A stretch of DNA of 64,000 bases from NCBI GenBank assembly GCA_029248525.1, contig JAQWJE010000043.1, forward strand, positions 124,001 through 188,000, written 5' to 3'. A model generated the notes under the pieces. It was given only the letters and a program-made list of their open reading frames with translations. It had not been told where the DNA came from and did not search any database. Below, piece after piece: positions 1 through 64,000 of the stretch (within the stretch, counting starts at the first letter, position 1; the number at the start of each line of letters is the position of its first letter). This DNA comes from Candidatus Binatia bacterium. Lineage in GTDB: Bacteria; Desulfobacterota; Binatia; UBA12015. Both the position numbers and the translations under genes were made by a program.

Positions 1-2
1 AG

Positions 3-323
3 GTCATCGACAATGAATTTTACTACAAGGACGCCCGGATTCGAGCCGAACTCCTCGACGACGGCAGCCTGCGCGGCGTCATCGGCTTCTATTGGGACAC
101 CGACAACCTGCATGATGTGATGAACAACCACATGATCGGGGAGAACTTTCATAGCGGCCGCATTGCTGCCTCCACCCGAGGCTATATGTGCGCGGGCATG
201 GACTATGCACTCGACCGGATGGCCGACGGCCACCCGGATCCGGAAACCGGGAAATGCACCAGCCTCTCGGGAGCCAACCTCTTCGAGGCCATTCCCGCAT
301 TTGTCATCATGCCGGAAGCCTGA
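3..323 (+). CDS. Unidentified protein, C-terminal part (cut by window edge)
   Basis: Reading frame 3 is open from the left edge to a TGA at 321-323 and encodes about 106 residues with GC-rich third positions, so it is the 3' end of a gene that starts outside the window. The visible part has no membrane segment and no motif I recognise. It contains YWDTDNLHD, a short TRGYMCAG segment and a single Cys in GKCTSLSG. The following gene starts 54 bases further on in the same direction, so the two may share a transcript. Function is not assigned. Confidence 0.6.
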   Translation, partial: VIDNEFYYKDARIRAELLDDGSLRGVIGFYWDTDNLHDVMNNHMIGENFHSGRIAASTRGYMCAGMDYALDRMADGHPDPETGKCTSLSGANLFEAIPAFVIMPEA

Positions 324-377
324 ATTGCCCCCTACCACCTGCTTGTCCGCGCCCAAGGGGATGCGCTAAGGATCGGC

Positions 378-1457
378 GTGCACGAAGACGAATTACGAGA
401 AGCATTCGAAGGCTGGCTGGCTCGCCGCAAACCGGAATTTGGCGAATTGAAGCTCGGGGCGTTCGAGATGCCCCAGTCCGGGTTTTCGGCCAAGACCGTT
501 TTTGTTCCAGCGCACTACCTCGAACACGGACAGTCGCGCGAGACCAAAGTGGTCCTGCGCATGGAGAGTCCCGAGCCCGCGATTTATCCAAAGCAGGCCC
601 CCGACCTCGATGTCGAGATCGATGTCCAATACCGCGCCATGGAAGCGCTGCACCGCACCGGCGCGGTCCCCCTGGCGCCATTGATCGGCTACGAAGCTGA
701 TCCGCAAATTCTGGGTACGCCTTTCTTCGCGATGGAGTTCATCGGCGGGCATGTAATGATCGAAAACCCGCCCTATACCGAGGCTGGATTTTTCGCCGAG
801 GCCTCGCCTGCCCGCCGCCGCGAGATCATTACCGAAGGACTCTCGCTGGTTGCGCAATTCCATACTATCGACTGGCAAAAGGCCGGCTTCGAATGGTTGC
901 TCGGCCCCGGCGAGGAAGGCTCTTTGCTGCGCCAACTTCAAATCTGGGAAGATTACGCCAACCGCGAACTGCAAGGCCGAGTGCACCCGACTCTCGCACT
1001 CGCCTTCCGCTGGCTCGCACATCATGCACCGGCGGACCTCACGGCCGGACTCAGCTGGGGCGATTCGCGTCCGGGGAATATCATCTTTGGTGACGACCGA
1101 CCCCTGTGCATCACGGACTTCGAGAATATTGCCGTTGCGCCAGTCGGTATCGATCTAGGTTGGTGGCTGATGTTTGATCGAAGCCAACACGAAGCGGTCG
1201 GCATCGAGCGACTCGAGGGCGAACCTTCACGCGAGGAGCAGCGCGAGATCTACGCCCGAGCCGCAGGAATCGCTACCCCCGACACCCAATGGTTCGAAAT
1301 CTTCGCAGGCGCGCGCTACGCCGCTATCGTGGTCCGTGTAATGAACCGGCTTGTCGAACGGGGCGATATGCCTGCCGACCATAATATCTGGATCGAGAAT
1401 CCAGCTGCCGATACGCTGCAGCAGCTTCTGGATGTCTTCGAGATCACTGATGCCTGA
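378..1457 (+). CDS. Phosphotransferase of the aminoglycoside phosphotransferase (APH)/choline kinase-like family
   Basis: A 359-residue cytosolic protein starting with GTG. Near residue 225 it has WGDSRPGN, the catalytic-loop motif of the APH family with Trp in place of the usual His, and about 22 residues later ITDFEN, the metal-binding DFE/DxD motif. Members transfer phosphate from ATP to small hydroxylated compounds. In actinobacteria and deltaproteobacteria similar proteins sit beside acyl-CoA and sterol genes, and their substrates are mostly unknown. The stop overlaps the ATG of the Nramp-like gene by 8 bases, so the two are probably translationally coupled. Family assignment is good; substrate unknown; antibiotic resistance should not be assumed. 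Confidence 0.85.
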   Translation: MHEDELREAFEGWLARRKPEFGELKLGAFEMPQSGFSAKTVFVPAHYLEHGQSRETKVVLRMESPEPAIYPKQAPDLDVEIDVQYRAMEALHRTGAVPLAPLIGYEADPQILGTPFFAMEFIGGHVMIENPPYTEAGFFAEASPARRREIITEGLSLVAQFHTIDWQKAGFEWLLGPGEEGSLLRQLQIWEDYANRELQGRVHPTLALAFRWLAHHAPADLTAGLSWGDSRPGNIIFGDDRPLCITDFENIAVAPVGIDLGWWLMFDRSQHEAVGIERLEGEPSREEQREIYARAAGIATPDTQWFEIFAGARYAAIVVRVMNRLVERGDMPADHNIWIENPAADTLQQLLDVFEITDA

Positions 1458-2886
1458 GAGCAAGCCTCCCGAAGCATCCGGGGGCCACGAACTCGACTCG
1501 TTTCGCACCGGTTTACGAATCGCACACCCGCCCGACCCCGAGCAACTATCTCGGGAACGCGCGCAGTTGGCCGCGGTCGCGACGCAAGGCCTGCCCACCC
1601 GACTGCGCACCTATGCGTCACTGATCGGCCCCGGCTATCTGCAAAGCGCGATGACGCTAGGCGGGGGCACAGCGACCGCAGCCCTCTTCTCGGGCGCTGT
1701 TTTCGGATACTCGCTTCTCTGGGCCGCCCCCGTCGGCATGCTTCTGGGCGTGATCATGCTTGCAGCCGTCGCCCACCAGACGCTCTCCACCGGGATGCGA
1801 CCGCTCGAGGCCATGCGCGTCTATGCGGGCAAACCCTTTGCTATTTTCTGGGCACTCGGTGCCCTGCTCTCCTCGGTCATCTGGCATTTCTCGCACTACG
1901 CGCTCGCCTCCGCGGTGGTCGTCGACATGACCGAAGCTGTGGGTTTCCCCGGTCTCCCGCCCATCGCCGCGGGAACGATCATCCTGGTCTGGGCGATCGC
2001 CCTGAGCTTTCTTTACGGGAGCTCCTACCGACTGGTCCGCATCTATGAGCGCATCCTCAAATATATCGTCTGGGGGGTGATCCTTTCGTTTGCGCTGGTG
2101 GTTGTGCGTACCGGGATCGAAGACCCCGGAGCCCTTCTGCGAGGATTCCTGAGCTTCGAGATTCCGGCCGATCGAAACGGGGTCGCGGCCGTGACCCTGA
2201 TCGCCAGTACTTTTGCGGCGGCTGTCGGCATCAATATGGTCTTTCTCTATCCATACAGCCTTCTCGCCCGGGGCTGGACGCGCGAGTACCGGGGCCTTGC
2301 CCGTATGGACCTGTTTGCCGGCACTTTTCTGCCTTATGTGCTGGCGGCAAGCCTGATCACCATCGCGGCCGCCAATACGATCCATCTCGACGCCGCCTAC
2401 GACGGCACCCGACTTTCCCCCGTACAGGCAGCCCAAACCCTCGGCTCGGTAATCGGACCGCAAAGCGGGCGTTTGGTATTCGGCCTCGGCATTCTCGGCA
2501 TGGCCCTGAGCAGCATGACCCTGCATATGCTGGTGGCCGGTTTCGTTTGTGCCGAGGTTTTCGGCTGGGAATTCGGAGGCACCCGCTACAAACTCGCGAC
2601 ACTCATCCCGACGCCGGGAATCCTCGGCTGCCTCTATTGGAGCGATATCGCGGTGTGGGTGGCTATCCCGACCAATATTGCCTGTGGCCTATTGCTGCCT
2701 TTTGTCTGGTTGGGTTTTCTCAAACTCCAGCGCAGCCGGGCTTACCTCGGCGAGGACCGGCCGACAGGGACTCTGGCCACCGTCTGGCTGGTCGCCATGG
2801 CCGGCACCACGCTTTTCCTGATCGGATTTTTCGCGTGGTACCTGACCAACCATGGCGCCAGTTGGATCGCTTCGGTCGGGCTATAG
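1450..2886 (+). CDS. Nramp-superfamily membrane transporter, non-canonical TM1 motif
   Basis: A 478-residue polytopic inner-membrane protein with about 11 hydrophobic segments. I place the start at ATG 1450, which overlaps the upstream kinase stop; an earlier in-frame ATG at 1351 lies inside the kinase. The segment around residues 59-75 (GPGYLQSAMTLGGG) occupies the position of the Nramp TM1 metal-binding motif DPGN, but Asp and Asn are missing. The second metal-site helix motif (MPH in classical Nramp) is not obvious either. Transport of divalent metal by the usual mechanism is therefore doubtful. Remote Nramp-like proteins of this type occur in several phyla without a defined substrate. The 3' end overlaps the convergent reductase gene by 6 bases. 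Confidence 0.8.
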   Translation: MPESKPPEASGGHELDSFRTGLRIAHPPDPEQLSRERAQLAAVATQGLPTRLRTYASLIGPGYLQSAMTLGGGTATAALFSGAVFGYSLLWAAPVGMLLGVIMLAAVAHQTLSTGMRPLEAMRVYAGKPFAIFWALGALLSSVIWHFSHYALASAVVVDMTEAVGFPGLPPIAAGTIILVWAIALSFLYGSSYRLVRIYERILKYIVWGVILSFALVVVRTGIEDPGALLRGFLSFEIPADRNGVAAVTLIASTFAAAVGINMVFLYPYSLLARGWTREYRGLARMDLFAGTFLPYVLAASLITIAAANTIHLDAAYDGTRLSPVQAAQTLGSVIGPQSGRLVFGLGILGMALSSMTLHMLVAGFVCAEVFGWEFGGTRYKLATLIPTPGILGCLYWSDIAVWVAIPTNIACGLLLPFVWLGFLKLQRSRAYLGEDRPTGTLATVWLVAMAGTTLFLIGFFAWYLTNHGASWIASVGL

Positions 2887-3954
2887 GCCCGCCACGTCGA
2901 GCGAAGGGGTGGTTGGCAAATCCAGCGTGCTGATCATCCCGCCAGAATGCTCGCAGATCTCGGGAATGGCATTGATCACGCGCATGGCGGTTGCCTGCAC
3001 GCCGCCCGAGTTATGGTCGCCATCCTCGCCGTGGACGAAGCATTCGAGTTGCACATCGGGGTTGCCCTTGATGATGCAACGATGCACACCCGCGCGCCCT
3101 TCGGGAGGCTTCGGCCAATGGCCGGCGCCATCCACACGCATCCGGTTCACATGCTCGGTGACAACGACCGGGCGCCCACCCGCCATTCCCTCGAGCGTAA
3201 AATGGACGGCCTCACAGGTGCCGGCCGGCACGTGCATCATCGGCGTATCGAAAGCTTCGTCGGTATACGCACGCTCAAAACTCTCGCGAATTTCGTCGAT
3301 CTTGATCCCCAAACGGTCTGCGATCATATGGACCATGCCACCCCAACCCGAAGAGAGGACGCCAGGGATCTCCATTGGCGGCGTGTAGTCCGCCGGACGG
3401 CCGAAACCGAAGCTCACGCCGGTAAATTCCGGATCTTCATAGGTCGAATAGTCGCAGAGCTCCTGGCAGCGAATCTCATCGATCCGGCCCGCCAACTGCA
3501 ACGCCGCGAGGGGAAGCACATCACCGGAGAAACCGGGGTCCATACCGCTCACGTAGATCGTGGATTGCCCGGCAGCACAGGCTTCCTCAATCGGTTGGCG
3601 CATCGTGGGGTCAGCATACGGCGGATAGACGAAGAAAATCATCGAGGTGGAGGCCACATTGATCCCCGCAGAGAGAATCCTCGAGAGCTCGGGAATGACC
3701 TCATGCGGCCTCGTCTCACCCTTGACGGTGTAGACGACACAATCCGGCTTCAGAGCGAGCAAGGCCTCTACATCGTCGGTCGCGTGAATCCCGGTGAGAT
3801 CGGACAGGCCCGCCAACTCGGCCGCATCCTTGCCGATCTTGGCCGGGTTATGCGCGTGCACGCCCACCAATTCCATATCCGGGTGACGAATCAGATGACG
3901 AAGACTGTGGTACCCGACGTTCCCGGTACCCCATTGGACAACTCGATGACTCAT
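2881..3954 (-). CDS. DapB-like NAD(P)-dependent oxidoreductase (dihydrodipicolinate reductase N-terminal domain)
   Basis: A 357-residue soluble protein with an N-terminal Rossmann fold: VVQWGTGNVG at residues 5-14 is the dinucleotide-binding glycine motif. It then follows the pattern of the DapB N-domain family that includes 2,4-diaminopentanoate dehydrogenase. It is longer than true DapB (about 270 residues) and has no lysine-pathway neighbours, so a role in lysine biosynthesis is unlikely. Paralogues of this family are abundant in mycobacteria and sterol- or lipid-degrading lineages with unknown substrates. The start ATG at 3954 is preceded by a good AAGGAAAG site. It is the last gene of a leftward run from 7786. 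Confidence 0.8.
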   Translation of the reverse strand: MSHRVVQWGTGNVGYHSLRHLIRHPDMELVGVHAHNPAKIGKDAAELAGLSDLTGIHATDDVEALLALKPDCVVYTVKGETRPHEVIPELSRILSAGINVASTSMIFFVYPPYADPTMRQPIEEACAAGQSTIYVSGMDPGFSGDVLPLAALQLAGRIDEIRCQELCDYSTYEDPEFTGVSFGFGRPADYTPPMEIPGVLSSGWGGMVHMIADRLGIKIDEIRESFERAYTDEAFDTPMMHVPAGTCEAVHFTLEGMAGGRPVVVTEHVNRMRVDGAGHWPKPPEGRAGVHRCIIKGNPDVQLECFVHGEDGDHNSGGVQATAMRVINAIPEICEHSGGMISTLDLPTTPSLDVAGL

Positions 3955-3994
3955 AATGCTTTCCTTTTCTCTTGAGGCGGTGGGCTCTGGTCGT

Positions 3995-4918
3995 TCAACG
4001 TTCCAGACCGGCCGCCTTTGCTGCGGCTACAGTGCCGCTTCTGTCGCCCGGTTTCCACCCCGGAGGCTGAAAGATATAGCCGAGTTTATGGCGCCAGGAA
4101 TCGGCCCGACCGACATCCGACCAGAGGCGGGAGAATTCCCCAAAATGAAGGTCTGCGTAGCTGGCGGTATTCACTTCTTGCGTGATGCCGTAAGCAACCG
4201 GTTCTTCATCCTTCAGTGGCTGAAGGGTGCCGAAAATACGATCCCAAAGAACGGTGATCGAGTTATAATTGGTATCCATGTAGAGCAGGTTCTTCCCGTG
4301 ATGGACCCGGTGATGAGCCGGCGTCTGGAGGAAGCGCTCCAGCCAACCATAGCGCCCCTGCACCACCACCCGGTCGCTGATGTGGAGAAAACTCCCCCAA
4401 AGGACATCGAGCAGATTCAGCGCCACACACACCAGGGGCGGAACCCCGAAAAGCGCGGGCAGAAAGCCAAGGAAAATCGGGAAATAGAAAACCGATTCAA
4501 GAAAATGATGATTGGCCCCGACGAGCATATGAATCGAGCCCGGCGCATGGTGCGGCGCATGCAAACACCAGAGCAGGCGAATCTTGTGCGCGGCCCAATG
4601 CTGCACCCAATAGAAGAATTCGTAAACCACCCAACCATAGATCCACCAGGGCCAGGCGAGGGTCCCCTCGACGGGACTCAGCGAAGCCCCGAATGTCGCA
4701 AGCACCATGACGCCGGCGGCGAGTCCGAAAAGGCTCAGAAGCCCGGTCACAACGGCCGCGACCACTAGTCCGATGCCGCAGGCACCAGCTTCGCCGACCA
4801 CAAGGGCACGGCGCCGAAAGCGAAGGAAACCGACCTCCAGCAGCAGATAGAGAAACATCGCCGGCAGCAGGACTGCGGTCAGTTGTTCCAGAGTTTTCTG
4901 CAGCTCGGATGGATACAT
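3995..4918 (-). CDS. Sterol desaturase/fatty acid hydroxylase family membrane di-iron protein
   Basis: A 307-residue integral membrane protein. Histidine clusters typical of the membrane di-iron hydroxylase superfamily are present: HWAAH (residues 107-111), HAPHH (120-124), NHH (136-138) and HHRVHH (202-207), with hydrophobic helices before and between them. Such enzymes hydroxylate or desaturate sterols, fatty acids or carotenoids using O2. The neighbouring reductase, hydratases and esterase are compatible with lipid or isoprenoid metabolism, but nothing fixes the substrate. The gene ends 40 bases before the DapB-like gene and begins 23 bases after the esterase gene in the same direction, suggesting a shared transcript. 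Confidence 0.85.
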   Translation of the reverse strand: MYPSELQKTLEQLTAVLLPAMFLYLLLEVGFLRFRRRALVVGEAGACGIGLVVAAVVTGLLSLFGLAAGVMVLATFGASLSPVEGTLAWPWWIYGWVVYEFFYWVQHWAAHKIRLLWCLHAPHHAPGSIHMLVGANHHFLESVFYFPIFLGFLPALFGVPPLVCVALNLLDVLWGSFLHISDRVVVQGRYGWLERFLQTPAHHRVHHGKNLLYMDTNYNSITVLWDRIFGTLQPLKDEEPVAYGITQEVNTASYADLHFGEFSRLWSDVGRADSWRHKLGYIFQPPGWKPGDRSGTVAAAKAAGLER

Positions 4919-4941
4919 GGATTCGGGGTGTTTCGAGACGC

Positions 4942-5865
4942 CTATTCTTTCATCCAGTGGTCCAAAAAGTCGAATCCGCGGGTCAAGGCAGCATCCCCGT
5001 AAAGATTTTGCGAAAAATGACCGTGCTCGGTCTCCACAAGCTCCACCGGAACTTTCAGTTCGATCAGGCGATCACGCAACTGGCGCGAGTGGTCCACGTC
5101 GACAATCCAGTCGGATTCGCCGTGATATAGAAAGACAGGCGGCATGCTGGCGCTGACCAGCAAAACCGGCGACGCCGCCTCATAGGCTGCCGGCACTTCC
5201 TCCTGAGACCCTCCGAGATGGTCCTCAACGGGTCCGGCATCGCCGAAGCGACGCAGGTCGGTCGGGGGAGCGCCCGCAACGCACGCCTGAACGACCGCCT
5301 CCGAGGGCGTGCAGTCAGAAAGCGAGGCCGCAAGGCTCGGCTCGGCGGCCGCGACCAGGCCCATCTGGGCTCCGGCCGAATAACCCCAAACCGCAATCCT
5401 CTGCGGGTCGACACCGAGAGAAGCTGCGTTCGACCGAACCCAGCAAATCGCGGCCAGCACATCTTGCTCGGGCTGGGGGTAGGGATGGTTTGGGCCGAGT
5501 CGATACTCGATATTGATGGCAACATAGCCTCGCTCGACGGCACGCACCGCAACTCTCTGGATGCGTTGACGATTCCCCCGGGCCCAACTACCGCCGTGCA
5601 CGAGGACCACTGCCGGAGCCGGAGCCTTCGTTTTGGCCAGATAGATATCGGCGATCTGCTCCGCGAGCGGACCATAGGGCACGTCGCGCCGAATATAGGT
5701 CGGATCCAGATGCGCATCGGCGGGCTCGCGCTTGGAAAGACAACCGCTCAAGGCCATAAGCCAGGAGCATAATAACACGGCCAGGAAGAGACCGCGGCGA
5801 TCACGCAGAGTCGATAAATGCGATAGGCCGGCCTCGCGAGGCGAAACCATGGACGGCGAAATCAT
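4942..5865 (-). CDS. Lipoprotein alpha/beta-hydrolase (carboxylesterase, BD-FAE-like)
   Basis: A 307-residue protein with a long N-terminal region and a lipobox ending in Cys42 (ALSGC), so it is probably anchored to a membrane by lipid. The hydrolase core has the oxyanion motif HGGSW (about 90-94), nucleophile elbow GYSAG (Ser about 163), a late Asp region (SDWIVDVDH) and a final His in EHGHF. These are features of carboxylesterases of the HSL/BD-fae type that cleave small acyl esters. Its start ATG overlaps the upstream HugZ-like gene stop by 4 bases (ATGA), indicating translational coupling. Substrate unknown. Confidence 0.85.
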   Translation of the reverse strand: MISPSMVSPREAGLSHLSTLRDRRGLFLAVLLCSWLMALSGCLSKREPADAHLDPTYIRRDVPYGPLAEQIADIYLAKTKAPAPAVVLVHGGSWARGNRQRIQRVAVRAVERGYVAINIEYRLGPNHPYPQPEQDVLAAICWVRSNAASLGVDPQRIAVWGYSAGAQMGLVAAAEPSLAASLSDCTPSEAVVQACVAGAPPTDLRRFGDAGPVEDHLGGSQEEVPAAYEAASPVLLVSASMPPVFLYHGESDWIVDVDHSRQLRDRLIELKVPVELVETEHGHFSQNLYGDAALTRGFDFLDHWMKE

Positions 5866-6689
5866 GACCCCTCGCGCTCGCCCTCGCCTGCAGCCAGCTC
5901 ATGACGAGCAAGTTTCAACAGACGGATCATTTCCTGACGAGCGCCATCGGCCGAGCGGATCTCCTCGGCAAAAGGAAGTCGGATCGGACGCGGCCCCTGC
6001 CCAGTTTCGGCCGACATTTCGAAGCCATATCGGTCCAATCCGGTCATGGTCGCCGCGCTGGCATCAGTTGCCCGCGAAAACGCATGACAATAGGCCACCA
6101 TCGCTTCGGCATGATCCTCGTTCATATGCTCAATGACGCCGTCGGCGAAAGCTGCCGTCGGATCCGGCGTTGCGTCCCGCCAATCCTCGAGACTCACCCA
6201 CGACATCCGTCCGTAGCCGCCAATATACCGGAGCGACGCCACTTCCAATTTCCAGAAACTGAAATCTCCAAAATCGATATAATAGGACGCATTCGGGTGG
6301 ATCGCGAGATACGAGGCACGCGCCTTGGCTCGATCCTCATCCGCCACCAATTGGCGCGCTTCGCCCAGAAGAGTCACGCGGCCCCCCGCAAGCGGATCCG
6401 CGCCACCACTTTCGGCCACAAGAAGAGAGGCCCGACCGTCCAGCAGAAGATTTTTCGTGTGCTCGGCCATCGTCGAGATGAAAAAGATTGGATCTCCCGA
6501 ATCGAGCGAAAACGTCACAAAGGACCCGTAGGGAAACCCGGCCGGTTCCTGCGCCAGCGTACACAGCGTCCCGGTCTTGATATTCGACACCAGTGTCCGT
6601 GCTCGCTCGCCGTGGGTCGGCGTAGGGACGTCCGGATCATAGAGAATATCGGCTTCACCCGAGGGGCGTGCGTGTGCGTCGTTACTCAT
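5862..6689 (-). CDS. HugZ-like pyridoxamine 5'-phosphate oxidase-fold protein (split-barrel plus DUF2470-type C-terminal domain)
   Basis: A 275-residue cytosolic protein. The first half is a PNPOx-like FMN/heme-binding split barrel (TLVSNIKTGTLCTL, then PIFFISTMAEHTKNL and a Rossmann-like RVTLLGEA strand). The last third (VIEHMNEDHAEAM with a following LDRYGFEM segment) is the DUF2470 domain found in HugZ/HutZ heme-utilisation proteins and chloroplast glutamyl-tRNA reductase-binding protein. The start is placed at ATG 6689, preceded by GGAG at suitable spacing; the open frame extends further upstream without a ribosome site. A role in heme binding or degradation is possible but not proven. 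Its stop overlaps the start of the esterase gene. Confidence 0.8.
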   Translation of the reverse strand: MSNDAHARPSGEADILYDPDVPTPTHGERARTLVSNIKTGTLCTLAQEPAGFPYGSFVTFSLDSGDPIFFISTMAEHTKNLLLDGRASLLVAESGGADPLAGGRVTLLGEARQLVADEDRAKARASYLAIHPNASYYIDFGDFSFWKLEVASLRYIGGYGRMSWVSLEDWRDATPDPTAAFADGVIEHMNEDHAEAMVAYCHAFSRATDASAATMTGLDRYGFEMSAETGQGPRPIRLPFAEEIRSADGARQEMIRLLKLARHELAAGEGEREGS

Positions 6690-6806
6690 CTCGAAAACTC
6701 CGGTCTCTGTTGCTTGGGGGCTTACCTTGGATCCTAGCCAAGCGGCCCTGCAGACGGCAAGAAGCAATCGTCACGGAGTTCGGTTTCGAAGCGCTAATCC
6801 CAACCC

Positions 6807-7229
6807 TCAGGTCGGCAGGACCACCATGGCCGTTCCCGTCGCATGGTCGCCCATTTCGTTGGTCACCTTGATCGAGACCTCCACCTGCCCCTGGTCATCC
6901 TGCGTTTCCAGTTTCAGGATCTCGCCGCGAAACTCGAGGTGATGACCGGGGATCGCCGGTACGCCGAGACGAATCCGGATATTGGCGACCCTCGCCCCCG
7001 GACCGGCCCAGTCCGAGAGAAAGCGGGCGATATAACCATTGGTCGTCAGGATATTCATGAAGATATCCGGCGCACCCTGCGAGATTGCAAACTCCTTGTC
7101 ATGGTGGACAGGCATGAAGTCGCGAGAAGCCACCGCCCCGGCGACGATCATGGTCGCTGTCAGCGAAATATCCAGAGGCGTCACAGCGTCGCCAACTTTC
7201 AGCGAGGAAAACGAAATCGTTGGTTTCAT
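6807..7229 (-). CDS. MaoC-like (R)-specific enoyl-CoA hydratase subunit
   Basis: A 140-residue single hot-dog-fold protein. ASRDFMPVHHDKEFA (from about residue 34) matches the hydratase-2 motif in which Asp and His act on the enoyl-CoA. A conserved Gly-rich PGHHLEFRGEI strand follows. Proteins of this size usually pair with a FAS1-type hot-dog partner to form a heterodimer that hydrates bulky CoA esters such as steroid side-chain intermediates. Here the partner lies directly upstream, and the two genes overlap by one base (TGATG), so they are almost certainly co-translated. CoA-ester hydration is a confident family inference; the exact substrate is not. Confidence 0.85.
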   Translation of the reverse strand: MKPTISFSSLKVGDAVTPLDISLTATMIVAGAVASRDFMPVHHDKEFAISQGAPDIFMNILTTNGYIARFLSDWAGPGARVANIRIRLGVPAIPGHHLEFRGEILKLETQDDQGQVEVSIKVTNEMGDHATGTAMVVLPT

Positions 7230-7786
7230 CAGAGAGTCCCTCCCGGATTGAATTTCAAAATGCGGAAGAGTTGCCGGCCGACGACCTCGCCGTTCTGGTC
7301 GCGAAAGGTATTCACCCAGGACACGAAGTATCCCGTACCGATACCGGTCTGTTTTCTTTTCGAAACCGACTCCAGAACCGACTCGGAGGTAAGCCTCTCA
7401 CCCGGCTTGAGATAGCGATCAAACTCCAACTCGGAGTTCGTCGCCAAAGTCGCCGCAAAACCCGCCTCGTCGAGAATATTGATCGGGTTGTCGGGGTCGA
7501 TTTCCGTCGGGACACCGCCACGCTCGGCAATTCCTTCGAGGATCGGACGCGGCATGGTCCACGCCTGCAGCATGGCCGGTGGGGCCACCACGGAATCCAA
7601 TCCGACTTCGGCTGCGGCAGCCGGGTCCTCATACACCGGGTTGCGATCATCCATGGCATCGATCCAATGGCGAATCATGGGGAGATTCACGTCTTCCGGG
7701 GAAAGGGTCGGGCCACCCTTGGTCAGAGGCTTCCCGATCCAGTCAGCCAATTGGTCCCATACGGGGTCTTTTTCTTCTTCGCTCAT
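7229..7786 (-). CDS. FAS1-type MaoC dehydratase partner (N-terminal hot-dog domain)
   Basis: A 185-residue protein of the FAS1-like dehydratase family. The N-terminal WDQLADWIGKPL segment and VNLPMIRHWIDAMDDRNPVY are typical of the non-catalytic or half-catalytic hot-dog subunit that combines with a MaoC subunit, as in HadAB or ChsH1-type heterodimers. The stop and the start of the MaoC gene share one base, supporting stoichiometric expression. It is the first gene of the leftward run that ends at 2881, so it probably carries the operon promoter in the 150 bases between it and the divergent LpqC-like gene. Confidence 0.85.
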   Translation of the reverse strand: MSEEEKDPVWDQLADWIGKPLTKGGPTLSPEDVNLPMIRHWIDAMDDRNPVYEDPAAAAEVGLDSVVAPPAMLQAWTMPRPILEGIAERGGVPTEIDPDNPINILDEAGFAATLATNSELEFDRYLKPGERLTSESVLESVSKRKQTGIGTGYFVSWVNTFRDQNGEVVGRQLFRILKFNPGGTL

Positions 7787-7935
7787 GGTCTCCTACCTCG
7801 GATGCTGTGCGGAGTTTTCAGGACATGCCCGTCTCCGGACACCGGTGCCGAGTAATATCGCAGAAAACGATCGGGACGGCACTTCCCGCACGACATCGCT
7901 TGCCCCGGTTTGGTCAGATGCAGTAGTTTCCGGGG

Positions 7936-8880
7936 ATGCGGACGAATGTTTCCTTGATCGTGCTTGGCGCAATCTTTCTGGGAGCGTGCGGGTCTTCCTC
8001 GGGCAATACGCCCGCGCCTTGCGGTTCCGGCGGCCCGCTCAGCGGGCCTGGCGGCGAGTTCAACGGGCCCTATATGGAGCGAAGCTATACGGGCCCCGAT
8101 GGCGTCGGACGCAGATGGCTGCTGCGCCTGCCCCGCGACTACGAGCCAGGGGAGCCGACGGATGTCATCTTCAACTTCCATGGCTCGGGCTCGAGCGCCG
8201 AGGCCCAGCTCGTCTACGGTGACCTCACCGAGCAAGCCGACCGCGACCGCATCATCCTGGTGGTTCCGGATGCCAACAAGGTCTTTCCCGATCGCAACAA
8301 CGGGCTGGCCAACTATTGGGACAGCGCGTGGGAGGCGAATCTGCGCGTCCGCGACTTCGACGTCGATTACGTGCTGGACCTGGTCGAAACAGTAGAATCC
8401 GAGTACTGCACGGTCGACTTCCAGGCCACTGGCATGTCGGCCGGCGGGGATATGGTCTCGGCCCTCCAATGCCTCGAAGAGACGCCGTTCTCCGGCTTCG
8501 CCCCCGTCACCTATATGTATTATAACCAAGCCGAGTGCGGGGCAGCACCGCCGCGCCCGCTGATCTACTTCCACGGAGATGCCGACTTCGTGGTGCCCAT
8601 CAATGGATCGGGCCCACCGTGGAACGATCCCCCCGTTTCCGAAGCCATGGCCGCCTGGGCGAACCACAACGGTTGCCGCGAAGGCCCTGTCGAGGAGCGC
8701 ATCAGCAACGAGGTCCTTCGCTATTACTGGGAGGGCTGCGCGGCCGCGACCGAATGGTACCTGGTCGAAGGCGGCGGACATACCTGGCCGGGCGCTTTCG
8801 ACGCAGGGCTGGGCTATACAACCAACGATATCTCGGCCAGCGAATTGATCCGGGAATTCTTCATCACCCACCGACCCTGA
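7936..8880 (+). CDS. Lipoprotein LpqC-like esterase/polyhydroxybutyrate depolymerase family
   Basis: A 314-residue secreted alpha/beta-hydrolase with a lipoprotein signal ending in LGAC (Cys18). Motifs in order: FNFHGSGSSAEAQ (oxyanion hole), GMSAG (nucleophile Ser about residue 168), HGDADFVVP (acid), and GGGHTWPGA (His). This is the signature of the LpqC/PHB depolymerase/feruloyl esterase-like family, which cleaves extracellular esters. The extracellular Cys content (CGS, EYC, LQCLEE, AECG, NGCRE, EGCAA) suggests disulfides. ATG at 7936 follows a GGGG tract. The sugar isomerase gene begins 8 bases after the stop, so the two probably share an mRNA. Confidence 0.85.
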   Translation: MRTNVSLIVLGAIFLGACGSSSGNTPAPCGSGGPLSGPGGEFNGPYMERSYTGPDGVGRRWLLRLPRDYEPGEPTDVIFNFHGSGSSAEAQLVYGDLTEQADRDRIILVVPDANKVFPDRNNGLANYWDSAWEANLRVRDFDVDYVLDLVETVESEYCTVDFQATGMSAGGDMVSALQCLEETPFSGFAPVTYMYYNQAECGAAPPRPLIYFHGDADFVVPINGSGPPWNDPPVSEAMAAWANHNGCREGPVEERISNEVLRYYWEGCAAATEWYLVEGGGHTWPGAFDAGLGYTTNDISASELIREFFITHRP

Positions 8881-8888
8881 GGTACGCC

Positions 8889-9737
8889 GTGCAATTTGGA
8901 ATCAATCTCCTGCTCTGGACCGACACCCCCTATGCGCCCGAGTTCCTGCCGCTTTATGAGCGACTCAAGAAGATGGGCTACGATGGGGTCGAGCTTCCGA
9001 TGTTTTCGGGAAACCCCGAGGACTATCGCAAACTGGGGGAGCGCTTGCGCGACCTTGGGCTGGAGCGAACCGCCACCGTGATTCGAAACGAGGACGACGA
9101 TCCAATCAGCCCCGATCCCGCCGTTCGGCAAACCGCATTGCAGGCGATGAAGCACGCTGTCGATTGTGCCGACGCCGCAGGTGCGGCGCTTGTCGGGGGC
9201 CCATTTTACGCGGCCATCGGTAAATTCAGCGGTGCGCCTCCCACCACCGACGAGTGGAGCCATAGCGTCGATTATATGCGCCAGGCTGCTGACTACGCGC
9301 AGAACGCCAACATCCACCTTTCGCTCGAGTTTCTGAACCGCTTCGAAATCTACCTGCTCAACTGCACGGCAGACACGGCTCGGTTCGTTCGTGAGGTGGA
9401 TCGCCCCAACGTGGGCGTTCACTACGACACCTTCCATGCGAACCTCGAGGAGAAGAATGTCACCCGTGCGATTCAGGATGCGGCCAGTGCGATTACGCAC
9501 GTCCACATCTCGGAAAACGACCGCGGAACGCCCGGACAGGGGCAAGTCCGTTGGCAGGAGACCTTCGCTGCGCTTGCCGCAATCGGTTACGACGGATGGC
9601 TGACCATCGAGGCCTTCGGCCAGGCGCTCCCCGGCCTGGCGGCGGCCACCAAAATCTGGAGACCGCTCTTTGAAAGCGAAGAAAAGCTCGCGGCAGACGG
9701 CCTCGCTTTCATGCGACAGCACGCCGGAGGCGCCTGA
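8889..9737 (+). CDS. Sugar phosphate isomerase/epimerase family (D-tagatose/psicose 3-epimerase-like TIM barrel)
   Basis: A 282-residue TIM-barrel protein. The start is GTG 8889, eight bases after the upstream stop and at the natural first beta strand (QFGINLLLW); the same frame is open much further upstream, but only over the esterase gene. Metal-site residues of the ketose 3-epimerase family are recognisable: Glu in LSLEFLNRFE, Asp in HYDTFH, His in HVHISENDRGTPG, and Glu in LTIEAFG. Such enzymes use Mn2+ or Co2+ to epimerise free ketoses. Pairing with a secreted esterase suggests use of an acylated sugar or glycoside, which is inference only. Confidence 0.85.
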   Translation: MQFGINLLLWTDTPYAPEFLPLYERLKKMGYDGVELPMFSGNPEDYRKLGERLRDLGLERTATVIRNEDDDPISPDPAVRQTALQAMKHAVDCADAAGAALVGGPFYAAIGKFSGAPPTTDEWSHSVDYMRQAADYAQNANIHLSLEFLNRFEIYLLNCTADTARFVREVDRPNVGVHYDTFHANLEEKNVTRAIQDAASAITHVHISENDRGTPGQGQVRWQETFAALAAIGYDGWLTIEAFGQALPGLAAATKIWRPLFESEEKLAADGLAFMRQHAGGA

Positions 9738-9901
9738 CCGGACCCTGAAGTTGCACTCCGAAAGTCGTTCAAACCCGATTTTGGACCGAACAGAGCGGGC
9801 TGACCATCGCCCAAATGGCCCCGGATCGGTGAAAAACTCCTCTAATCATTGAGTTTTCAGCAAAGTCAGGAATCTCGCCTCGCCCCCTTCTCCAAAGCGG
9901 T

Positions 9902-9918
9902 TTTTGTCTGCTATGAAT
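9902..9918 (+). promoter_or_regulatory. Possible extended -10 promoter for the cold shock gene
   Basis: TGCTATGAAT (9909-9918) reads as TGn plus TATGAA, an extended -10 element, about 65 bases before the cold shock GTG. No good -35 hexamer is visible at 17 bases. The long leader that would result is usual for csp genes. Confidence 0.3.
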
Positions 9919-9981
9919 AGAACATTGAGTGGGCGCCTCTGGATGGTGTCCCGAGTAGGAAAAAGATCAGGAGTAAGAACA

Positions 9982-10188
9982 GTGGCTACGGCAGGAACAG
10001 TTAAGTGGTTTAATGCGGAAAAGGGCTTCGGATTTATCGCCCGTGATGACGGCGAGAAGGATGTCTTCTGCCACCACAGCGCCATTCAGGGAGAAGGCTT
10101 CAAGTCCCTGAATGAAGGCGAAAAAGTGGAATTTGATGTTGTGCAGGGCCAAAAGGGCCCGGCCGCGGAAAACGTTCGAGTCGTCTGA
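9982..10188 (+). CDS. csp: Cold shock domain protein (CspA family)
   Basis: A 68-residue single cold-shock-domain protein that binds single-stranded RNA/DNA and acts as an RNA chaperone. The core reads [15 protein letters not shown] (RNP1 KGFGFI) and then DVFCHHSAI (RNP2, with Cys-His instead of the usual VFVH). The start is GTG 9982: GGAG lies 8 bases upstream and [10 protein letters not shown] is the normal CspA N-terminus. The frame is open further upstream, but that part is leader. Length and sequence are those of an ordinary Csp; whether it is cold-induced or housekeeping cannot be told. Confidence 0.95.
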
Positions 10189-10340
10189 CTCGGCACCGGG
10201 GCTAGACCCCGAATGAATGCTCGCTCTGTTCGGGAACTGTGATTTCAGCCGGTTCCCGGACAGGACAGCATTGACTGCCAGCGCCCTCGTGGCCGCAGGC
10301 AAACCCAAGGCTCATCGCCTTCCCCCTTTGCGAGTTCTTC

Positions 10341-10940
10341 ATGGCAAAGACACTCTCTGAACTTCTCGAAAGCGACGAGATCGAGGACACCATCTTCGAC
10401 GACAACGCACTGGCGGCTTGCGACATCCGCGGCAAGTACTTTCGAGATTGCCGGTTCCAGCACCTTCGACTCGCGGAGATTTCGCTTCGAGATTGCACCT
10501 TCGAGGATTGCATCTTTGAATCTTGCGACCTCACCATGGCAACCGTTGCCGGGGCCGCATTCCATGAGGCGCGGTTTCGGCGCACGAAACTTATGGGCGT
10601 GGACTGGACCGACGTCCGGGGCATGATTTTCACGGCGACATTCGAGGAGTGCAATCTCTCGCACGCAACTTTCGCCAAAAGAAAGCTATGCGGAATGGTC
10701 CTGCGAGATTGCCGCATACATGAGTCGACATTTCTTCAGGTCGATCTGCGCCAGGCTGTATTTACCGGGAGTGATCTTCTCGGAACACGCTTCCTCGACA
10801 CCGACCTGCGGGAAGCCGATCTCTCCACCGCCAGTAACTACCAGATCAACCCGACGGAAAATCGTCTGAGCAAGACGCGCTTCTCTCAGGAAGCTGCGCT
10901 CGCTCTGGTCGCCGATCTGGGCGTGATCGTGCCACGCTGA
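10341..10940 (+). CDS. Pentapeptide-repeat protein, Qnr-like
   Basis: A 199-residue protein with A(D/N)LXX-type pentapeptide repeats in two blocks (about residues 20-115 and 120-165), for example CDIRG-KYFRD-CRFQH, FEDCI-FESCD and DLRQA-VFTGS. This predicts a right-handed quadrilateral beta helix. The end, NYQINPTENRLSKTRFS followed by a short helix (EAALALVADLGV), matches the C-terminal layout of chromosomal Qnr proteins, which dimerise and protect DNA gyrase and topoisomerase IV. The break between blocks (THFEECNLSHATFAKRKL) would correspond to the Qnr loop region. A role in quinolone protection is a family possibility only. There is no signal peptide. Confidence 0.85.
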   Translation: MAKTLSELLESDEIEDTIFDDNALAACDIRGKYFRDCRFQHLRLAEISLRDCTFEDCIFESCDLTMATVAGAAFHEARFRRTKLMGVDWTDVRGMIFTATFEECNLSHATFAKRKLCGMVLRDCRIHESTFLQVDLRQAVFTGSDLLGTRFLDTDLREADLSTASNYQINPTENRLSKTRFSQEAALALVADLGVIVPR

Positions 10941-11036
10941 GCAAGCGCGGCTAACCCGGCGACCCAGGAGGGAAGCCGCCAGATCGGCCACCGGGACAGG
11001 ACCACCCGCCCGTTTGCTTGCACCTTTCTCGGCAGC

Positions 11037-11348
11037 CTAGCGAGGTCGGTTGCCGCGATGCTTCTTGCGCTTCATCTTGGAGACTTCCTCCAGGGACAAC
11101 TCACCGTCATCGTCGCGATCCGCTCTCGCAAAGGCACGTTCGGCGCGGCTAGCCTGCGAAAGTGATGTAAATATCTCGAGCTCGGCTGCCGTCAGGCCGC
11201 CACTTTCATCCTCGTCAGCTGCAAGAAAAAAGCTTTCGCGCTCTGCCTGCATCTCTTCGCGCGACGGACGCTCCGCCAGAGCGAACGAGGGGACGAACAT
11301 GATTGCGCTCAGAGCCAGCAGACCCGTTTTCTTCGTCAGATTCTTCAT
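11037..11348 (-). CDS. Secreted EF-hand calcium-binding protein
   Basis: A 103-residue exported protein. The start is ATG 11348 with AAAGGAG just upstream; a Sec signal peptide follows (MKNLTKKTG plus a hydrophobic stretch, probable cleavage after ALA). Two EF-hand loops are clear: DEDESGGLTAAE (about residues 45-56) and DRDDDGELSLEE (about 77-88), with acidic ligands at positions 1, 3, 5 and 12. The tail is strongly basic (KMKRKKHRGNRPR). Small periplasmic EF-hand proteins of this type are common and of unknown role, perhaps calcium buffering or signalling. It is divergent from the PepSY gene. Confidence 0.85.
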   Translation of the reverse strand: MKNLTKKTGLLALSAIMFVPSFALAERPSREEMQAERESFFLAADEDESGGLTAAELEIFTSLSQASRAERAFARADRDDDGELSLEEVSKMKRKKHRGNRPR

Positions 11349-11698
11349 CGAAACTCCTTTCGATCCGAACTCGGATCGCTGTCTTTCCATCCGGAGTGTG
11401 TCCGGAACCACGCCACCTTGAACCATCGCCCGGAAAAAACCCGTCGCTCGTCGTTCGAAAAAGATCCCTCACGGACCACGCCCGTGTCAGTTGCTGCAGC
11501 ATCGGCCATCACTTTTCGCGCAACCATGAGATCTGCCCTGAAAATAACCCCTTCAAAAGCTTGTTGCTTGAGCAAGGACGAGACGCAGCCTCGTGCCGAT
11601 TCGAAACCGGAAACCTGCCATGGTATCCGAATCGAGCTTGGGGTGATCAGCCCCAGGCGCATACAATACCCGCACAAACTCTTCCAAAGGATTTCACG
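11349..11698 (+). other. Intergenic region between divergent EF-hand and PepSY genes
   Basis: No convincing gene is present. The short frames here lack ribosome sites and family motifs. A small palindrome TTGCTTGAGCAA lies near 11564-11575. Promoters for both flanking genes must be in this stretch, but I could not pick hexamers with confidence. Confidence 0.4.
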
Positions 11699-12232
11699 AT
11701 GCGAAAGACATTGATCAACCTGCACATGTATTTGTCCGCCTTCTTTGCTCCAGCCATCGTTCTGGTCGCCCTATCCGGAGGCCTCTACCTCGTGGGAATT
11801 AAAGGCGAGGTGGATCAAAAATCGATCTACCAGGGAGCCGCCAGTCTCGATGTCGGATCAGCCGATCTCAAATCTCAGGTGGAGTCACTTCTCACAAAAG
11901 CCGGGGTAAGCGACTACGCCTTCGAGTACGTCAAGGTAAAGGGAACGACCCTCTATACAAGGCCCACAAGTCGCGATCATTTCGTGATCAAATTGGACGA
12001 CAACCAAGTCGAAGTCTCGAGCGCCCGTCCGGATTTACAGAAGTCCATGATCGAACTGCATATGGGACACGGCCCGGGCAACTTCAAGACGTTCCAGAAG
12101 ATATTTTCCCTCGGATTGCTCCTGGTGATTCTGAGTGGTCTGGGGCTGGGGATCTCGGCCCCCGGATTGCGTCGCAGCACGCTGTTCACGACGATTGTCG
12201 GAACGCTGGTCTTTCTGGCACTCGCGCTCTGA
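11699..12232 (+). CDS. PepSY-type inner-membrane protein
   Basis: A 177-residue membrane protein. The start is ATG 11699 with AAAGG about 9 bases upstream; the frame is open for 400 bases before it, but that part is not coding-like. Layout: short N-terminus with LHMYLSAFFAPAIVLVALSGGLY (TM1, typical of PepSY-TM proteins and of the LHxxxG region), a periplasmic segment of about 90 residues (PepSY-like, VKGTTLYTRP...HFVIKLDDN), a second LHMGHGPG motif, and two C-terminal hydrophobic helices. PepSY-TM proteins often accompany iron-siderophore reduction or TonB systems, and the iron-type locus starts 1.6 kb downstream. The role is not defined. Confidence 0.75.
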   Translation: MRKTLINLHMYLSAFFAPAIVLVALSGGLYLVGIKGEVDQKSIYQGAASLDVGSADLKSQVESLLTKAGVSDYAFEYVKVKGTTLYTRPTSRDHFVIKLDDNQVEVSSARPDLQKSMIELHMGHGPGNFKTFQKIFSLGLLLVILSGLGLGISAPGLRRSTLFTTIVGTLVFLALAL

Positions 12233-12366
12233 ATTCGCAGCTACCCACTGCTCGCAAGCTGCGTGACCCAGACGGGATCGATTCTCGCATCTGCCAGAGA
12301 GGAAAAAGCTTCGCTGGTGGATGAAAGGCATCCCTTCGCCCACGCTCTCGCACAAGGGCCAAAGAA

Positions 12367-13551
12367 ATGATTCGATACAGCATGGCCAATCACAAAATCC
12401 TGCTTCTCGTGCGATGCATCGTGCTTTTCGCCGCCACATCCGTCATTGCCGCCTGCGGCAACTCGGAAGACCACAAGCCCGGCACCAACTACCCCCTCGA
12501 TGACGTCCTGCGGATGCATGAAGCTCAGGTCCTGGGTTCGCACAATAGCTACCATCTCCAACCAAAGCCCGACCTCTTTCAGGGCATTCTTGCATTGGCG
12601 CCGCCGCTGGCCGAAGCCTGGGAATACACGCACCTCCCCCTTCCCGAACAATTTGCCGACCAGAAAATTCGCCAGATCGAAATCGACATCTTCGCGGATC
12701 CTGAAGGGGGCCTCTACGCGAACCGGGCCGCCATGGAATTCCTGACTGGCGACGGCGCGTCAAACCTTCCGGAACTCGATGAACCCGGATTCAAGGTTCT
12801 GCACGTCCAGGACGTCGACTTCGAGTCGACATGCTTCACCTTCAAGGCCTGCCTGCAGCAGGTCCGGACCTGGTCGAGCCAGAACCCCGAGCACTATCCG
12901 ATCCTGGTTCTGGTGGAAGCAAAGGATGAACCCATCGAAGCGCCGTTCGAGACGGTCGTTCCGATCCGCTTTGATGCCGCACAACTCGATGCGGTCGATC
13001 AGGAAATTCTGGAGGTGTTTCCGCGCGATCAACTCCTCCTGCCCGATGACGTGCGTGGTTCCTCCGAAACCCTTTGGGAGGCGGTGGAAGAACGGGGCTG
13101 GCCGACGCTGGCCGAGAGCCGCGGCAAGGTCTGGTTTGCTCTCGACAACGGGGCTCCGTTGAAAGACATCTATCAGGAGGGCCATCCCTCGCTTCGGGGA
13201 CGGGTTCTCTTTGTCAGTGCCTCTCCCCCCGAAGAGGCCGCGGCATTCGTGAAACTGAATGATCCTGTCGGATCCTTCGACCGAATTCAGGAATATGTGG
13301 GGCGTAATCTGATGATTCGGACCCGCGCAGATGCCGACACCCTGCAGGCCCGCACCGGAGACACCACCCAACGTGATGCGGCGATCAACAGCGGCGCGCA
13401 GTTCGTCAGCACCGACTACCCGGTGGCGAATCCCGAACTCGGGACAGACTACCGCGTCAGCCTCCCCGGGGGGGCCATCGCGCGCTGCAATCCCATCAAT
13501 GCCAGCCCGAGCTGTACCGATCAGGATCTGGAAAAATCACCAAAATCCTGA
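12367..13551 (+). CDS. Secreted lipoprotein, Ca2+-dependent phosphoinositide-specific phospholipase C-like
   Basis: A 394-residue exported lipoprotein: hydrophobic signal followed by VIAAC (Cys about residue 30). The core resembles bacterial calcium-dependent PI-PLC: VLGSHNSYH carries the first catalytic His, RQIEIDIFADP supplies acidic metal ligands, and VLHVQDVDF the second His region. Next come a LVLVEAKDEP strand, a GKVWFALDNG strand and a C-terminal VSTDYP segment, the order of the TIM-barrel PLC fold. The family cleaves phosphatidylinositol or related glycerophospholipids. It might start at M1 or M6 (MANHK). It is convergent with the TonB receptor gene. Confidence 0.8.
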   Translation: MIRYSMANHKILLLVRCIVLFAATSVIAACGNSEDHKPGTNYPLDDVLRMHEAQVLGSHNSYHLQPKPDLFQGILALAPPLAEAWEYTHLPLPEQFADQKIRQIEIDIFADPEGGLYANRAAMEFLTGDGASNLPELDEPGFKVLHVQDVDFESTCFTFKACLQQVRTWSSQNPEHYPILVLVEAKDEPIEAPFETVVPIRFDAAQLDAVDQEILEVFPRDQLLLPDDVRGSSETLWEAVEERGWPTLAESRGKVWFALDNGAPLKDIYQEGHPSLRGRVLFVSASPPEEAAAFVKLNDPVGSFDRIQEYVGRNLMIRTRADADTLQARTGDTTQRDAAINSGAQFVSTDYPVANPELGTDYRVSLPGGAIARCNPINASPSCTDQDLEKSPKS

Positions 13552-13792
13552 ATAAAGCGGGCATAATCTGAACCGCGCCAGAGTCGCGCAGGGCCCGAAG
13601 CACCGGGGACCGACTGGAGATCGAAGTTGCCGAAACCTTCATGCACTGCCCGAAAGCATTTATCCGCTCCGGGCTGTGGTCGGATAATGTGCCCCCCCTC
13701 CCCGGCGAATATGCCGCCGAAGAAAAACCTTTACTAAGAGCCTGCATCTGACGGTTGCGGGCAGCCGCGTTCGACCCCCAACAAAAACCGGC

Positions 13793-16147
13793 TCATCCCC
13801 CCAGAAAGATCTTGATACCGCCCTGGATCGCTCGTGGCAGACCCGGACGAGCGCCATAGGGACGCCGCGAAACCATGTACTCTTCGCCAAAGATATTGGC
13901 CGCCGTCACATAGAACCGCGCCCACTCCACCGGGGACCAACCGATGGCAAGGTCTGTAATAAACGCGGAATCGATCCTCTCATTTGCCGGAATCGGCCCC
14001 TGCCCAGCCACATCCCGCATCCGATCAACGTACCGCAAGGAAACGGTGAAATCCCAGTTGTCGGACAACAAACCGACGTTGGCTGTGATCAAATGAGGAG
14101 GGACGTAGGGAAGCTCATCGCCAGCTTCCACATCTCCGAAGATCTGGCTTGCGGAAGAGAACGTCGATTGAAAATCGGAGTGCGTGTATGTGTAAACGAG
14201 AGAAACCGGTACCTCGAAACTCCATGGCGTTTCAAAGTCGTATGCGAGGTCTACCTCCACGCCGAACACATCGACATCTCCCCCGTTGAACTGATCATCG
14301 ACTTCGCTGGGATCGCAGCCCGTCACCTGTCGGCAACTCGCCAGCAAATTGCCGTAATCATTCCAAAACCCGACCACCTGCGCATTCGCCTGCTCGGCGA
14401 CAAAACGAGCGCCAAATTCGTAGTTGACGCTCTCCTCCGGCTTTGCCGTCTGCGACTGCCCGGGCGCCACGGGACTGAAACCCCTGTGCACCCCTGCCAG
14501 AACGCTCCAATAGTCTGTCAGGAAGTAGACAGCACCAATTCCGGGAATCACGACTTGCTGATTATTCCTCAAGGCAGCAGGCCCCTCCCCCGCTGTTTCC
14601 TTGAACCAGGTCTCGATGAGTTCCACGCGAACGCCGGCCGTGACGAGCAAGCTCTGCCACTCCATCTCGTCTTCGAGGTAGAGCGCCCATGCCCTCGCCT
14701 TGCCGACGCTATCCACGATCTGGATCGGCGGCCCGCCGAGAGGTTCGGGCTGTCCGTCAAACATTTCATACGGCTCTTCGGTATGATCTCGGCGAATCTG
14801 GTCATAATGCAGTCGCACGCCGCCGTTGAGCGTGTGCACGAGTGGTCCGGTCTCGAAATCCAGATCCCCTTCCAACTGGATGCCCTGAGAAACAAATTCC
14901 CGATCATTCGTTCCGATCAGGAGTCTTTCCAACCGATTGCTCGTATCCTGATCGCCCTTCAATACCGCCAAAAAAACCGCGTTGATTCCCGTCGGATTCG
15001 CGAAGATATCCCGCAGCGAAGGCGCTCCTCTGGCAAAACTGTTGAGCTTGCGCCATTTGCGTTTGAAGTCATGTCGATAGCCCGTCAAGCGAAGATCCAG
15101 CCGGTCTTTCCAGCTCAGAACTTGGGAGAATTGATATTGCTGGCGATGCCACTCCATCCGAGCGAGCCGGCTGGCCGCATAGCGGCGGTAGGGGTTCTCG
15201 GCAAAGTCCGCATCCGAAATCCCCAGATAGGTCTCGTTGGATCCCTCGTCCGAATAGCCCAGCTTGATCGAATTCATCAAGAAAAGATCCGTGCCGAGCT
15301 CGAAGCCGGCCTCCCCCTTGATCGTGACCTCGTTTCGGTCAAAGCCCGTATTGCCCCCACCATCGAGTTCCTTGAAACCGCTGCTCTCGAGATGGACGCC
15401 TTCAACCAGCAAGCCCAAATTTTCCCAAGTTCCGCCAGCCCACCCATGGAACTTTCCGTAGCCATAGCTTCCGGCCCCGCCGTCGAGGGCTATCGTCGGC
15501 TCGATCGGGATAGGGCGACTCACGAAATTGACGGCCCCTCCGATGGTTTGCGGCCCGAACCGAACCGCTGCCGGCCCCTTGAAAACTTCCACGGCGACCA
15601 TCCGGGTCATCATCGGAAAGTAGTACGCTGCGGGGGCAGAATAAGGTGCCGGGCCAAAGAGCACAGCGTCTTCCATCAAGGTGATCTTCGAGCTTCTCTC
15701 GGCGTTTACTCCCCGGATACCGATGTTCGGACGCAGGCCATATCCGTCTTCCTCGCGCAGATAGACACCGGGAACCATGCGGAAGATGCTATGCGCATCG
15801 TCGTATTCGAAGCGCTCAAGCGCTTCCTGCTCGATGACGGTTGCTGACCCGGCGATCCTTGCGGCATCCATCTTCTTGCCGACAATACGGACCTCTTCGA
15901 TTCGTCGCGGCGACTGCCGCACCTCAGGAGGTTCTGTCACTGCAGAGCTTGTATCAACCGGCGCTGCCGCAGAAGAGGCCGACGGCGGCGCTGCTTGTGT
16001 TGCGGTCTCGGCCGTATCCGAAAATACGGGATCGGCAGCAACCGAAGGGTCGGCCTGCGCCGTACCGGACATGAGGGCCAACACGATCAGAATCAGCGCA
16101 ACGAGACGATAGTGGAATTCATTCATTTCAAACGGCCTGAGAAGCAT
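13793..16147 (-). CDS. TonB-dependent outer-membrane receptor (FecA-like)
   Basis: A 784-residue outer-membrane receptor. After a signal peptide (hydrophobic segment ending TAQA) and a Ser/Ala/Pro-rich spacer, a TonB-box-like EEVRIVG occurs near residue 85. The plug domain follows with IRGVNAERSSKI and GPAAVRFGPQTIGGAVNF, then a 22-strand-like barrel ending in a short aromatic C-terminal strand. Plug motifs are closest to ferric-citrate/siderophore receptors. The ATG at 16147 overlaps the HTTM stop (TAATG), suggesting coupling; MNEFHYR at 16129 is an alternative start. It belongs to the DUF4856-imelysin-HTTM locus, so an iron complex is the likeliest ligand. Confidence 0.9.
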   Translation of the reverse strand: MLLRPFEMNEFHYRLVALILIVLALMSGTAQADPSVAADPVFSDTAETATQAAPPSASSAAAPVDTSSAVTEPPEVRQSPRRIEEVRIVGKKMDAARIAGSATVIEQEALERFEYDDAHSIFRMVPGVYLREEDGYGLRPNIGIRGVNAERSSKITLMEDAVLFGPAPYSAPAAYYFPMMTRMVAVEVFKGPAAVRFGPQTIGGAVNFVSRPIPIEPTIALDGGAGSYGYGKFHGWAGGTWENLGLLVEGVHLESSGFKELDGGGNTGFDRNEVTIKGEAGFELGTDLFLMNSIKLGYSDEGSNETYLGISDADFAENPYRRYAASRLARMEWHRQQYQFSQVLSWKDRLDLRLTGYRHDFKRKWRKLNSFARGAPSLRDIFANPTGINAVFLAVLKGDQDTSNRLERLLIGTNDREFVSQGIQLEGDLDFETGPLVHTLNGGVRLHYDQIRRDHTEEPYEMFDGQPEPLGGPPIQIVDSVGKARAWALYLEDEMEWQSLLVTAGVRVELIETWFKETAGEGPAALRNNQQVVIPGIGAVYFLTDYWSVLAGVHRGFSPVAPGQSQTAKPEESVNYEFGARFVAEQANAQVVGFWNDYGNLLASCRQVTGCDPSEVDDQFNGGDVDVFGVEVDLAYDFETPWSFEVPVSLVYTYTHSDFQSTFSSASQIFGDVEAGDELPYVPPHLITANVGLLSDNWDFTVSLRYVDRMRDVAGQGPIPANERIDSAFITDLAIGWSPVEWARFYVTAANIFGEEYMVSRRPYGARPGLPRAIQGGIKIFLGG

Positions 16148-17544
16148 TAGGAACCAGCGATCGAAAATGGCGGAGTGGCCCCGCGAGGCAGGATCCAGGA
16201 GGCCGGCGCCATCCCGTCGGAAACCCGTGCAAGATCCGTGTTCGGATCAATGAGCCGAGCTGCCGGCCGGCCGTTGAGAGAAACGAGCGCATCGACCCGG
16301 ACTTCGACCGGGCCCCCCTCCCGGAAGTCTTCAGCGATATGATGAGCGAGCTTGAGTATCAAATCTGGTTGGCCGGTCATCTCGTTGGCTTGCCGCCAAG
16401 TCAAATAACGCATCGGGCCGACCTGCCATTCGCGGCCGGTTTCCGGATTCCGGACGCGGTAAACGATGGATCCATTCTTTTCTCGCACCATGACTCTCCA
16501 CGACCAACGCATTCCCTGCTCGTGCCAGAGCACGTCCCCGCCATAGACAAATGAGCGTAGCGGCAAGATCAGCTGCAATGCAACGTAGGCGCCAACGGCC
16601 GCCGCTACCATGCGCCGCCTGGCAAGCGACGGCACCTCGTAAGGCCGGCTCGGAACAGGAGCTCCAGAACCTCTCTTTCCGAAGCGAGCCAAAACGCGCC
16701 GCGGCCAATCGGGAGAAAAAAACAGAGTCGCCAGCAGGGGCATGAGAAAGGGGAACAAACCAATATCGAAGAGAAGGTGCGTCCCGAAATGAAAGGCCAC
16801 CACCGTTAGAAAAGCGATCGCCCGAGTCCTCTGCCACAGCAAAAGCGGGACAATGCTTGTATCGAACGCGAAACCCGCCCAACTGGCCAGATACGGCACC
16901 CAAGGCAAGCCAAACAACCCGCCAATCACCGGCATTTCATCTCGCGCCGCCAGCCAGATCCCCAAGGGTTGTGCGTAAAGCAACCAATCAGCGCCGAGCT
17001 TCGCGAGCCCCGCAAAGAAATAGACGACCGCCACTTGAAAACGGAACAGGTAGAGAACCCAGGCGGGCACAGTCCCTCGGGAGAGTCCCTGACGGAACCG
17101 GGCATCCAACGACCATGTCGATCCGATCGGAAGAAAAATCGAAAGGAGCAGCAGCAGCGAGACCAGATAATAATGGTTCAAATAGTTGCTGACATCGACA
17201 AGCTCGACCCAGGAGAACCCGACGAACAAGAGCAAGGCGACGTAACGGAAGTAGATACCCGCGGCGAAAGCGATCCCCAGAAAACACAAGGCCCCATAGA
17301 GAACGTGGCACAGCACCGGACCAGGGACCGGAACCCATTCGAAGCCGTAGTACCTGAAGAAAAAAGTAGGTTCGACAAAAAGCACGTCGACCCAGCCTTC
17401 GGCCATGAAACGCAGCGCTCCTGCGGCAAGGAGAATGCCGAATCCGATTCTGAACGCGGCGAGGCTTGCCGCATCCACCGGGCGACTAAGAATGCTCCCG
17501 GCAGGAGGCTGACCCGCCGGAGTTCCCTGTTCGTAACCACCCAT
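16147..17544 (-). CDS. HTTM domain (vitamin K-dependent gamma-carboxylase-like) membrane protein
   Basis: A 465-residue polytopic protein starting at ATG 17544, seven bases after the imelysin stop. The N-terminal 300 residues contain at least six hydrophobic helices with the HTTM pattern: SRPVDAASLAAFRIGFG at the first helix, then LNHYYLVSLL, a FRFQVAVVYFFAGLAKL helix and FHFGTHLLFDIGLFPF. The C-terminal 150 residues are soluble and include YGGDVLWHEQGMRWSWRVMV. The domain is named after horizontally transferred transmembrane gamma-carboxylase relatives. Bacterial members have no proven reaction. HTTM genes next to imelysin and DUF4856 genes recur in marine bacteria, consistent with a shared role in this putative iron locus. 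Confidence 0.85.
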   Translation of the reverse strand: MGGYEQGTPAGQPPAGSILSRPVDAASLAAFRIGFGILLAAGALRFMAEGWVDVLFVEPTFFFRYYGFEWVPVPGPVLCHVLYGALCFLGIAFAAGIYFRYVALLLFVGFSWVELVDVSNYLNHYYLVSLLLLLSIFLPIGSTWSLDARFRQGLSRGTVPAWVLYLFRFQVAVVYFFAGLAKLGADWLLYAQPLGIWLAARDEMPVIGGLFGLPWVPYLASWAGFAFDTSIVPLLLWQRTRAIAFLTVVAFHFGTHLLFDIGLFPFLMPLLATLFFSPDWPRRVLARFGKRGSGAPVPSRPYEVPSLARRRMVAAAVGAYVALQLILPLRSFVYGGDVLWHEQGMRWSWRVMVREKNGSIVYRVRNPETGREWQVGPMRYLTWRQANEMTGQPDLILKLAHHIAEDFREGGPVEVRVDALVSLNGRPAARLIDPNTDLARVSDGMAPASWILPRGATPPFSIAGS

Positions 17545-17551
17545 CGAATTG

Positions 17552-19696
17552 TCAGTCGTTGTCTCCGGCCCCCTCCTGCGGGACCGCAAGATTGAGGACG
17601 GATACGAATTCGCTCTTCATATCTGTCGTAAACAACTGAATCTCCGTGTAGCCCAGAATCACAGTTGCCGGATCCTCCATCAAGGCCGAAGACAGGCTGC
17701 CTTCAATCGCCGCCAAAGCCTCCTGGGCCTTGTCCAACTGGGTCGACATGCGAATCGCCAACGCACTGGCACCCACATCCTGAAGGTACCAGACAAATCC
17801 CCCATTGTTGGCGCCCGTACCCGAGAACACGGCCGACAGGCCGTTCAGGTTGGCAACAAGAGCAACTTTCGAGCGCAAGGAATACGGCAGCTCGACATCT
17901 TCGGGGCAAACCTCGGAGGGGCAATCAGGACTGATCCCCGCAGGAATTGCGAGCTTCAGATCCTTGATCTTCGTATCCACGAGAAAGAATGCTGCAAAAA
18001 CTTCGTCGATCGCCTCCTTTGCAGAACCGTAAACGGAACTTCCCTGGCCGGCGTTGCGAAGATCGGCAGCGAAGTTTCCGCCTGACGGCTCCCAGGCGTC
18101 CTGCAGCCGTTGAGCCTGAGACAAAATTCCGTCGGCTAGCACAACAGCGTAGTCGGCCTGTCGCCGCACCAGCTGTCCGGCCCCCACCAGATCATCCCAC
18201 GTTCCGTTGCGATTGATATCAATGCGCGAAGAGCACGCATTTTCTGCTTCCGTGCGGAAGAGCAGAAGCTCCAATGCATCCAGACCGTAAACGTTTACGA
18301 GACTGGATTGGAAGAAATCTCCGGCGTCGAAATCACCGTCCACGGTCACCTGATCGACTGCGCAATAGTTGACGGTCGGCCAAGAGTAGATCTCGTCTCG
18401 AATGCCCAGACCGCCAGCAAACGCAGTGACAGAACCTGCAGGCCCGAACTGCATCGGCTCGAGGAACTGAAAACTTTCCATCGCGTCCGTCCAGGCAGCC
18501 TGAGCAGCCTGGCGACTCGACGCGCTCAAACTCCCCGCCCAGGTGCGAGTTGCGTTCGCCAGGCCCTGAGCACGGCTCGCAAAATCTCGGACAGCGGGCA
18601 GAACCATGGCGTCTGCGAATTGGCCCAGAAGGACGTTACGATCGAAAGGTCCGGTGGGTCCCGGGGTCGGCGTCGGCTGGGGCGGGGAAACGGGCTCGGA
18701 GAGAATGACCCCGAAGCCCTGCTTGCCTTGTTGCCATTCGATCACCGTATTGCTGGTTTCCTCGGGGAAGCTCTCGATCAGATATTCCCCCTCGAGCCCC
18801 CGCACAAACGGAGCCCCCAGCGTCTGAACGCTGAAGGTCGTCGAGGCGAACTCCATCCCGTCATCAAACAGCCTCAGCGTATGCTCCCCGTCGCCCAGAA
18901 GCGCAAAGTTCCACTGCAATACATAAGCGTTCTTCACGCGGTCGGGATCCGCGCACTGTCCCCGGGTATCCCCGCGTGGCGTTCCGTATGCCACCTCGAT
19001 CGGATCCCGATCGTCAAATTGCGCCGTGATCCGGCTGCCTTCACATCGCCAGCCAGACACAATCCCGATGCCGCTCATCTTTGCGCCAGGGCCCGGATTC
19101 TCCAATGATCCCGGGATGGAGTCCACCTGACGCACGCTTGCCAAACTGCCGGCTGCATTGCTGGCGCTCGCCATATCGCAACCGCTCACCAGAACAAAAG
19201 ACTGACTGGATTGCTGCCACTCCACATGCTGCATCTCATCCGGACCGGGAAAGCCCTCAAGCCCCAAACATCGCTCGACTCCGCGAAGGAATCTCTGGCC
19301 CTCCAGCCTTTGGACAGAGAAATTGACCGAACGCCAAACTTTCTTTCCCTCCAGAATCTCCAGCACATGCTCGCCGTCCTCCAGATTCGAGTAGTTCCAT
19401 TGCAAGGCGAAGGCTGTATTTTGCTGCTCGGGGTCTGCGCACAAACCCAAGGTGTCGCCACGCGGCGTTCCGTAGGCGATCGGCAATTGGTCGCCGCCAT
19501 CAAATCGAGCCGTAAGCCCGTTCGACGAGCATTTCCATCCCGAGACAATCCCGATCCCACTTTGGACCGAATCAGGGGCCGGAATTCCAAGATTGCCGGT
19601 ATCCGCGTCCTGAGCCGATGCCAAGCCCGGAAACAGCAAGCCGCTGACCACCAAACAGGCGACAAATGTGTGCGAAATTATCGTGGGAAACCACAT
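17552..19696 (-). CDS. Imelysin-family secreted protein with two extra N-terminal GW...YG-PRGD domains
   Basis: A 714-residue exported protein. I choose ATG 19696, which has AAGGAG ten bases upstream and begins a Sec signal ending ASAQ; an ATG at 19759 lacks these. Two copies of a domain of about 120 residues follow (roughly 45-165 and 200-320). Each starts SGIGIVSGW, has AYGTPRGDT and LQWN, then DGEH, and ends near VEWQQ/IEWQQ. A Pro-Thr linker (QPTPTPGPTG) leads to an imelysin domain (about 345-700). There the usual GxHxxE metal motif reads GLDALE, with Asp for His. Imelysins are iron-regulated periplasmic or surface proteins implicated in iron uptake rather than proteolysis. It is upstream of HTTM and the receptor on the same strand. 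Confidence 0.85.
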   Translation of the reverse strand: MWFPTIISHTFVACLVVSGLLFPGLASAQDADTGNLGIPAPDSVQSGIGIVSGWKCSSNGLTARFDGGDQLPIAYGTPRGDTLGLCADPEQQNTAFALQWNYSNLEDGEHVLEILEGKKVWRSVNFSVQRLEGQRFLRGVERCLGLEGFPGPDEMQHVEWQQSSQSFVLVSGCDMASASNAAGSLASVRQVDSIPGSLENPGPGAKMSGIGIVSGWRCEGSRITAQFDDRDPIEVAYGTPRGDTRGQCADPDRVKNAYVLQWNFALLGDGEHTLRLFDDGMEFASTTFSVQTLGAPFVRGLEGEYLIESFPEETSNTVIEWQQGKQGFGVILSEPVSPPQPTPTPGPTGPFDRNVLLGQFADAMVLPAVRDFASRAQGLANATRTWAGSLSASSRQAAQAAWTDAMESFQFLEPMQFGPAGSVTAFAGGLGIRDEIYSWPTVNYCAVDQVTVDGDFDAGDFFQSSLVNVYGLDALELLLFRTEAENACSSRIDINRNGTWDDLVGAGQLVRRQADYAVVLADGILSQAQRLQDAWEPSGGNFAADLRNAGQGSSVYGSAKEAIDEVFAAFFLVDTKIKDLKLAIPAGISPDCPSEVCPEDVELPYSLRSKVALVANLNGLSAVFSGTGANNGGFVWYLQDVGASALAIRMSTQLDKAQEALAAIEGSLSSALMEDPATVILGYTEIQLFTTDMKSEFVSVLNLAVPQEGAGDND

Positions 19697-20005
19697 TGAG
19701 ATCGAACTCCTTGCTGCACTCCAGCAGCTCTTGAAATTACCTATTTCACTGACCTTCACGTTGGCGGCCCTGCAACACCTCTCGCCCGCTCATGAGCGAC
19801 CCACCACAAGCGATTTCCGAGAGATGCACTCTCCATCGTATCCCGAAACAGAAGAGAGAAAAGGCCCGAAAGGAATAACCGCAGCCCCTCGACTGCGGTT
19901 TTCCTCAAGCAAAAATTTGTCATCGTCTACTCGCAGAGCCCAACCACGCACGGGCGCGGCTCAAGGGGATTGTCTCCGCGAGCATTCCGTCCGCAAATAG
20001 CGGAC
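19697..20005 (-). other. Intergenic region between the DUF4856 and imelysin genes
   Basis: 309 bases without a gene. A hairpin AACCGCAG/CTGCGGTT with an 8-base loop lies at 19877-19900. An inverted repeat TGAAAT-5-ATTTCA lies at 19732-19748, 36 bases before the imelysin start. The hairpin could be a partial terminator or mRNA stabiliser after DUF4856; the inverted repeat could be an operator. The size suggests that imelysin-HTTM-receptor may also have its own promoter. Confidence 0.4.
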
Positions 20006-21523
20006 TTACCAGTTCTCGACATTGGACTCCGCGAAACCATGAGCCGCACCGAGAATTTCGCGCGCCTCGACAAGTCCCTCAAGATAGGCTCCCGCTAAGG
20101 GTTCACCCGGCAGGACCGGAGCGTCGCCCATCAGGTCCATGACCGCGACGAATTCCTCGTCGCTCAGCTGCCCTCGCGGGTTGAACTGCAAGCCGATCGC
20201 AAAAGCCTTCATCTCGGACCAGTGCTTGGCATGATCACCGAAACTGTAGTCCTCGGTTCCCCAATTACCCATGTCACCCAGAACATCATTGATGTAATGG
20301 GCGGCCGTGGCGGCAATTGCGTCGTCCCAAGCACGAACCGCCTGATCTCGGGCTGCTATCAGGGCTTCCATATCGTCTTGCGAAAGATCCCCGTCGGCAG
20401 CATCGATGATGGCACGGCCGAGCAGGAACCCATCGATCGCCTGCTGGCTGAAGTCGGTCGGGTCCTCATCCGAGCTGCCCCGATCGCGCTTGGCGGCATT
20501 GACCGCAGCGTGGAAGTTGTACTCCGACTTCAGGTTGATGTAACCGTCTCCATCGGTGTCGTGGCGTCCGGTATCCCAGCCGTCGCGTCCGCCCTTGCCT
20601 GCGGCTTCGTCGTCCGTATAGTCGGCATAGTCACGTGCGGCTCCAAAATAGCCGAAACCCTCGTCCCAGATGTGCTCGAGCGAGGTGTAGACCGCACCCT
20701 CTTTCCCGGGCTCGGTATTTTGACTGTTGATCCCGTGATCCTCGAGGTCGTTATCGAGGTAATCATCGGTTCCCTGAGAGTAGTTGACTGCCATCAGCAG
20801 GAACTTCTCGATCAATTGCTTCAGATCCTGACCTTCGGCCGTGACATAGACGTTGGCGATCGGAGCACCCGTCGGGCCAAGAGGGATTTCTCCGTTAGCG
20901 CGGGCGACCGCCAGTGCATCCAACTCGGCGAAGAGCGCTCGCACGAAGTTCTCGGGCGAATCGCCACCCGCGCCGGACCAACCAGCAAACTCGGTCGACC
21001 AATCCTTATGCTGCCCTTTCGAGTCCCGGCCGGCGATTTTCGAAACGAGATCCTTGCCGCTGGAGATGTCGTTAAAGGTCGCCTGAAGCAGATCCGGGGT
21101 CGTCGAGATCGTGAGCGGGTCGTCGCCGGAGGTGTCGCCATCAAACTCGAAGAAGTAGTTCAGCTCGGCAACGACATCTCCGGAATCCGGGACAAAGTTG
21201 CCGGAGTCAATCTCTTCGGTAAGACCGGAGATGTAGGCTACCAATTCCTTGATCAAAACCTGACGAAAGGTTTGCCCGCTGTAGGAAACCGAACTTTCGC
21301 CATCCTCGAAACGGCTGTCAAAGCTGTAGGTTTCCGGGACCTCGACGGGAACATCCGGCTCGACGGGAACGTCGGGCTCGACGGGAACATCCGGCTCCAC
21401 CGGGACCTCCGGATTAGGCGATTTCGAGTCTCCGCCGCAGGCGGCGAGCCCCAAAGCCGCGACCAGCACCAGCGCGAGGTTTCGCGGGGCAAGTCTATTT
21501 TTGCTGCCTATCTTGAGCTTCAT
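20006..21523 (-). CDS. DUF4856 family lipoprotein, putative iron-locus component
   Basis: A 505-residue lipoprotein: signal peptide ending LGLAAC, then a low-complexity linker with repeated VPVEPD units (about residues 40-62). The main domain (SFDSRFEDGESSVSYSGQTFRQVLIKEL, later GGRDGWDTGRHDTDGDGYINLKSEYNFHAAV and LGDMGNWGTEDYSFGDHAKHWSEMKAFA) matches the DUF4856 pattern found beside imelysin and TonB receptors in Bacteroidota and Gammaproteobacteria. DTDGDGYINLKSE looks like a calcium loop. ATG 21523 is preceded by GGAG with 8-base spacing. A Fur-box-like sequence lies 65 bases upstream. It probably acts at the cell surface or in the periplasm; the biochemical function is unknown. Confidence 0.85.
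   Translation of the reverse strand: MKLKIGSKNRLAPRNLALVLVAALGLAACGGDSKSPNPEVPVEPDVPVEPDVPVEPDVPVEVPETYSFDSRFEDGESSVSYSGQTFRQVLIKELVAYISGLTEEIDSGNFVPDSGDVVAELNYFFEFDGDTSGDDPLTISTTPDLLQATFNDISSGKDLVSKIAGRDSKGQHKDWSTEFAGWSGAGGDSPENFVRALFAELDALAVARANGEIPLGPTGAPIANVYVTAEGQDLKQLIEKFLLMAVNYSQGTDDYLDNDLEDHGINSQNTEPGKEGAVYTSLEHIWDEGFGYFGAARDYADYTDDEAAGKGGRDGWDTGRHDTDGDGYINLKSEYNFHAAVNAAKRDRGSSDEDPTDFSQQAIDGFLLGRAIIDAADGDLSQDDMEALIAARDQAVRAWDDAIAATAAHYINDVLGDMGNWGTEDYSFGDHAKHWSEMKAFAIGLQFNPRGQLSDEEFVAVMDLMGDAPVLPGEPLAGAYLEGLVEAREILGAAHGFAESNVENW
21348..21411 (-). repeat. 18-base coding repeats (VPVEPD units) in the DUF4856 linker
   Basis: Three near-identical tandem units encode VPVEPD in a Pro/Glu/Asp-rich linker behind the lipid anchor. 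This is a flexible stalk that could vary in copy number. Confidence 0.7.
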
Positions 21524-21587
21524 CTACGATCTCCATGATTCAAATTTCAATCGCAATACGGAGCCCCCCTCCGCCTGGATCGGTTTT

Positions 21588-21606
21588 GATAATGATATTG
21601 ATATTC
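21588..21606 (-). promoter_or_regulatory. Fur-box-like operator
   Basis: The 19-mer GATAATGATATTGATATTC matches the classical consensus GATAATGATAATCATTATC at 15 of 19 positions. It lies in AT-rich DNA, 65 bases upstream of the DUF4856 start and about 107 bases upstream of the divergent aldolase gene. Position and match suggest iron-dependent repression of the leftward locus. No fur gene is in this window. Confidence 0.65.
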
Positions 21607-21713
21607 GTTTTCGTTTGGTACAAACAGATCGTCCCCCTGTCAAGGCTCGATTCTCGGGGCAGATGGCATATGATGCAGGCTATGCGGAAGATGAGCACCC
21701 AAGGCGTCAATTC

Positions 21714-22484
21714 ATGCGAAAAAACCACCTGAAACAGAAGCTCGACTCCGGTCAGGCCGCACTCGGCATCTGGGCGGTTCTGGGCAGCGAGGTGACCGCC
21801 AGCGTCGCGGGTCCGCTGGGTTTTGACTGGATCCTGATGGACGCCGAACACGGAATTCTCGATACAGAAGGCGCCATCGCGCTTATCCCGCACGCGCAAC
21901 ACGAGACCTGCACCCGCTTGATCCGCGTTCCCGGCGCCACAGATACCAGCCTGTTCAAGCGCGTCCTCGACATGGGGTTTGAAGGCGTCCTGGTGCCCCA
22001 GATCCGCAGCGCTCGCGAAGTCCGCGAAGTCGTCTCGGCGTGCCGGTATCCGCCGGATGGCCAACGCGGCATCGCCTCCCAGAGGGCCCATGGGTACGGC
22101 CTGGAATTCGAGGAATATCTCGCGCAGGCAAACCGGGAGACTCTGGTTCTGGTCCAGATCGAAACCACCGAGGCAATCGAGAACATCGAGGAAATTCTGA
22201 CCGTCAACGGACTCGATGGCGTATTTGTAGGACCGGCCGACCTCTCGGCTGCTCTGGGCGTGCACGGCGACCCCGAGGCCCCGGTCCTGGTCGAAACTAT
22301 CGCCAGGATCCTGCAAGCCGCACAGGCCGCCGGCAAGCCGGCCGGCATCTATGCTCGCAGCCCCGAGGATGCGACCCAAAGAGTTCGGTCCGGATTTCGG
22401 TTCGTCAATATCGCCAACGACCAGAGCCTGCTGGTGCGCGGCATGCGAGCCGCCCGAGAAGCCGTTCCTGAGGATCTGGACTGA
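21714..22484 (+). CDS. HpcH/HpaI family aldolase (2-keto-3-deoxy-sugar acid or 4-hydroxy-2-oxo acid aldolase)
   Basis: A 256-residue TIM-barrel class II aldolase. The start is ATG 21714 (MRKNHLKQKL, the usual family N-terminus); the frame is open to 21501 but the extra part lies over the divergent promoter. Family motifs: GFDWILMDAEHG (catalytic-base His and metal-site region), TRLIRVPG (Arg that binds pyruvate), LVPQIRSAREV, a QIETTEAIENIEEI metal Glu, and GVFVGPADLSAALG. The enzyme would cleave a 4-hydroxy-2-oxo acid to pyruvate and an aldehyde using a divalent metal. No pathway neighbours specify the substrate. Confidence 0.9.
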   Translation: MRKNHLKQKLDSGQAALGIWAVLGSEVTASVAGPLGFDWILMDAEHGILDTEGAIALIPHAQHETCTRLIRVPGATDTSLFKRVLDMGFEGVLVPQIRSAREVREVVSACRYPPDGQRGIASQRAHGYGLEFEEYLAQANRETLVLVQIETTEAIENIEEILTVNGLDGVFVGPADLSAALGVHGDPEAPVLVETIARILQAAQAAGKPAGIYARSPEDATQRVRSGFRFVNIANDQSLLVRGMRAAREAVPEDLD

Positions 22485-22522
22485 ACCCTCCGAAAGGACC
22501 TGTCAGCGCCGCTCACCGCCGG

Positions 22523-23506
22523 TCAGGGACGCACGACAACCTTCCCGACAGTTCCCCCGGAAACCAGACTTCCCAGCGCAGCGGGAACATCCTCGAGCGA
22601 CACCTCCTGGCGCAGCAACGGCGGAACCTTGCCCTGAGCATGCAATTCCATCAAATGGGCATGGACCTCGCGCAAGTAGTCCGGGTTCATCAGGCTGTAG
22701 CGCGCGTAATGAACCCCCATGATCGAGTAATTCTTGACGAGGGCATGATTGGCCGGAGCCTCCGGAATGCGGCCGCTGGCAAAACCGATCACCAGAATGC
22801 GGCCCTCCCAGGCAATGCATTTTCGGGAGCGGTCGAAGGTATCCCCGCCCACCGGGTCATAGATCACGTCGGCCCCGCGCCCATCGGTCCATCCGTTCAC
22901 TTCGGCCACAAAATCCTCGTTGCGATAGTCGATGACCTTGTCCGCGCCCAGGTCCCGGCAGATCGACACCTTCTCGGCACCGCCAGCGGTCGCAACCACG
23001 CGCGCGCCCGCAGCCTTGCCCAATTGAATCGCCGAGGAACCAACCCCCCCTGCCCCTGCATGCACCAGCAACACTTCGCCGGCGCGCAATTGCGCGCGAC
23101 GGTGCAGCGCGACGTAGGAAGTCTGGTAGGTGACCAACATCGCAGCCGCCTGGTCCGCCGGGAAGCCTTCCGGCACGGGAAAGGTCATGACCTCGTTGGC
23201 GAGCGCTTCTTCGGCGAGTCCGCCGTGGGGCAAGGCCGCAAACGCCATCACTCGAGTGCCGGGAGATATCGTCACCTCGGGCCCAACCGCGACCACCTCT
23301 CCGCTGACCTCGAGCCCCGGCGTGAATGGCAGCGAGGGTTTCTCCTGATATTTCCCCCGGCAGATCAGATCATCGGCGAAGTTCAGTGCGGCCGCGTCCA
23401 CACGAATCCGTACTTGCCCGCGGCCGGGCTCGGGAATGGCAACTTCGGATTTCAACTGCAGGACAGTGGCGGGGTCTCCGGTCTGATGCACTCGTAACGC
23501 TCGCAA
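22523..23506 (-). CDS. Zinc-free medium-chain quinone oxidoreductase (NADPH:quinone reductase family)
   Basis: A 327-residue MDR-family protein. I set the start at TTG 23506, which has a strong GGAGG seven bases upstream and begins at the normal first strand (LRALRVHQTGDP); the longer ATG frame to 23575 has no such site. Features: AALNFADDLICRGKYQ, AGAGGVGSSAIQLGKAAGA (NADPH-binding), ADVIYDPVGGDTFD and a C-terminal SGGTVGKVVVRP. Zinc-binding Cys residues are absent, as in QOR-type enzymes that reduce quinones or enones. It is convergent with the aldolase gene and divergent from the methyltransferase gene. Many paralogues exist in such genomes; substrate not predictable. Confidence 0.9.
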   Translation of the reverse strand: MRALRVHQTGDPATVLQLKSEVAIPEPGRGQVRIRVDAAALNFADDLICRGKYQEKPSLPFTPGLEVSGEVVAVGPEVTISPGTRVMAFAALPHGGLAEEALANEVMTFPVPEGFPADQAAAMLVTYQTSYVALHRRAQLRAGEVLLVHAGAGGVGSSAIQLGKAAGARVVATAGGAEKVSICRDLGADKVIDYRNEDFVAEVNGWTDGRGADVIYDPVGGDTFDRSRKCIAWEGRILVIGFASGRIPEAPANHALVKNYSIMGVHYARYSLMNPDYLREVHAHLMELHAQGKVPPLLRQEVSLEDVPAALGSLVSGGTVGKVVVRP

Positions 23507-23627
23507 AGTGTTTCCTCCTCCGATGTCTCTGAGAAACCAGGGACTATGGTTGGCAAGCAAGTGACAGGATCGCAACGCGACAAAGCCTCGGGCAGCATCT
23601 CTCCGACACAGTCGCTACAAGGTGAAG

Positions 23628-24215
23628 ATGAGTGATGCCGACCGGGAAAAGTGGGAAAGCCGCTACCAGAAACGCACAACCGACGAGATCGGCGCCCCCG
23701 ATCCCTCTCTCGAGGAAATTCTGGACCAGCTTCCCTCAACAGGACGGGCGCTCGATCTCGCGGGAGGAAGCGGACGACACGCGCTTCGACTCGCGCGTCA
23801 CGGCCTCGACGTCACGCTCGTCGACGTCGCCCCGACGGGCCTCGCGCTGGCCCAAACCGCCGCTACCGCCGCGAGCCTCGCCCTGACCACGCAGGTCGTG
23901 GACCTTGACCGCGATCCTTTGCCTGCAGGCCCCTTCGTCGTCATCTTCTGCAGTTGGTATCTCCCGCCGGATACCAGCTGGCAGGAACTCCGCTCCATCC
24001 TTCAACCTGACGGACTCCTGGTCCTGATCCATCCCACCCGACAGAATCTGGAAAGGCATGCCCACCCCAGCGCACGTTTCTGCGTCGTCGAGCAAGATCT
24101 GCGGCAACAACTGAGCGCTGCCGGATTTACCATTCGCGCAGCGACGTCCGGCTGGGACACCGCCGGCAAGCATACCCTGAGGGTTTTGGCGCATCCCTCG
24201 CCGAAGACAGTGTGA
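23628..24215 (+). CDS. Class I SAM-dependent methyltransferase
   Basis: A 195-residue cytosolic protein. Motif I is ALDLAGGSGRHALRLARHGLDVTLVDV (about residues 40-66; SAM-binding glycines and the acidic end of strand 2). A later LPAGPFVVIFCSWYLP carries motif IV, and an RSILQPDGLLVLIHP strand follows. Layout and size resemble TehB-like or small-molecule methyltransferases. ATG 23628 is favoured because AAGG lies 5 bases upstream; GTG 23622 is the alternative. It stands between two leftward quinone oxidoreductase genes; no substrate evidence. Confidence 0.85.
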   Translation: MSDADREKWESRYQKRTTDEIGAPDPSLEEILDQLPSTGRALDLAGGSGRHALRLARHGLDVTLVDVAPTGLALAQTAATAASLALTTQVVDLDRDPLPAGPFVVIFCSWYLPPDTSWQELRSILQPDGLLVLIHPTRQNLERHAHPSARFCVVEQDLRQQLSAAGFTIRAATSGWDTAGKHTLRVLAHPSPKTV

Positions 24216-24279
24216 TCTCCGCGGGCAGCGTATCGAAACAGGCCGCACCTCTTCCCGAGAGCACCTGTCGACCCCGCTC

Positions 24280-25248
24280 TCAATTCACGCGGAGGACGAC
24301 TTTACCGAAGGTCTGGTTTGCCTCTACCAGCGCATGCGCCTGCGAGGCTTCCGTGATCGGCAAAACGGCTTCGACAATCGGACGAATTTCATTGGTGGCA
24401 AATAAAGGCCAAAGCCGTTGTCCCATCTCCTGCATTAACACCGTTTTTGCTTCCACCGGCTGGGCGCGCAGCGTGGAGCCGATCACGCGCAGACGCTTCA
24501 TCATCAACTGCGCCAACGACAGTTTCGCGTCGCCGCCACCCATCAAACCAATCAGAACCAGCCTTCCCTCCAGCGAGAGGCACATCAGATTGTCCTCCAG
24601 ATAGGCACCGCCAACCGGGTCAAGGATCACATCTACACCGTCAGGGTCAGCCCATGCCGATACGGCGGGAAGAAAACTTCCTTCGTGTCGATCCCATCCA
24701 CCCTCTGCGCCCAGCGCCTGGCAGCGCTCCACCTTCTCGGGGCTGCCGACTGTCACGAAACATGGATTCCCCAAAGCGCGACATAGCTGGATAGAAGCGG
24801 TCCCAACGCCGCTGGCGCCTGCATGCACCAGCACGCGTTCACCGGGCCGCAGGGCCGCCTCGCGATAGAGATTCAGGTACGCCGTCGCAAAGACCTCGGG
24901 GATCGCGGCCGCCATCTCGAAGCTCATTTCCGGCGGGATTCGCAGAACCTGCCCCGCGGGAACCGCCACCTGCTCGGCGTAGCCTCCCCCGGAAAGAAGC
25001 GCGCAGACGCGATCACCGACCGCGAAATCCGAAACGCCAGATCCCAACGAAACCACCTCGCCCGCACATTCCAGCCCCAGAATCGGGCTCGCCCCCGCCG
25101 GGGGTGGGTAAAAACCCATGCGCTGCATCAGATCGGCGCGATTGACCGCCGTTGCATGCACATGGATCAATACCTCGCTCGGCCCCACCTGCGGGACTGC
25201 ATGATCTGACCAGAAAAGTGCTCCCTCGCGTACCTCGATCGCCTTCAT
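24280..25248 (-). CDS. NAD(P)H quinone oxidoreductase, PIG3-like
   Basis: A 322-residue zinc-free MDR protein with the order typical of PIG3/TP53I3-like enzymes: NRADLMQRMGFYPPPAGASPILGLECAG, then FAVGDRVCALLSGGGYAEQV, HAGASGVGTASIQL (cofactor-binding), DVILDPVGGAYLEDNL and a C-terminal LVEANQTFGKVVLRV. GGAGGAAG lies five bases before the ATG. The family uses NADPH to reduce small quinones. It ends 64 bases from the methyltransferase stop (convergent) and is divergent from the aldo/keto reductase. Confidence 0.9.
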   Translation of the reverse strand: MKAIEVREGALFWSDHAVPQVGPSEVLIHVHATAVNRADLMQRMGFYPPPAGASPILGLECAGEVVSLGSGVSDFAVGDRVCALLSGGGYAEQVAVPAGQVLRIPPEMSFEMAAAIPEVFATAYLNLYREAALRPGERVLVHAGASGVGTASIQLCRALGNPCFVTVGSPEKVERCQALGAEGGWDRHEGSFLPAVSAWADPDGVDVILDPVGGAYLEDNLMCLSLEGRLVLIGLMGGGDAKLSLAQLMMKRLRVIGSTLRAQPVEAKTVLMQEMGQRLWPLFATNEIRPIVEAVLPITEASQAHALVEANQTFGKVVLRVN

Positions 25249-25322
25249 CTACTTCCTCCCGTCGACCCTGAATGCGGAACTACCATGTGGCAAGCATGGA
25301 CACAGTTGCCTACAGAAGATTC

Positions 25323-26213
25323 ATGGAACGCATCAATATCACCGAGACCCTGAGTTTCTCCCGGATCGTCTATGGCATGTGGCGAGTCGGCGACGATAGC
25401 GACACCAGCCCGGGCCATATCCGCAACAAGATTCAAGCCTGTCTCGATCAAGGCATCACGACCATCGATCAGGCCGACATCTATGGGGGCTATGCCGCCG
25501 AAGAACTGCTGGGTGCCGCACTGGCGGGCACGGACCTGCGCGATCAGATCGAGATCGTGACCAAATGCGATATTGTGGCGCCAATGGGTCGCTACGCGGA
25601 TGCGCGCGGCAAATACTACGACACCAGTAGCGAGCATCTTCAGGCCTCGGTCGAGCACTCCCTGCGACTGATGGGCATCGAATACATCGACACCCTGCTG
25701 ATTCATCGCCCCGATCCATTCATGGACCATCGCGACACCGGGGCCGCCCTCGACGCGCTGGTCGAATCGGGCAAGGTCCGCAGCATCGGGGCGTCGAACT
25801 TTCGACCACACGACCTCAGCTTGCTGCAATCTGCCATGGAACAGCCGCTGGTTACCGACCAGATCGAGTTGAGCGTTCTTTGCCACGAGGCATTCACCAA
25901 TGGCGATCTCGCCTGCCTGCAGGAGCACGATATCCCGGCGATGGCATGGTCCCCGTTGGGCGGTGGCAAGCTCTTCGATGCGGAAAATCAACCCCTCCAC
26001 CACAAGCTCAAGGAGATTGGGGAACGAACCGGGCACGACGCCTCGGGCGCAGCGATCGCATGGTTGCTCGCTCATCCAGCGCATATCGTTCCGGTAATGG
26101 GCACCAACAAGCTCGAGCGGATTGCCAAATTCAGCGAGGCTTTCGAGATCGCGATGGACCGCCAGACCTGGTTCGAAATCTATACCGCCGCGCTCGGCCA
26201 CGAAGTCCCTTAG
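25323..26213 (+). CDS. Aldo/keto reductase, YdhF-like
   Basis: A 296-residue (beta/alpha)8 oxidoreductase. The start is ATG 25323 (MERINITETLSFSRIVYGMWR, the first strand of the family); ATG 25272 in the same frame is a longer alternative. Catalytic tetrad positions are visible: Asp and Tyr in DQADIYGGYAAEE, Lys in IVTKCDI, His in LLIHRPDPF. Cofactor motifs GASNF and a late GTNKLERIAK loop are present. The pattern is closest to the Escherichia coli YdhF group. NADPH-dependent carbonyl reduction is expected; physiological substrate unknown. Confidence 0.9.
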   Translation: MERINITETLSFSRIVYGMWRVGDDSDTSPGHIRNKIQACLDQGITTIDQADIYGGYAAEELLGAALAGTDLRDQIEIVTKCDIVAPMGRYADARGKYYDTSSEHLQASVEHSLRLMGIEYIDTLLIHRPDPFMDHRDTGAALDALVESGKVRSIGASNFRPHDLSLLQSAMEQPLVTDQIELSVLCHEAFTNGDLACLQEHDIPAMAWSPLGGGKLFDAENQPLHHKLKEIGERTGHDASGAAIAWLLAHPAHIVPVMGTNKLERIAKFSEAFEIAMDRQTWFEIYTAALGHEVP

Positions 26214-26376
26214 CGAGGCGACGATCCCGCAGCGGGAAGCGGGCTGCACTTTGCAAAAAGACCTTCAAAAACTGACCGCATTCGAAATGAATGCGAGAGA
26301 AGAAACAAGCTCCGTTCGTATTCGGCCGCCACAGATTGACAACAGCGCCGCTATCCTTGAGCGTTGAAGGACGGAA

Positions 26377-28533
26377 ATGCCTGCATTGCTCCAAAATAAA
26401 CCTGCATCCGACGCGAGAATCTCGCATGGGGACAGGTTCGGGCAAGGAGCCCTCACAGCGATCGTTCTCGTGACAGTTGTCGTGGTCGGCGCTATCGGCT
26501 GCGACCGGCTTCCGCTGAATCTGCCGACGAAGACAATCGAAGAAGAGACCGCCGTTCAGGCACGGTTGTGGAGCTCCGGGGTGCTCGCGAAAGGACCGCC
26601 TCCCGCCATATGCGAAGTCGACCAGGTTCGGCGACCCGCACTCGGATGCGCCGAGTCGCAGCGTTTCTTCTCAGGACTCATGAAAAGCGCCATCCCCGGG
26701 ACACTGCGCATTCAGGCCAAACGGCCCCGGAACTTGAGCACGGACTACGGCCTGATTGAAACACAGATCAAATTGGCCGAGAGCCAGAACTGGGGTTCCA
26801 TCCCACCGTTCGCAATCGGTCCCGAAACAGAGGTCATCACGCAGCCGATCCAATCCGGGGTCATCCGCGCAAAAAGCCATCAAGCCATCCTCACGGTGCG
26901 GCCGCTATCCTCTTCCCTGTCTCGCTGGCGAACACTTCCTCTCTGGCCACTCGAGTCGACGGTTCTGAATTTCGATCTCGCGATCCTGCCCGAAGCTTTA
27001 GCCGCAGGAGCCCGCTCCGCTCGCGTGCGTGTCTTCGCTCATGTCGCAGGAAGCCCTCGCACGCTCCTGTTTGAAAAGCTTATCAAGGCTACGCAACCTG
27101 CGGTCTGGCATCCGCAATTTGTTTCGCTTCGAGCATACGCCGGGCAGCCGACATCGCTGATCTTCGAATCCCAGCCGTGGCCCCCGGCGCCCGAAGGATT
27201 TAGTGCGCCCCTGATTGGGGCCCCGATGTTGACCTACCGCACTCAGACCCGAACACAGCCGAAGAATATCATTTTGATTTCGCTCGACACCCTGCGCGGT
27301 GATCAACTGGGCGCGAGTGTAAACGGACGTGCACTAACACCCAACCTCGATGCGTTCGGCGCGCAGGGTGCACAATTCGCACAGGCGATGACGACATACC
27401 CGTCCACGACGGCCTCGCATATGAGCATGATGACGGGGCTGTATCCGATCACCCACAACACCAATCATCCAGGCGTTTCGGTCGCCGACGATATCCCGAT
27501 GATGGCGGAGATCCTTGCCGGTCGGGGATTTGCCACTGCCGCGGTGACCGAGAATGCAATGCTGGCGGCTTCGTCGGGTTTCTCGCGAGGCTTCGATTTT
27601 TACCGAGAGGTACGCGATCTCGGCATGTCCGTGGCTCAGGGGCAGATCGAAAAGACCTTCCAGTCAGGGATCGATTGGCTGGAGAAACACACCGACGAAC
27701 GTTTCTTCCTCTTCCTCCACACCTATCAGGTCCATGGCCCCTACGCGCCGCCTCCCGAGTACGATATTTTCAAGGGCAATTTCGAAGGCACGAAGAAGGG
27801 AAGTTACGCCCGCCGGGCCATCGCCCAAAAGAACGCCTACGCCGGAGAGGTCCTCTACACCGATGCAGTCGTTGGTGAGTTGCTCGAAAAGCTGAAGAGT
27901 CTCGGACTGGAGGAAAACACCCTCATCATCATCACCTCGGACCATGGCGAGGAGTTCGGCGACCATGGACACATCGGACATTCCCAGACACCTTTTGAGT
28001 CCGTGATGCGAATCCCGCTGCTGATCCGAGCGCCCGGCAAGATCGAGCCGGGACGAAAAGTTCGCAGCGTAGTTTCACTCGTCGATGTGCTGCCAACAGT
28101 CCTCGATCTCCTGGACTCGACTCAGGGCGGGGCGGTGTTTGATACATCGGTCAATGCTGCTCCCTCGCCCCCGTTCCACGGGGTCTCGTTGGTGGGACTG
28201 ATGCAAGGGAAACCAGGCCTCTCGCGCCAGGCCGTCTTTGCCGAAAGTCGACGCCCCGGCCATCAAAGCATCGTTGCCCGAACCAATACCCATCGCTTCA
28301 TCACACCCCAAACCCAAACCGAGACGCAGCAGATCTTCGACTTGCGGGTAGATGCCACCGAGCAACGAAATCTGAAAAGCCCGGACCTTCAGGCAAAAGG
28401 CCGCCTCCTCGCGCAGCGCTACAAGGGCTTGCGGAGTCGAGAAATGAAGCCCCAGGCGGCCACGCAGAAGACGCAATCGGTTGACCCCGAGACTGCCGCA
28501 AAGTTGCGGGCTCTCGGATACACCGACCACTGA
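26377..28533 (+). CDS. Lipoprotein sulfatase-superfamily hydrolase (non-Cys active site)
   Basis: A 718-residue exported protein, ATG 26377 behind AAGGA. An N-terminal hydrophobic segment ends VGAIGC (lipobox). Residues about 60-290 form an extra domain rich in beta strands. The sulfatase/alkaline-phosphatase domain starts near 296 (IILISLDTLRGDQLG) and ends with a metal motif SDHGEEFGDHGH. At the catalytic position the sequence reads YPSTTASHMSMMTG rather than C/S-x-P-S-R, so formylglycine cannot form in the usual way. A Thr or Ser nucleophile, and therefore phosphodiester or phosphonate-type chemistry, is possible. It is convergent with the true sulfatase next to it. Confidence 0.8.
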   Translation: MPALLQNKPASDARISHGDRFGQGALTAIVLVTVVVVGAIGCDRLPLNLPTKTIEEETAVQARLWSSGVLAKGPPPAICEVDQVRRPALGCAESQRFFSGLMKSAIPGTLRIQAKRPRNLSTDYGLIETQIKLAESQNWGSIPPFAIGPETEVITQPIQSGVIRAKSHQAILTVRPLSSSLSRWRTLPLWPLESTVLNFDLAILPEALAAGARSARVRVFAHVAGSPRTLLFEKLIKATQPAVWHPQFVSLRAYAGQPTSLIFESQPWPPAPEGFSAPLIGAPMLTYRTQTRTQPKNIILISLDTLRGDQLGASVNGRALTPNLDAFGAQGAQFAQAMTTYPSTTASHMSMMTGLYPITHNTNHPGVSVADDIPMMAEILAGRGFATAAVTENAMLAASSGFSRGFDFYREVRDLGMSVAQGQIEKTFQSGIDWLEKHTDERFFLFLHTYQVHGPYAPPPEYDIFKGNFEGTKKGSYARRAIAQKNAYAGEVLYTDAVVGELLEKLKSLGLEENTLIIITSDHGEEFGDHGHIGHSQTPFESVMRIPLLIRAPGKIEPGRKVRSVVSLVDVLPTVLDLLDSTQGGAVFDTSVNAAPSPPFHGVSLVGLMQGKPGLSRQAVFAESRRPGHQSIVARTNTHRFITPQTQTETQQIFDLRVDATEQRNLKSPDLQAKGRLLAQRYKGLRSREMKPQAATQKTQSVDPETAAKLRALGYTDH

Positions 28534-28588
28534 CTCTCGGCCCCCCGGCCTTCAGACAGAACCCCGCAGCAGACGACCGCCGGATGCA

Positions 28589-30244
28589 CTAATTCGACCA
28601 ATAGATAAATTCGTCGTCGGGCGCGTCGGGCTGGGTGAGGTCCTTGTCGATATTGATAGGCATCGAAGCCCGACTCGGCCACGCAGGCTCGATCTGGCTG
28701 GCATTATGAACCGCCAGCGCCGCCTTTAATTGCGCCAATTTCTCGGGATTCGTCGCCGACAGGTCGTCGCGCTCATTCGGGTCGACCGAGAGATCGAAGA
28801 GCCAGTCTCTTCCGGGGGGATCGCTGACGTTGAGCTTCCAGCCATTCACGATCGCCGTCTGTGAAGTCCCGCTGCGCCAGAACAGGGACTCATGTGGCGC
28901 ACCGGTCCTCTCGCCGGTCGCAAACGGGACCAGATCCACGCCATCAACAACCCGGTCGCTTGGCAAAGGAGCACCTGCGGCAGCCGCAGCGGTGCTGTAG
29001 AGATCGAAATGGTGCACCGGTGCCTCCACGACCGTTCCGGGCGTAAGATGCCCCGGCCATTTGATGAAAAACGGCACGTGAATCCCCCCTTCAAACAGTG
29101 AGATCTTCCACCCCCGGAAGGGCTGATTGACCTCGGGGATCCCGATATAATGCGCGCCCCCATTGTCTGACGTAAACATGACAATTGTGTTGTCCTCGAG
29201 GCCATTGTCCCGCAATGCTTCGAGAACCTGACCCACCCCCCGATCCAGACTGCGGATCATCGCGGCATACACTCGAAGGCGATGGTTCTCGATATGCGAC
29301 AAGGCCTCGTAGTCCTCGCGAGTCGCCTGCAGAGGAGTATGAGGTGCCCAATGTGCCAGATAGAGAAAGAAGGGACGATCCTTGTTTGCCTCAATCACCT
29401 TGACCGCCTCTTCGGTGTAATAATCAGTCAGGTAGCGGTCCGGCGCGAAGTCGCTGCCCCCGTTGAACGAGGCCGCGTACCTCATTGCCGCCCAGAGAAA
29501 TTTATCGATCGGGTCGAAATTCTGCTTGGAGTTCACCACCTCGGGATGGTCTTCAGGCAGGTAAAGCCCGCTCGACATCAAAAGGCTTTCCTCAAAACCC
29601 TGATCGTGCGCCCCCATCCCTCCGTTGCGGCCAAGATGCCATTTGCCGATATGCGCTGTGTGATATTGCTGCTCCCGCAAAAGCTCCGCGATCGTGATTT
29701 CCGACGGAGGCATTCCCATATCTTCATAGGGAACGGATTCCGCACCCGGGTAGACAATCGGATCTCTCAGACCTGATGCATCCCCTGCCAAACGGACCAT
29801 CTCCATCATGCCGGGAGGAGTGGGTGTGAACTCGAATCCGAATCGGGTGCCATATCGCCCCGACATCAGGGCCGCTCGAGATGGCGCACAAGTCGCGTTG
29901 GCAGCGTAACCGTTGACGAAGTTTACGCCGTCGGTCGCGATCGAATCAATATTGGGTGTCGGAACCGTCCCGCCGGCGACACCGCCACCCTGAAACGTCA
30001 GATCGTTCCAACCGAGATCATCGGCAAGGATCAGAACGATATTTGGTGGCCGATCCTCGGCCACCCGCCCCGCCGGATCCAATCCCGTGCTCCAGGCGAC
30101 TTCCTGAAAGGCACCGATTGGCCGCATTCCGGCGGCCACACTGACGAACTTCAAGGCAATGGCCGCTCGGTTGAGATAACCGGCCACTCCAAGAACCATT
30201 AAAACCGCAATACCGATGAATACCCGCCGAAATCCCTTGCTCAT
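28589..30244 (-). CDS. Arylsulfatase with formylglycine motif, membrane-anchored
   Basis: A 551-residue type I sulfatase with an N-terminal hydrophobic anchor or uncleaved signal (residues 8-24). LILADDLGWNDL (about 71-82) gives the metal Asp pair. CAPSR at about 119-123 is the C-x-P-S-R site whose Cys is converted to formylglycine. LLREQQYHTAHIGKWHLG carries the Lys/His of signature 2, and FTSDNGG the second metal Asp. These residues predict hydrolysis of organic sulfate esters outside the cytoplasm. No FGE or anSME gene is in the window. It is divergent from the TetR gene at 30423 across a region with a palindromic operator, so repression by that TetR protein is possible. Confidence 0.92.
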   Translation of the reverse strand: MSKGFRRVFIGIAVLMVLGVAGYLNRAAIALKFVSVAAGMRPIGAFQEVAWSTGLDPAGRVAEDRPPNIVLILADDLGWNDLTFQGGGVAGGTVPTPNIDSIATDGVNFVNGYAANATCAPSRAALMSGRYGTRFGFEFTPTPPGMMEMVRLAGDASGLRDPIVYPGAESVPYEDMGMPPSEITIAELLREQQYHTAHIGKWHLGRNGGMGAHDQGFEESLLMSSGLYLPEDHPEVVNSKQNFDPIDKFLWAAMRYAASFNGGSDFAPDRYLTDYYTEEAVKVIEANKDRPFFLYLAHWAPHTPLQATREDYEALSHIENHRLRVYAAMIRSLDRGVGQVLEALRDNGLEDNTIVMFTSDNGGAHYIGIPEVNQPFRGWKISLFEGGIHVPFFIKWPGHLTPGTVVEAPVHHFDLYSTAAAAAGAPLPSDRVVDGVDLVPFATGERTGAPHESLFWRSGTSQTAIVNGWKLNVSDPPGRDWLFDLSVDPNERDDLSATNPEKLAQLKAALAVHNASQIEPAWPSRASMPINIDKDLTQPDAPDDEFIYWSN

Positions 30245-30411
30245 CTCTCCTGCCCTCTCCGAATTTCACACCGAAACCTACCGTCCAGACGGCCAATGGT
30301 CGTCCTCCACGATCGGATACGCTGATCCGATATGGCCATCAAGCTCGGGAGGATCCCTGTTTATTATTCGGGGCCATGTTGATTGTTTTCACTAACCCCA
30401 TTTTGTGGTTG

Positions 30412-30428
30412 TGTCATTCAGAATGACA
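30412..30428 (+). promoter_or_regulatory. 17-base palindromic operator overlapping a TetR start codon
   Basis: TGTCATTCAGAATGACA has perfect 8-base arms around a central A and covers the ATG (30423) of the TetR gene. The position fits autorepression. It lies 168 bases from the divergent sulfatase start. Confidence 0.6.
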
Positions 30429-31025
30429 ATAGCAGCAGAAAAAGCCATCGATGGTCGGCGAGTGCGCTCCGATCGCACTCGAGCCGCAGTCGCCCAAGCC
30501 ATGCTCGACTGTATCCACGAAGGGGCGCTGCGTCCCTCAGCCAAAAGCGTCGCCGCTCGTGCCGGGGTTTCGGCTCGTGCCGTGTTCCGCCATTTTGAAA
30601 ATATGGAGGCATTGATGGCCGAAACAACGCGACTTCATCTCGAGAAAATGTTGCCGCTTCTGCCACAGCCGCTCACGACAGGGCCGCTAAGTAAGCGAGT
30701 TCGCAGGTTCGTGGAACTTTGCGTAGCTTTCCTCGAACCTTCGAGGCCCATATGGAACTCGGGACGACTGAGCATGCCCTTCTCCCCCGTCCTGCAGGAG
30801 CGCCATCGAGACCTCCTTGCTATATGGGATCAGGAATTGAAGAAATCCTTCGCGTCGGAATTCAAGGCAATGACAGCAACGATTCGGAAGCGACGGATCC
30901 AGATCCTTGTGACGATGCTGGGCCATGACGCCTGGTCAGAGCTTCGGGAGGCTCAGGGCCTCTCCCTCGAGGAATCGAAGCGAACGCTTGAAGAAGCGAT
31001 TCGACTGCTGCTCTCACCAAAATAA
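30423..31025 (+). CDS. TetR/AcrR family transcriptional regulator
   Basis: A 200-residue regulator. The N-terminal HTH (about 15-65) reads RVRSDRTRAAVAQAMLDCIHEGALRPSAKSVAARAGVSARAVFRHFENMEAL, as in TetR proteins: an Arg-rich first helix, then the SARAVFRHF recognition helix. The C-terminal part is helical, for ligand binding and dimerisation. I choose ATG 30423; GTG 30405 upstream would place the palindrome inside the coding region. It is divergent from the arylsulfatase gene and followed after 43 bases by the MBL-fold lipoprotein gene in the same direction, so it may control one or both. Ligand unknown. Confidence 0.88.
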   Translation: MTIAAEKAIDGRRVRSDRTRAAVAQAMLDCIHEGALRPSAKSVAARAGVSARAVFRHFENMEALMAETTRLHLEKMLPLLPQPLTTGPLSKRVRRFVELCVAFLEPSRPIWNSGRLSMPFSPVLQERHRDLLAIWDQELKKSFASEFKAMTATIRKRRIQILVTMLGHDAWSELREAQGLSLEESKRTLEEAIRLLLSPK

Positions 31026-31068
31026 TTCCGGCGAATTTTTTTCACTCCCGGTCGGAAAGGAATTTCAG

Positions 31069-32139
31069 ATGGACTCAAAACTCTCTCGCGCAATCGCGCA
31101 ACGATTCATCCTCTCGATCCTGCTCTGCAGCTCGATGGGGTGCGACGCGCTGGTGCGGCAATTCGCATCGGCGGCCGTCGCCACGCAAGCCAACACGGGC
31201 AATAGTCAAGTACTGGAAGACGATGCCATCAATATTTTCCTCTGCGGCACCGGCTCCCCGCTACCGGACGCAAGCAGTGCGGCTGCTTGTACAATCGTGA
31301 TCGCCGGCGGCAAGCTCTATGTTGTCGATGTCGGCCCGGGCTCGCAAGAGGTCGCCCAACTCGGCGGGATGCCCCGGGCAGAACTCGGCGGGATTCTCCT
31401 TACTCACTTTCATTCGGACCATATCGGGGAATTGGGCGAGTGGGCGACTCAAAGCTGGATCGCCGGCCGCACCGGACCTCTGCATATCTACGGGCCCCAA
31501 GGAGTCGACCAGGTCGCGAACGGGTTTCGGCAGGCCTACCGGGTCGATGACGAATACCGCATCGAGCACCATGGCGAAGAAAATTTACCACGAGCGGCGG
31601 GCGAGTGGATTACGCATACGGTGCCCTACACCAGAGGGCCGGGCACTATAGTCCTTGAGGAGGGTGACCTCACCATCACCGCATTTGCGGTTGACCACCA
31701 ACCCGTCGAGCCTGCTGTTGGTTATCGCTTCGACTACAAGGACAGGTCTGTTGTGATTAGCGGCGACACCGATCAATCGAACAACCTCGAGGCCAACGCG
31801 AAAGGAGCGGACCTGCTCATCCACGAGGTTCTTCTCAAAGAATTCATCGGCCAGTTCTCCGCAGCCCTCGGCGAGGCCGGCCTGACGCGGATGCAGACAC
31901 TATCGAGTGATATTCTCGACTACCATGCGAGCCCCAAGGAGGCGGTCGCCTCCGCGCAAGCTGCGGGAGTGCAGGCTGTCGTCTTCACGCACCTGGTCCC
32001 TGCCGTGCCGGGCTTTCTCCGCTCCTGGCTCTTCCTGCGAGGCGTCGACGGTGGGTCGGTCGATGTCGTGATCGGCGAAGACGGCATGCGCATCCGCCTT
32101 CCGGCTGGCTCCGATGCCATCGAGATCGAAGAGCCCTGA
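31069..32139 (+). CDS. Metallo-beta-lactamase-fold lipoprotein (RNase Z/AtsA-like)
   Basis: A 356-residue exported protein; the start is ATG 31069 behind AAAGGA, and the lipobox is SSMGC (Cys25). The MBL core starts INIFLCGTGSPLPD and carries the zinc motif LTHFHSDHIGE (about residues 112-122). A later VISGDTD Asp and FTHLVP His complete the binuclear site. The sequence layout (GTGSP, DVGPGS, THFHSDH) is that of the RNase Z/AtsA subgroup, which includes type III alkyl/arylsulfatases and lactonase-like enzymes. Secretion excludes a tRNA-processing role. With two sulfatase-superfamily genes just upstream, an extracellular esterase or sulfatase role is attractive but unproven. Confidence 0.85.
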   Translation: MDSKLSRAIAQRFILSILLCSSMGCDALVRQFASAAVATQANTGNSQVLEDDAINIFLCGTGSPLPDASSAAACTIVIAGGKLYVVDVGPGSQEVAQLGGMPRAELGGILLTHFHSDHIGELGEWATQSWIAGRTGPLHIYGPQGVDQVANGFRQAYRVDDEYRIEHHGEENLPRAAGEWITHTVPYTRGPGTIVLEEGDLTITAFAVDHQPVEPAVGYRFDYKDRSVVISGDTDQSNNLEANAKGADLLIHEVLLKEFIGQFSAALGEAGLTRMQTLSSDILDYHASPKEAVASAQAAGVQAVVFTHLVPAVPGFLRSWLFLRGVDGGSVDVVIGEDGMRIRLPAGSDAIEIEEP

Positions 32140-32220
32140 CGACGACCAACCCCCAACTTGCGCCAGCCCCGGGATTGCCCTTTGATGCCCTGCGATCCCC
32201 CCGCCCTTGCCCAACCTCGC

Positions 32221-32248
32221 TATCTGTATTACAGGTATGATACAGATA
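32221..32248 (+). promoter_or_regulatory. Inverted-repeat operator overlapping the GntR-PurM start codon
   Basis: TATCTGTAT at 32221-32229 and its perfect complement ATACAGATA at 32240-32248 are separated by 10 bases. Inside are smaller palindromes CTGTATTACAG (32224-32234) and GTATGATAC. The right arm ends at the A of the ATG. Position and spacing suit autorepression by the encoded GntR-type HTH. Confidence 0.7.
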
Positions 32249-33684
32249 TGAATCTCGTTATTGATCTCGACGCCAAAACCCCTGTACACCGTCAAATCGC
32301 CGATCAGATCCGCTTCGCAATCCAAACGGGCAAGCTGGCGCCTGGGGAAAAACTCCCCAGCTTGCGGAGCGTCGCCGCGAAAGCCGGCGTGGCCGTAAAC
32401 ACCGTTGCCAAGGCGTATAAAAGTCTCGAAGCAACAGGCGCGGCTCAGGCCGGACAGCGAAGCGCCTATACCGTTTGCCCAAAACCTCGCCGCACGGGAC
32501 GTGCCCCCAAAGCTGACGATAGCGTGCGGTATGCCGCGCGGGGAGTTTCCGCGACAAAATCCGAAGTCCATGGCGCCATCGCCGGAATCGACAAGGGGGT
32601 CTTCCCCGGATCCTTCTGTAAAATCACGGAAGATTACCTGACCGGCGACCCGGATCTATGCAATCTGATCCACGCCGACGGAAGTGGAACGAAATCCATT
32701 CTGGCCTACCTGCACTACCGCGAGACCGGAGACCCCTCCGTCTTTCGCGGAATTGCGCAGGACAGCATCGTCATGAATCTGGACGATCTTTTGTGTGTAG
32801 GCGCGACCGGTCGCATTCTGATTTCGAGCACCATCAATCGAAATGCCAAAAGAATCCCGGGGGACGTCCTGGCGGAGCTCATCAGCGGAAACGAAGAGGT
32901 CCTGAAAATATTGCGTGGCCATGGGGTCGACATCCATAGCGGCGGCGGCGAAACTGCCGATGTCGGAGACCTGACCCCTACCGTTGTCGTCGACAGCTGC
33001 GCCACGGCCATCTTGCAAAAAAAGAAAGTGGTCACCGGCGGCCGGATCAAACCCGGACTGGCCATCGTCGGACTGGCTTCCGACGGACAGGCCGCGTACG
33101 AAACCGTGCCGAACAGCGGCATCGGCAGCAACGGCCTGACCAGCGCACGGCATGACTTGCTGAGCCCCTATTACCGGAGACACTATCCCGAAACCTTCGA
33201 CAAACAGATCGACAAGGATTTGGTGTATTGCGGGCCCTACCGGCTCAAGGATCCCCTGCAAGATTCCTCCATGACCATCGGCGAGGCGCTCCTGAGCCCG
33301 ACGCGAAGCTACGCTCCGGTCATCTCGGCACTTCTGAGAGATTATCCAGGTGCCATCCGCGGGCTTGTTCATTGCTCGGGCGGAGGACAGACCAAATGCC
33401 TTCATTTCGGTCGCAACGTCCATTACATCAAAGACGCCTTGATGCCGATCCCTCCCATTTTCCGCGCGATCCAACGAGCCAGTGGCACCGGATGGAAGGA
33501 AATGTACCGCGTCTACAATATGGGCCATCGGATGGAGGTCTACTGTCCCCCCTCTCAGGTTTCGAAGGTCATCAGCTGCGTCCGGGAGTTCGGCATTGAA
33601 GCTGCCCAGATTGGTCATACCGAGTCGAGCGCGTCGGGGAATCAGCTCACACTCATGCACGGCCGCAAGCGTCTACGGTACTGA
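32248..33684 (+). CDS. GntR-type winged helix fused to a PurM/AIR-synthase-like enzyme domain
   Basis: A 478-residue two-domain protein. Residues about 8-72 are a YtrA/GntR-type winged helix ([19 protein letters not shown], then [26 protein letters not shown]). From about residue 120 to the end lies a full PurM-like domain: [12 protein letters not shown] aligns with the AIR synthase DGVGTK loop, [11 protein letters not shown] with the NDLLCSGA segment, [13 protein letters not shown] with the GGETAEMP motif, and LASDGQAA...GIGSNG with the SNGYSLVR region. The open frame continues upstream to 32158, but ATG 32248 is supported by the HTH start and the operator. The ATP-binding residues look retained. 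Target pathway unknown. Confidence 0.85.
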
Positions 33685-33711
33685 GCCCCCTGTCCCGAAA
33701 GGGGCGTTGCT

Positions 33712-34530
33712 TCACGATCCGGCCGTGCCGAGCGTTGGCCGGGGATTGGTTCTGGAGCTTCCCGCTGCGTTGAAATCGCTGGCGGAAGGGATCAAACCAG
33801 CACGCTGAATCTCGAGAATGCCAAACTTGTCCAAAATCCGACAGATCCAATAGCCCATATCGACCTCGCCCCGCCGAAAGGAAAATTTGGCCGAGGCAGG
33901 AAACCGATGATGGTTGTTCTGAAAACCTTCGCCCAGAACCAGCCAGGCAGCCAGGTGGTTGTTACGGGAGTTGTCGGGGGTGTCGAAGTTCCGCCCGCCG
34001 ACCGCGTGGCCGAACGAATTGATAATCCAACCCTGAACCGGATGGCTCATCATTCCCAGCCAGTAGCTGATGCCCAAGGCCCAATAGCCGGTCAAAGATC
34101 CGATCAGAACCGCAACCGCCATATGCGCAAGGTGCGGCAGATACCAGTGTCCGGTTCGATTCGGCCAACTCACGTCAAAATCGAGATCCTCGACGATACT
34201 CTCTACCTCCGGACGATGACGCAGGAGGCCCTTCAGAACTTTCTCGTAGGAGTGCAATTGAGCGATCAGGACGCCCCAAAAACCAACGTGGGTCGGGCTA
34301 TGCGGATCCGACGGCGAGTCCGAAAATTCATGGTGCTGTCGGTGCATGCAGACCCAGGCTTTCGGATCGATCCCCGTTGTCCAGACTCCCATGCGTCCGA
34401 TCCACCGTCGTGTTCCAGGCCCAAACCGGACGGCATTATGGGTCAGACCACGGTGATAAAAGACCGAGATCATTGTCATATTCGCGAGGTAGGCGATCAG
34501 GAATACAGCGATGCAGCTGAAAAAATACAT
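33712..34530 (-). CDS. Acyl-CoA/acyl-lipid delta-9-type fatty acid desaturase
   Basis: A 272-residue membrane di-iron desaturase with three His boxes: HRGLTH (26-31), HRQHH (63-67) and NNHH in EGFQNNHHRFP (205-208), plus an extra His in INSFGHAVGG. Hydrophobic segments flank the boxes as in DesA/OLE1-like enzymes, which introduce a double bond into saturated acyl chains with O2 and reduced ferredoxin or cytochrome b5. The N-terminus is short compared with typical 300-380-residue enzymes. It is divergent from a TetR gene over an 83-base gap packed with palindromes, an arrangement like DesT control of a desaturase in Pseudomonas. Confidence 0.9.
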   Translation of the reverse strand: MYFFSCIAVFLIAYLANMTMISVFYHRGLTHNAVRFGPGTRRWIGRMGVWTTGIDPKAWVCMHRQHHEFSDSPSDPHSPTHVGFWGVLIAQLHSYEKVLKGLLRHRPEVESIVEDLDFDVSWPNRTGHWYLPHLAHMAVAVLIGSLTGYWALGISYWLGMMSHPVQGWIINSFGHAVGGRNFDTPDNSRNNHLAAWLVLGEGFQNNHHRFPASAKFSFRRGEVDMGYWICRILDKFGILEIQRAGLIPSASDFNAAGSSRTNPRPTLGTAGS

Positions 34531-34563
34531 ATGGACTCCGTTCTATTTCGTTTGACTGCCGTT

Positions 34564-34595
34564 GTTACGTAACCGTAACGTTACGCTAGCGTAAC
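34564..34595. promoter_or_regulatory. Nested palindromic operator cluster between desaturase and TetR genes
   Basis: Three perfect palindromes abut or overlap: GTTACGTAAC (34564-34573), CGTAACGTTACG (34574-34585) and GTTACGCTAGCGTAAC (34580-34595). The half-site GTTACG/CGTAAC recurs, and a degenerate copy follows to about 34607. This looks like a multi-dimer TetR operator covering both divergent promoters. Confidence 0.75.
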
Positions 34596-34622
34596 TTACG
34601 TCAGCGTACTAAATTGTCAAGG

Positions 34623-35288
34623 ATGAGCCCAAGAAAAAAAATGTCCGCCGCGGATCGGCGCGCTCAATTGGTAGAAGTTGGCCGAAAAGTCTTTGCCGCG
34701 CGTGGCTTTGAGGCGACTTCCGTTGAGGAAATCGCCGACAAGGCCGGCATTTCAAAACCGATCCTCTACCAACATTTCGGCGGAAAGGAGGGGCTGTATG
34801 CGGTCATTGTCGATCGCGAGATGGAACGTGTCCTCTCCCTGATCTCGGCCACGATCTCCTCGGGAACACCTCGCGAGCGCGTGGAGCGCTCGACGCTGGG
34901 CTTTCTGAGCTACGTCCGGGATCACCCGGACGGATTTGCCGTTCTGGCGCATGACGCTCCGGTGGGAAATCAGGAGGGATCGATGGCTTCGGTCTTGAGC
35001 GAACTCGCAGAAAAGACCTCCGCCGTTTTCGCGAAAGCACTCAAAGACTCCGGGGCCAATCCCAAATCAGCGCCCATCTATGCTCACGCTCTGATCGGGA
35101 TGGTGACCTTTGTCGGGCAATGGTGGCGGGAGGTGAGAAAGCCTCCTATCGAAGTGGTCGCGAGCCATATTGCGGCACTCTCCTGGAAAGGGCTTCAGAG
35201 CCTTCCGGAAAAGCCACAACCAATTGCTCCCGAGATTCGACGCAGCCTTGCACGAAAGAGTCCCTTCCCGAGCGCCGCGGAGGATTGA
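34623..35288 (+). CDS. TetR family regulator, probable repressor of the divergent desaturase
   Basis: A 221-residue regulator. The N-terminus has the TetR HTH: RRAQLVEVGRKVFAARGFEATSVEEIADKAGISKPILYQHFGGKEGLY (about residues 11-58), a close match to the family consensus with the YQHF recognition helix. The C-terminal domain is helical (ligand pocket). ATG 34623 has no separate ribosome site; TTG 34614 and ATG 34641 are alternatives, and a leaderless mRNA is possible. The nested palindromes immediately upstream and the divergent desaturase suggest it senses acyl-CoA and controls membrane unsaturation, as DesT does; this is inference from context. Confidence 0.88.
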   Translation: MSPRKKMSAADRRAQLVEVGRKVFAARGFEATSVEEIADKAGISKPILYQHFGGKEGLYAVIVDREMERVLSLISATISSGTPRERVERSTLGFLSYVRDHPDGFAVLAHDAPVGNQEGSMASVLSELAEKTSAVFAKALKDSGANPKSAPIYAHALIGMVTFVGQWWREVRKPPIEVVASHIAALSWKGLQSLPEKPQPIAPEIRRSLARKSPFPSAAED

Positions 35289-35368
35289 AGGGCTGCGAGG
35301 CGACGCGCTCGAGTGATCCATGGTGGCCCTCCCTTTCCGCGAGCCTCGGCAAAAGTTAGAACACGTCG

Positions 35369-36163
35369 ATGCTCCGTGATTTCGCCAAACCGCTTCACGC
35401 ATTGAAACTCGGAGCGCTGATCAATCTCTATCTCCTCGCCGACACCACCATCCTTGCTGCGGGGAGCGCGAACGCCACCCTCCTCCTGCCCGCGCAGATT
35501 CTCTTTGCCGTCTCGGCCTATCGCTGCATTTTCCCCGTCCGCTACAAAGACAATATTGTCCTGCACGACTCATTTTTTTCCTCGATCTTTCTCACGCGAT
35601 TTCTCGCCACCTTCGCAGAAATCGCCTTCATTTTTCAGTTCGCCAGCTTGCTGCAACGGCTGAATCTATCGGGGATCGAATGGATCGACTGGCTTTCCTG
35701 GGCCATGGTCGCACAGGTGACCGTCTCGCAGATATTTGTCTGGTGGGCGATCCTCTCTCGACAACTCGTCTTCTATTATTACGAGGAGATCGGTTGGTTT
35801 TTGATTTTCGTGGCCAATACCTTCGCAAGCGGCTGGCTCTTGGTCAGCGGTGGCCTGCCACAACCCGCGGTGGGGCTACTGGAGTTGAATCTTCTGTTTG
35901 GAGCCTTCTACCTGCCGTGGCAAGTCCTGCATATCCGCTCCCTGCGCAAGGATGCTTTCGACACGCTCCAGCCATCGGCCAGCAGTCCCGAACAACCACC
36001 CATCTCGCTTGGGCAGGGATTTTCAGAAGCTCTCTTCCAACGTCAGCGCCGAACAGATGCGACTTCCTGGGGCGGCTGGATCGGACTGGTGTGGATGGTG
36101 GGCTACTGGGCCACCCTGATTCCGCTCTGGGCCCACCACGTCGCGACCGCCGGGCTCGACTAA
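35369..36163 (+). CDS. Uncharacterised multi-spanning membrane protein
   Basis: A 264-residue protein with six or seven hydrophobic segments and short polar ends; ATG at 35369. Charged and aromatic markers between helices include YRCIFPVRYKDNIVLHD and FYYYEEIGWFLIF. A soluble insert at about 195-230 (QPSASSPEQPPISLGQGFSEALFQRQRRTD) precedes the last helix. I do not recognise the family. The gene follows the TetR gene by 80 bases in the same direction and could share its transcript. Its third positions are GC-rich like those of its neighbours, so it is a real gene. Confidence 0.7.
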   Translation: MLRDFAKPLHALKLGALINLYLLADTTILAAGSANATLLLPAQILFAVSAYRCIFPVRYKDNIVLHDSFFSSIFLTRFLATFAEIAFIFQFASLLQRLNLSGIEWIDWLSWAMVAQVTVSQIFVWWAILSRQLVFYYYEEIGWFLIFVANTFASGWLLVSGGLPQPAVGLLELNLLFGAFYLPWQVLHIRSLRKDAFDTLQPSASSPEQPPISLGQGFSEALFQRQRRTDATSWGGWIGLVWMVGYWATLIPLWAHHVATAGLD

Positions 36164-36235
36164 AAGAATAGCCGGCCCCGAATCGCTCCCGTGACTATCG
36201 GCCTCATGTACCCGCCGCGCATGCCCGCGGCTCGC

Positions 36236-37312
36236 CTAGACGGCGAGGGTGACCAGAGTTCGGCCGGTAGTTTCTCGATCCCGCAAACGCGAGAGCGCGC
36301 CGGGAATTTCAGTGAAGGATACGGTTTCGCCAACGACTGGCTGGATCTTGCCCGCACGCAGAAGTTCGACGATCTCGATCATGATTTGAGTGCCAAGAGC
36401 CTCCGGACAAAAGTTCCATCCCATGGCCTGCTTCAGAAAGGGCCCTGTCGCCGCATCCGCATACGCCATCAGCACGCCGCATAGCTTGAAATTCCCCGTA
36501 GCCAGCCGCCGCGGCACAATCAGTTTCTCGTCGGCACGACTTTTATCCGAAGCAAAACCCATCATCAGATAACGCCCGTTATAAGCGATGGAATTCATGG
36601 ATTTCTCCATGACAGCCTCGCCCACATTATCAAAAACCACATCCACCCCGGACATCTCGGTGGCCTCGAGAACGACCGACTGAAAATCTTCTGTGTTATA
36701 GTTTATTGCGACATCCGCACCCAACTCGCGGCAGAGCTCAACTTTCAGGTCACTTCCCGCCGTCGCAAATACAGTCGCACCCAGACTCTTCGCCAACTGA
36801 ATTGCGGCAGAGCCCGACCCTCCGGCTCCGGCGTGGATCAATACGGTTTCTCCGGAGGCAAGTCCTGCCCGGTCCACCAACCCAAGCCAGGCAAGGTGGT
36901 AGGGGAAATAGAGGGCACCCGCATCGGGCAATCCGATATCCTCCGGCATCTCAAATGCGGAGACAATCGGACAGATTGCAAATTCAGCGTATCCTCCGGT
37001 GGCTTGCTTCGGCATCGCGACGACCCGTCGTCCCATCCACTCCTCGGCGCCCTCACCGCAACCGACAACGACCCCGAGAACCTCCATACCGGGAGTCACA
37101 GGCAGTTCGGGTCGGGCCATCATATTCTTGCCCGTGACCCTTTCCAGATCATTGAGATTCAGCGGAATTATCTGTACCCGGACCAGAACCTCACCTGCTT
37201 CGGGTGCGGGGACCGCAATCCGTTGGAGGGCGAGCGTATCGACGGGCTCCTCACCCCATTGCGCGACACGCCAAGCCTGCATATCCGTCGGTAAATCCTG
37301 ATCCATTCGCAT
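36236..37312 (-). CDS. Zinc-free quinone oxidoreductase/alcohol dehydrogenase-like MDR protein
   Basis: A 358-residue medium-chain dehydrogenase/reductase. Evidence: PLNLNDLERVTGKNMMARPELPVTPGMEVLGVVV (GroES-like domain), GGYAEFAI, HAGAGGSGSAAIQLAKSLGATVFATAG (nucleotide-binding Gly motif), VDVVFDNVGE and a terminal RETTGRTLVTL. No structural or catalytic zinc Cys clusters are seen. It is the third QOR-type gene in this window (with those ending at 22523 and 24280), at low mutual identity, so they are separate family members rather than a recent duplication. Start MRMDQD at 37312 or the Met two codons on. Confidence 0.88.
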   Translation of the reverse strand: MRMDQDLPTDMQAWRVAQWGEEPVDTLALQRIAVPAPEAGEVLVRVQIIPLNLNDLERVTGKNMMARPELPVTPGMEVLGVVVGCGEGAEEWMGRRVVAMPKQATGGYAEFAICPIVSAFEMPEDIGLPDAGALYFPYHLAWLGLVDRAGLASGETVLIHAGAGGSGSAAIQLAKSLGATVFATAGSDLKVELCRELGADVAINYNTEDFQSVVLEATEMSGVDVVFDNVGEAVMEKSMNSIAYNGRYLMMGFASDKSRADEKLIVPRRLATGNFKLCGVLMAYADAATGPFLKQAMGWNFCPEALGTQIMIEIVELLRAGKIQPVVGETVSFTEIPGALSRLRDRETTGRTLVTLAV

Positions 37313-37350
37313 GAGGCACCGCTATCGCGAAGCCTGCCACGTCGCCAGCC

Positions 37351-38670
37351 CTAGCGACAGGAATCGATACCGAGAGGAATATCCCGAGCATTCGCTACGA
37401 GCAGCCGAAGAACCTCCGGGTTCTCGAAAATATCCATATGACCGACGAACTCGAACTCTCGGATCTCGCATAGGGGGTGTGCAAGCCAGGCCTGAGGCGC
37501 CCGATTCATCCAACCGCTATCGCCCGAATCACCCGCGGCCTGAATCGTGCCCGGATAATCCTGGTAGTAGGGCTCTGCGCATAAAGGGTCCCCGCAGGTC
37601 GGGTCGACGGGCCTCTCCCTCTGAAAATCGAACCCGACCGTTGTTGGTAAATCGGTCCCGAAAACGACACGCGTCGGCACCGAAAGCGGAATATGTTCCT
37701 CCGCGCCCTTCCGAAACCAGGCCTGCCGTTCCAATGCATACCGATCGGTCGCACGAGCGACGTCCCGAGCCCCCGCCTCGCGCAACAATCGCTGCGCGTC
37801 AGATGCCCGGTATTCCTCACCTCCCCAGCGGTAGAGCACCTGGTCCCCGTAGACACTGCTTTGCAATCCAAGCGCGAGTTCGCCCACCCACGTTCTGTCC
37901 GAGGGCGCCACGACATCGTTCTTGGCGTCCCAGCTCCAGCCTTTCTGGAATGCCCAACGCAAACAATCGCTGCAGCCCGAGAACTGCCCTGCGAGGCTGA
38001 AGAACAATCCCACATGCTCCTGCAACCACTCCGGGCTCCGGGTGCGCAGGAAATGGTAAACCAGAAGGCACCCCTGACTATGGCAAGCGAGCGTCGCCTT
38101 TGTGCCGTTGGCAGCTGCCACGCTCGTCTCGATCAAGCGCTCGAGTTCGATAGCAAAATCGGTTTCGCCGGGAGGGAATCGGTAATCGTAGGGAACACAT
38201 TTCAGATTCCGATTCGGAACCCACCCGGCGGAAGCCAGAATTTTCATCATCCCCAAATAACGTGGGCACTCCCGAGAAAAGTTCTGACCGATTGAAATCG
38301 GTCGGACACCAACGCCCTGCTGACTCGAAGCCACACCATCGGATGCGATGTCGAGCTTGAGCCACTCCGCGACTCGGTTCAGATCCTCCGCGCGCAGGCC
38401 ACTTTGCCGGGCGTATTCCTGGGCGCTGTCCAGCGGCGGAATGAAGATCGAATTCGGATTCATGGCCGGGAGCAGAAAATCAAAGTTCGCGACTTCCCCC
38501 CGAACATCAGACACGGAAACGTGCAGCGCCCCCATCCCGTAACCAGGAACAAAAAGAATCGGGGACAGGGAATTGGACGGCCCCGACCCGCCGCCACAAG
38601 ACGCCAGCCAGAAAACGGAGAACATCAAAACGCCGGGGAAACGTAAACTCTTGAGCAAATTTTTGAACAT
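37351..38670 (-). CDS. LCAT-like secreted lipase/acyltransferase lipoprotein
   Basis: A 439-residue exported lipoprotein. I choose ATG 38670; a TTG at 38682 in the same frame is possible. The lipobox is WLASC (Cys25) followed by GGGSG. The hydrolase domain follows the lecithin:cholesterol acyltransferase plan: PILFVPGYGMGAL at the start, VPYDYRFPPGETDFAIELERLIE, nucleophile ACHSQGCLL, FSLAGQFSGCSDCLR, then VVFGTDLPTT and FEFVGHMDIFENPEV with the late His. Such enzymes deacylate phospholipids or transfer acyl chains to sterols. It begins 16 bases after the TauE/SafE stop, suggesting one transcript. Confidence 0.8.
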   Translation of the reverse strand: MFKNLLKSLRFPGVLMFSVFWLASCGGGSGPSNSLSPILFVPGYGMGALHVSVSDVRGEVANFDFLLPAMNPNSIFIPPLDSAQEYARQSGLRAEDLNRVAEWLKLDIASDGVASSQQGVGVRPISIGQNFSRECPRYLGMMKILASAGWVPNRNLKCVPYDYRFPPGETDFAIELERLIETSVAAANGTKATLACHSQGCLLVYHFLRTRSPEWLQEHVGLFFSLAGQFSGCSDCLRWAFQKGWSWDAKNDVVAPSDRTWVGELALGLQSSVYGDQVLYRWGGEEYRASDAQRLLREAGARDVARATDRYALERQAWFRKGAEEHIPLSVPTRVVFGTDLPTTVGFDFQRERPVDPTCGDPLCAEPYYQDYPGTIQAAGDSGDSGWMNRAPQAWLAHPLCEIREFEFVGHMDIFENPEVLRLLVANARDIPLGIDSCR

Positions 38671-38685
38671 CTCGAATTTCAAATT

Positions 38686-39468
38686 TCAAAGACTCCAAGC
38701 CTCGGGGAGCGTCGAAAGGAGGAGGCGCAAGGCGATCACCGTAAGCACGGCCCGATAGATCCGCACAAACCATTCCTCATTCACATGAGCAAGGATCCGC
38801 GTTCCCAACCACGTCCCACCCACCACGGCCACGCAGAGCATGGCGAGAAGGCCGGACCAACTCGCATAAGCAAACCCGACGAACCCGAATATCGCTATCT
38901 TTGCGATATGGCTTCCCATTTGGGCCGCGGCCTTGCTGCCGATCAACTCGAAACGAGTCAGCCCCAAGTTCAGAAAGAAGGGTGCGATCAGGGGACCCGT
39001 AGCACCGAAAGTCACGTTCAAGATGCCCACCGCGCCGCCGAGACCAAAAAATCGCAGCTTGGGAGAGATCCGGTCCGGATGCATCCCGAGCAGCAGCCAT
39101 CCCGGACGCCATGTCGCCAACAAGACGAACCCACCGATCAGAGTTCGCGCGCTGGCCGGGTGCAAATCTCGGGCGAGCTCGAGACTCCACCATCCGAGAG
39201 GCAAAAGAGGAATAAAATAAGGCCAAATCAGATACCACTGGATATGACGACGATGCACCAGGCTGCGGGAACCATTCGAAACGAGTTGCACAACGGCATG
39301 GACCGGTATCGCTGCCAACGGATCCATGAACAGGAGCATGAACGCCAGAAGAGTGATCCCGCCAGCCATTCCGACGACAGCGGACAAGGCAGAGGTTCCG
39401 ATCGCGACCAGTAATAACAGGGCCGCATGCCAAATCGACAGGTCGCCCGTCCACGGGAAAGACTCCAC
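38686..39468 (-). CDS. TauE/SafE family sulfite/organosulfur exporter-like permease
   Basis: A 260-residue membrane protein with about eight hydrophobic segments in two halves. SALSAVVGMAGGITLLAFMLLFMDPLAAIPVHAVVQLVSN is the first repeat (the GxGGG-like loop and PxxAV motif) and GGAVGILNVTFGATGPLIAPFF the second. This inverted duplication is characteristic of TauE/SafE (DUF81) permeases that export sulfite, sulfoacetate or related anions. Sulfatase genes 8-12 kb away would release sulfate, but a link is speculative. It probably forms an operon with the downstream LCAT-like gene. Confidence 0.88.
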   Translation of the reverse strand: MESFPWTGDLSIWHAALLLLVAIGTSALSAVVGMAGGITLLAFMLLFMDPLAAIPVHAVVQLVSNGSRSLVHRRHIQWYLIWPYFIPLLPLGWWSLELARDLHPASARTLIGGFVLLATWRPGWLLLGMHPDRISPKLRFFGLGGAVGILNVTFGATGPLIAPFFLNLGLTRFELIGSKAAAQMGSHIAKIAIFGFVGFAYASWSGLLAMLCVAVVGGTWLGTRILAHVNEEWFVRIYRAVLTVIALRLLLSTLPEAWSL

Positions 39469-39598
39469 CCAAAAGCGATCTCATACCTTCGCCACGACTG
39501 CCAGTAGATCCTCTTTTTGAAATCCGGGAGGATTTTAGGGCATGCCTCGTCTTGCGACAGGTGCTCGCCTCGCCGGACGCCATCACCGATCGCCGCGG

Positions 39599-40843
39599 CT
39601 AGTGCTGTGGCAATTGCTCGACCCAATCACGAAACCCCAGACGCTCCACCGCGCGTGCGCTGCGCGCGGTGATCGTGCGGACTGTGGCGTCTCGTTCGGT
39701 AAGAGAGCCAAGCCCCAGGGGCACGATCCCCACCATCAATGTCTGGTAGGTGAAGGCGCGATATTGCTCCCACGCCTCGCGGAAAGATAGCTCGACCCCG
39801 CGGCGTTGCAGCTCCTCGCAATACCCCCGAATCAATCCCTCTTCTTCTGATTCAAGTAATTCGGGATCAAGCGAATTGAGCAGGAAGTACTGCACATCAC
39901 GCATTCCCTTGCTCCAATGGACTGCCTGGAAATCGATCATGCCGACCCGGCGCTCTCCACCCGTGTCGTATTCGAAGCAATTGCCGAGGTGACTGTCTCC
40001 GTGCACCAGAGTCAGAGGACCCCGATACCAGGCTCGCAAAACATCATCCCAACGCCCGAGGGCCAACCGGCAGGTATCGACGATACGTTCGGTGATCAAT
40101 TCGGGTGCGGCCTTGTGTGCGGGGGCGAGCGACAGGAGATTCAACGCATGCGTCAAGGAACGCCAACGGGCTCCCGTGTAGGTATTCAAGGCGGCGGGAA
40201 GAACTTGCTCTCGCGCCGTGGGCGACCAGCCCCAAAAATGCGCGTGTAATTCGGCGAACGTACGCAGCACCCGCGCGGCTCGTTCTCGCGTAGTACCCGC
40301 TGCCATTTCGCGGTTCGAAAAGAGCTCGACGTCCGGCGCCTCACTCAGGTTTTCGAGAACCAGAGCAAAGCGGCCGCCGCGGCGCGCCGCCGCATGAACG
40401 CGCGGGGTACGGATGGGCACATGACGGGCGACTTGGGCGCAAAAAACAGTCTCCAGTTCCCAGAAGCCCAGCGTGTTTCCGAAGATGCGCGTAGCCCATT
40501 CGGCGCAGGGCAGTTTCACGTATAGCGTCCGGGGGAGACCCGGCGAGACAGTCGTATCCGCGAACTCCACCTCGAGCAAAAAGTTGATGCAATTGCTGCT
40601 CTCGAAATCGACACCAGGCAGACGCACAGCCTGAATCTCCGGCAATCGCTCGCCACCGACAGGCGCCCAGTCACTGAGCAATCGATTCAAACTGTCCGGT
40701 TCGGCTATCTGTTCTCGCGTCCGTGGCAAAGCGCGCCCAAGCGCCTCGTCGATCGAATCCAGACCCATCCGCGTAAACGAACGCACGGACCTTTGCCCCA
40801 ACTGAAAAGACCCTTCCCACGGTATTGTCGGCGTTTCAGGCAA
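39599..40843 (-). CDS. Phosphotransferase, ecdysteroid kinase/CHK-like APH superfamily
   Basis: A 414-residue cytosolic protein of the APH superfamily. LTLVHGDSHLGNCF (about residue 278) is the canonical catalytic loop with His-Gly-Asp and Asn. VGMIDFQAVHWSKGMRDVQYFL (about 300) carries the metal Asp and the ecdysteroid-kinase-like WSKGxxDV pattern. An N-terminal kinase-like lobe (FLLEVEFADTTVSPGLPRTLYVKLP) holds the ATP Lys. The intact HGD motif distinguishes it from the WGD protein at 378. Related CHK kinases phosphorylate steroid-like or other lipophilic alcohols in insects and nematodes; bacterial substrates are not known. Confidence 0.85.
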   Translation of the reverse strand: MPETPTIPWEGSFQLGQRSVRSFTRMGLDSIDEALGRALPRTREQIAEPDSLNRLLSDWAPVGGERLPEIQAVRLPGVDFESSNCINFLLEVEFADTTVSPGLPRTLYVKLPCAEWATRIFGNTLGFWELETVFCAQVARHVPIRTPRVHAAARRGGRFALVLENLSEAPDVELFSNREMAAGTTRERAARVLRTFAELHAHFWGWSPTAREQVLPAALNTYTGARWRSLTHALNLLSLAPAHKAAPELITERIVDTCRLALGRWDDVLRAWYRGPLTLVHGDSHLGNCFEYDTGGERRVGMIDFQAVHWSKGMRDVQYFLLNSLDPELLESEEEGLIRGYCEELQRRGVELSFREAWEQYRAFTYQTLMVGIVPLGLGSLTERDATVRTITARSARAVERLGFRDWVEQLPQH

Positions 40844-40996
40844 GATACTGGCTCGGGAAATTCCGCAAGGCTGACAACCGGATCATTCCGCAAAGGTCTG
40901 GGTCGCGTTGTGGCATCCAACCCTTGTCTTGCCCGAAGAGGACCGAATGGGTCAAGCTGCGACCAGGCAATTGCGCCAGAATGGGCCCTCGAGCAC

Positions 40997-41024
40997 GGGG
41001 ACAGGGCCGGAAGGCCCTGTCCCC
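40997..41024 (-). terminator. Strong hairpin after the beta-propeller gene
   Basis: GGGGACAGGGCC and GGCCCTGTCCCC pair perfectly (12 bp) around a GGAA loop, 16 bases past the stop at 41040. There is no T-run, so it may stop transcription weakly or protect the mRNA 3' end. Confidence 0.5.
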
Positions 41025-41039
41025 GAAACATCCGAGCGA

Positions 41040-42434
41040 TTAACGACAGCGCAGGGAGAGGGTGTCGCGATCGACGACCTTGCCGGCTTTCCGCGCCTTG
41101 AGGCGAATAGTGGTGCGTTTTGCTTTGGCAACCTGCACCTCGACAGCTTGCGAGCAGGCGGGACCGCCGCCCAGAATCAGATCCATATTTGCCTGCAATG
41201 CCGGGAAGCCACCGTCGCTGGTCATCTTCGGGCGCCGACGAATTTCGATGGTATCCAGATCTGCCTGACAAGCCGTATTGTCGGGATTCACCAACCCGAC
41301 ACAGCCACCAACAACAAATGTGCAGGTGCCGTCGGCTGCGCCGTCCCGATCACAGGACACATCACCCTCGGTGCACTCCCAGAGGTTCTTGCCACGGCCG
41401 CGGGCATTCTTCGTCTCGACACCGCCGAAGAGTGACGCGTTACAGTCACGGCGGCCACGACCAAGGCCGGTCATTCCGGCCAGCGGCGTGAGGTTGGCGA
41501 CCGCGGTGCAGGGTTCGTCGGCTGGTTGGCAGTATCCTTCGACAACACCGACCTGACCCGAAATCGGATCAATCCCGATGCCGCCCGAAAAACCAAAACC
41601 GCTGGCCAGCGGGGTCGACGTCCCATTGGAATCGATCGAATCCACAATGGAGGTGAAATCGCCACCGTATCCACCCGTCAGGAGCAAGGCACCCGTTCCA
41701 TCAAAGGCATGGTCCGCCGAGCCCGCGCCCTCGATCAGATATCCCACGAAAGCGAAGGTGGGCCCGGAAAGGTCCATGGAATATTCGCGGACACTTCCCG
41801 CGAAGCTGGTGGCATCGACATCGCCGACAAAGAGGTTGCCATTAGGTCCAATCTGGATGCCCGATGCATAACCGAGGTCATTGATCACGGTGGTCACGGA
41901 ACCGGTTACAATATCAACCAGCTCGACAGTGCCCGGAGATCCGACGGAATTCGTAACCAGCAAGGTATCACTATCGGCCAAAACCAATCTCGAAGCATTC
42001 ACGATCGATCCTGCCGCCGCAATCTCCAGGGTGCTTGCGTCCGTAGCCGTCGCCGACAGGGCATTCGGCAATTCGTAGACTGTGTCTCCGGTCGTCGAAC
42101 CGGCTTGCTCGCCGCCGTTATCCACGAAGAATAGCGAGCCACTGGCGGCATCAAAAACGATTCCGGCCACAGAATTCAATTGCGTGACCACCGTGGTTTG
42201 CGTGCCGTCGGCGGCAACGCGAATAATCTGCTGGGTAGCGGCGCCAAAATCACCAATAGCGACAAAAAATCCGTTTCCGGCGTAGGCGATATCGCCAGTG
42301 GGTACCGCCGGGGAGATATCGGTTTCGCCGATCACGTATCGCTGGGATTCGAGAGTGACGGCGTCAGCAACCGTGGGGAAAAGAGAGAAAACGAGCGATA
42401 GAGCTCCAAGAGTAAAAAGTTTCAAACCAGGCAT
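41040..42434 (-). CDS. Secreted beta-propeller-like protein controlled by a cobalamin riboswitch
   Basis: A 464-residue exported protein with a Sec signal (cleavage near VADA, residue 25). Residues about 40-320 hold five or six propeller-like blades of 40-60 residues with recurring pattern: GDIAYAGNGFFVAIGDF, AGIVFDAASGSLFFVDN, ASGIQIGPNGNLFVGDV, DHAFDGTGALLLTGGY, SGGIGIDPISGQVGVVEG. A Cys-rich tail (about 325-464) has at least eight Cys (GYCQP, RRDCN, LWECT, VSCDR, GTCTF, GGCVG, ACQAD, ACSQ), suggesting disulfides. AAAAGGA precedes the ATG. The upstream 155-base cobalamin riboswitch implies expression falls when B12 is plentiful, so a role in B12 capture, by analogy with the Bacteroides propeller BtuG, is the leading hypothesis. 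No sequence proof. Confidence 0.75.
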   Translation of the reverse strand: MPGLKLFTLGALSLVFSLFPTVADAVTLESQRYVIGETDISPAVPTGDIAYAGNGFFVAIGDFGAATQQIIRVAADGTQTTVVTQLNSVAGIVFDAASGSLFFVDNGGEQAGSTTGDTVYELPNALSATATDASTLEIAAAGSIVNASRLVLADSDTLLVTNSVGSPGTVELVDIVTGSVTTVINDLGYASGIQIGPNGNLFVGDVDATSFAGSVREYSMDLSGPTFAFVGYLIEGAGSADHAFDGTGALLLTGGYGGDFTSIVDSIDSNGTSTPLASGFGFSGGIGIDPISGQVGVVEGYCQPADEPCTAVANLTPLAGMTGLGRGRRDCNASLFGGVETKNARGRGKNLWECTEGDVSCDRDGAADGTCTFVVGGCVGLVNPDNTACQADLDTIEIRRRPKMTSDGGFPALQANMDLILGGGPACSQAVEVQVAKAKRTTIRLKARKAGKVVDRDTLSLRCR

Positions 42435-42557
42435 TCGGGTGTTCCTTTTAGCTGCTTCCCGCAGCGTCCGGATCTCACGAGGGCCTGGTCAGGTGGGCTA
42501 CAAAAAAATCGCCCCAACCCAGAACCCGAACTCCCGCGGGATCTATCGATATGATTT

Positions 42558-42712
42558 CCCCGGCAGCCAGGTTTCCTGACTTGTCAGCATCCTAATCGTG
42601 CCGCCTTCCCATCCTGATGGACAGTGGCGCTATCTGGCACTTTCGTTCCGACTTACAGTGGCGGGAGCCGTGCTGGACTTGAACCAGCTTCCCTTACAAA
42701 CCGCCAGGACTG
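42558..42712 (-). promoter_or_regulatory. Cobalamin (B12) riboswitch
   Basis: Read on the minus strand, all core elements of the class are present in order: AAGGGAAGCTGGTTCAAGTC (P3 region), CCCGCCACTGTAAG, a second GCCACTGT arm, GGGAAGGCGG, and the B12 box AGTCAGGAAACCTGGCTGCC near 42563-42582. It lies 124 bases upstream of the secreted propeller gene and downstream of the lipase gene stop (42786), all on the same strand, so the propeller gene is its target. The leader then has a T7 run (42502-42508) and a GCTGC/GCAGC hairpin just before the Shine-Dalgarno; which of them is the expression platform is not clear. Confidence 0.95.
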
Positions 42713-42785
42713 TCGATTGGTTAACAGAGCGCCGACAGCCCGCAAGCGGTCCCGGAGACAACCTTTCACATCATCACGGCGCCCC

Positions 42786-44072
42786 TCATGGCGCCGTGCG
42801 ACATCCAACCGGCAGATTGCGGCAATTGGTGGGCGCTTCCTGTCCCTCGAGCCGGTCCTGCATCCATTGCAGAATATCCGCGTTGGCCGTGACCGGCAGA
42901 TCGAGATGACCCGTATCGGGATAAATCTTGAACTCCACCCGATCCCCTGTCGGGCAGACCGTGTTCTCGAAGTAGCTGCAGGTCACCTCGGGTGGAACTA
43001 CCGTATCGGTCGCGCCATTGATCAAAAAGGTGGGCGCACCCAGCGAGGCACCTGCCTGTCCAAGGTTCTGGGCCTCGATCGCCTCCAACCACCGCGGGGG
43101 AACTTCCCCTCCGGGCAACCGCAGGTAATCAGCAGCCTTGTATTGGCGCAGCACCGCTTCCGTTTCGAAAACAGCGAGGTTGGTTCCCAGGCATACCGAC
43201 TTTACGCCCTCCTGAGTCGCCTCCCCTGCGGCCGAAAGAATCGTTTTGGTGTCGAGGCCGTAGTTGAGAGCGAAGCCCGGAACCGCCGTCAGGACGAGGG
43301 CCGCCGCTGAGGACTGATTGACATTATACTCCTCCGCCAGAACCGCCTCGAGCAGTTGACCGAGTTCCGCTGCAGGCGCAAGCAGGATGGCTCCGAGGAT
43401 CGAGAGTTCCGGAGCATAGCTGGACGCCTGTTGGGCCGCCCAGCCGGCCGCCTGGCCACCTTGGGAATGGCCCCAGAGAAAGGTCTGCGAACTGAGTGCG
43501 TCGCCGAGGAGTCCATGCGCCGCCAATGCTGCATCCAGAACATTTTTTCCCGTGAGCTCGCCGAGTAAATACGAATAGGGGCCCGTGGTCCCTGTCCCCT
43601 GATAGTCAGCCATGACCACCGCATAGCCCTCCAGCCCTGCGGACTCGGGATAGACATAGGGGCTCGCTTCGCGGTCCCAGACCGATGCGCCACCCGACCA
43701 GGCCAGCGGCGTGAAGGGCAGTGGCGAAGGCGCACAATTTCGCGGCAATCCCGATGTTCCGTGGGCCAGACTGATCAGCGGCCAGCCCCCCTCGGGCGGC
43801 TGGCCCCGTGGGACAAAGAGCACACCCGAACTTTGAATATTCCTGCCCTCGAAATCCTGCGAGTGGAAGAGCAAGCGCCATGCCCGCACGTCCTTGGAAT
43901 TCTCGACCGACTCGCTGCGAATCAGATCGCCATGGGCGGCAGCCGGCAAGGGATCCGGGGCATCATAGAAGGAGCCCAGAATTGAAAACGTTTCCTGACC
44001 GCAACCACTCGTCAGTAATGCGACAAAGAGAAGCGCAACAAACCCGCGAACCGAACCCGACGTACGCAACAT
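42786..44072 (-). CDS. Secretory lipase (LIP family) lipoprotein
   Basis: A 428-residue exported lipoprotein with lipobox LTSGC (Cys24). The alpha/beta-hydrolase has PLISLAHGTSGL (oxyanion), a conserved VVMADYQGTGTTGPYSYLLG segment, nucleophile elbow LWGHSQGGQAAGWAAQ (Ser about residue 200), FLINGATDTVVPPEVT (acid Asp) and IYPDTGHLDLP (His). The Y-x-G-T-G and GHSQGG combination is typical of secretory lipases of the Candida LIP/bacterial LipA type. The gene begins 3 bases after the FadL-like stop, so lipase and fatty-acid porin form one operon: extracellular lipid hydrolysis coupled to uptake. Confidence 0.88.
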   Translation of the reverse strand: MLRTSGSVRGFVALLFVALLTSGCGQETFSILGSFYDAPDPLPAAAHGDLIRSESVENSKDVRAWRLLFHSQDFEGRNIQSSGVLFVPRGQPPEGGWPLISLAHGTSGLPRNCAPSPLPFTPLAWSGGASVWDREASPYVYPESAGLEGYAVVMADYQGTGTTGPYSYLLGELTGKNVLDAALAAHGLLGDALSSQTFLWGHSQGGQAAGWAAQQASSYAPELSILGAILLAPAAELGQLLEAVLAEEYNVNQSSAAALVLTAVPGFALNYGLDTKTILSAAGEATQEGVKSVCLGTNLAVFETEAVLRQYKAADYLRLPGGEVPPRWLEAIEAQNLGQAGASLGAPTFLINGATDTVVPPEVTCSYFENTVCPTGDRVEFKIYPDTGHLDLPVTANADILQWMQDRLEGQEAPTNCRNLPVGCRTAP

Positions 44073-44075
44073 TGC

Positions 44076-45527
44076 TCAGCCCCCAATCTCGAGATCCGAC
44101 CACGGATCCGTCTTCCAGTTATAGGTCAATTGCAGCGCAAAAACGTTCGCCGCACTCTCGACGGTCGCCGTCAGCGAACTGGCATCCAGAGTCTGATTGG
44201 TTTCGTCAATACGCGTCAGGCCCGCTCCAACGAAATAATGTGCGTAGCCAAAATCTGCGTAGATACCGGGCAGCAACTCTACCCCGAATCCGGTCGACAG
44301 AATCCAGCGATTGGCATCGGGGAGCCTGAGAGTTCGGTTCGCATTGTGGACGGGCGATTGATCGAATCCCCCGCCCAGACGTAACGTGAGCTTGTCGCTT
44401 GGAAAGAATTGAAAGCCCACGGTTGCTCGCCAGGTGTCGCGGAAGTTCTCGTAAATCAGGTCTTCCGCTGGCAACAAACTCGTGATTTGCCGAAGCGCCG
44501 GAGGCAGGTCGGCCACCGGCGTATCCGCCGTCGATCCAGGCAAACGGACTGTGTAGTTGTCGAGGCTGGTGTCGAGCGATTGAAAGCTCGACCAGCCAGT
44601 CCACTGAAGATCGCCCAGAACCTGGACCCAGTCCGTTATGTTCCAGACACCGCTGACGGTGACACTCTGCGGAATTGCCAGATTGACCGCCGCGTCCGCA
44701 GAGAGGCTCAACGAAGGGATTTCGGGAAGACCACCGATCAGCCCGGCCGGCAAGGCGGGTGTGCGAAATTTGGCCTCGCCACCAAGGTCGTGGTTGATTG
44801 CGGAGCGGTAACCGACACCGATTCGGAAAACATCTTCGTATTCATAGAGAACGCCCGCGTTCCAGCCGTAGCCCCAATCATCGACCTTGATCTGCGCATT
44901 GATATCGCCTGGTTCTAGGACCGGCCGGGTCGGCAGCGCAAATTGCTGGTTAAAGCGTCCTCGGGCGTTCTGTGCGTTGAAACCCAAACCCACCGAGAAA
45001 CCCTCCCAGGGACCGATCGCGATTGCAGGGTTGATATCGATGGTTCGCAGCTGCGAAAGGGTACCGAGATAGCGGACCGCGGAATCATCAGAGAAATTCG
45101 TCTGATCCCCCCAAGGCGCCACCACCCCGAGGTAAAGTGCGACCTTGTCGTGGACTTTTTGCGCGACATGAAAATTAGGTACGCCGAGTAGTCCGCCGCC
45201 ACTGGCTTCCATGCTCCCGTAGGCGCCGGTAATACCGCCCTGCCCCCACGTGGTCGCCTCCTGGACCTCTACGGTCGTATCCAACTGAATGGCACTCCCG
45301 GAGAAAACAGCGCTGCCACCTTCCAGTCTCGTCAAACCCGCCGGGTTGTACCAGGCCATGGAAGCATCTTCGGCCAAGGCCGCCGTTCCCGCATAACCCG
45401 TGCCCGTGAGCCGAGCGCTGGCCTCATTCACGGCCAGACCACCCGCGGACGATTCGCCTGCCGACAAGCCCCCCAGCAGAACCCCTGCCGAGACAGCCAC
45501 ATAGACTCTCCATCGAGTTTTGTGCAT
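44076..45527 (-). CDS. fadL: FadL/OmpP1/TodX outer-membrane long-chain fatty acid transporter
   Basis: A 483-residue outer-membrane protein: signal peptide ending around ESSAGG, then the family N-terminus GLAVNEASARLTGTGYAGTAALAEDASMAWYNPAGLTRLEGG, where NPAG is the FadL signature. A 14-strand barrel follows (alternating hydrophobic strands such as VALYLGVVAPWGDQTNFSDDS and WRATVGFQFFPSDKLTLRLGG) and the end has an aromatic-rich strand. It would carry fatty acids or hydrophobic aromatics across the outer membrane. Together with the lipase directly downstream it forms a lipid scavenging unit. Confidence 0.92.
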   Translation of the reverse strand: MHKTRWRVYVAVSAGVLLGGLSAGESSAGGLAVNEASARLTGTGYAGTAALAEDASMAWYNPAGLTRLEGGSAVFSGSAIQLDTTVEVQEATTWGQGGITGAYGSMEASGGGLLGVPNFHVAQKVHDKVALYLGVVAPWGDQTNFSDDSAVRYLGTLSQLRTIDINPAIAIGPWEGFSVGLGFNAQNARGRFNQQFALPTRPVLEPGDINAQIKVDDWGYGWNAGVLYEYEDVFRIGVGYRSAINHDLGGEAKFRTPALPAGLIGGLPEIPSLSLSADAAVNLAIPQSVTVSGVWNITDWVQVLGDLQWTGWSSFQSLDTSLDNYTVRLPGSTADTPVADLPPALRQITSLLPAEDLIYENFRDTWRATVGFQFFPSDKLTLRLGGGFDQSPVHNANRTLRLPDANRWILSTGFGVELLPGIYADFGYAHYFVGAGLTRIDETNQTLDASSLTATVESAANVFALQLTYNWKTDPWSDLEIGG

Positions 45528-45641
45528 TCCGTGGGCTATCGCGAGATTCGGCCACGGGCCAAACCGGAGCTGACGAGTCGTGGTCGAAACATCCCGATGG
45601 ACGGGCTCACGGCGCGACGCTCCCTGCCGGCGTCCGACGAC

Positions 45642-45800
45642 CTACACCCGACCCAGAGCCAGGGCCACCGCTCCCGTGCGCTCCTCGAGTTCCTGCGGGG
45701 GAAGGCTCTCGTCATCACTGAGCACGTACATCGCCATCGCGGCGATCATCAAAAAGATCGCAATCCATGTCATGCTCTTCTTGCGACTTGCCAGTGACAT
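45642..45800 (-). CDS. Small single-pass membrane protein
   Basis: A 52-residue protein starting at ATG 45800 with GGGGAGAATGGAAA just upstream. Residues 11-28 (TWIAIFLMIAAMAMYVLS) form one transmembrane helix preceded by a basic SRKKS segment and followed by an acidic tail (DDESLPPQELEERTG), giving an inside-to-outside orientation. No family is recognised. The frame is open upstream only because of the antisense SRPBCC gene. It lies 114 bases upstream of fadL in the same direction and could be co-expressed. Confidence 0.55.
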   Translation of the reverse strand: MSLASRKKSMTWIAIFLMIAAMAMYVLSDDESLPPQELEERTGAVALALGRV

Positions 45801-45977
45801 TTTCCATTCTCCCCATTGGCGGCCAAACAATGCCCGCGTGGCGCCACCGCAACATGTCACGATGGCCTTGCATTGGCCCAACCTGCACCTCCCCGTGCCA
45901 AAAAACAAGCACAGAACCCCTCCGGATCGATGCGCGCGGGGCTTTCCCTTCGGGCTCCGTTTACGTAAAACCGTCCC

Positions 45978-46436
45978 ATGCCGAACCTCGATACAGTCGA
46001 CTCGATGGAAATTGATGCCTCCGCAGAGGAACTCTTCGCCGTGATTCTGGACTACCCTCGAATGAGGGATTGGTACCCCCGCTACAAAATCGATGTGATC
46101 GGCGGCGGTCCCGTGCAGGAAGGCTGCCGCCTGAGCCACGAGCTTTCGCCTCCGGGATCGCCAGTCAAATCCCGCTTCACCCGCACCATCACCGCGATCG
46201 ATCCGGGCCGTTCCATCGAGGAAACCTACGATGACGGCGATCTGGTCGGCAACGGCCGATGGGTATTCGAGCCGCTGAGCGAGAACCGCACGCGGGTCTC
46301 GTTCTATTGCAAGGTGCGCTCGAATCGCCTGCTGATGCACATCGGTTTCCTCCTCGGCGGAGAAAAAGGCCACAACATGATCTATCAGGAAATTTTGGCC
46401 GCCTTGCAGACACACGTCAGCCAGAAGGCGGCCTGA
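45978..46436 (+). CDS. SRPBCC (START/polyketide cyclase-like) superfamily protein
   Basis: A 152-residue cytosolic protein. The N-terminus SMEIDASAEELFAVILDYPRMRDWYPRYKI is the classic first strand and helix of the SRPBCC fold (polyketide cyclase/dehydrase, ribosome-association toxin RatA-like). Strands then lead to GRWVFEPLSENRTRVSFY and a long C-terminal helix (KGHNMIYQEILAALQTHV). The fold binds hydrophobic ligands in a deep cavity. Substrate and role are not indicated by its neighbours. It is followed by tRNA-Arg. Confidence 0.85.
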   Translation: MPNLDTVDSMEIDASAEELFAVILDYPRMRDWYPRYKIDVIGGGPVQEGCRLSHELSPPGSPVKSRFTRTITAIDPGRSIEETYDDGDLVGNGRWVFEPLSENRTRVSFYCKVRSNRLLMHIGFLLGGEKGHNMIYQEILAALQTHVSQKAA

Positions 46437-46523
46437 AACCAGGACGGACGCCGTAACGCCAGAGTGGCCGAAGGGCGGGCTGCGTTGACTTCTACCCACC
46501 CGTCCGCGACGGTATAGGCTGAT

Positions 46524-46597
46524 GCGCCCGTAGCTCAGCTGGATAGAGCATCTGACTTCGGATCAGAGGGCCGGGAGTTCGAGTCTCTCCGGGCGCG
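46524..46597 (+). tRNA. tRNA-Arg (anticodon TCG)
   Basis: A 74-base cloverleaf. Acceptor GCGCCCG pairs with CGGGCGC, discriminator G, no encoded CCA. The D arm contains AGCTCAGCTGGATAGAGC, the anticodon stem TCTGA/TCAGA encloses CTTCGGA (anticodon TCG, reading CGA), and the T arm has GTTCGAGTC. The 3' half recurs at 49149 and 55531, marking this gene as an integration target. Confidence 0.97.
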
Positions 46598-46733
46598 TTT
46601 GAAAAGCCTCCGCCTTGGCGGGGGCTTTTCTCGTTGCGGGTCAGGCTACTGCAGCAGTGGGCTGCTCGGATGGGTGATTTGTAGTGGATTTTGTAGTGGA
46701 TCGCTGCACGTTGGCGGGGTATCCATCGCCTCC
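46555..46733 (+). repeat. Direct repeat copy 1: tRNA-Arg 3' half plus downstream flank
   Basis: From the anticodon loop (ACTTCGG) through the terminator to TATCCATCGCCTCC, this 179-base stretch is repeated with scattered differences at 49149-49329. Sharing of the terminator and of the GTAGTGGATTTTGTAG segment shows duplication of the whole tRNA 3' end with its flank. Confidence 0.85.
46602..46629 (+). terminator. Rho-independent terminator of tRNA-Arg
   Basis: AAAAGCCTCCGCC pairs with GGCGGGGGCTTTT (13 bp with one G-T pair, TT loop), ending in TTTTC, five bases after the tRNA. Confidence 0.85.
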
Positions 46734-47073
46734 ATGGCCTTGCCAGCAACCGATACGCAAATAGGGCTGTAGCGCTGCTGCCAGCTGCTAACGGAAGTTT
46801 GCGGCCCGAGTTCTTCACTTTGCATTTTTGCGAGCCAGCGTTCGAGGCCGCACGGGCGCCCGCCCTTGAGAAAACCTTTCCGCCTTGGGGTTTTCATGAG
46901 CCGGGAAGATCGCTCGACGCTGCCAATTCGGTGGCACGCTTTGTGCGCAAGCTACGTCCGGCAACTGACCACAGTGGCAGAGCCTATGAAGAATCCGAAC
47001 TTTGGCCGACGAGCGCTGAGCGCGCCGTTCGCCCTGCAGCCCAGCGATCGCTTGGGCAGAAAGGTACAATCAA
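46734..47073 (+). other. Intergenic stretch after the first tRNA-derived repeat
   Basis: No gene with a convincing motif or ribosome site. Several short overlapping frames on both strands look random. It includes ATG-rich DNA just before the beta-helix gene. I see no integrase remnant. Confidence 0.4.
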
Positions 47074-48648
47074 ATGATCAACTCAATAGAGGGACTCAGC
47101 ACTGAGGCGTGGGCATCGGGAGGCACGGTAGGATTTCGGGCGGATCTCCCCAAAAGGATCAAGAAGTGGATGGTGCTACCGATCGTGGCGTTGGCGTTTG
47201 CACTATTGTCTCCGCCGGAGGCGAGTGCTTCGGGCGACGCCTGTGCTGCGCGCCGTCTTCTCGAGGCGGCAAATTTCAGTTCCTGTCGCCTCAAGGCCGC
47301 GTCGAAGGCCGCCAAAGTGGGGTCTGGTATCAAAGACGAGAAATGTGATCGCGTTCTGCGAAAGAAGGAGAGGTTGGTTGCTCAAGACTGTTCGAGTACC
47401 CCGGCTCCCTCCCTGACTGACCTGCGCGATTTCTTGAGTGAGGCGACATCTGATGTCGTTGCCGCGGTGCATGGGGGCGACTCGTCGATGCTGGGGGACA
47501 GCGATGCCGAGCCAGCAGAACCGGATAACTTCTTCGGCGTGGTGGAATTCACGCAAGAGATAAGGTGTGGAAGCCAAGTCGACGGACAAGATTCCGCCGA
47601 GGTGTTTCGGGTTCCGGTCCGTTCGCTTTCCCTGTCGGCCGAGCCTGAACTCGAAACCTGGCCGGAGGTATGGGTCGTCGACCCTGAGCGCAGCGAGGCC
47701 GCGCGACGCCGTCAGACGATCGGATCGGCTCTCGCCGATGCACCAGACGGCGCACGGGTTTACGTCTGTCCGGGTTCCTATGAAGAAAAAGTGGAAATCA
47801 AGAAGCACCATGAACTCCGATCGCTTGGGGGAGCCTCTCGCACCATCATCGACGTTTCCGGCCTGAGATCGGGAATTCCGGTCAAGATCAACAACTCGGC
47901 TGTATTCGAGGGGTTCACAGTGACTGGCGCGCATGCGACGGATATTTGCTTCGTTGGCGTTATCTACGCTTCTGGCCGCCGCCCTGAATCCGATCAGGAA
48001 ACCGTGTCCCGGATCGCCATTCGCCAGAATCACATCGTTTACAACTGGGCCTGCAAAGGCGGTGCGATCCACGTCAGTCCCTTTGCAAGGCTTGGCGCCG
48101 ATGGGGATGCCTACACAGGGGTGATTCACACGACGGTCGCCAACAATGTGGTGGCGCACAACGACACGGGTGAAGGGTTCGGTATTTATGCAAATATTGG
48201 GGACGGGCGCTCAACGGCGCTGGTTACCAACAACGTCGTTACGGAGACCCGCGCCCGCTTCCATAACGGCGAGGGCAACCTCGTCAGTTCCACAGGTATC
48301 CGTACCGGGGCCGATTCTGATCGACCTGACCGAGGATCGGAGTCGGGTTGGATCCGAGTGGAGAACAATATCATCACGAATCATGGTTCGGCGCTGCGGA
48401 ACTGGAACATCGCCCCGATGTCGGAGAGCTACAATCTGTGCTGGAACAATAGCTCCATAGGCTCCTCGGCAAAATGCATCATCGCCGATCCCCGCTTTTT
48501 GGCGCGCCCGGGTTTCATTCCCGGGCCTCGTAGCCCGGCCATCGACGGGGGCAACCCCGCTCGGTCATTCAACGACACGGATGGTTCTCGCAATGACATC
48601 GGGGCCTACGGTGGACCAGGTGGAAGCTGGACGGCGGTCGCACCCTGA
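47074..48648 (+). CDS. Secreted right-handed parallel beta-helix protein with N-terminal Cys-rich helical module
   Basis: A 524-residue exported protein. A hydrophobic signal core (MVLPIVALAFALLSPPEASA) begins at residue 33, so translation may start at 47170 rather than at ATG 47074. After the signal comes a short helical module with spaced Cys (ACAARRLLEAANFSSCRL...EKCDRVLRKKERLVAQDC). From about residue 215 it has beta-helix rungs as in pectate-lyase-like or right-handed beta-helix domains: TIGSALADAPDGARVYVCPGSYEEKV, AVFEGFTVTG, IRQNHIVYNWACKGGAIHV, TTVANNVVAHN, ALVTNNVV, IRVENNIITNHG. No catalytic residues are assignable. It lies between two tRNA-derived repeats. Confidence 0.8.
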   Translation: MINSIEGLSTEAWASGGTVGFRADLPKRIKKWMVLPIVALAFALLSPPEASASGDACAARRLLEAANFSSCRLKAASKAAKVGSGIKDEKCDRVLRKKERLVAQDCSSTPAPSLTDLRDFLSEATSDVVAAVHGGDSSMLGDSDAEPAEPDNFFGVVEFTQEIRCGSQVDGQDSAEVFRVPVRSLSLSAEPELETWPEVWVVDPERSEAARRRQTIGSALADAPDGARVYVCPGSYEEKVEIKKHHELRSLGGASRTIIDVSGLRSGIPVKINNSAVFEGFTVTGAHATDICFVGVIYASGRRPESDQETVSRIAIRQNHIVYNWACKGGAIHVSPFARLGADGDAYTGVIHTTVANNVVAHNDTGEGFGIYANIGDGRSTALVTNNVVTETRARFHNGEGNLVSSTGIRTGADSDRPDRGSESGWIRVENNIITNHGSALRNWNIAPMSESYNLCWNNSSIGSSAKCIIADPRFLARPGFIPGPRSPAIDGGNPARSFNDTDGSRNDIGAYGGPGGSWTAVAP

Positions 48649-48654
48649 CCGCCT

Positions 48655-48678
48655 GTGGCCCCGCGTAAGCGGGGCCAC
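48655..48678 (+). terminator. Hairpin after the beta-helix gene
   Basis: GTGGCCCCGC/GCGGGGCCAC, a perfect 10-bp stem with a GTAA loop, seven bases after the stop. It lacks a T-run. Confidence 0.55.
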
Positions 48679-48828
48679 CTACCTTGGACCAGTCGTGCTG
48701 GTCTTTGCCTCGACGCTGGCTTTCGCGACTCGGCTCGGAGCAATCGACCCTTCGAGAGTTCAGATCCGAAGAAGTGCTCGATGTCCGAGCGATGAACGTT
48801 ACGAAGACGAACACAAATCTGTTTCCTT

Positions 48829-48875
48829 AAACGCCGCGTCCGGCCTGCTCACCAAGCGGTCTGTTCGCGGCGTTT
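48829..48875. repeat. Inverted repeat AAACGCCGCG ... CGCGGCGTTT
   Basis: Perfect 10-base arms (48829-48838 and 48866-48875) around 27 bases, in gene-free DNA before the dispersed repeats. It might be a recombination site or hairpin; no other copy was noticed. Confidence 0.5.
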
Positions 48876-48907
48876 CTGCGTCAAGGCGGACGGTGGAGGT
48901 CCAGATG

Positions 48908-48991
48908 GATCTGCACCTGGGATCGCAGTGTTGATTAAAATCTTGAGCCGGAGATCCCTATCGGGCCGCGGGGGTGAGGGGAAACCGGCAC
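48908..48991 (+). repeat. Dispersed repeat C, copy 1
   Basis: Begins GATCTGCACC and continues through TTAAAATCTTGAGCCGG and GGGGTGAGGGGAAA to CCGGCAC. A diverged copy occurs at 52839-52923. It lies in the 839-base gene-free interval 48649-49487, which otherwise holds the hairpins and tRNA-derived repeat listed here. Confidence 0.75.
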
Positions 48992-49050
48992 GATTTCTTA
49001 CCCTCCAAAATTGTAGTGGATCTTGTAGTGGGTCGACGCACCTGCGGGGG

Positions 49051-49191
49051 ATCGCTCCAGATGCACTCGGTACCTTCAAACCCGATTAAGCCTTGCGTTT
49101 ACTGGAGGCAAGCCCCAAGTTCCGGGGTCCTTTTTTCAGGACCCCGGAACTTCGGATCAGAGGGTCGGGAGTTCGAATCTCTCCGGGCGCG
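49051..49191 (+). repeat. 141-base repeat unit ending in tRNA-Arg 3' half, copy 1
   Basis: Runs from ATCGCTCCAGATGC through TTTACTGGAGGCAAGCCCC to the tRNA 3' half (ACTTCGGATCAGAGGG...GGGCGCG from 49149). The same unit, equally long, is at 55431-55571. Only the tRNA half and its downstream flank match the true tRNA-Arg locus. Confidence 0.85.
49117..49152. repeat. Perfect 14-bp hairpin abutting the tRNA fragment
   Basis: AAGTTCCGGGGTCC (49117-49130) and GGACCCCGGAACTT (49139-49152) flank TTTTTTCA. The right arm runs into the first bases of the tRNA fragment. In the copy at 55431 the right arm has decayed. Confidence 0.85.
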
Positions 49192-49329
49192 TTTGGAAAG
49201 CCTCCGCTTTGGTAGGGGCTTTTCTCGTTGCGGGGGTTTGGCTACTGCAGCAGTTGGCTGCTCGGATGGGTGATTTGCAGTGGATTTTGTAGAGGGTCGC
49301 TGCACGTTGGAGGCGTATCCATCGCCTCC
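49149..49329 (+). repeat. Direct repeat copy 2: tRNA-Arg 3' half plus flank (att-like)
   Basis: Identity with the tRNA begins in the anticodon loop and covers the T arm, acceptor 3' strand and terminator region (AAAGCCTCCGCTTTGGTAGGGGCTTTT) as far as TATCCATCGCCTCC. No 5' half exists, so it is not a functional tRNA. Identity starting in the anticodon loop is characteristic of tyrosine-integrase attachment sites. Confidence 0.85.
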
Positions 49330-49398
49330 CTGGCGCGGAAACCTAATCCGTGGTCACGGCCACGCTGCTCGAACCGCGGACTTCGCTCTGGTCGTCCC

Positions 49399-49448
49399 AA
49401 AAAAGAAAGCCCCGATCTCCCCGAAAACCTGTTGCGTCGGGGAAATCG
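49399..49448 (-). terminator. Rho-independent terminator of the LRR-like gene
   Basis: On the minus strand TCCCCGA and TCGGGGA pair (with flanking CGAT/ATCG), followed after GATCGGGGC by a T-rich tail TTTCTTTTTTGGG. It lies 40-90 bases after the stop at 49488. Confidence 0.65.
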
Positions 49449-49487
49449 AGGCCGTTCGATTATGGCGTTACTCGTAAGGCCTTCGAC

Positions 49488-50623
49488 TCACCGGAAACAA
49501 GAGTTCTCCGGGACCGGCACCGTCTTGAAGCTCTGAGAACTCCGATCGAACGCGAGGTAGAGCGCGTTGTCCGGATTGTTGCCTTCGCAAAGCGTGCTGC
49601 TGCTGGGCGCTTCTGCGAGCCAGTTAAAGCAGCGCACCGTCGCCTGAGAACTCATATTCTCCGGTGCAGAGATGGGCACCGTCTCGCAGCTGAGAGTGCC
49701 GCCGGTGTATTCGCCGCCGGATCCGTTGGTGAACTCCATTTCGCGCACAAACGGGTGGTCGCCAAATCGGGCGGTATTCAGGTCGCGGTAGATGACCAGT
49801 TCTTCGCCGATCGTGCTGGCGATGACGACTTTCAGTTCGTGAGCACCTGACTCGAGAAGCCCCCAGTTGTAGACGCCGGAGAACCCGGCCAGCAACGGCC
49901 CACCGGCAGCCTCGACATCGCCACGGTCGCCGCAACAGGGAACCAGCATCGCGAACTCGCCGTCGATGAAGACCTCAACGTGACGTTCGATCTCGGCTCC
50001 GGGTGTCGTCGTATACGCCCAACCCTGAACGTTGGAAATGCCGGTCGCATCGGCGGCAACGCCATCGATTCCAAGAATTGGAGTTTCGAGGTTGGCGACA
50101 ATGCCGCCAGCGCCCAAAACGCACGATCCGTCGTTGCCAGTCACAATTCGGTAACGATAATCCTCCAGTTGGCTCACGAGATTGTCGACGCTTTGTTGGC
50201 AAAGGTTGGTGTTGTCTCGGATCCAGATGTCGTAGTTAACGTAAAGCAGTGCCGAGAGGCCGTCGACGTTGGCGAGCGCGTTGTTGTCGCGGATGGAGAG
50301 AGTGTCGCCGACGGAAGTCAGCGCGGAGAGGCCGTCGAGGTTGGTGAGCGCGTTGTTGTTGTCGATAGAGAGAGAGAGCCGCCGACGGAAGTCAGCGCGG
50401 AGAGGCCGTCGAGGTTGGTGAGCGCGGTGCTGGTGTCGATAGAGAGAAGGCCCGTAATGCTAGTACAACCACCGGAAACCGCCGTCCAGTAACTCCAGTC
50501 CCCGACGCACTCGACCGCCGCGGCCCTGGGCGGGAAGAGAAGTACGAATAGCGCAACAAGCATAATCCCAAGGACGAGCTTGGCGCGAACACCTGTCTTC
50601 AACTCTCTCGTGAAATCGCTCAT
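49488..50623 (-). pseudogene. Secreted LRR-like protein with GW...RGDV domain, frameshifted at an (AG)6 tract
   Basis: Two frames together make one protein of about 378 residues. From ATG 50623 (AAGG seven bases upstream) come a signal peptide (LVLGIMLVALFVLLF) and the first receptor-L/LRR-like unit (ALTNLDGLSALTSVGG). The frame then shifts at 50367-50378. In the other frame the repeats continue (SIDNNNALTNLDGLSALTSVG, then SIRDNNALANVDG), followed by NLVSQLEDYRYRI and a domain with GWAYTTTPG, CCGDRGDV, YNWGLLESGAHEL and a late WLAEAPSSSTLC. Loss of one AG unit restores the frame, so it is either a mutated gene, a sequencing error, or a slippage-switchable surface protein. Function unknown. 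Confidence 0.7.
50367..50378 (-). repeat. (AG)6 dinucleotide tract at the frameshift
   Basis: Six AG units on the plus strand, (CT)6 on the coding strand, inside the repeated LRR codons. Five units would keep one continuous frame. The neighbouring repeat unit has only three AG units. Confidence 0.85.
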
Positions 50624-50915
50624 ATTCATGCCTTGTTCCGGCGTGGCGGGCGGGCCTGCGGTCGCGGACGTTCCCCGTTGGATTCCTGCGTTGAATCAAC
50701 CTCGAATCCGGGCGCGTGTCCAAGGAAAGTTTCGATCCCGAGAAGTGCGTGCGGCTGCGTCGGAATTCCCTTGGTTTCGCGAGATGCAGGCGGTTTGGGG
50801 CCCTCATCTGGCCCGGCGAGCGGCTCCCCCACGGGCGGCCATCACAAGCTCATCCTTGCCGAGTCGAGGCTCGATAGCGCGGTGGCCGCACCCTGCCTGC
50901 CGCCAATGCACTTCC

Positions 50916-52517
50916 CTACCGTGGGCGCTGACGACGCTCGGCTGCGGCGAACTCGGCACGCACGGCAAAATATGCGGGCTTGCGCGTCCAGTCTTCAAGA
51001 AAGAGCAACGGGTCGTCGGGCAAGCCGAAAAAAGTTCGTACCCATGAAAGATGGTCACCAAGGCCCCAAGTGGTGATGCCCGTACAAGAGGCATTCTCGA
51101 GACAGGCACCCACAACATCCGAGTACAAAACCGCCTGCTGCAGAGGAAGTGGGAGAGCATTTCCCTCGGTCGATAAAAAGAGAGTCACCACATCCAGTTC
51201 GGTAATTTCCACCAACAAACCCAAATCCGCGAACCTCCGGATCGAGGCGGCCAGCTGCTGGCGTGTCGGATAGGCTGCAGGCGGGGTGAGCCCGATGTGT
51301 CCCTGAACCCCGATTCCGTGCAAGGGAACGCCGTCAGCAAGCAATTCTTCCACCAGGGCGACGAAGCGCTCCTGACGCGCCCCGGGCAAGAGGATCCCGT
51401 TATCGTTCAGGAAGAGCATCGCGTCGGGGTCTGCAGCATGAGCAAAATGAAACGCGCGTGCGATGTAGTCGGCGCCCACGACACGCCGAAACACATTGTC
51501 ATCCAGCCCGTCGCTGGTGGGCGGATCCACAACCGACGGCAAAGGCTCATTGACCACATCCCATTGCTCGATCTGGCCCGCATAGCGCCCGACCACGTCC
51601 TCGATATGCTCTTCCATCCGGTCCAGCATCGACTCACGGTCGCTGATGTTCTGCACATAAGGCGCAATCTGCGAGCCACCCCAGACGAGCGTATGACCCC
51701 GCAGCCTCATGCTGTTCGCACCGGCCAGACTCACAACCGCGTCCGCGGGAGCGAAGTTCCAGACATCCGCCTGAGGATGAATAGGCCCCCACTTCATCAC
51801 GTTCTCTGCTGTCAGCGAGTTCGCTTCCCGCGCAACAAGCGACGCATAGGTCGCATCCCCGGCGACCTCGCCGGGTTCGATCGCGGCGCCAAATCGAACG
51901 CCCGCGGCTGTCGCCAGATCCGCAATCGAGCGCTGGGTCCCGAGGCCCGCGGCAAATCCCCCCAACCCACGCGCCAGATCCTGCACGGTCGAGGCCGCCG
52001 GGCTCGGGCAATCCGACCGCGACCAGCGTTTCTCGACACGGCGGTCGAGGCGCTGCGCGTGACGCGTCGCCATATCTTCCGACCGCTCCGAATCCGGCCA
52101 GACCATGGTCGCCCATGACCGGCAGGCACGGGACAAGGTGCGCGCCAGACGCCTTTGGCAGACGGGTGTCGGCGCTCGACCAAGAACACCGGCAATCCGC
52201 TCGCCCAGAAGCGTCCAGGCCGCTTCGGCCGAGGCCGTCTGCGCAGCGCATTCAGCCGTGTCACCGGCTTCTGCCTCACTCCAAGACTGGAGAAACCGGT
52301 CATGAATACTTGCCAGACGCCGCTCCGCGGTAGGCGTGCCGCCGGCAAAGACAAACCGCCCTTCGTGCCGAAGCAAACGCGAACAAGTCGCGGCAATCGC
52401 CTCGACCTTGCGCACCGAGCAAACCGATTCGACGGCTTGGGTCGCCCCGGGCACAGCCGGAATCAGCATGCAGCTCGCCATCAGCACGGCAGCCTTCAGA
52501 AAATTTCGTGGGCGCAC
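50916..52517 (-). CDS. GH10 endo-1,4-beta-xylanase with N-terminal Cys-rich helical module
   Basis: A 533-residue exported enzyme. The signal peptide (FLKAAVLMASCMLIPAVPGATQA) is followed by a helical Cys-containing module of about 150 residues (VCSVRK...TCSRLL, AECAAQTASAEAAW, VCQRRLARTLSRACRSW). The GH10 barrel starts near 205 (RFGAAIEPGEVAGD): NSLTAENVMKWGPIHP, RLRGHTLVWG, acid/base Glu in QWDVVNEPL (about 321), GVQGHIGL, nucleophile Glu in LVEITELDV (about 437) and GITTWGLGDHLSW. All catalytic motifs are intact, predicting endo-hydrolysis of xylan or related beta-1,4-glycans outside the cell. There is no carbohydrate-binding module. Confidence 0.93.
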   Translation of the reverse strand: MRPRNFLKAAVLMASCMLIPAVPGATQAVESVCSVRKVEAIAATCSRLLRHEGRFVFAGGTPTAERRLASIHDRFLQSWSEAEAGDTAECAAQTASAEAAWTLLGERIAGVLGRAPTPVCQRRLARTLSRACRSWATMVWPDSERSEDMATRHAQRLDRRVEKRWSRSDCPSPAASTVQDLARGLGGFAAGLGTQRSIADLATAAGVRFGAAIEPGEVAGDATYASLVAREANSLTAENVMKWGPIHPQADVWNFAPADAVVSLAGANSMRLRGHTLVWGGSQIAPYVQNISDRESMLDRMEEHIEDVVGRYAGQIEQWDVVNEPLPSVVDPPTSDGLDDNVFRRVVGADYIARAFHFAHAADPDAMLFLNDNGILLPGARQERFVALVEELLADGVPLHGIGVQGHIGLTPPAAYPTRQQLAASIRRFADLGLLVEITELDVVTLFLSTEGNALPLPLQQAVLYSDVVGACLENASCTGITTWGLGDHLSWVRTFFGLPDDPLLFLEDWTRKPAYFAVRAEFAAAERRQRPR

Positions 52518-52712
52518 ACTCAGTGTCTATCACCGGCTCAGCCACTCGGAAAAGCAGATTTTTTCACGCGCCGGCGCCGCCCCCCCCAGAAAGCTTGCGT
52601 TCCCGCAGCGGGCTTCAGGAAAAGGATTTATCCCGCCTGATCTTTGCGGCCCTCCCGGCCTTGTTCCGGTTCCCTTGCGAGCCCAGGGGGGCCTGGCATG
52701 CGTTTAAGGCGC

Positions 52713-52755
52713 AGACGGCAGGAAACATGAAGGCCCTTTTTGCCCAAGCGGCGCT
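52713..52755 (+). repeat. Dispersed repeat E, copy 1
   Basis: GACGGCAGG, then AAGGCCCTTTTT and GCCCAAGC; a close copy is at 54075-54117, on either side of the enoyl-CoA hydratase gene. Confidence 0.7.
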
Positions 52756-52800
52756 CTGTTCGTGAAGCCGAATCCCGCCACCAGCAGTCTCCGACTCGCC

Positions 52801-52923
52801 TTCCCGCCCGCGGCGAAGCCCTTTAGCGCGCCGAGATCGATCTGCACCCGGGATCGCAGTTTTGCTTAAAATCTCGAGCCGGGGATCAATCTCCTGCCGC
52901 GGGGGGTGAGGGGAAAGCGGCAC
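52801..52923 (+). repeat. Dispersed repeats D (copy 1) and C (copy 2) joined
   Basis: CCCGCGGCGAAGCCCTTT (repeat D; second copy near 55385-55413) runs directly into GATCTGCACCCGGGATCGC (repeat C; first copy at 48908). The two modules occur apart elsewhere, so the blocks have been shuffled. Confidence 0.7.
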
Positions 52924-53036
52924 CCCTGGCCTCGCCGGGCGCCCTGCTCTCCTGTGACCGTGGTGTGACCGGTTTTGCCACCAGGACCCCCACCGCTTGT
53001 GCCCGCGGTGTGCCAAACTGGGGATAGCTCCAGACC

Positions 53037-53098
53037 ACGCACGAACAGAAAGCTCCCGGGATTTCTGGCCCGGAAGCCTTCTGCTTGTGGTCGTGCGT
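53037..53098. repeat. Imperfect inverted repeat (CGCACGA ... TCGTGCG)
   Basis: Outer arms of 7 bp, inner CAGAA/TTCTG and CCGGG/CCCGG, with small bulges between them. It could be a bidirectional terminator-like hairpin or an element end. Confidence 0.5.
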
Positions 53099-53182
53099 TA
53101 TGTCGAGTGATGTCCCGTATCAGGCCGCAATGAAGATCTGATGCAAACGATTCGAAATCGGCATGGCAGGCTGCCCCCTATG

Positions 53183-53219
53183 CTTGGCTCTGGCTTGGCT
53201 TCGGCTTGGCTTCGGCTTG
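53183..53219 (+). repeat. Short tandem repeat (GGCTTGGCTTC)n
   Basis: About three imperfect 11-base units just downstream of the enoyl-CoA hydratase gene; no coding frame is supported. Confidence 0.5.
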
Positions 53220-53272
53220 ACCCCGGTTTCTGTTCACCCACACGCACGGCCAACTTGAGCATCGTGCCCCAC

Positions 53273-54058
53273 TCACGACCCCGAAACGAAGGCCTTCATC
53301 CGGTCGCGGAACTCGGAGCTCGACGAACACATCAGCTGATTTCGGTTCTCGATCGCCATCGCGGCTTCGAGCGAGGGTGCATCGATGCTCAGATTGAGCC
53401 CTTCCTTCGTCATGCGAAGACCGATCCGCGACGTCGCCAACATTTCGTCGATATAGGACGCGGCCGCCTGCTCAAGTTGGTCGTCGGGGACGACCTCCGA
53501 GACGAGTCCGGTCCTCAGAGCGCGCTCGGCATGGAGGAAGCGCCCGGTCAGCATCAACTCCGAAGCGATCGACGTGCCGACGAGCCTCGGCAGAAAGTAG
53601 CTGCATCCCATGTCGCACGCGGAAAGTCCGAGCTTGATGTAGGCCGCGTTCATCTTCGCACTCTCGCCGGCAATGCGGATGTCGGAGGCCATCACGAAGG
53701 AAAAGCCGCCGCCGCACGCCGCTCCATGGACCAGAGACACGATCGGCTGTGGGCAGCGCCTCATCCGGAGATAGACCTCCGCAAGGTACCCCTGAAAGCC
53801 CATACCAGCCCCGAACGGCGCGGACTGCCCTCTCCCGTCTCCACCCGCCTCTTTGATGTCGAGCCCGGCACAGAACGATTTGCCGGCGCCGCGCAGAACC
53901 ACGATGCGAGTCGATTCGTCTTCGCAGAGCGAGCCAAAGTAGTCGCGCAGCTCATCGACCATGGCGATGTTGATCGCGTTTCGCCTCTCGGGACGATTGA
54001 AGGTCAGCCAGTCTACGGCACCGCGTTTCTCGATGAGGAAGGTCGTGTAATCGGCCAT
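53273..54058 (-). CDS. Enoyl-CoA hydratase/isomerase family (crotonase fold)
   Basis: A 261-residue soluble protein. FNRPERRNAINIAMVDEL starts the fold; GAGKSFCAGLDIKEAG is the first oxyanion-hole loop. IVSLVHGAACGGGFSFVMASDIRIAGESAKMNAAYIKLGLSACDMG is the crotonase signature. The usual catalytic Glu (as in GxxPxxGG-x-Glu of hydratases) is not clearly present in that last segment, so isomerase, hydrolase or decarboxylase activity on an acyl-CoA is equally possible. Placed by the acyl-CoA dehydrogenase-like gene (divergent), it suggests CoA-ester catabolism. Confidence 0.88.
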   Translation of the reverse strand: MADYTTFLIEKRGAVDWLTFNRPERRNAINIAMVDELRDYFGSLCEDESTRIVVLRGAGKSFCAGLDIKEAGGDGRGQSAPFGAGMGFQGYLAEVYLRMRRCPQPIVSLVHGAACGGGFSFVMASDIRIAGESAKMNAAYIKLGLSACDMGCSYFLPRLVGTSIASELMLTGRFLHAERALRTGLVSEVVPDDQLEQAAASYIDEMLATSRIGLRMTKEGLNLSIDAPSLEAAMAIENRNQLMCSSSSEFRDRMKAFVSGS

Positions 54059-54074
54059 GCCGGGACCCTACGAG

Positions 54075-54117
54075 ATGACGGCAGGCGACATCAAGGCCCT
54101 TTTTCGCCCAAGCTGCG
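54075..54117 (+). repeat. Dispersed repeat E, copy 2
   Basis: Same order of motifs as at 52713-52755 (GACGGCAGG, AAGGCCCTTTTT, GCCCAAGC), located between the divergent enoyl-CoA hydratase and acyl-CoA dehydrogenase-like genes. Confidence 0.7.
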
Positions 54118-54211
54118 TCTAGCCGTCAACTCCCCATGTCTCGGGGGAGGCTTCCGCCGCCCTACCCGCCGCTTTCTGGCCGAGACGATCTGTCTGCGCT
54201 AAGCCAAACTC

Positions 54212-55345
54212 ATGACCACGAATCCTCCGAGTGCCGAAGACTGCCTGCGCGTTGCCAGCGAGCGCCGCGAAGAATTGTACGACCGGGCAGCGGCGACCGA
54301 AGCGGCCGGAAGGCTTCCGGAAGATCTCGCCGAAAGCCTGTCCGCCGAGGGCTTCTACGGACTCTGGGCACCCAGGGATGTCGGCGGCACCGAGGCCCCT
54401 CCCGCAGATGCGATGCGGGTGATCGAGACGCTTGCGGAGGGAGACGCCTCGGTCGCGTGGTGCGTTTTCATCGGCATCACCTCGACGCTGCCGCTCTCGT
54501 CACTTTCCGAAAATGCGCGGCGCGAGATTTTCGCCTCGCCTCGGGCCCGACTGGCGGGCGTCTTCGAACCCTCAGGTACGGCCGAGCCCTGCGACGGCGG
54601 CTTCCGGATCAGCGGCACATGGGCCTTCGGGTCCGGGTCGTGGAATGCTGACTGGATCGGCGTCGGCACGATGGTTCCCGGAGAGACCAGCGGTCCCCGC
54701 TATGCCTTCCTGCGACGCGAGGATGTCGAATTGCTGGAAACCTGGGATGTCATCGGTCTTTGCGGCACCGGCAGCACGCACTTTCGCGCGGAAGACGTTT
54801 TCGTCCCGGAAGAGCATACCCTGCCCCTTCTCGACTCCGGGCAAATCGATACGCCGCTCTACCGCTTCTCGCGTTTCACCATGCTCGGCATGAGCCTCGG
54901 CGCGATTGCGCTCGGGCTCGCACGGGCCTCCTTGAGCACCTTTGCCACGCTTGCCGCAGATCCAGCACCCAGGCCATTGGCTGCGCGCAAGGAAGTCCAG
55001 ATGTCGGTCGGCAAGGAAGAAACCCGCCTGCGCGCCGCGCGCGCCCTCTTCTACTCTTCCGTCGACGATGCATGGGAAACAGCTTGCGCAGGCGAGGCGC
55101 CGACCGTCGACCAACGCACCGAGATTCGCATAGCGACCTGCAACGCCGTGGAAACCTGCTGCGAAGTCACCGAGGCCCTGTTCCGGCTTGGCGGCAGTCG
55201 CAGCCTCTACCGCAGCTCGCCCCTGCAACGACACCTGCGCGATGCCCAGGCCATGGCCCAACACCTGATGGCCCGCCCCAAATTCCTCGGTGTCGCAGGC
55301 CGGCGCAGCCTGGGCGTGGACCTGGGCGACACGACGTTCGTCTGA
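54212..55345 (+). CDS. Acyl-CoA dehydrogenase-fold flavoprotein (HsaA/HpaB-type group D monooxygenase-like)
   Basis: A 377-residue protein with the acyl-CoA dehydrogenase fold. The N-terminal helices read LPEDLAESLSAEGFYGLWAPRDVGGTE. The beta domain has GVFEPSGTAEPCDGGFRISGTWAFGSGSWNADWI and WDVIGLCGTGSTHFRAEDVFVPEEHT. The C-terminal helices contain RLGGSRSLYRSSPLQRHLRDAQAMAQH. The GSTHF and SPLQRHLRD patterns are those of flavin-dependent monooxygenases/sulfur-acting relatives rather than true fatty acyl-CoA dehydrogenases, and a canonical catalytic Glu is not evident. It probably uses reduced flavin from a partner reductase. Substrate unknown. Confidence 0.82.
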   Translation: MTTNPPSAEDCLRVASERREELYDRAAATEAAGRLPEDLAESLSAEGFYGLWAPRDVGGTEAPPADAMRVIETLAEGDASVAWCVFIGITSTLPLSSLSENARREIFASPRARLAGVFEPSGTAEPCDGGFRISGTWAFGSGSWNADWIGVGTMVPGETSGPRYAFLRREDVELLETWDVIGLCGTGSTHFRAEDVFVPEEHTLPLLDSGQIDTPLYRFSRFTMLGMSLGAIALGLARASLSTFATLAADPAPRPLAARKEVQMSVGKEETRLRAARALFYSSVDDAWETACAGEAPTVDQRTEIRIATCNAVETCCEVTEALFRLGGSRSLYRSSPLQRHLRDAQAMAQHLMARPKFLGVAGRRSLGVDLGDTTFV

Positions 55346-55716
55346 CCGTGGACGGCTCGATGGGAGCGTTTCCCGCTATTCGCGCCCGCGGCGAAGCCCT
55401 TTGGCGCGCTGAGAGATATCCATCCCTGTAATCGCTCCAGATGCCCTCTCTACCTTCAAACGCGATCACGCCATGCATTTACTGGAGGCAAGCCCCGCGT
55501 TCCGGGATCCCTTCTTGCGAGGCCTCAGACCTTCGGATCGGAGGGCCGGGAGTTCGAGTCTCTCCGAGACCTTTGCGAGAGGGCGTGAGAAGTACGGAAT
55601 TCCCGATGCCGGGCCGGGGTTGACCTCAGGGTCGATCGTGCGTCAAAACGATAGCCCATGTTGTCCATGATCGTGTCTCGTTCCTCACCGTTCCACAGAT
55701 GTGGAAGAGAAAAATT
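55346..55716 (+). other. Intergenic region with repeat D copy 2 and the second 141-base unit
   Basis: No gene supported. CCGCGGCGAAGCCCTTT at about 55386-55402 repeats the D module of 52801, immediately followed by the 141-base unit at 55431-55571. The remainder up to the patatin-like gene shows nothing recognisable. Confidence 0.5.
55431..55571 (+). repeat. 141-base repeat unit ending in tRNA-Arg 3' fragment, copy 2
   Basis: Same length and order as 49051-49191: ATCGCTCCAGATGC, TTTACTGGAGGCAAGCCCC, then CTTCGGATCGGAGGGCCGGG and GTTCGAGTCTCTCCG (55531-55566). The acceptor end has mutated (GAGACC instead of GGCGCG). Third tRNA-derived scar. Confidence 0.8.
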
Positions 55717-56976
55717 ATGACCCAATCGGCCGATCCAAAACGTCGAGAGCACTTTGGTCTATGGATGCTTCTCTCCTTCGTGCTGGGGGTTGGCTCGGTC
55801 CTGGCCTTGGTCGCGTTGATTTATATGGCGGCCATCACGTTCAACACCGATGGGCGCCTCCCTCCCCGCCAAATACTCGCCGAGAGTGAGCTCAAAACCG
55901 AGCGCGAGGCGACGCTCACCCGCGCGCGAGAGCACAAACGCAAATCGACAAAAGCGCTCGTGGAGCGAATGCATCAGCGGCAGCTCAAGGACCCTGACGC
56001 CACGATGGATTTCCTCGTCCTCTCGGGTGGCGGCGAGAACGGGGCCTTTGGTGCGGGCTTTCTGGTCGGCTGGTCCAGCCTCTCGGAAGAGGCTGAAGCA
56101 ATGCCGGCATTCGATGGTGTCACGGGCGTCAGCGCCGGATCGTTTATTGCGCCCTTCGCCTATCTGGGAACTCCGACGAGCCTGGCAAAGATCGACCATT
56201 TTTTTCGCAACCCCGGCAAGGACTGGCTCGAGTTACGTGGCCATCTCTACTTCTCCCCCGAGAATATGAGTCTGGCGAAAATCCCCGGCCTGGAGCGAGC
56301 CCTGCGGGAAGCAATATCGATGTCCTTCGGCAAGGAGATTGTTGCCGCAACGACACCCGGACGGCTACTCCTGATCCAGGCGAGCAATTTGGATCAGGCC
56401 GTTCCTCAAATCTTCGACCTCAACCAGACGGCAAAAGACTCTGTCGCCAGCGGGGATTTTGATCCCATGATCGAAATCCTTCTGGCTTCATCGGCCATTC
56501 CGGGGCTCTTCCCGCCCCGCGAAATCGGTGGTTCCCTGTTTGTCGACGGCGGTGTGGTGGGGAATTTCTATTCAGGAGGCCACGCGTCGGAACCAGACCT
56601 CACGTTTGGCGGAATTTGGAAGCGAGAATATCCGGAGCGGCCCATCCCGAAAACTCGTTATTGGGTGATCCTCAATGGGAATTTGCGCGAGTCCCCCAAA
56701 ACGAGCGGCGGCAGCTGGCCGGATATCGCTTCCCGGAGCCTCGCTGTCTCGGTGGGGTCGTCGGAGGTTGTGGCGCTGCGGGAACTATATGCCCTCGCCG
56801 AGCTGACCAATCGGCGCGGGCTGGGCGAAGTCGAGGTTCGGTGGGTCGCCATCGAGGAGCCATTGAAAGAGTCGATCTTTCCGACCCTCTTTGATCGAGC
56901 CCAGATGCGCCGCTTGTCAGATTTGGGCAGGCGCGTTGGCGCCGATCCAAAATCCTGGAATCTCGAAGCCCCTTAG
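55717..56976 (+). CDS. Patatin-like phospholipase, membrane-anchored
   Basis: A 419-residue protein. I prefer ATG 55717 with GGAAGAG seven bases upstream; ATG 55699 adds six residues. A single N-terminal helix (MLLSFVLGVGSVLALVALIYMAAI) anchors it. The patatin domain has FLVLSGGGENGAFGAGFLVGW (oxyanion GGGxNGA), nucleophile GVSAG (Ser about 140) and the dyad Asp in FVDGGVVGN. These define a Ser-Asp lipid acyl hydrolase (phospholipase A2-like). The topology suggests the enzyme faces the periplasm. It adds to the set of exported lipolytic enzymes in this window. Confidence 0.9.
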   Translation: MTQSADPKRREHFGLWMLLSFVLGVGSVLALVALIYMAAITFNTDGRLPPRQILAESELKTEREATLTRAREHKRKSTKALVERMHQRQLKDPDATMDFLVLSGGGENGAFGAGFLVGWSSLSEEAEAMPAFDGVTGVSAGSFIAPFAYLGTPTSLAKIDHFFRNPGKDWLELRGHLYFSPENMSLAKIPGLERALREAISMSFGKEIVAATTPGRLLLIQASNLDQAVPQIFDLNQTAKDSVASGDFDPMIEILLASSAIPGLFPPREIGGSLFVDGGVVGNFYSGGHASEPDLTFGGIWKREYPERPIPKTRYWVILNGNLRESPKTSGGSWPDIASRSLAVSVGSSEVVALRELYALAELTNRRGLGEVEVRWVAIEEPLKESIFPTLFDRAQMRRLSDLGRRVGADPKSWNLEAP

Positions 56977-57001
56977 CGGCCGCTTTCCGGCCGTGGTTAA
57001 A

Positions 57002-58231
57002 TCAGGGAACCTCCCGGAGATTGAGTTTGAATCCGTTCTGAATCCTCTGCCACTGCGTGGTCAGCTCGTAGCTATCGCCACACGTTTCCATCCTCAAGGT
57101 CATTTCGTCCTCGGTCGCCGCGTCAAGCTGAGCGAAGGCCTTGAACTGGAATCGCCAAAATCCTTCCGGGCGACGCGACATCTGCGTCAGCCCGATTCCA
57201 TCACGGATCCCCGGTGAAGTTCTGGCAAGACGATCTTTGAAGAGATTCTTTCGCCCCTTGCGCTCCAGATCGCCGGGAAGCAACTCGCCCTCATAAATCA
57301 GACCGTTGACGTTACTCAGCGAGATCCGGAAATCGCAGAGGACAGGATCGTAAGGCTCCGCCGGGAAGAACCCTGCCTTCAGATAAAGCATGTCGAGCCG
57401 GGCCGGGTTTCGGACCAATCGAATCCGCGAGGGACATGGGTGGTTACACACAGCCACGAAATCACCCGGCGTCTCCGATGGCGTAATCGTCGGGGTCGGT
57501 GCCGTTGGCGTCGGCGTTGGTGTCGGCGTTGGCGTCGGTGTTGGCGTCGGTGTCGGCGTCGGTGTTGGTGTGGGTGTGGGTGTGGGTGTGGGTGTGGGTG
57601 TGGGTGTGGGTGTGGGTGTGGGTGTGGGTGTCGGCGTTGGTGTGGGTGTCGGCGTGGGTGTCGGCGTTGGCGTGGGTGTCGGTGTGGGAGTGGGTGTCGC
57701 AGAGAAAGTACATCGGTTAAACCGACTGTTGCTGGTGTGCAGGACAGTAGAGCCGATGAACTGAGAGCATCCCTGACCGTTCTGAATGTCGATTTCGTTC
57801 TTGCCGTCGTCGTCGGTGCCTTCGTTCAACTCCCAGAAAGCCACCCCGTTCAGGACGACATTGCTGCCACCGAAGACGGCATCGCCGCTGCCCCCGCCTT
57901 CGTCATCGCCCTTGAAGAATATAGCGCCAATCGGATTCGTACCATCACCGATGCCACCATCACCCACCTGGATGCTGGTGTTATCGAAAAGCATGTTGGT
58001 ATCGCCCTCGATGCGGAAGATCGCGATGAGATCACTCGGGCCATCGATGAGAACATCGGAATTATTGAGCTTCCAATCGTTCCCACTGCGACGGACGCGA
58101 ATGAGGACCAGACCATCTCCGTTGGAGTCGGTGAAGGATTTGTTCGAGCCCGGATCAGCACTGCCCCCCTGGGGGACAAGCTCGATGACGTAGGGGACAA
58201 TCTCCGTGATATCGACGACGAAGACATCACA
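57002..58231 (-). CDS. Secreted repeat-linker protein with C-terminal HPCPSR domain; 5' end lost at a head-to-head junction
   Basis: The reading frame is coding-like from the stop at 57002 to about 58200-58240. Order on the protein: a beta-rich segment (VPYVIELVPQGGSADPG, SNGDGLVLIRVRR, IAIFRIEGDTNMLFDNTSIQVGDGGIG, VVLNGVAFWEL), a (TP)n linker of about 60 residues, then a domain of about 150 residues starting VCNHPCPSRIRL and containing GIRDGIGL and FWRFQFKAFAQL. The frame stays open to 58708, but that part is only the complement of the plus-strand gene (Arg-rich, no signal peptide). No start or signal peptide can be placed, so the gene appears truncated. The C-terminal domain is homologous to that of the neighbour at 58202-59140. 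Confidence 0.6.
   Translation of the reverse strand, partial: CDVFVVDITEIVPYVIELVPQGGSADPGSNKSFTDSNGDGLVLIRVRRSGNDWKLNNSDVLIDGPSDLIAIFRIEGDTNMLFDNTSIQVGDGGIGDGTNPIGAIFFKGDDEGGGSGDAVFGGSNVVLNGVAFWELNEGTDDDGKNEIDIQNGQGCSQFIGSTVLHTSNSRFNRCTFSATPTPTPTPTPTPTPTPTPTPTPTPTPTPTPTPTPTPTPTPTPTPTPTPTPTPTPTPTPTPTPTPTAPTPTITPSETPGDFVAVCNHPCPSRIRLVRNPARLDMLYLKAGFFPAEPYDPVLCDFRISLSNVNGLIYEGELLPGDLERKGRKNLFKDRLARTSPGIRDGIGLTQMSRRPEGFWRFQFKAFAQLDAATEDEMTLRMETCGDSYELTTQWQRIQNGFKLNLREVP
57498..57706 (-). repeat. (TP)n-coding microsatellite
   Basis: About 200 bases of 6- and 12-base units of the GGTGTGGGTGTC type on the plus strand, coding for alternating Thr-Pro on the minus strand. It is prone to length change and open in several frames on both strands. 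Confidence 0.9.
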
Positions 58232-59140
58232 AGCTCTGTGTTCAGCAACTACGTGATTGGCCAGTCTGCCTACGATATCGAAATTCCGGTCAGCAACAGT
58301 ACGGGCTCGAATGCATTCGTGCGAGGCTGGATCGACTGGAACGCTGATGGCAGCTTCGATGGCCTGGACGAAATGTCGAATTTGGTAGGGGTCAGCGCAG
58401 GAGAGTCGGCGGCAACGCTTACCTGGGCCATTCCTGCCAGCGCGACTTCCGGAACGTCGTTTGCGCGAATCCGTATCGCCAGTGATGACGGCGAGTTGAG
58501 CGTGGCCACGGGACCAGCATCCAACGGCGAAGTGGAAGATCTTGCGGTACCTGCAATTCAGGACCCGGCTCCGACACCAGCGCCTACACCGGAACCGACC
58601 CCGGAACCGACTCCGGAACCGACCCCGGAACCGACTCCGGAACCGACCCCGGCGCCCACCGTCGTTGCCACACCGGGACCGACTTCCTATGCGGCGATCT
58701 GCAACCATCCCTGCCCGTCAAGGGTTCGGTTCAAGCGAAACGCAGACGACTACCTCTACATCCGCGCGGGTCTCGACCTGCCCGCCGACTTCAACCCGTC
58801 CGTCTCGGAGTTCTTCGTGGAGATCCGCAGCGGCGGGGATCTCGTCTACTCCGGTACGCTGGAGGCCGGCGCGGTACCCAAGCGTGGACATCGTTGGCGC
58901 TATCTGGACCGCGATGCCCGGAAGGGCTCCGGGGCCAGAGACGGTATTTTCTACATGCTGCTGTCGATCAACCGCGATGGCGTCTGGCGGTGGTCGTTCA
59001 AGGCGTTTACCGACATGAGTGCTGCTGCCGACCCTAATATTCGGGTCACGCTTACCATTGATGGCACGGTGATCTACGACCGTGAGAAGGAATGGATGCA
59101 GCGATCCAACGGCTACGTCGGCGAACTCGGCCGCGGCTAG
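58202..59140 (+). CDS. Secreted GEVED-domain protein with C-terminal HPCPSR domain; 5' end missing
   Basis: Coding-like from about 58200. DIDDEDITSSVFSNYVIGQ, FVRGWIDWNADGSFDGLDE, FARIRIASDDGE and NGEVEDLAV form a GEVED domain (calcium-type adhesion/surface domain). A linker of PTPEPTPEP units follows, then AICNHPCPSRVRFKRN, KGSGARDGIF and WRWSFKAFTDM, homologous to the C-terminal domain on the opposite strand. GEVED proteins normally have a signal peptide and a long N-terminal part; here the frame further left is only the shadow of the minus-strand gene. The first in-frame Met after the junction is inside the domain. Interpreted as a 5'-truncated gene at a rearrangement. Confidence 0.6.
   Translation, partial: LRDIDDEDITSSVFSNYVIGQSAYDIEIPVSNSTGSNAFVRGWIDWNADGSFDGLDEMSNLVGVSAGESAATLTWAIPASATSGTSFARIRIASDDGELSVATGPASNGEVEDLAVPAIQDPAPTPAPTPEPTPEPTPEPTPEPTPEPTPAPTVVATPGPTSYAAICNHPCPSRVRFKRNADDYLYIRAGLDLPADFNPSVSEFFVEIRSGGDLVYSGTLEAGAVPKRGHRWRYLDRDARKGSGARDGIFYMLLSINRDGVWRWSFKAFTDMSAAADPNIRVTLTIDGTVIYDREKEWMQRSNGYVGELGRG
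58568..58663 (+). repeat. 12-base coding repeats (PTPE units)
   Basis: Tandem copies of CCGACCCCGGAA/CCGACTCCGGAA encode a Pro-Thr-Pro-Glu linker between the GEVED and HPCPSR domains. Confidence 0.8.
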
Positions 59141-59157
59141 CCTGAAACCGATACATC

Positions 59158-59199
59158 CCTGTGCGGGGAGCGCGGGGAATTCCGTGCTCCCCATACAGG
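59158..59199 (+). terminator. Hairpin after the GEVED protein gene
   Basis: CCTGT/ACAGG, GGGGAGC/GCTCCCC and CGG/CCG pair in register around GGAATT, 18 bases after the stop. No T-run follows. Confidence 0.55.
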
Positions 59200-59517
59200 C
59201 AGGTCTCTGGCACCTCGAGGTTCCGGCAAAGGCTCCGCCTCAACCACCGTCCTGCTCCTCGGGAGATTTTCCGAAACCCTTCCGCCCCTCGCCCCCCGTA
59301 ATCCGGGGCGATCGCGGTAACTGGACGTTCCGCTTTTTGGAAACATCTAGTTACCGGCGCACCAAGGGGCGCTTTAAAAACCGAGGCTTTTCAGCATTTT
59401 CAGTCCGGCACGGAGGTTGCATTTCGTTTCCCGCAGATCCATATCGGGTGCCTTTCCAGTCGGCGGCAAAAAAGCTCCGACCCGTGGAAAGTGCACCCCC
59501 AGAACGCGGGGGATACC
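59200..59517 (+). other. Leader/intergenic region before the large propeller gene
   Basis: No gene supported. The last 15 bases (GGGGGATACC) give a ribosome site for the ATG at 59518. The promoter is presumably here, but no clear hexamers stand out. Confidence 0.4.
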
Positions 59518-62391
59518 ATGCGAAACTCAAATTCAGGACATTATCGAAGCAAAACCATCAAAGCGGGCCTGTGTACCGCACTCAGCGCCCTGCTGGTCAG
59601 CCTCAGCTTCGCGCCAAGCTCTACCGCCGCGGTGGTGAGGGTGGGCCTCGGCATCTTCGGTGGCCAGGCCAAGGATATCGTGAGCTATTCCGACTGTACG
59701 GCTCAGACCCGCCTGCTGTCCGCCGTGCGTGGCGACCAGGGCGGCGTGATCCTCAACACAGCCGGCACAGCGTGGGATCCGATCTTCTTCGGCCGACCGG
59801 GCGAGATGGACGAACTCGAAGCCGACATCACCGCGTCCACTTTGGGCTCCGGCGCCGGCACCATCTTCGGCACCTTGAACAACGGCAAACTGATCGCCAA
59901 TGCCTCCTGCCCCTTTAACCGCACCGGCTGGGGTACGGTTACCAATGGAGGCGTGTTCCATAACGGTTCGGCCGTGGTGGAACGTATATCCACCGTTCTG
60001 GGGCACGTCAGCGGCACCTACGTAGGCAGTGACGATGGCAATATTTACCGCACAACCGACGGAGGCACGACGTGGACGCTTCTGGCCACGCCCGTCGCGA
60101 TGGCGCAGGTCGTGTCGATCACCGCCTACACGGATGATCCCACCAACCCGATGCTCTGGGCGACCGTGCATAACGCAGGCACCATCGAGCTCTACCCCCT
60201 GACCTACAGCGCGGGATACACGGTTGGCGCCATGATCACAGTCCCTTCGCTCGACGGGATCATCGAGCGCGTTTTCGTCTACCCCGACACGGCGATCGCT
60301 GATGCGCCGCTGATTTTCGTCACGGGCTCCTCACCGAGCAATAGCGTCTACCGCGGCGCAGGGGGCGGCACGACCTGGACCACCACCACCGATGCGCCCC
60401 ACTACTTTCAACAGATGCGATTCGATGCAGCCAACGCCCGCATCTACGCGATCTCGGGTGTCTCGGTCGACTACGGCCACACCTTCACGAGCATGCCAAG
60501 CCAGGCGCGAACACTGGGTGCGATCCACAGCAACGACTACAGCATGGCGATTGACCCCAGCAACGCCGGCACCGTCTTCTACGCGACCGATTGGTTCATC
60601 GCAGAGTACACCATCGCCACGGGCACCTGGAGCACGCTGGGCGAGCTCGCCGGCAATCGAGGCGTGGCCGCGATCCTGATCGACGATATGGATCAGATCG
60701 CCAACACAGCGACCACCAAGGATACCTTCGTGATCGGAGGCAAGACAGGCATCGGCATCACACAGGATTTCCTGACTCATACGGGAGCCTATCCGACCTG
60801 GACCTACCCGATCTTTCCGGCCAACGACGGGGCGCCCATCACCGCAACTTTCCTGCAGGATTACGATCTCGATGGAACCATCATGGAGAATGTATTTGCC
60901 GGAAATGACGGCGGCGATCTCTACCGAGCCACCAATCAGGGACTGACCGGCGCGTCCTATACCAAGGTCTTCGACGCACAAATCGATGCGGTCGGATACC
61001 ACTTCGATGACAACACCATCAAGATCACCAGCATCGTGGCTTCAACATTCAATGCCGACGATCTCTATATCAGCTTCGGCGACTGGGATATCGGGCACGT
61101 CGGCGGCGGGGTTGCCTGCTCCATCGACAACGGCGCGACCTGGCAGATGGACCCCGCGTGGACCACAGCCGGCGACTCCATGCTCGTCCGCGACATTCAG
61201 CTCACCAACACTAAATTCTGGGTGGGCGTCGGCAAGGACGACGACCTCGACCCCAACCACCGCGGCCTGTACGCCAAAATCGGCTCTCTCACCGGCTGCG
61301 GCACGGGCACCTTCAGCAAGGCAACGACTCTGGCCAATCTGGACACCTCGATCGTCTACGACCTGGATGGCCCGACGACCTCGCCTGTTTACGTAGCCGC
61401 CTCCGGCGGGCTGTTCCGCGGCGAGCTGAGTGGCTCGTGGATCTGGACCGACATGTCCACGGTCACTTCCATCCCCACAGGTGCCGCCGAGTACAGGGCC
61501 GTCACCTACAACCCGACGCCGGGCGGCGGCTGTGCCGAGGAATTCTACGCAGCGACTGATGACCAGATCTATCGACTCAGGCTCTGTGGCGGAAGCTGGA
61601 GCTCGACCCTGATCTCACCGACCCCCTTCGAGGATGTCAATGTGCTGCTTTGGGATGAGCTGATCGCGGGGACTTCATCCTCGCTGAGCAGCCTCGGTCA
61701 CGCTTCCAGGACGATCACAAAATGCCGTGCCGGATTCGACAAGGTACGCGATACTTATATCCGAAGCAGCGCAAAGGCATGGCGTGGCTGTTTTGATGCC
61801 TCGCTGAAATCAGGCAACAGCTGCCCATCGGCAAAGGCCGCGGCCAAACTCGACAAGGCGACCCAGAAGATCGACTTGAGTCGCAAATGCTCGGACGACG
61901 CGGTCACGGCCCTTGGCGCGAGCTGGCCCGGCAGCTGCGTTCATGCACAGACAGTCTCGGAGCTCGAGACCTGCCTGAAGGAGGATGCCGATACTCTGGT
62001 CGCCTCTCAACTCGAACGGCAGTATGGCGCCGATGTCGCTGCACGGGGAGGCACAGCTGATAAATGCCAGAAGGCAATCGGTCGAGCGTACGGCGGTCTG
62101 CTGCAGCAGGCACTTAAACAGATCTCCAAATGCGAACGCCAGATCGAGAAGGACGAGGAGACCGAATGCCCCAATGCGTCGGCGCTCTCCAGCATCGAAT
62201 CTGCCGCCATGCGTTCTCTGAGCCAGGTTTCTCGAGCGTGCAGCGACGAAGACATCGCAAGCCTGTCGCTTCTGGGCACCGGGAGTGACTGTGATACGGC
62301 AACCAGCATCTCCGAGATGCATATCTGCCAAACCACAGCGCTGCAGGAGGAATTACAGTCTCTCAGAACACCGATCTCCGACGACTTCTGA
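59518..62391 (+). CDS. Large secreted beta-propeller (BNR/sortilin-like) protein with C-terminal Cys-rich helical repeats
   Basis: A 957-residue exported protein, ATG 59518 with GGGGGA upstream and a signal peptide (LCTALSALLVSLSF, cleavage near STAA). Residues about 30-720 carry propeller blades with BNR/Asp-box-like turns: GNIYRTTDGGTTWT, SNSVYRGAGGGTTW, GGDLYRATNQG, ACSIDNGATWQ, as in sialidase, VPS10 and photosystem-stability-factor propellers. The last 230 residues are helical with regular Cys pairs (ITKCRAGFDKVRD, WRGCFDASLKSGNSC, DLSRKCSDD, GSCVH, LETCLKED, DKCQKAIGRAYGG, ISKCERQIEKDEETEC, SRACSDED). No enzyme active site is evident; binding or structural role at the surface is likely. 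Confidence 0.8.
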   Translation: MRNSNSGHYRSKTIKAGLCTALSALLVSLSFAPSSTAAVVRVGLGIFGGQAKDIVSYSDCTAQTRLLSAVRGDQGGVILNTAGTAWDPIFFGRPGEMDELEADITASTLGSGAGTIFGTLNNGKLIANASCPFNRTGWGTVTNGGVFHNGSAVVERISTVLGHVSGTYVGSDDGNIYRTTDGGTTWTLLATPVAMAQVVSITAYTDDPTNPMLWATVHNAGTIELYPLTYSAGYTVGAMITVPSLDGIIERVFVYPDTAIADAPLIFVTGSSPSNSVYRGAGGGTTWTTTTDAPHYFQQMRFDAANARIYAISGVSVDYGHTFTSMPSQARTLGAIHSNDYSMAIDPSNAGTVFYATDWFIAEYTIATGTWSTLGELAGNRGVAAILIDDMDQIANTATTKDTFVIGGKTGIGITQDFLTHTGAYPTWTYPIFPANDGAPITATFLQDYDLDGTIMENVFAGNDGGDLYRATNQGLTGASYTKVFDAQIDAVGYHFDDNTIKITSIVASTFNADDLYISFGDWDIGHVGGGVACSIDNGATWQMDPAWTTAGDSMLVRDIQLTNTKFWVGVGKDDDLDPNHRGLYAKIGSLTGCGTGTFSKATTLANLDTSIVYDLDGPTTSPVYVAASGGLFRGELSGSWIWTDMSTVTSIPTGAAEYRAVTYNPTPGGGCAEEFYAATDDQIYRLRLCGGSWSSTLISPTPFEDVNVLLWDELIAGTSSSLSSLGHASRTITKCRAGFDKVRDTYIRSSAKAWRGCFDASLKSGNSCPSAKAAAKLDKATQKIDLSRKCSDDAVTALGASWPGSCVHAQTVSELETCLKEDADTLVASQLERQYGADVAARGGTADKCQKAIGRAYGGLLQQALKQISKCERQIEKDEETECPNASALSSIESAAMRSLSQVSRACSDEDIASLSLLGTGSDCDTATSISEMHICQTTALQEELQSLRTPISDDF

Positions 62392-62410
62392 GAGAAGGAG
62401 AGCAGCGCGG

Positions 62411-62449
62411 CTCACCTCACTTCGGCTCATCCCCCGCAGCCGAGGTGAG
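62411..62449 (+). terminator. Hairpin after the large propeller gene
   Basis: CTCACCT...CGGCT pairs with AGCCG AGGTGAG around CATCCCCCGC, 20 bases after the stop. A weak T-rich stretch (TTGGTCTTCTTTT) follows about ten bases later. Confidence 0.55.
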
Positions 62450-62478
62450 TGGGTCGCGTTGGTCTTCTTTTACCGAAC

Positions 62479-62512
62479 AATGCCGCCGAGACCGTTCCGG
62501 TCCGGCGGCATT
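62479..62512 (-). terminator. Terminator hairpin of the acyl-CoA dehydrogenase gene
   Basis: AATGCCGCCG/CGGCGGCATT plus inner GACCG/CGGTC form a 15-bp stem with one bulge and a GAA loop, starting two bases past the stop codon at 62514. Confidence 0.75.
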
Positions 62513-62513
62513 T

Positions 62514-63683
62514 CTACAGGAAGTGCCCCCCACGAGCCCCTTCCGCAAAGAGGTTCCCTGAAAGCATCAGATCGGCCAACAAGCGGCGCTGATGGACGGC
62601 GTCGCCGTATTGACTCTCGCCCCAAAGAGCACGCCGCCTGTATAGCTGCGCATCGCATTCGTAGGTGAACCCAAAACCGCCGTGGAACTGAATTGATCGA
62701 TCGGCGGCAAAGGCCAATGCCGGCCCCGTCTGTGCCTTTGCCATCCGCACCGCAATCTCGCCCTGCGCACCCTTGCCAAAAGTATGCGCCGCGGCATAGA
62801 CGTGCGACCTTGCCTGCTCCATCCGGACATGGGCCTCCACCGTAGGATGCTTCAACCCCTGATAGGAGCCAATCAAACGTCCGAATTGCTTTCGGGTCGT
62901 CAAATAGGAAACCGTGTAGGCGACACAGCTCGCTCCGGCGCCACACATATCGGCCGCGGACAGCAGACCGCCTGCCAACTCGACCTCACGCAAGGCGTCC
63001 AGCGTCGCTACCGAATCCAGCAGCGCCGATCCGGGCACCTCCAATCCGTCGAGGCAAAGCCGAAAGGACCGCCGCGTTTCATCAATGACTTTTTCGCGCA
63101 CAGGACCTGCCTGCCGGATTTGATCCGCGTCGAGCAAAACAAGCGCGACAGATCCCTCCAGAGACACCGAAGCGATCAACCAATTTGCTACCGGCGCATC
63201 CAGAACCAGGCATTTCGTGCCCGAGAGTCGCAAAGAGTCGCCGTGACGCTCGGCCCTGCACGAGATCTGTGCCAAATCGAAATCGCCTGCCGGTTCGGCC
63301 AACGCCACGGTCGCAGGCGCGCCGCCTGCGAGAGCCGGTAGAAGCGACTGCTTTTGCGCTTCCGTTCCCGCGCCCAGCAGCAACTGCCCGGCCAGCGTTG
63401 TGGGCACAAAGGGACCGGACATCAAACGACGCCCCATCTGCTCCACCAAAGGGACCACTTCGGCCAGATCAAGTCCCGCGCCGCCGTAGGCTTCCGGGAT
63501 CGCGACCCCCAACCAACCCAGATCGCCCATCTCGGCAAACACTTCGAGGTCGTAGCCGATCTCGTCCTCCAATAATCCGCGCACCTTCGCGATCGGAGAC
63601 TTGTCCTCGCAGAACCTTGTCGCCGACTCGAGAAGGTCGGCTTGCTCGTCGCTGCATCCAATGGGGCCGTGTCGTTCACGCAT
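62514..63683 (-). CDS. Acyl-CoA dehydrogenase
   Basis: A 389-residue flavoprotein; ATG 63683 with GAGGAG seven bases upstream, overlapping nothing but lying only 10 bases from the preceding gene. Features: DLGWLGVAIPEAYGGAGLDLAEVVPLVEQMGRRLM, a TVALAEPAGDFDL beta-domain motif (in place of the usual A-x-TEP), SYLTTRKQFGRLIGSYQGLKHPTVEAHVRMEQARS, and IQFHGGFGFTYECDAQLYRRR near the C-terminus. This subgroup commonly forms alpha2beta2 complexes with an adjacent paralogue, as in steroid side-chain degradation (ChsE/FadE types). The neighbour upstream is such a paralogue. Confidence 0.9.
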   Translation of the reverse strand: MRERHGPIGCSDEQADLLESATRFCEDKSPIAKVRGLLEDEIGYDLEVFAEMGDLGWLGVAIPEAYGGAGLDLAEVVPLVEQMGRRLMSGPFVPTTLAGQLLLGAGTEAQKQSLLPALAGGAPATVALAEPAGDFDLAQISCRAERHGDSLRLSGTKCLVLDAPVANWLIASVSLEGSVALVLLDADQIRQAGPVREKVIDETRRSFRLCLDGLEVPGSALLDSVATLDALREVELAGGLLSAADMCGAGASCVAYTVSYLTTRKQFGRLIGSYQGLKHPTVEAHVRMEQARSHVYAAAHTFGKGAQGEIAVRMAKAQTGPALAFAADRSIQFHGGFGFTYECDAQLYRRRALWGESQYGDAVHQRRLLADLMLSGNLFAEGARGGHFL

Positions 63684-63693
63684 CACTGACTCC

Positions 63694-64000
63694 TCAATGT
63701 TTCGGTAATCCGAGCACATGCTCGGCGACGATATTGGTCTGGATCTGACTGGTCCCGCCGCCGATCGTGGCACTGAAGGAATTCAGGTAGGCTCGCTGCC
63801 AGAGGCCTCGATCCAAACCTTCCGGCGAACCAATTCCGTAGGCCCCCGCCTGCCCCTGCAAGGAAATCGCAAACTCGTTGAGACGGCGGTCCAATTCGGT
63901 CGTCATCAACTTTCCGGCCAAGGGCAGCGACATCGGACGCTCAGCTACCAGAGGCGGTATCACGGCACGGCGCGCACAGAGCACGGTGGATTGGTGCTCG
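63694..64000 (-). CDS. Acyl-CoA dehydrogenase, C-terminal part (cut by window edge)
   Basis: The last 101 or so residues of a second acyl-CoA dehydrogenase whose 5' end lies beyond the right edge; the frame is open to base 64000. LNSFSATIGGGTSQIQTNIVAEHVLGLPKH is the standard family C-terminus with the FAD/substrate-loop Gly motif (GGGTSQIQ). It ends 10 bases before the start of the next acyl-CoA dehydrogenase gene on the same strand, so the pair likely forms a heteromeric enzyme. Confidence 0.88.
   Translation of the reverse strand, partial: EHQSTVLCARRAVIPPLVAERPMSLPLAGKLMTTELDRRLNEFAISLQGQAGAYGIGSPEGLDRGLWQRAYLNSFSATIGGGTSQIQTNIVAEHVLGLPKH

Follow-up and report, generated by a model that had tools for sequence, protein, structure and literature searches.

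Does an apparently exported protein of predicted propeller fold, encoded behind a cobalamin riboswitch in a Candidatus Binatia bacterium, take part in the capture of vitamin B12, and is it then a counterpart of BtuG? Descriptions of surface proteins that capture B12 come mainly from gut Bacteroides. BlastP searches on 313 gut genomes led to the report that BtuG is exclusive to Bacteroidetes (PMC6143338). The locus lies in a window of 64,000 nucleotides, which is the whole stretch of DNA analyzed here. Its gene belongs to a family that we call family A. Families A to F were delimited by profiles grown from one to seven seeds, and the main comparison set is formed by 58 genomes (the source genome and its relatives).

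The window gene, its leader, and its protein

The model RF00174 matches the minus strand over its whole length (model positions 1–189) with 90.9 bits, where the gathering score is 31.5 (E 3.3e-21, calculated over both strands of the window) (Table 1). A search with this model had been proposed in the sequence-only reading, and the complete riboswitch described there, upstream of and co-oriented with the gene, is borne out by it. On this sequence–structure match the aptamer is assigned as a cobalamin riboswitch, and a response of expression to cobalamin is predicted. It is separated from the ATG start codon, on the same strand, by 114 nt, and a Shine-Dalgarno sequence AAAAGGA (42449–42443) lies 8 nt 5′ of the ATG. 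In the minimum free energy fold, ACCAGGC (42489–42483) pairs with GCCUGGU (42432–42426); the second arm overlaps the G of AUG and the stem would enclose AAAAGGA. This AUG-sequestering stem, not significant against shuffles (z −1.4), may tentatively be the expression platform. An intrinsic terminator as the switch mechanism was also sought in the leader, where none was found, and that candidate was rejected.

The gene preceding the riboswitch encodes a secretory lipase (PF03583); downstream, the strand continues with a gene for an unrelated EcKL/APH-type kinase. The inverted repeat after the stop codon, together with this unrelated neighbor, suggests that the gene is transcribed alone, as a monocistronic transcript.

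Table 1. Coordinates of the features discussed (window positions, except for the two fusions)
Feature	Position	Strand	Basis or remark
Family A gene (predicted secreted NHL-type propeller with Cys-rich tail, 464 aa)	41040..42434	-	ORF, family profile
Signal peptide, residues 1–25, cleavage between ADA and V, SPase I type, without lipobox	42360..42434	-	read by eye
Propeller domain, ~residues 46–319, six units of ~45 residues	41478..42299	-	NHL PDB profile match, blade-to-blade HHalign
Cys-rich C-terminal module, residues 326–464	41043..41459	-	genome searches
13-bp perfect inverted repeat, 4-nt loop, just past the stop codon	40996..41025	-	no T-run after
Complete cobalamin riboswitch aptamer (RF00174)	42549..42739	-	covariance-model match 90.9 bits
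Possible expression platform, ACCAGGC pairing with GCCUGGU	42426..42489	-	minimum free energy fold
A-tail/D fusion	L099:5656-7272		
A-tail/D fusion	L085:12413-14206		

The protein starts with MPGLKLFTLGALSLVFSLFPTVADA, followed by VTL beyond the cleavage site. Judged by eye, this is a Sec/SPase I-type signal, in agreement with the Sec export proposed earlier; it contains no Cys, and no lipobox is read in it. Many Cys residues occur beyond residue 325. The module that they mark is possibly an anchoring or sorting domain. Many of the weaker family A matches span only ~residues 305–464, that is, the Cys-rich tail. A Cys-rich module of ~140 residues is appended to many otherwise unrelated, large ORFs of this class.

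As a single sequence, the window protein has no match in Pfam or the PDB, and two single-sequence AlphaFold2 models have a pLDDT of 33 and 39, too low for use. At the level of the family, the profile matches NHL propellers in the PDB: the PknD sensor domain (1rwi, E 2e-7), TRIM3 (5e-5), the Pizza designs, and Brat chains. Units 1, 3, 4, and 5 are mutually related (HHalign probability 87–93%, the pair 1–4 excepted), and units 2 and 6 have no relation to other units detectable by HHalign. The propeller fold, which the sequence-only reading had proposed as a class, is thus well supported by the family profile, and the length and register would give six blades.

Family A across genomes

Family A is present in 36 of the 148 genomes of the class. 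Among 297 genomes sampled from the phylum, we observe it in none outside the class (E 1e-20), and the family appears confined to this class in searches spanning its phylum. A single-sequence search of genome contigs with the window protein returns one match, a copy from the same lineage; relatives from viral contigs give an alignment too diverse for patterns. In the open-access literature, we found neither a description of family A nor one joining a cobalamin riboswitch with an NHL repeat.

An RF00174 match occurs just upstream and on the same strand in 17 of 20 family A loci. Two of the three exceptions are genes split by contig ends, and their 5′ halves carry RF00174 on another contig; the third lies within a riboswitch-headed cluster (G019). 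Among 10 family A loci from further genomes, nine have the riboswitch, and one (L189) has no RF00174 within its 1.5-kb flank. Nearly every family A gene with a complete context is predicted to be under riboswitch control. Conversely, there are 81 cobalamin riboswitches in the 58 genomes. The first family gene after them is a TonB receptor in 44 cases, A in 21, and the BtuG homologue D in seven; six lead to another gene or to none of these, and three reach a contig edge. Most loci lie in draft genomes that are split into many contigs, but the pattern returns in numerous independent genomes belonging to several families.

Two other arrangements occur. Riboswitches without an uptake family downstream are found in L073 (G052:C19), L091 (G023:C57), L133, L134, and L135. 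Tandem cobalamin riboswitches are present in L105 (G013), L107 (G053), and L111 (G046), with one riboswitch before a ~255-aa protein with a TonB-like N-terminus and the other before a TonB receptor.

The fullest gene order is riboswitch, A, B, TonB receptor C, D (the BtuG homologue), E (BtuF), and F (BtuC). In eight families of the class the gene after A is B, and in four (f1, f6, f11, f15) C comes next after B. In the operon of G043 (L113), PF00593/PF07715 mark C as a TonB receptor, E has PF01497, and F has PF01032. Among NCBIfam models, E scores best with BtuF without reaching the cut-off; C matches the B12-receptor model alongside several for siderophores, and none of these matches reaches its cut-off. 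The D profile matches crystal and cryo-EM chains of BtuG in the PDB (8okv at E 6e-4, 8puj, 8p97, 8bai, and 3dsm, with E from 6e-4 to 6e-3; identities of 8okv, 8p97, 8bmx, and 8blw as in PMC10404256). Family B has 25 members (e.g., L113:8903-9475 and L104:6419-7087, alignment A2). Its best PDB match, a weak one, is to residues 437–498 of 8blw_B (E 0.074), which fall in the BtuH-like C-terminal part of BtuG1 (PMC10404256), and it matches the model of the LIC_13355 lipoprotein of Leptospira with E 1e-8, under the cut-off. Family B is probably another B12-related binding protein. Its assignment to DUF4465 was rejected, since it has no Pfam match even at E 10.

Recurrence of cobalamin riboswitches, or neighboring uptake genes, next to homologues had been suggested as a test of the B12 link; both are present, with riboswitches upstream and operons with TonB receptors, BtuF, and BtuC. 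Two further features concern the position of A. In G030 (L123), a D paralogue occupies the slot of A, the order being riboswitch, D, B, C, D. The f8 genomes encode an in-frame fusion with the A-type tail placed before D (L099, E 3e-20; L085, E 1e-16), and A itself comes after B. The recurring riboswitches and B12-uptake operons, the replacement in the slot, and the fusion of the tail together make family A very probably a component of B12 acquisition.

The BtuG homologue D, at L113:12094-13089, is also found in L098, L101, L106, L110, L116, L118, L120, L121, L123, L131, L132, and others. It adjoins TonB receptors, mostly behind cobalamin riboswitches, and does so outside Bacteroidota.

Only two cobalamin riboswitches score above threshold in the source genome, and each precedes a family A gene. 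The second family A copy, on contig C57, is 42% identical to the window copy and has, by eye, a lipobox LVGC. It is followed by a 797-aa protein opening with a B domain (L104:4799-7192), in which repeats and a proline/threonine-rich linker come after that domain. A TonB receptor and D (L169:7522-8802) form a pair on contig C49. Control of this BtuB–BtuG pair by a weak cobalamin riboswitch was rejected, since RF00174 gives nothing there up to E 1. The window copy is solo: neither B nor a TonB receptor adjoins it, and B, C, and D are far off in the genome. A TonB-dependent receptor (~817 aa), encoded elsewhere in the window at 13886-15898 on the minus strand, resembles family C, the receptor of the B12 operons, only weakly. 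For corrin-ring synthesis, CbiC was not found in the source genome; CobS is present, with seven matches to B12-binding domains. This combination fits corrinoid import and salvage; the absence of CbiC, as one marker, is consistent with import and is no proof of auxotrophy.

Proposed role and alternatives

The explanation that we favor overall, with some confidence, is that family A acts outside the cytoplasm as part of a system for scavenging B12. At low intracellular cobalamin, the riboswitch would permit expression of the mRNA. The protein would be exported by Sec and would then fold as an NHL-type propeller with its Cys-rich module. At the outer surface, or once released, it would capture corrinoids, probably together with the BtuH-like B, and could hand them on to C, the TonB receptor, with D, the BtuG homologue, as its cap; BtuF and BtuC would then move them inward. 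Direct binding of a corrinoid by family A is rather probable. The window copy, which presumably retains the family function, would be a stand-alone, unlipidated extra capture protein, with the core receptor pair encoded elsewhere in the genome. Its own role is less certain, because it is a solo, fast-diverging, and non-lipidated paralogue. More tentatively, family A can be seen as an undescribed corrinoid-binding propeller, unrelated to BtuG and working beside a BtuG homologue, with the window copy as a secreted, unanchored scavenger, able perhaps to work at a distance from the cell.

NHL propellers such as those of TRIM and Brat bind other macromolecules. Family A, which matches them, could accordingly be an accessory scaffold that brings B, C, and D together, or holds them in place, at the cell surface and does not bind corrinoids. 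Such a role would suit the nearly constant pairing of A with B and the tail module shared with D in f8 genomes. On the other hand, in G030 it is a BtuG homologue that replaces A, and the window copy and its riboswitch lie isolated, at a distance from B, C, and D, which is easier to reconcile with a soluble binder. We consider the scaffold unlikely.

Still less likely is an extracellular enzyme, an SMP-30/NHL-like hydrolase that would free corrinoids from their carriers or remodel them before uptake. Some family members do weakly match Pfam SGL and Arylesterase (best E 1e-4), and PF08450 (SMP-30/gluconolactonase) is weakly matched by five of 23 members (best E 8e-4) with no match in the window protein; DN and GD pairs, which vary little or not at all in the family, could be metal ligands. 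However, no family A member is shown passing an enzyme-family cut-off, and the neighbors in the operons serve binding and transport.

Among 33 propeller domains placed in a maximum-likelihood tree, the window copy clusters with the f1 copies (98/97) and has the longest end branch of all (1.03), and it keeps 59 of the 80 strongly conserved positions (74%), the lowest of 19 full-length members. That it is a neofunctionalized or decaying paralogue, which has kept the riboswitch and no longer serves B12 uptake, would agree with this branch, with its solo position, and with the loss of conserved residues (e.g., D162N, G170V, G186D), but it is the least probable of these alternatives given an intact ORF and signal sequence, a complete riboswitch, and a further record of the lineage (L033) that is 100% identical over at least the final 195 residues.

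The operons described here, under riboswitch control in a separate lineage, combine a BtuG homologue with a BtuH-like domain and a further propeller family. If a role in the extracytoplasmic scavenging of B12 is correct, extracellular B12 capture would be a wider bacterial strategy. Family A, so far without annotation, would gain a role, with named genes to test.

Comparison with known systems

The only NCBIfam match of the window protein is NF033206 (ScyD/ScyE), over 53 residues with E 4e-4 and 20 bits for a cut-off of 80, and the protein is not a member of that family. The closest solved fold to family A by profile, the PknD sensor domain, is the extracellular part of a kinase and has, unlike family A, no link to B12. 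The B12-binding lipoproteins BtuH and BtuJ (DUF4465; PMC8941943, PMC13398666) are, like A, extracytoplasmic accessories of riboswitch-controlled B12 loci; they are not propellers, and it is the neighbor B, not A, that resembles them.

The comparison with BtuG, the surface beta-propeller of Bacteroides (PF16819/DUF5074; PMC6143338, PMC10404256), has two sides. The BtuG-like character suggested as possible in the sequence-only reading stands for the export signal, the propeller class, and the regulation, but not for descent. There is no PF16819 match in A and no BtuG chain among the PDB matches of its profile; between A and D, HHalign gives 11%, with no detectable homology. As D is the BtuG homologue, the assignment of A as the BtuG of this lineage was rejected, and since A and D are usually found together, A is no mere replacement for BtuG. 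Family A is of the NHL type with a length of about six units and apparently six blades, whereas BtuG is of the YVTN/DUF5074 type with seven. Its invariant residues are mostly Gly, Asp, and Asn, in contrast to the Trp and Tyr that narrow the BtuG pocket (PMC10404256). Further, the window copy has a Cys-rich tail and is without the lipobox of a surface lipoprotein such as BtuG, although its C57 paralogue has one by eye; and it stands outside any btuB-type operon, in which other family A members are found. Like BtuG, family A is a predicted exported propeller under riboswitch control, and at the level of the family it belongs to operons with a TonB receptor, BtuF, and BtuC.
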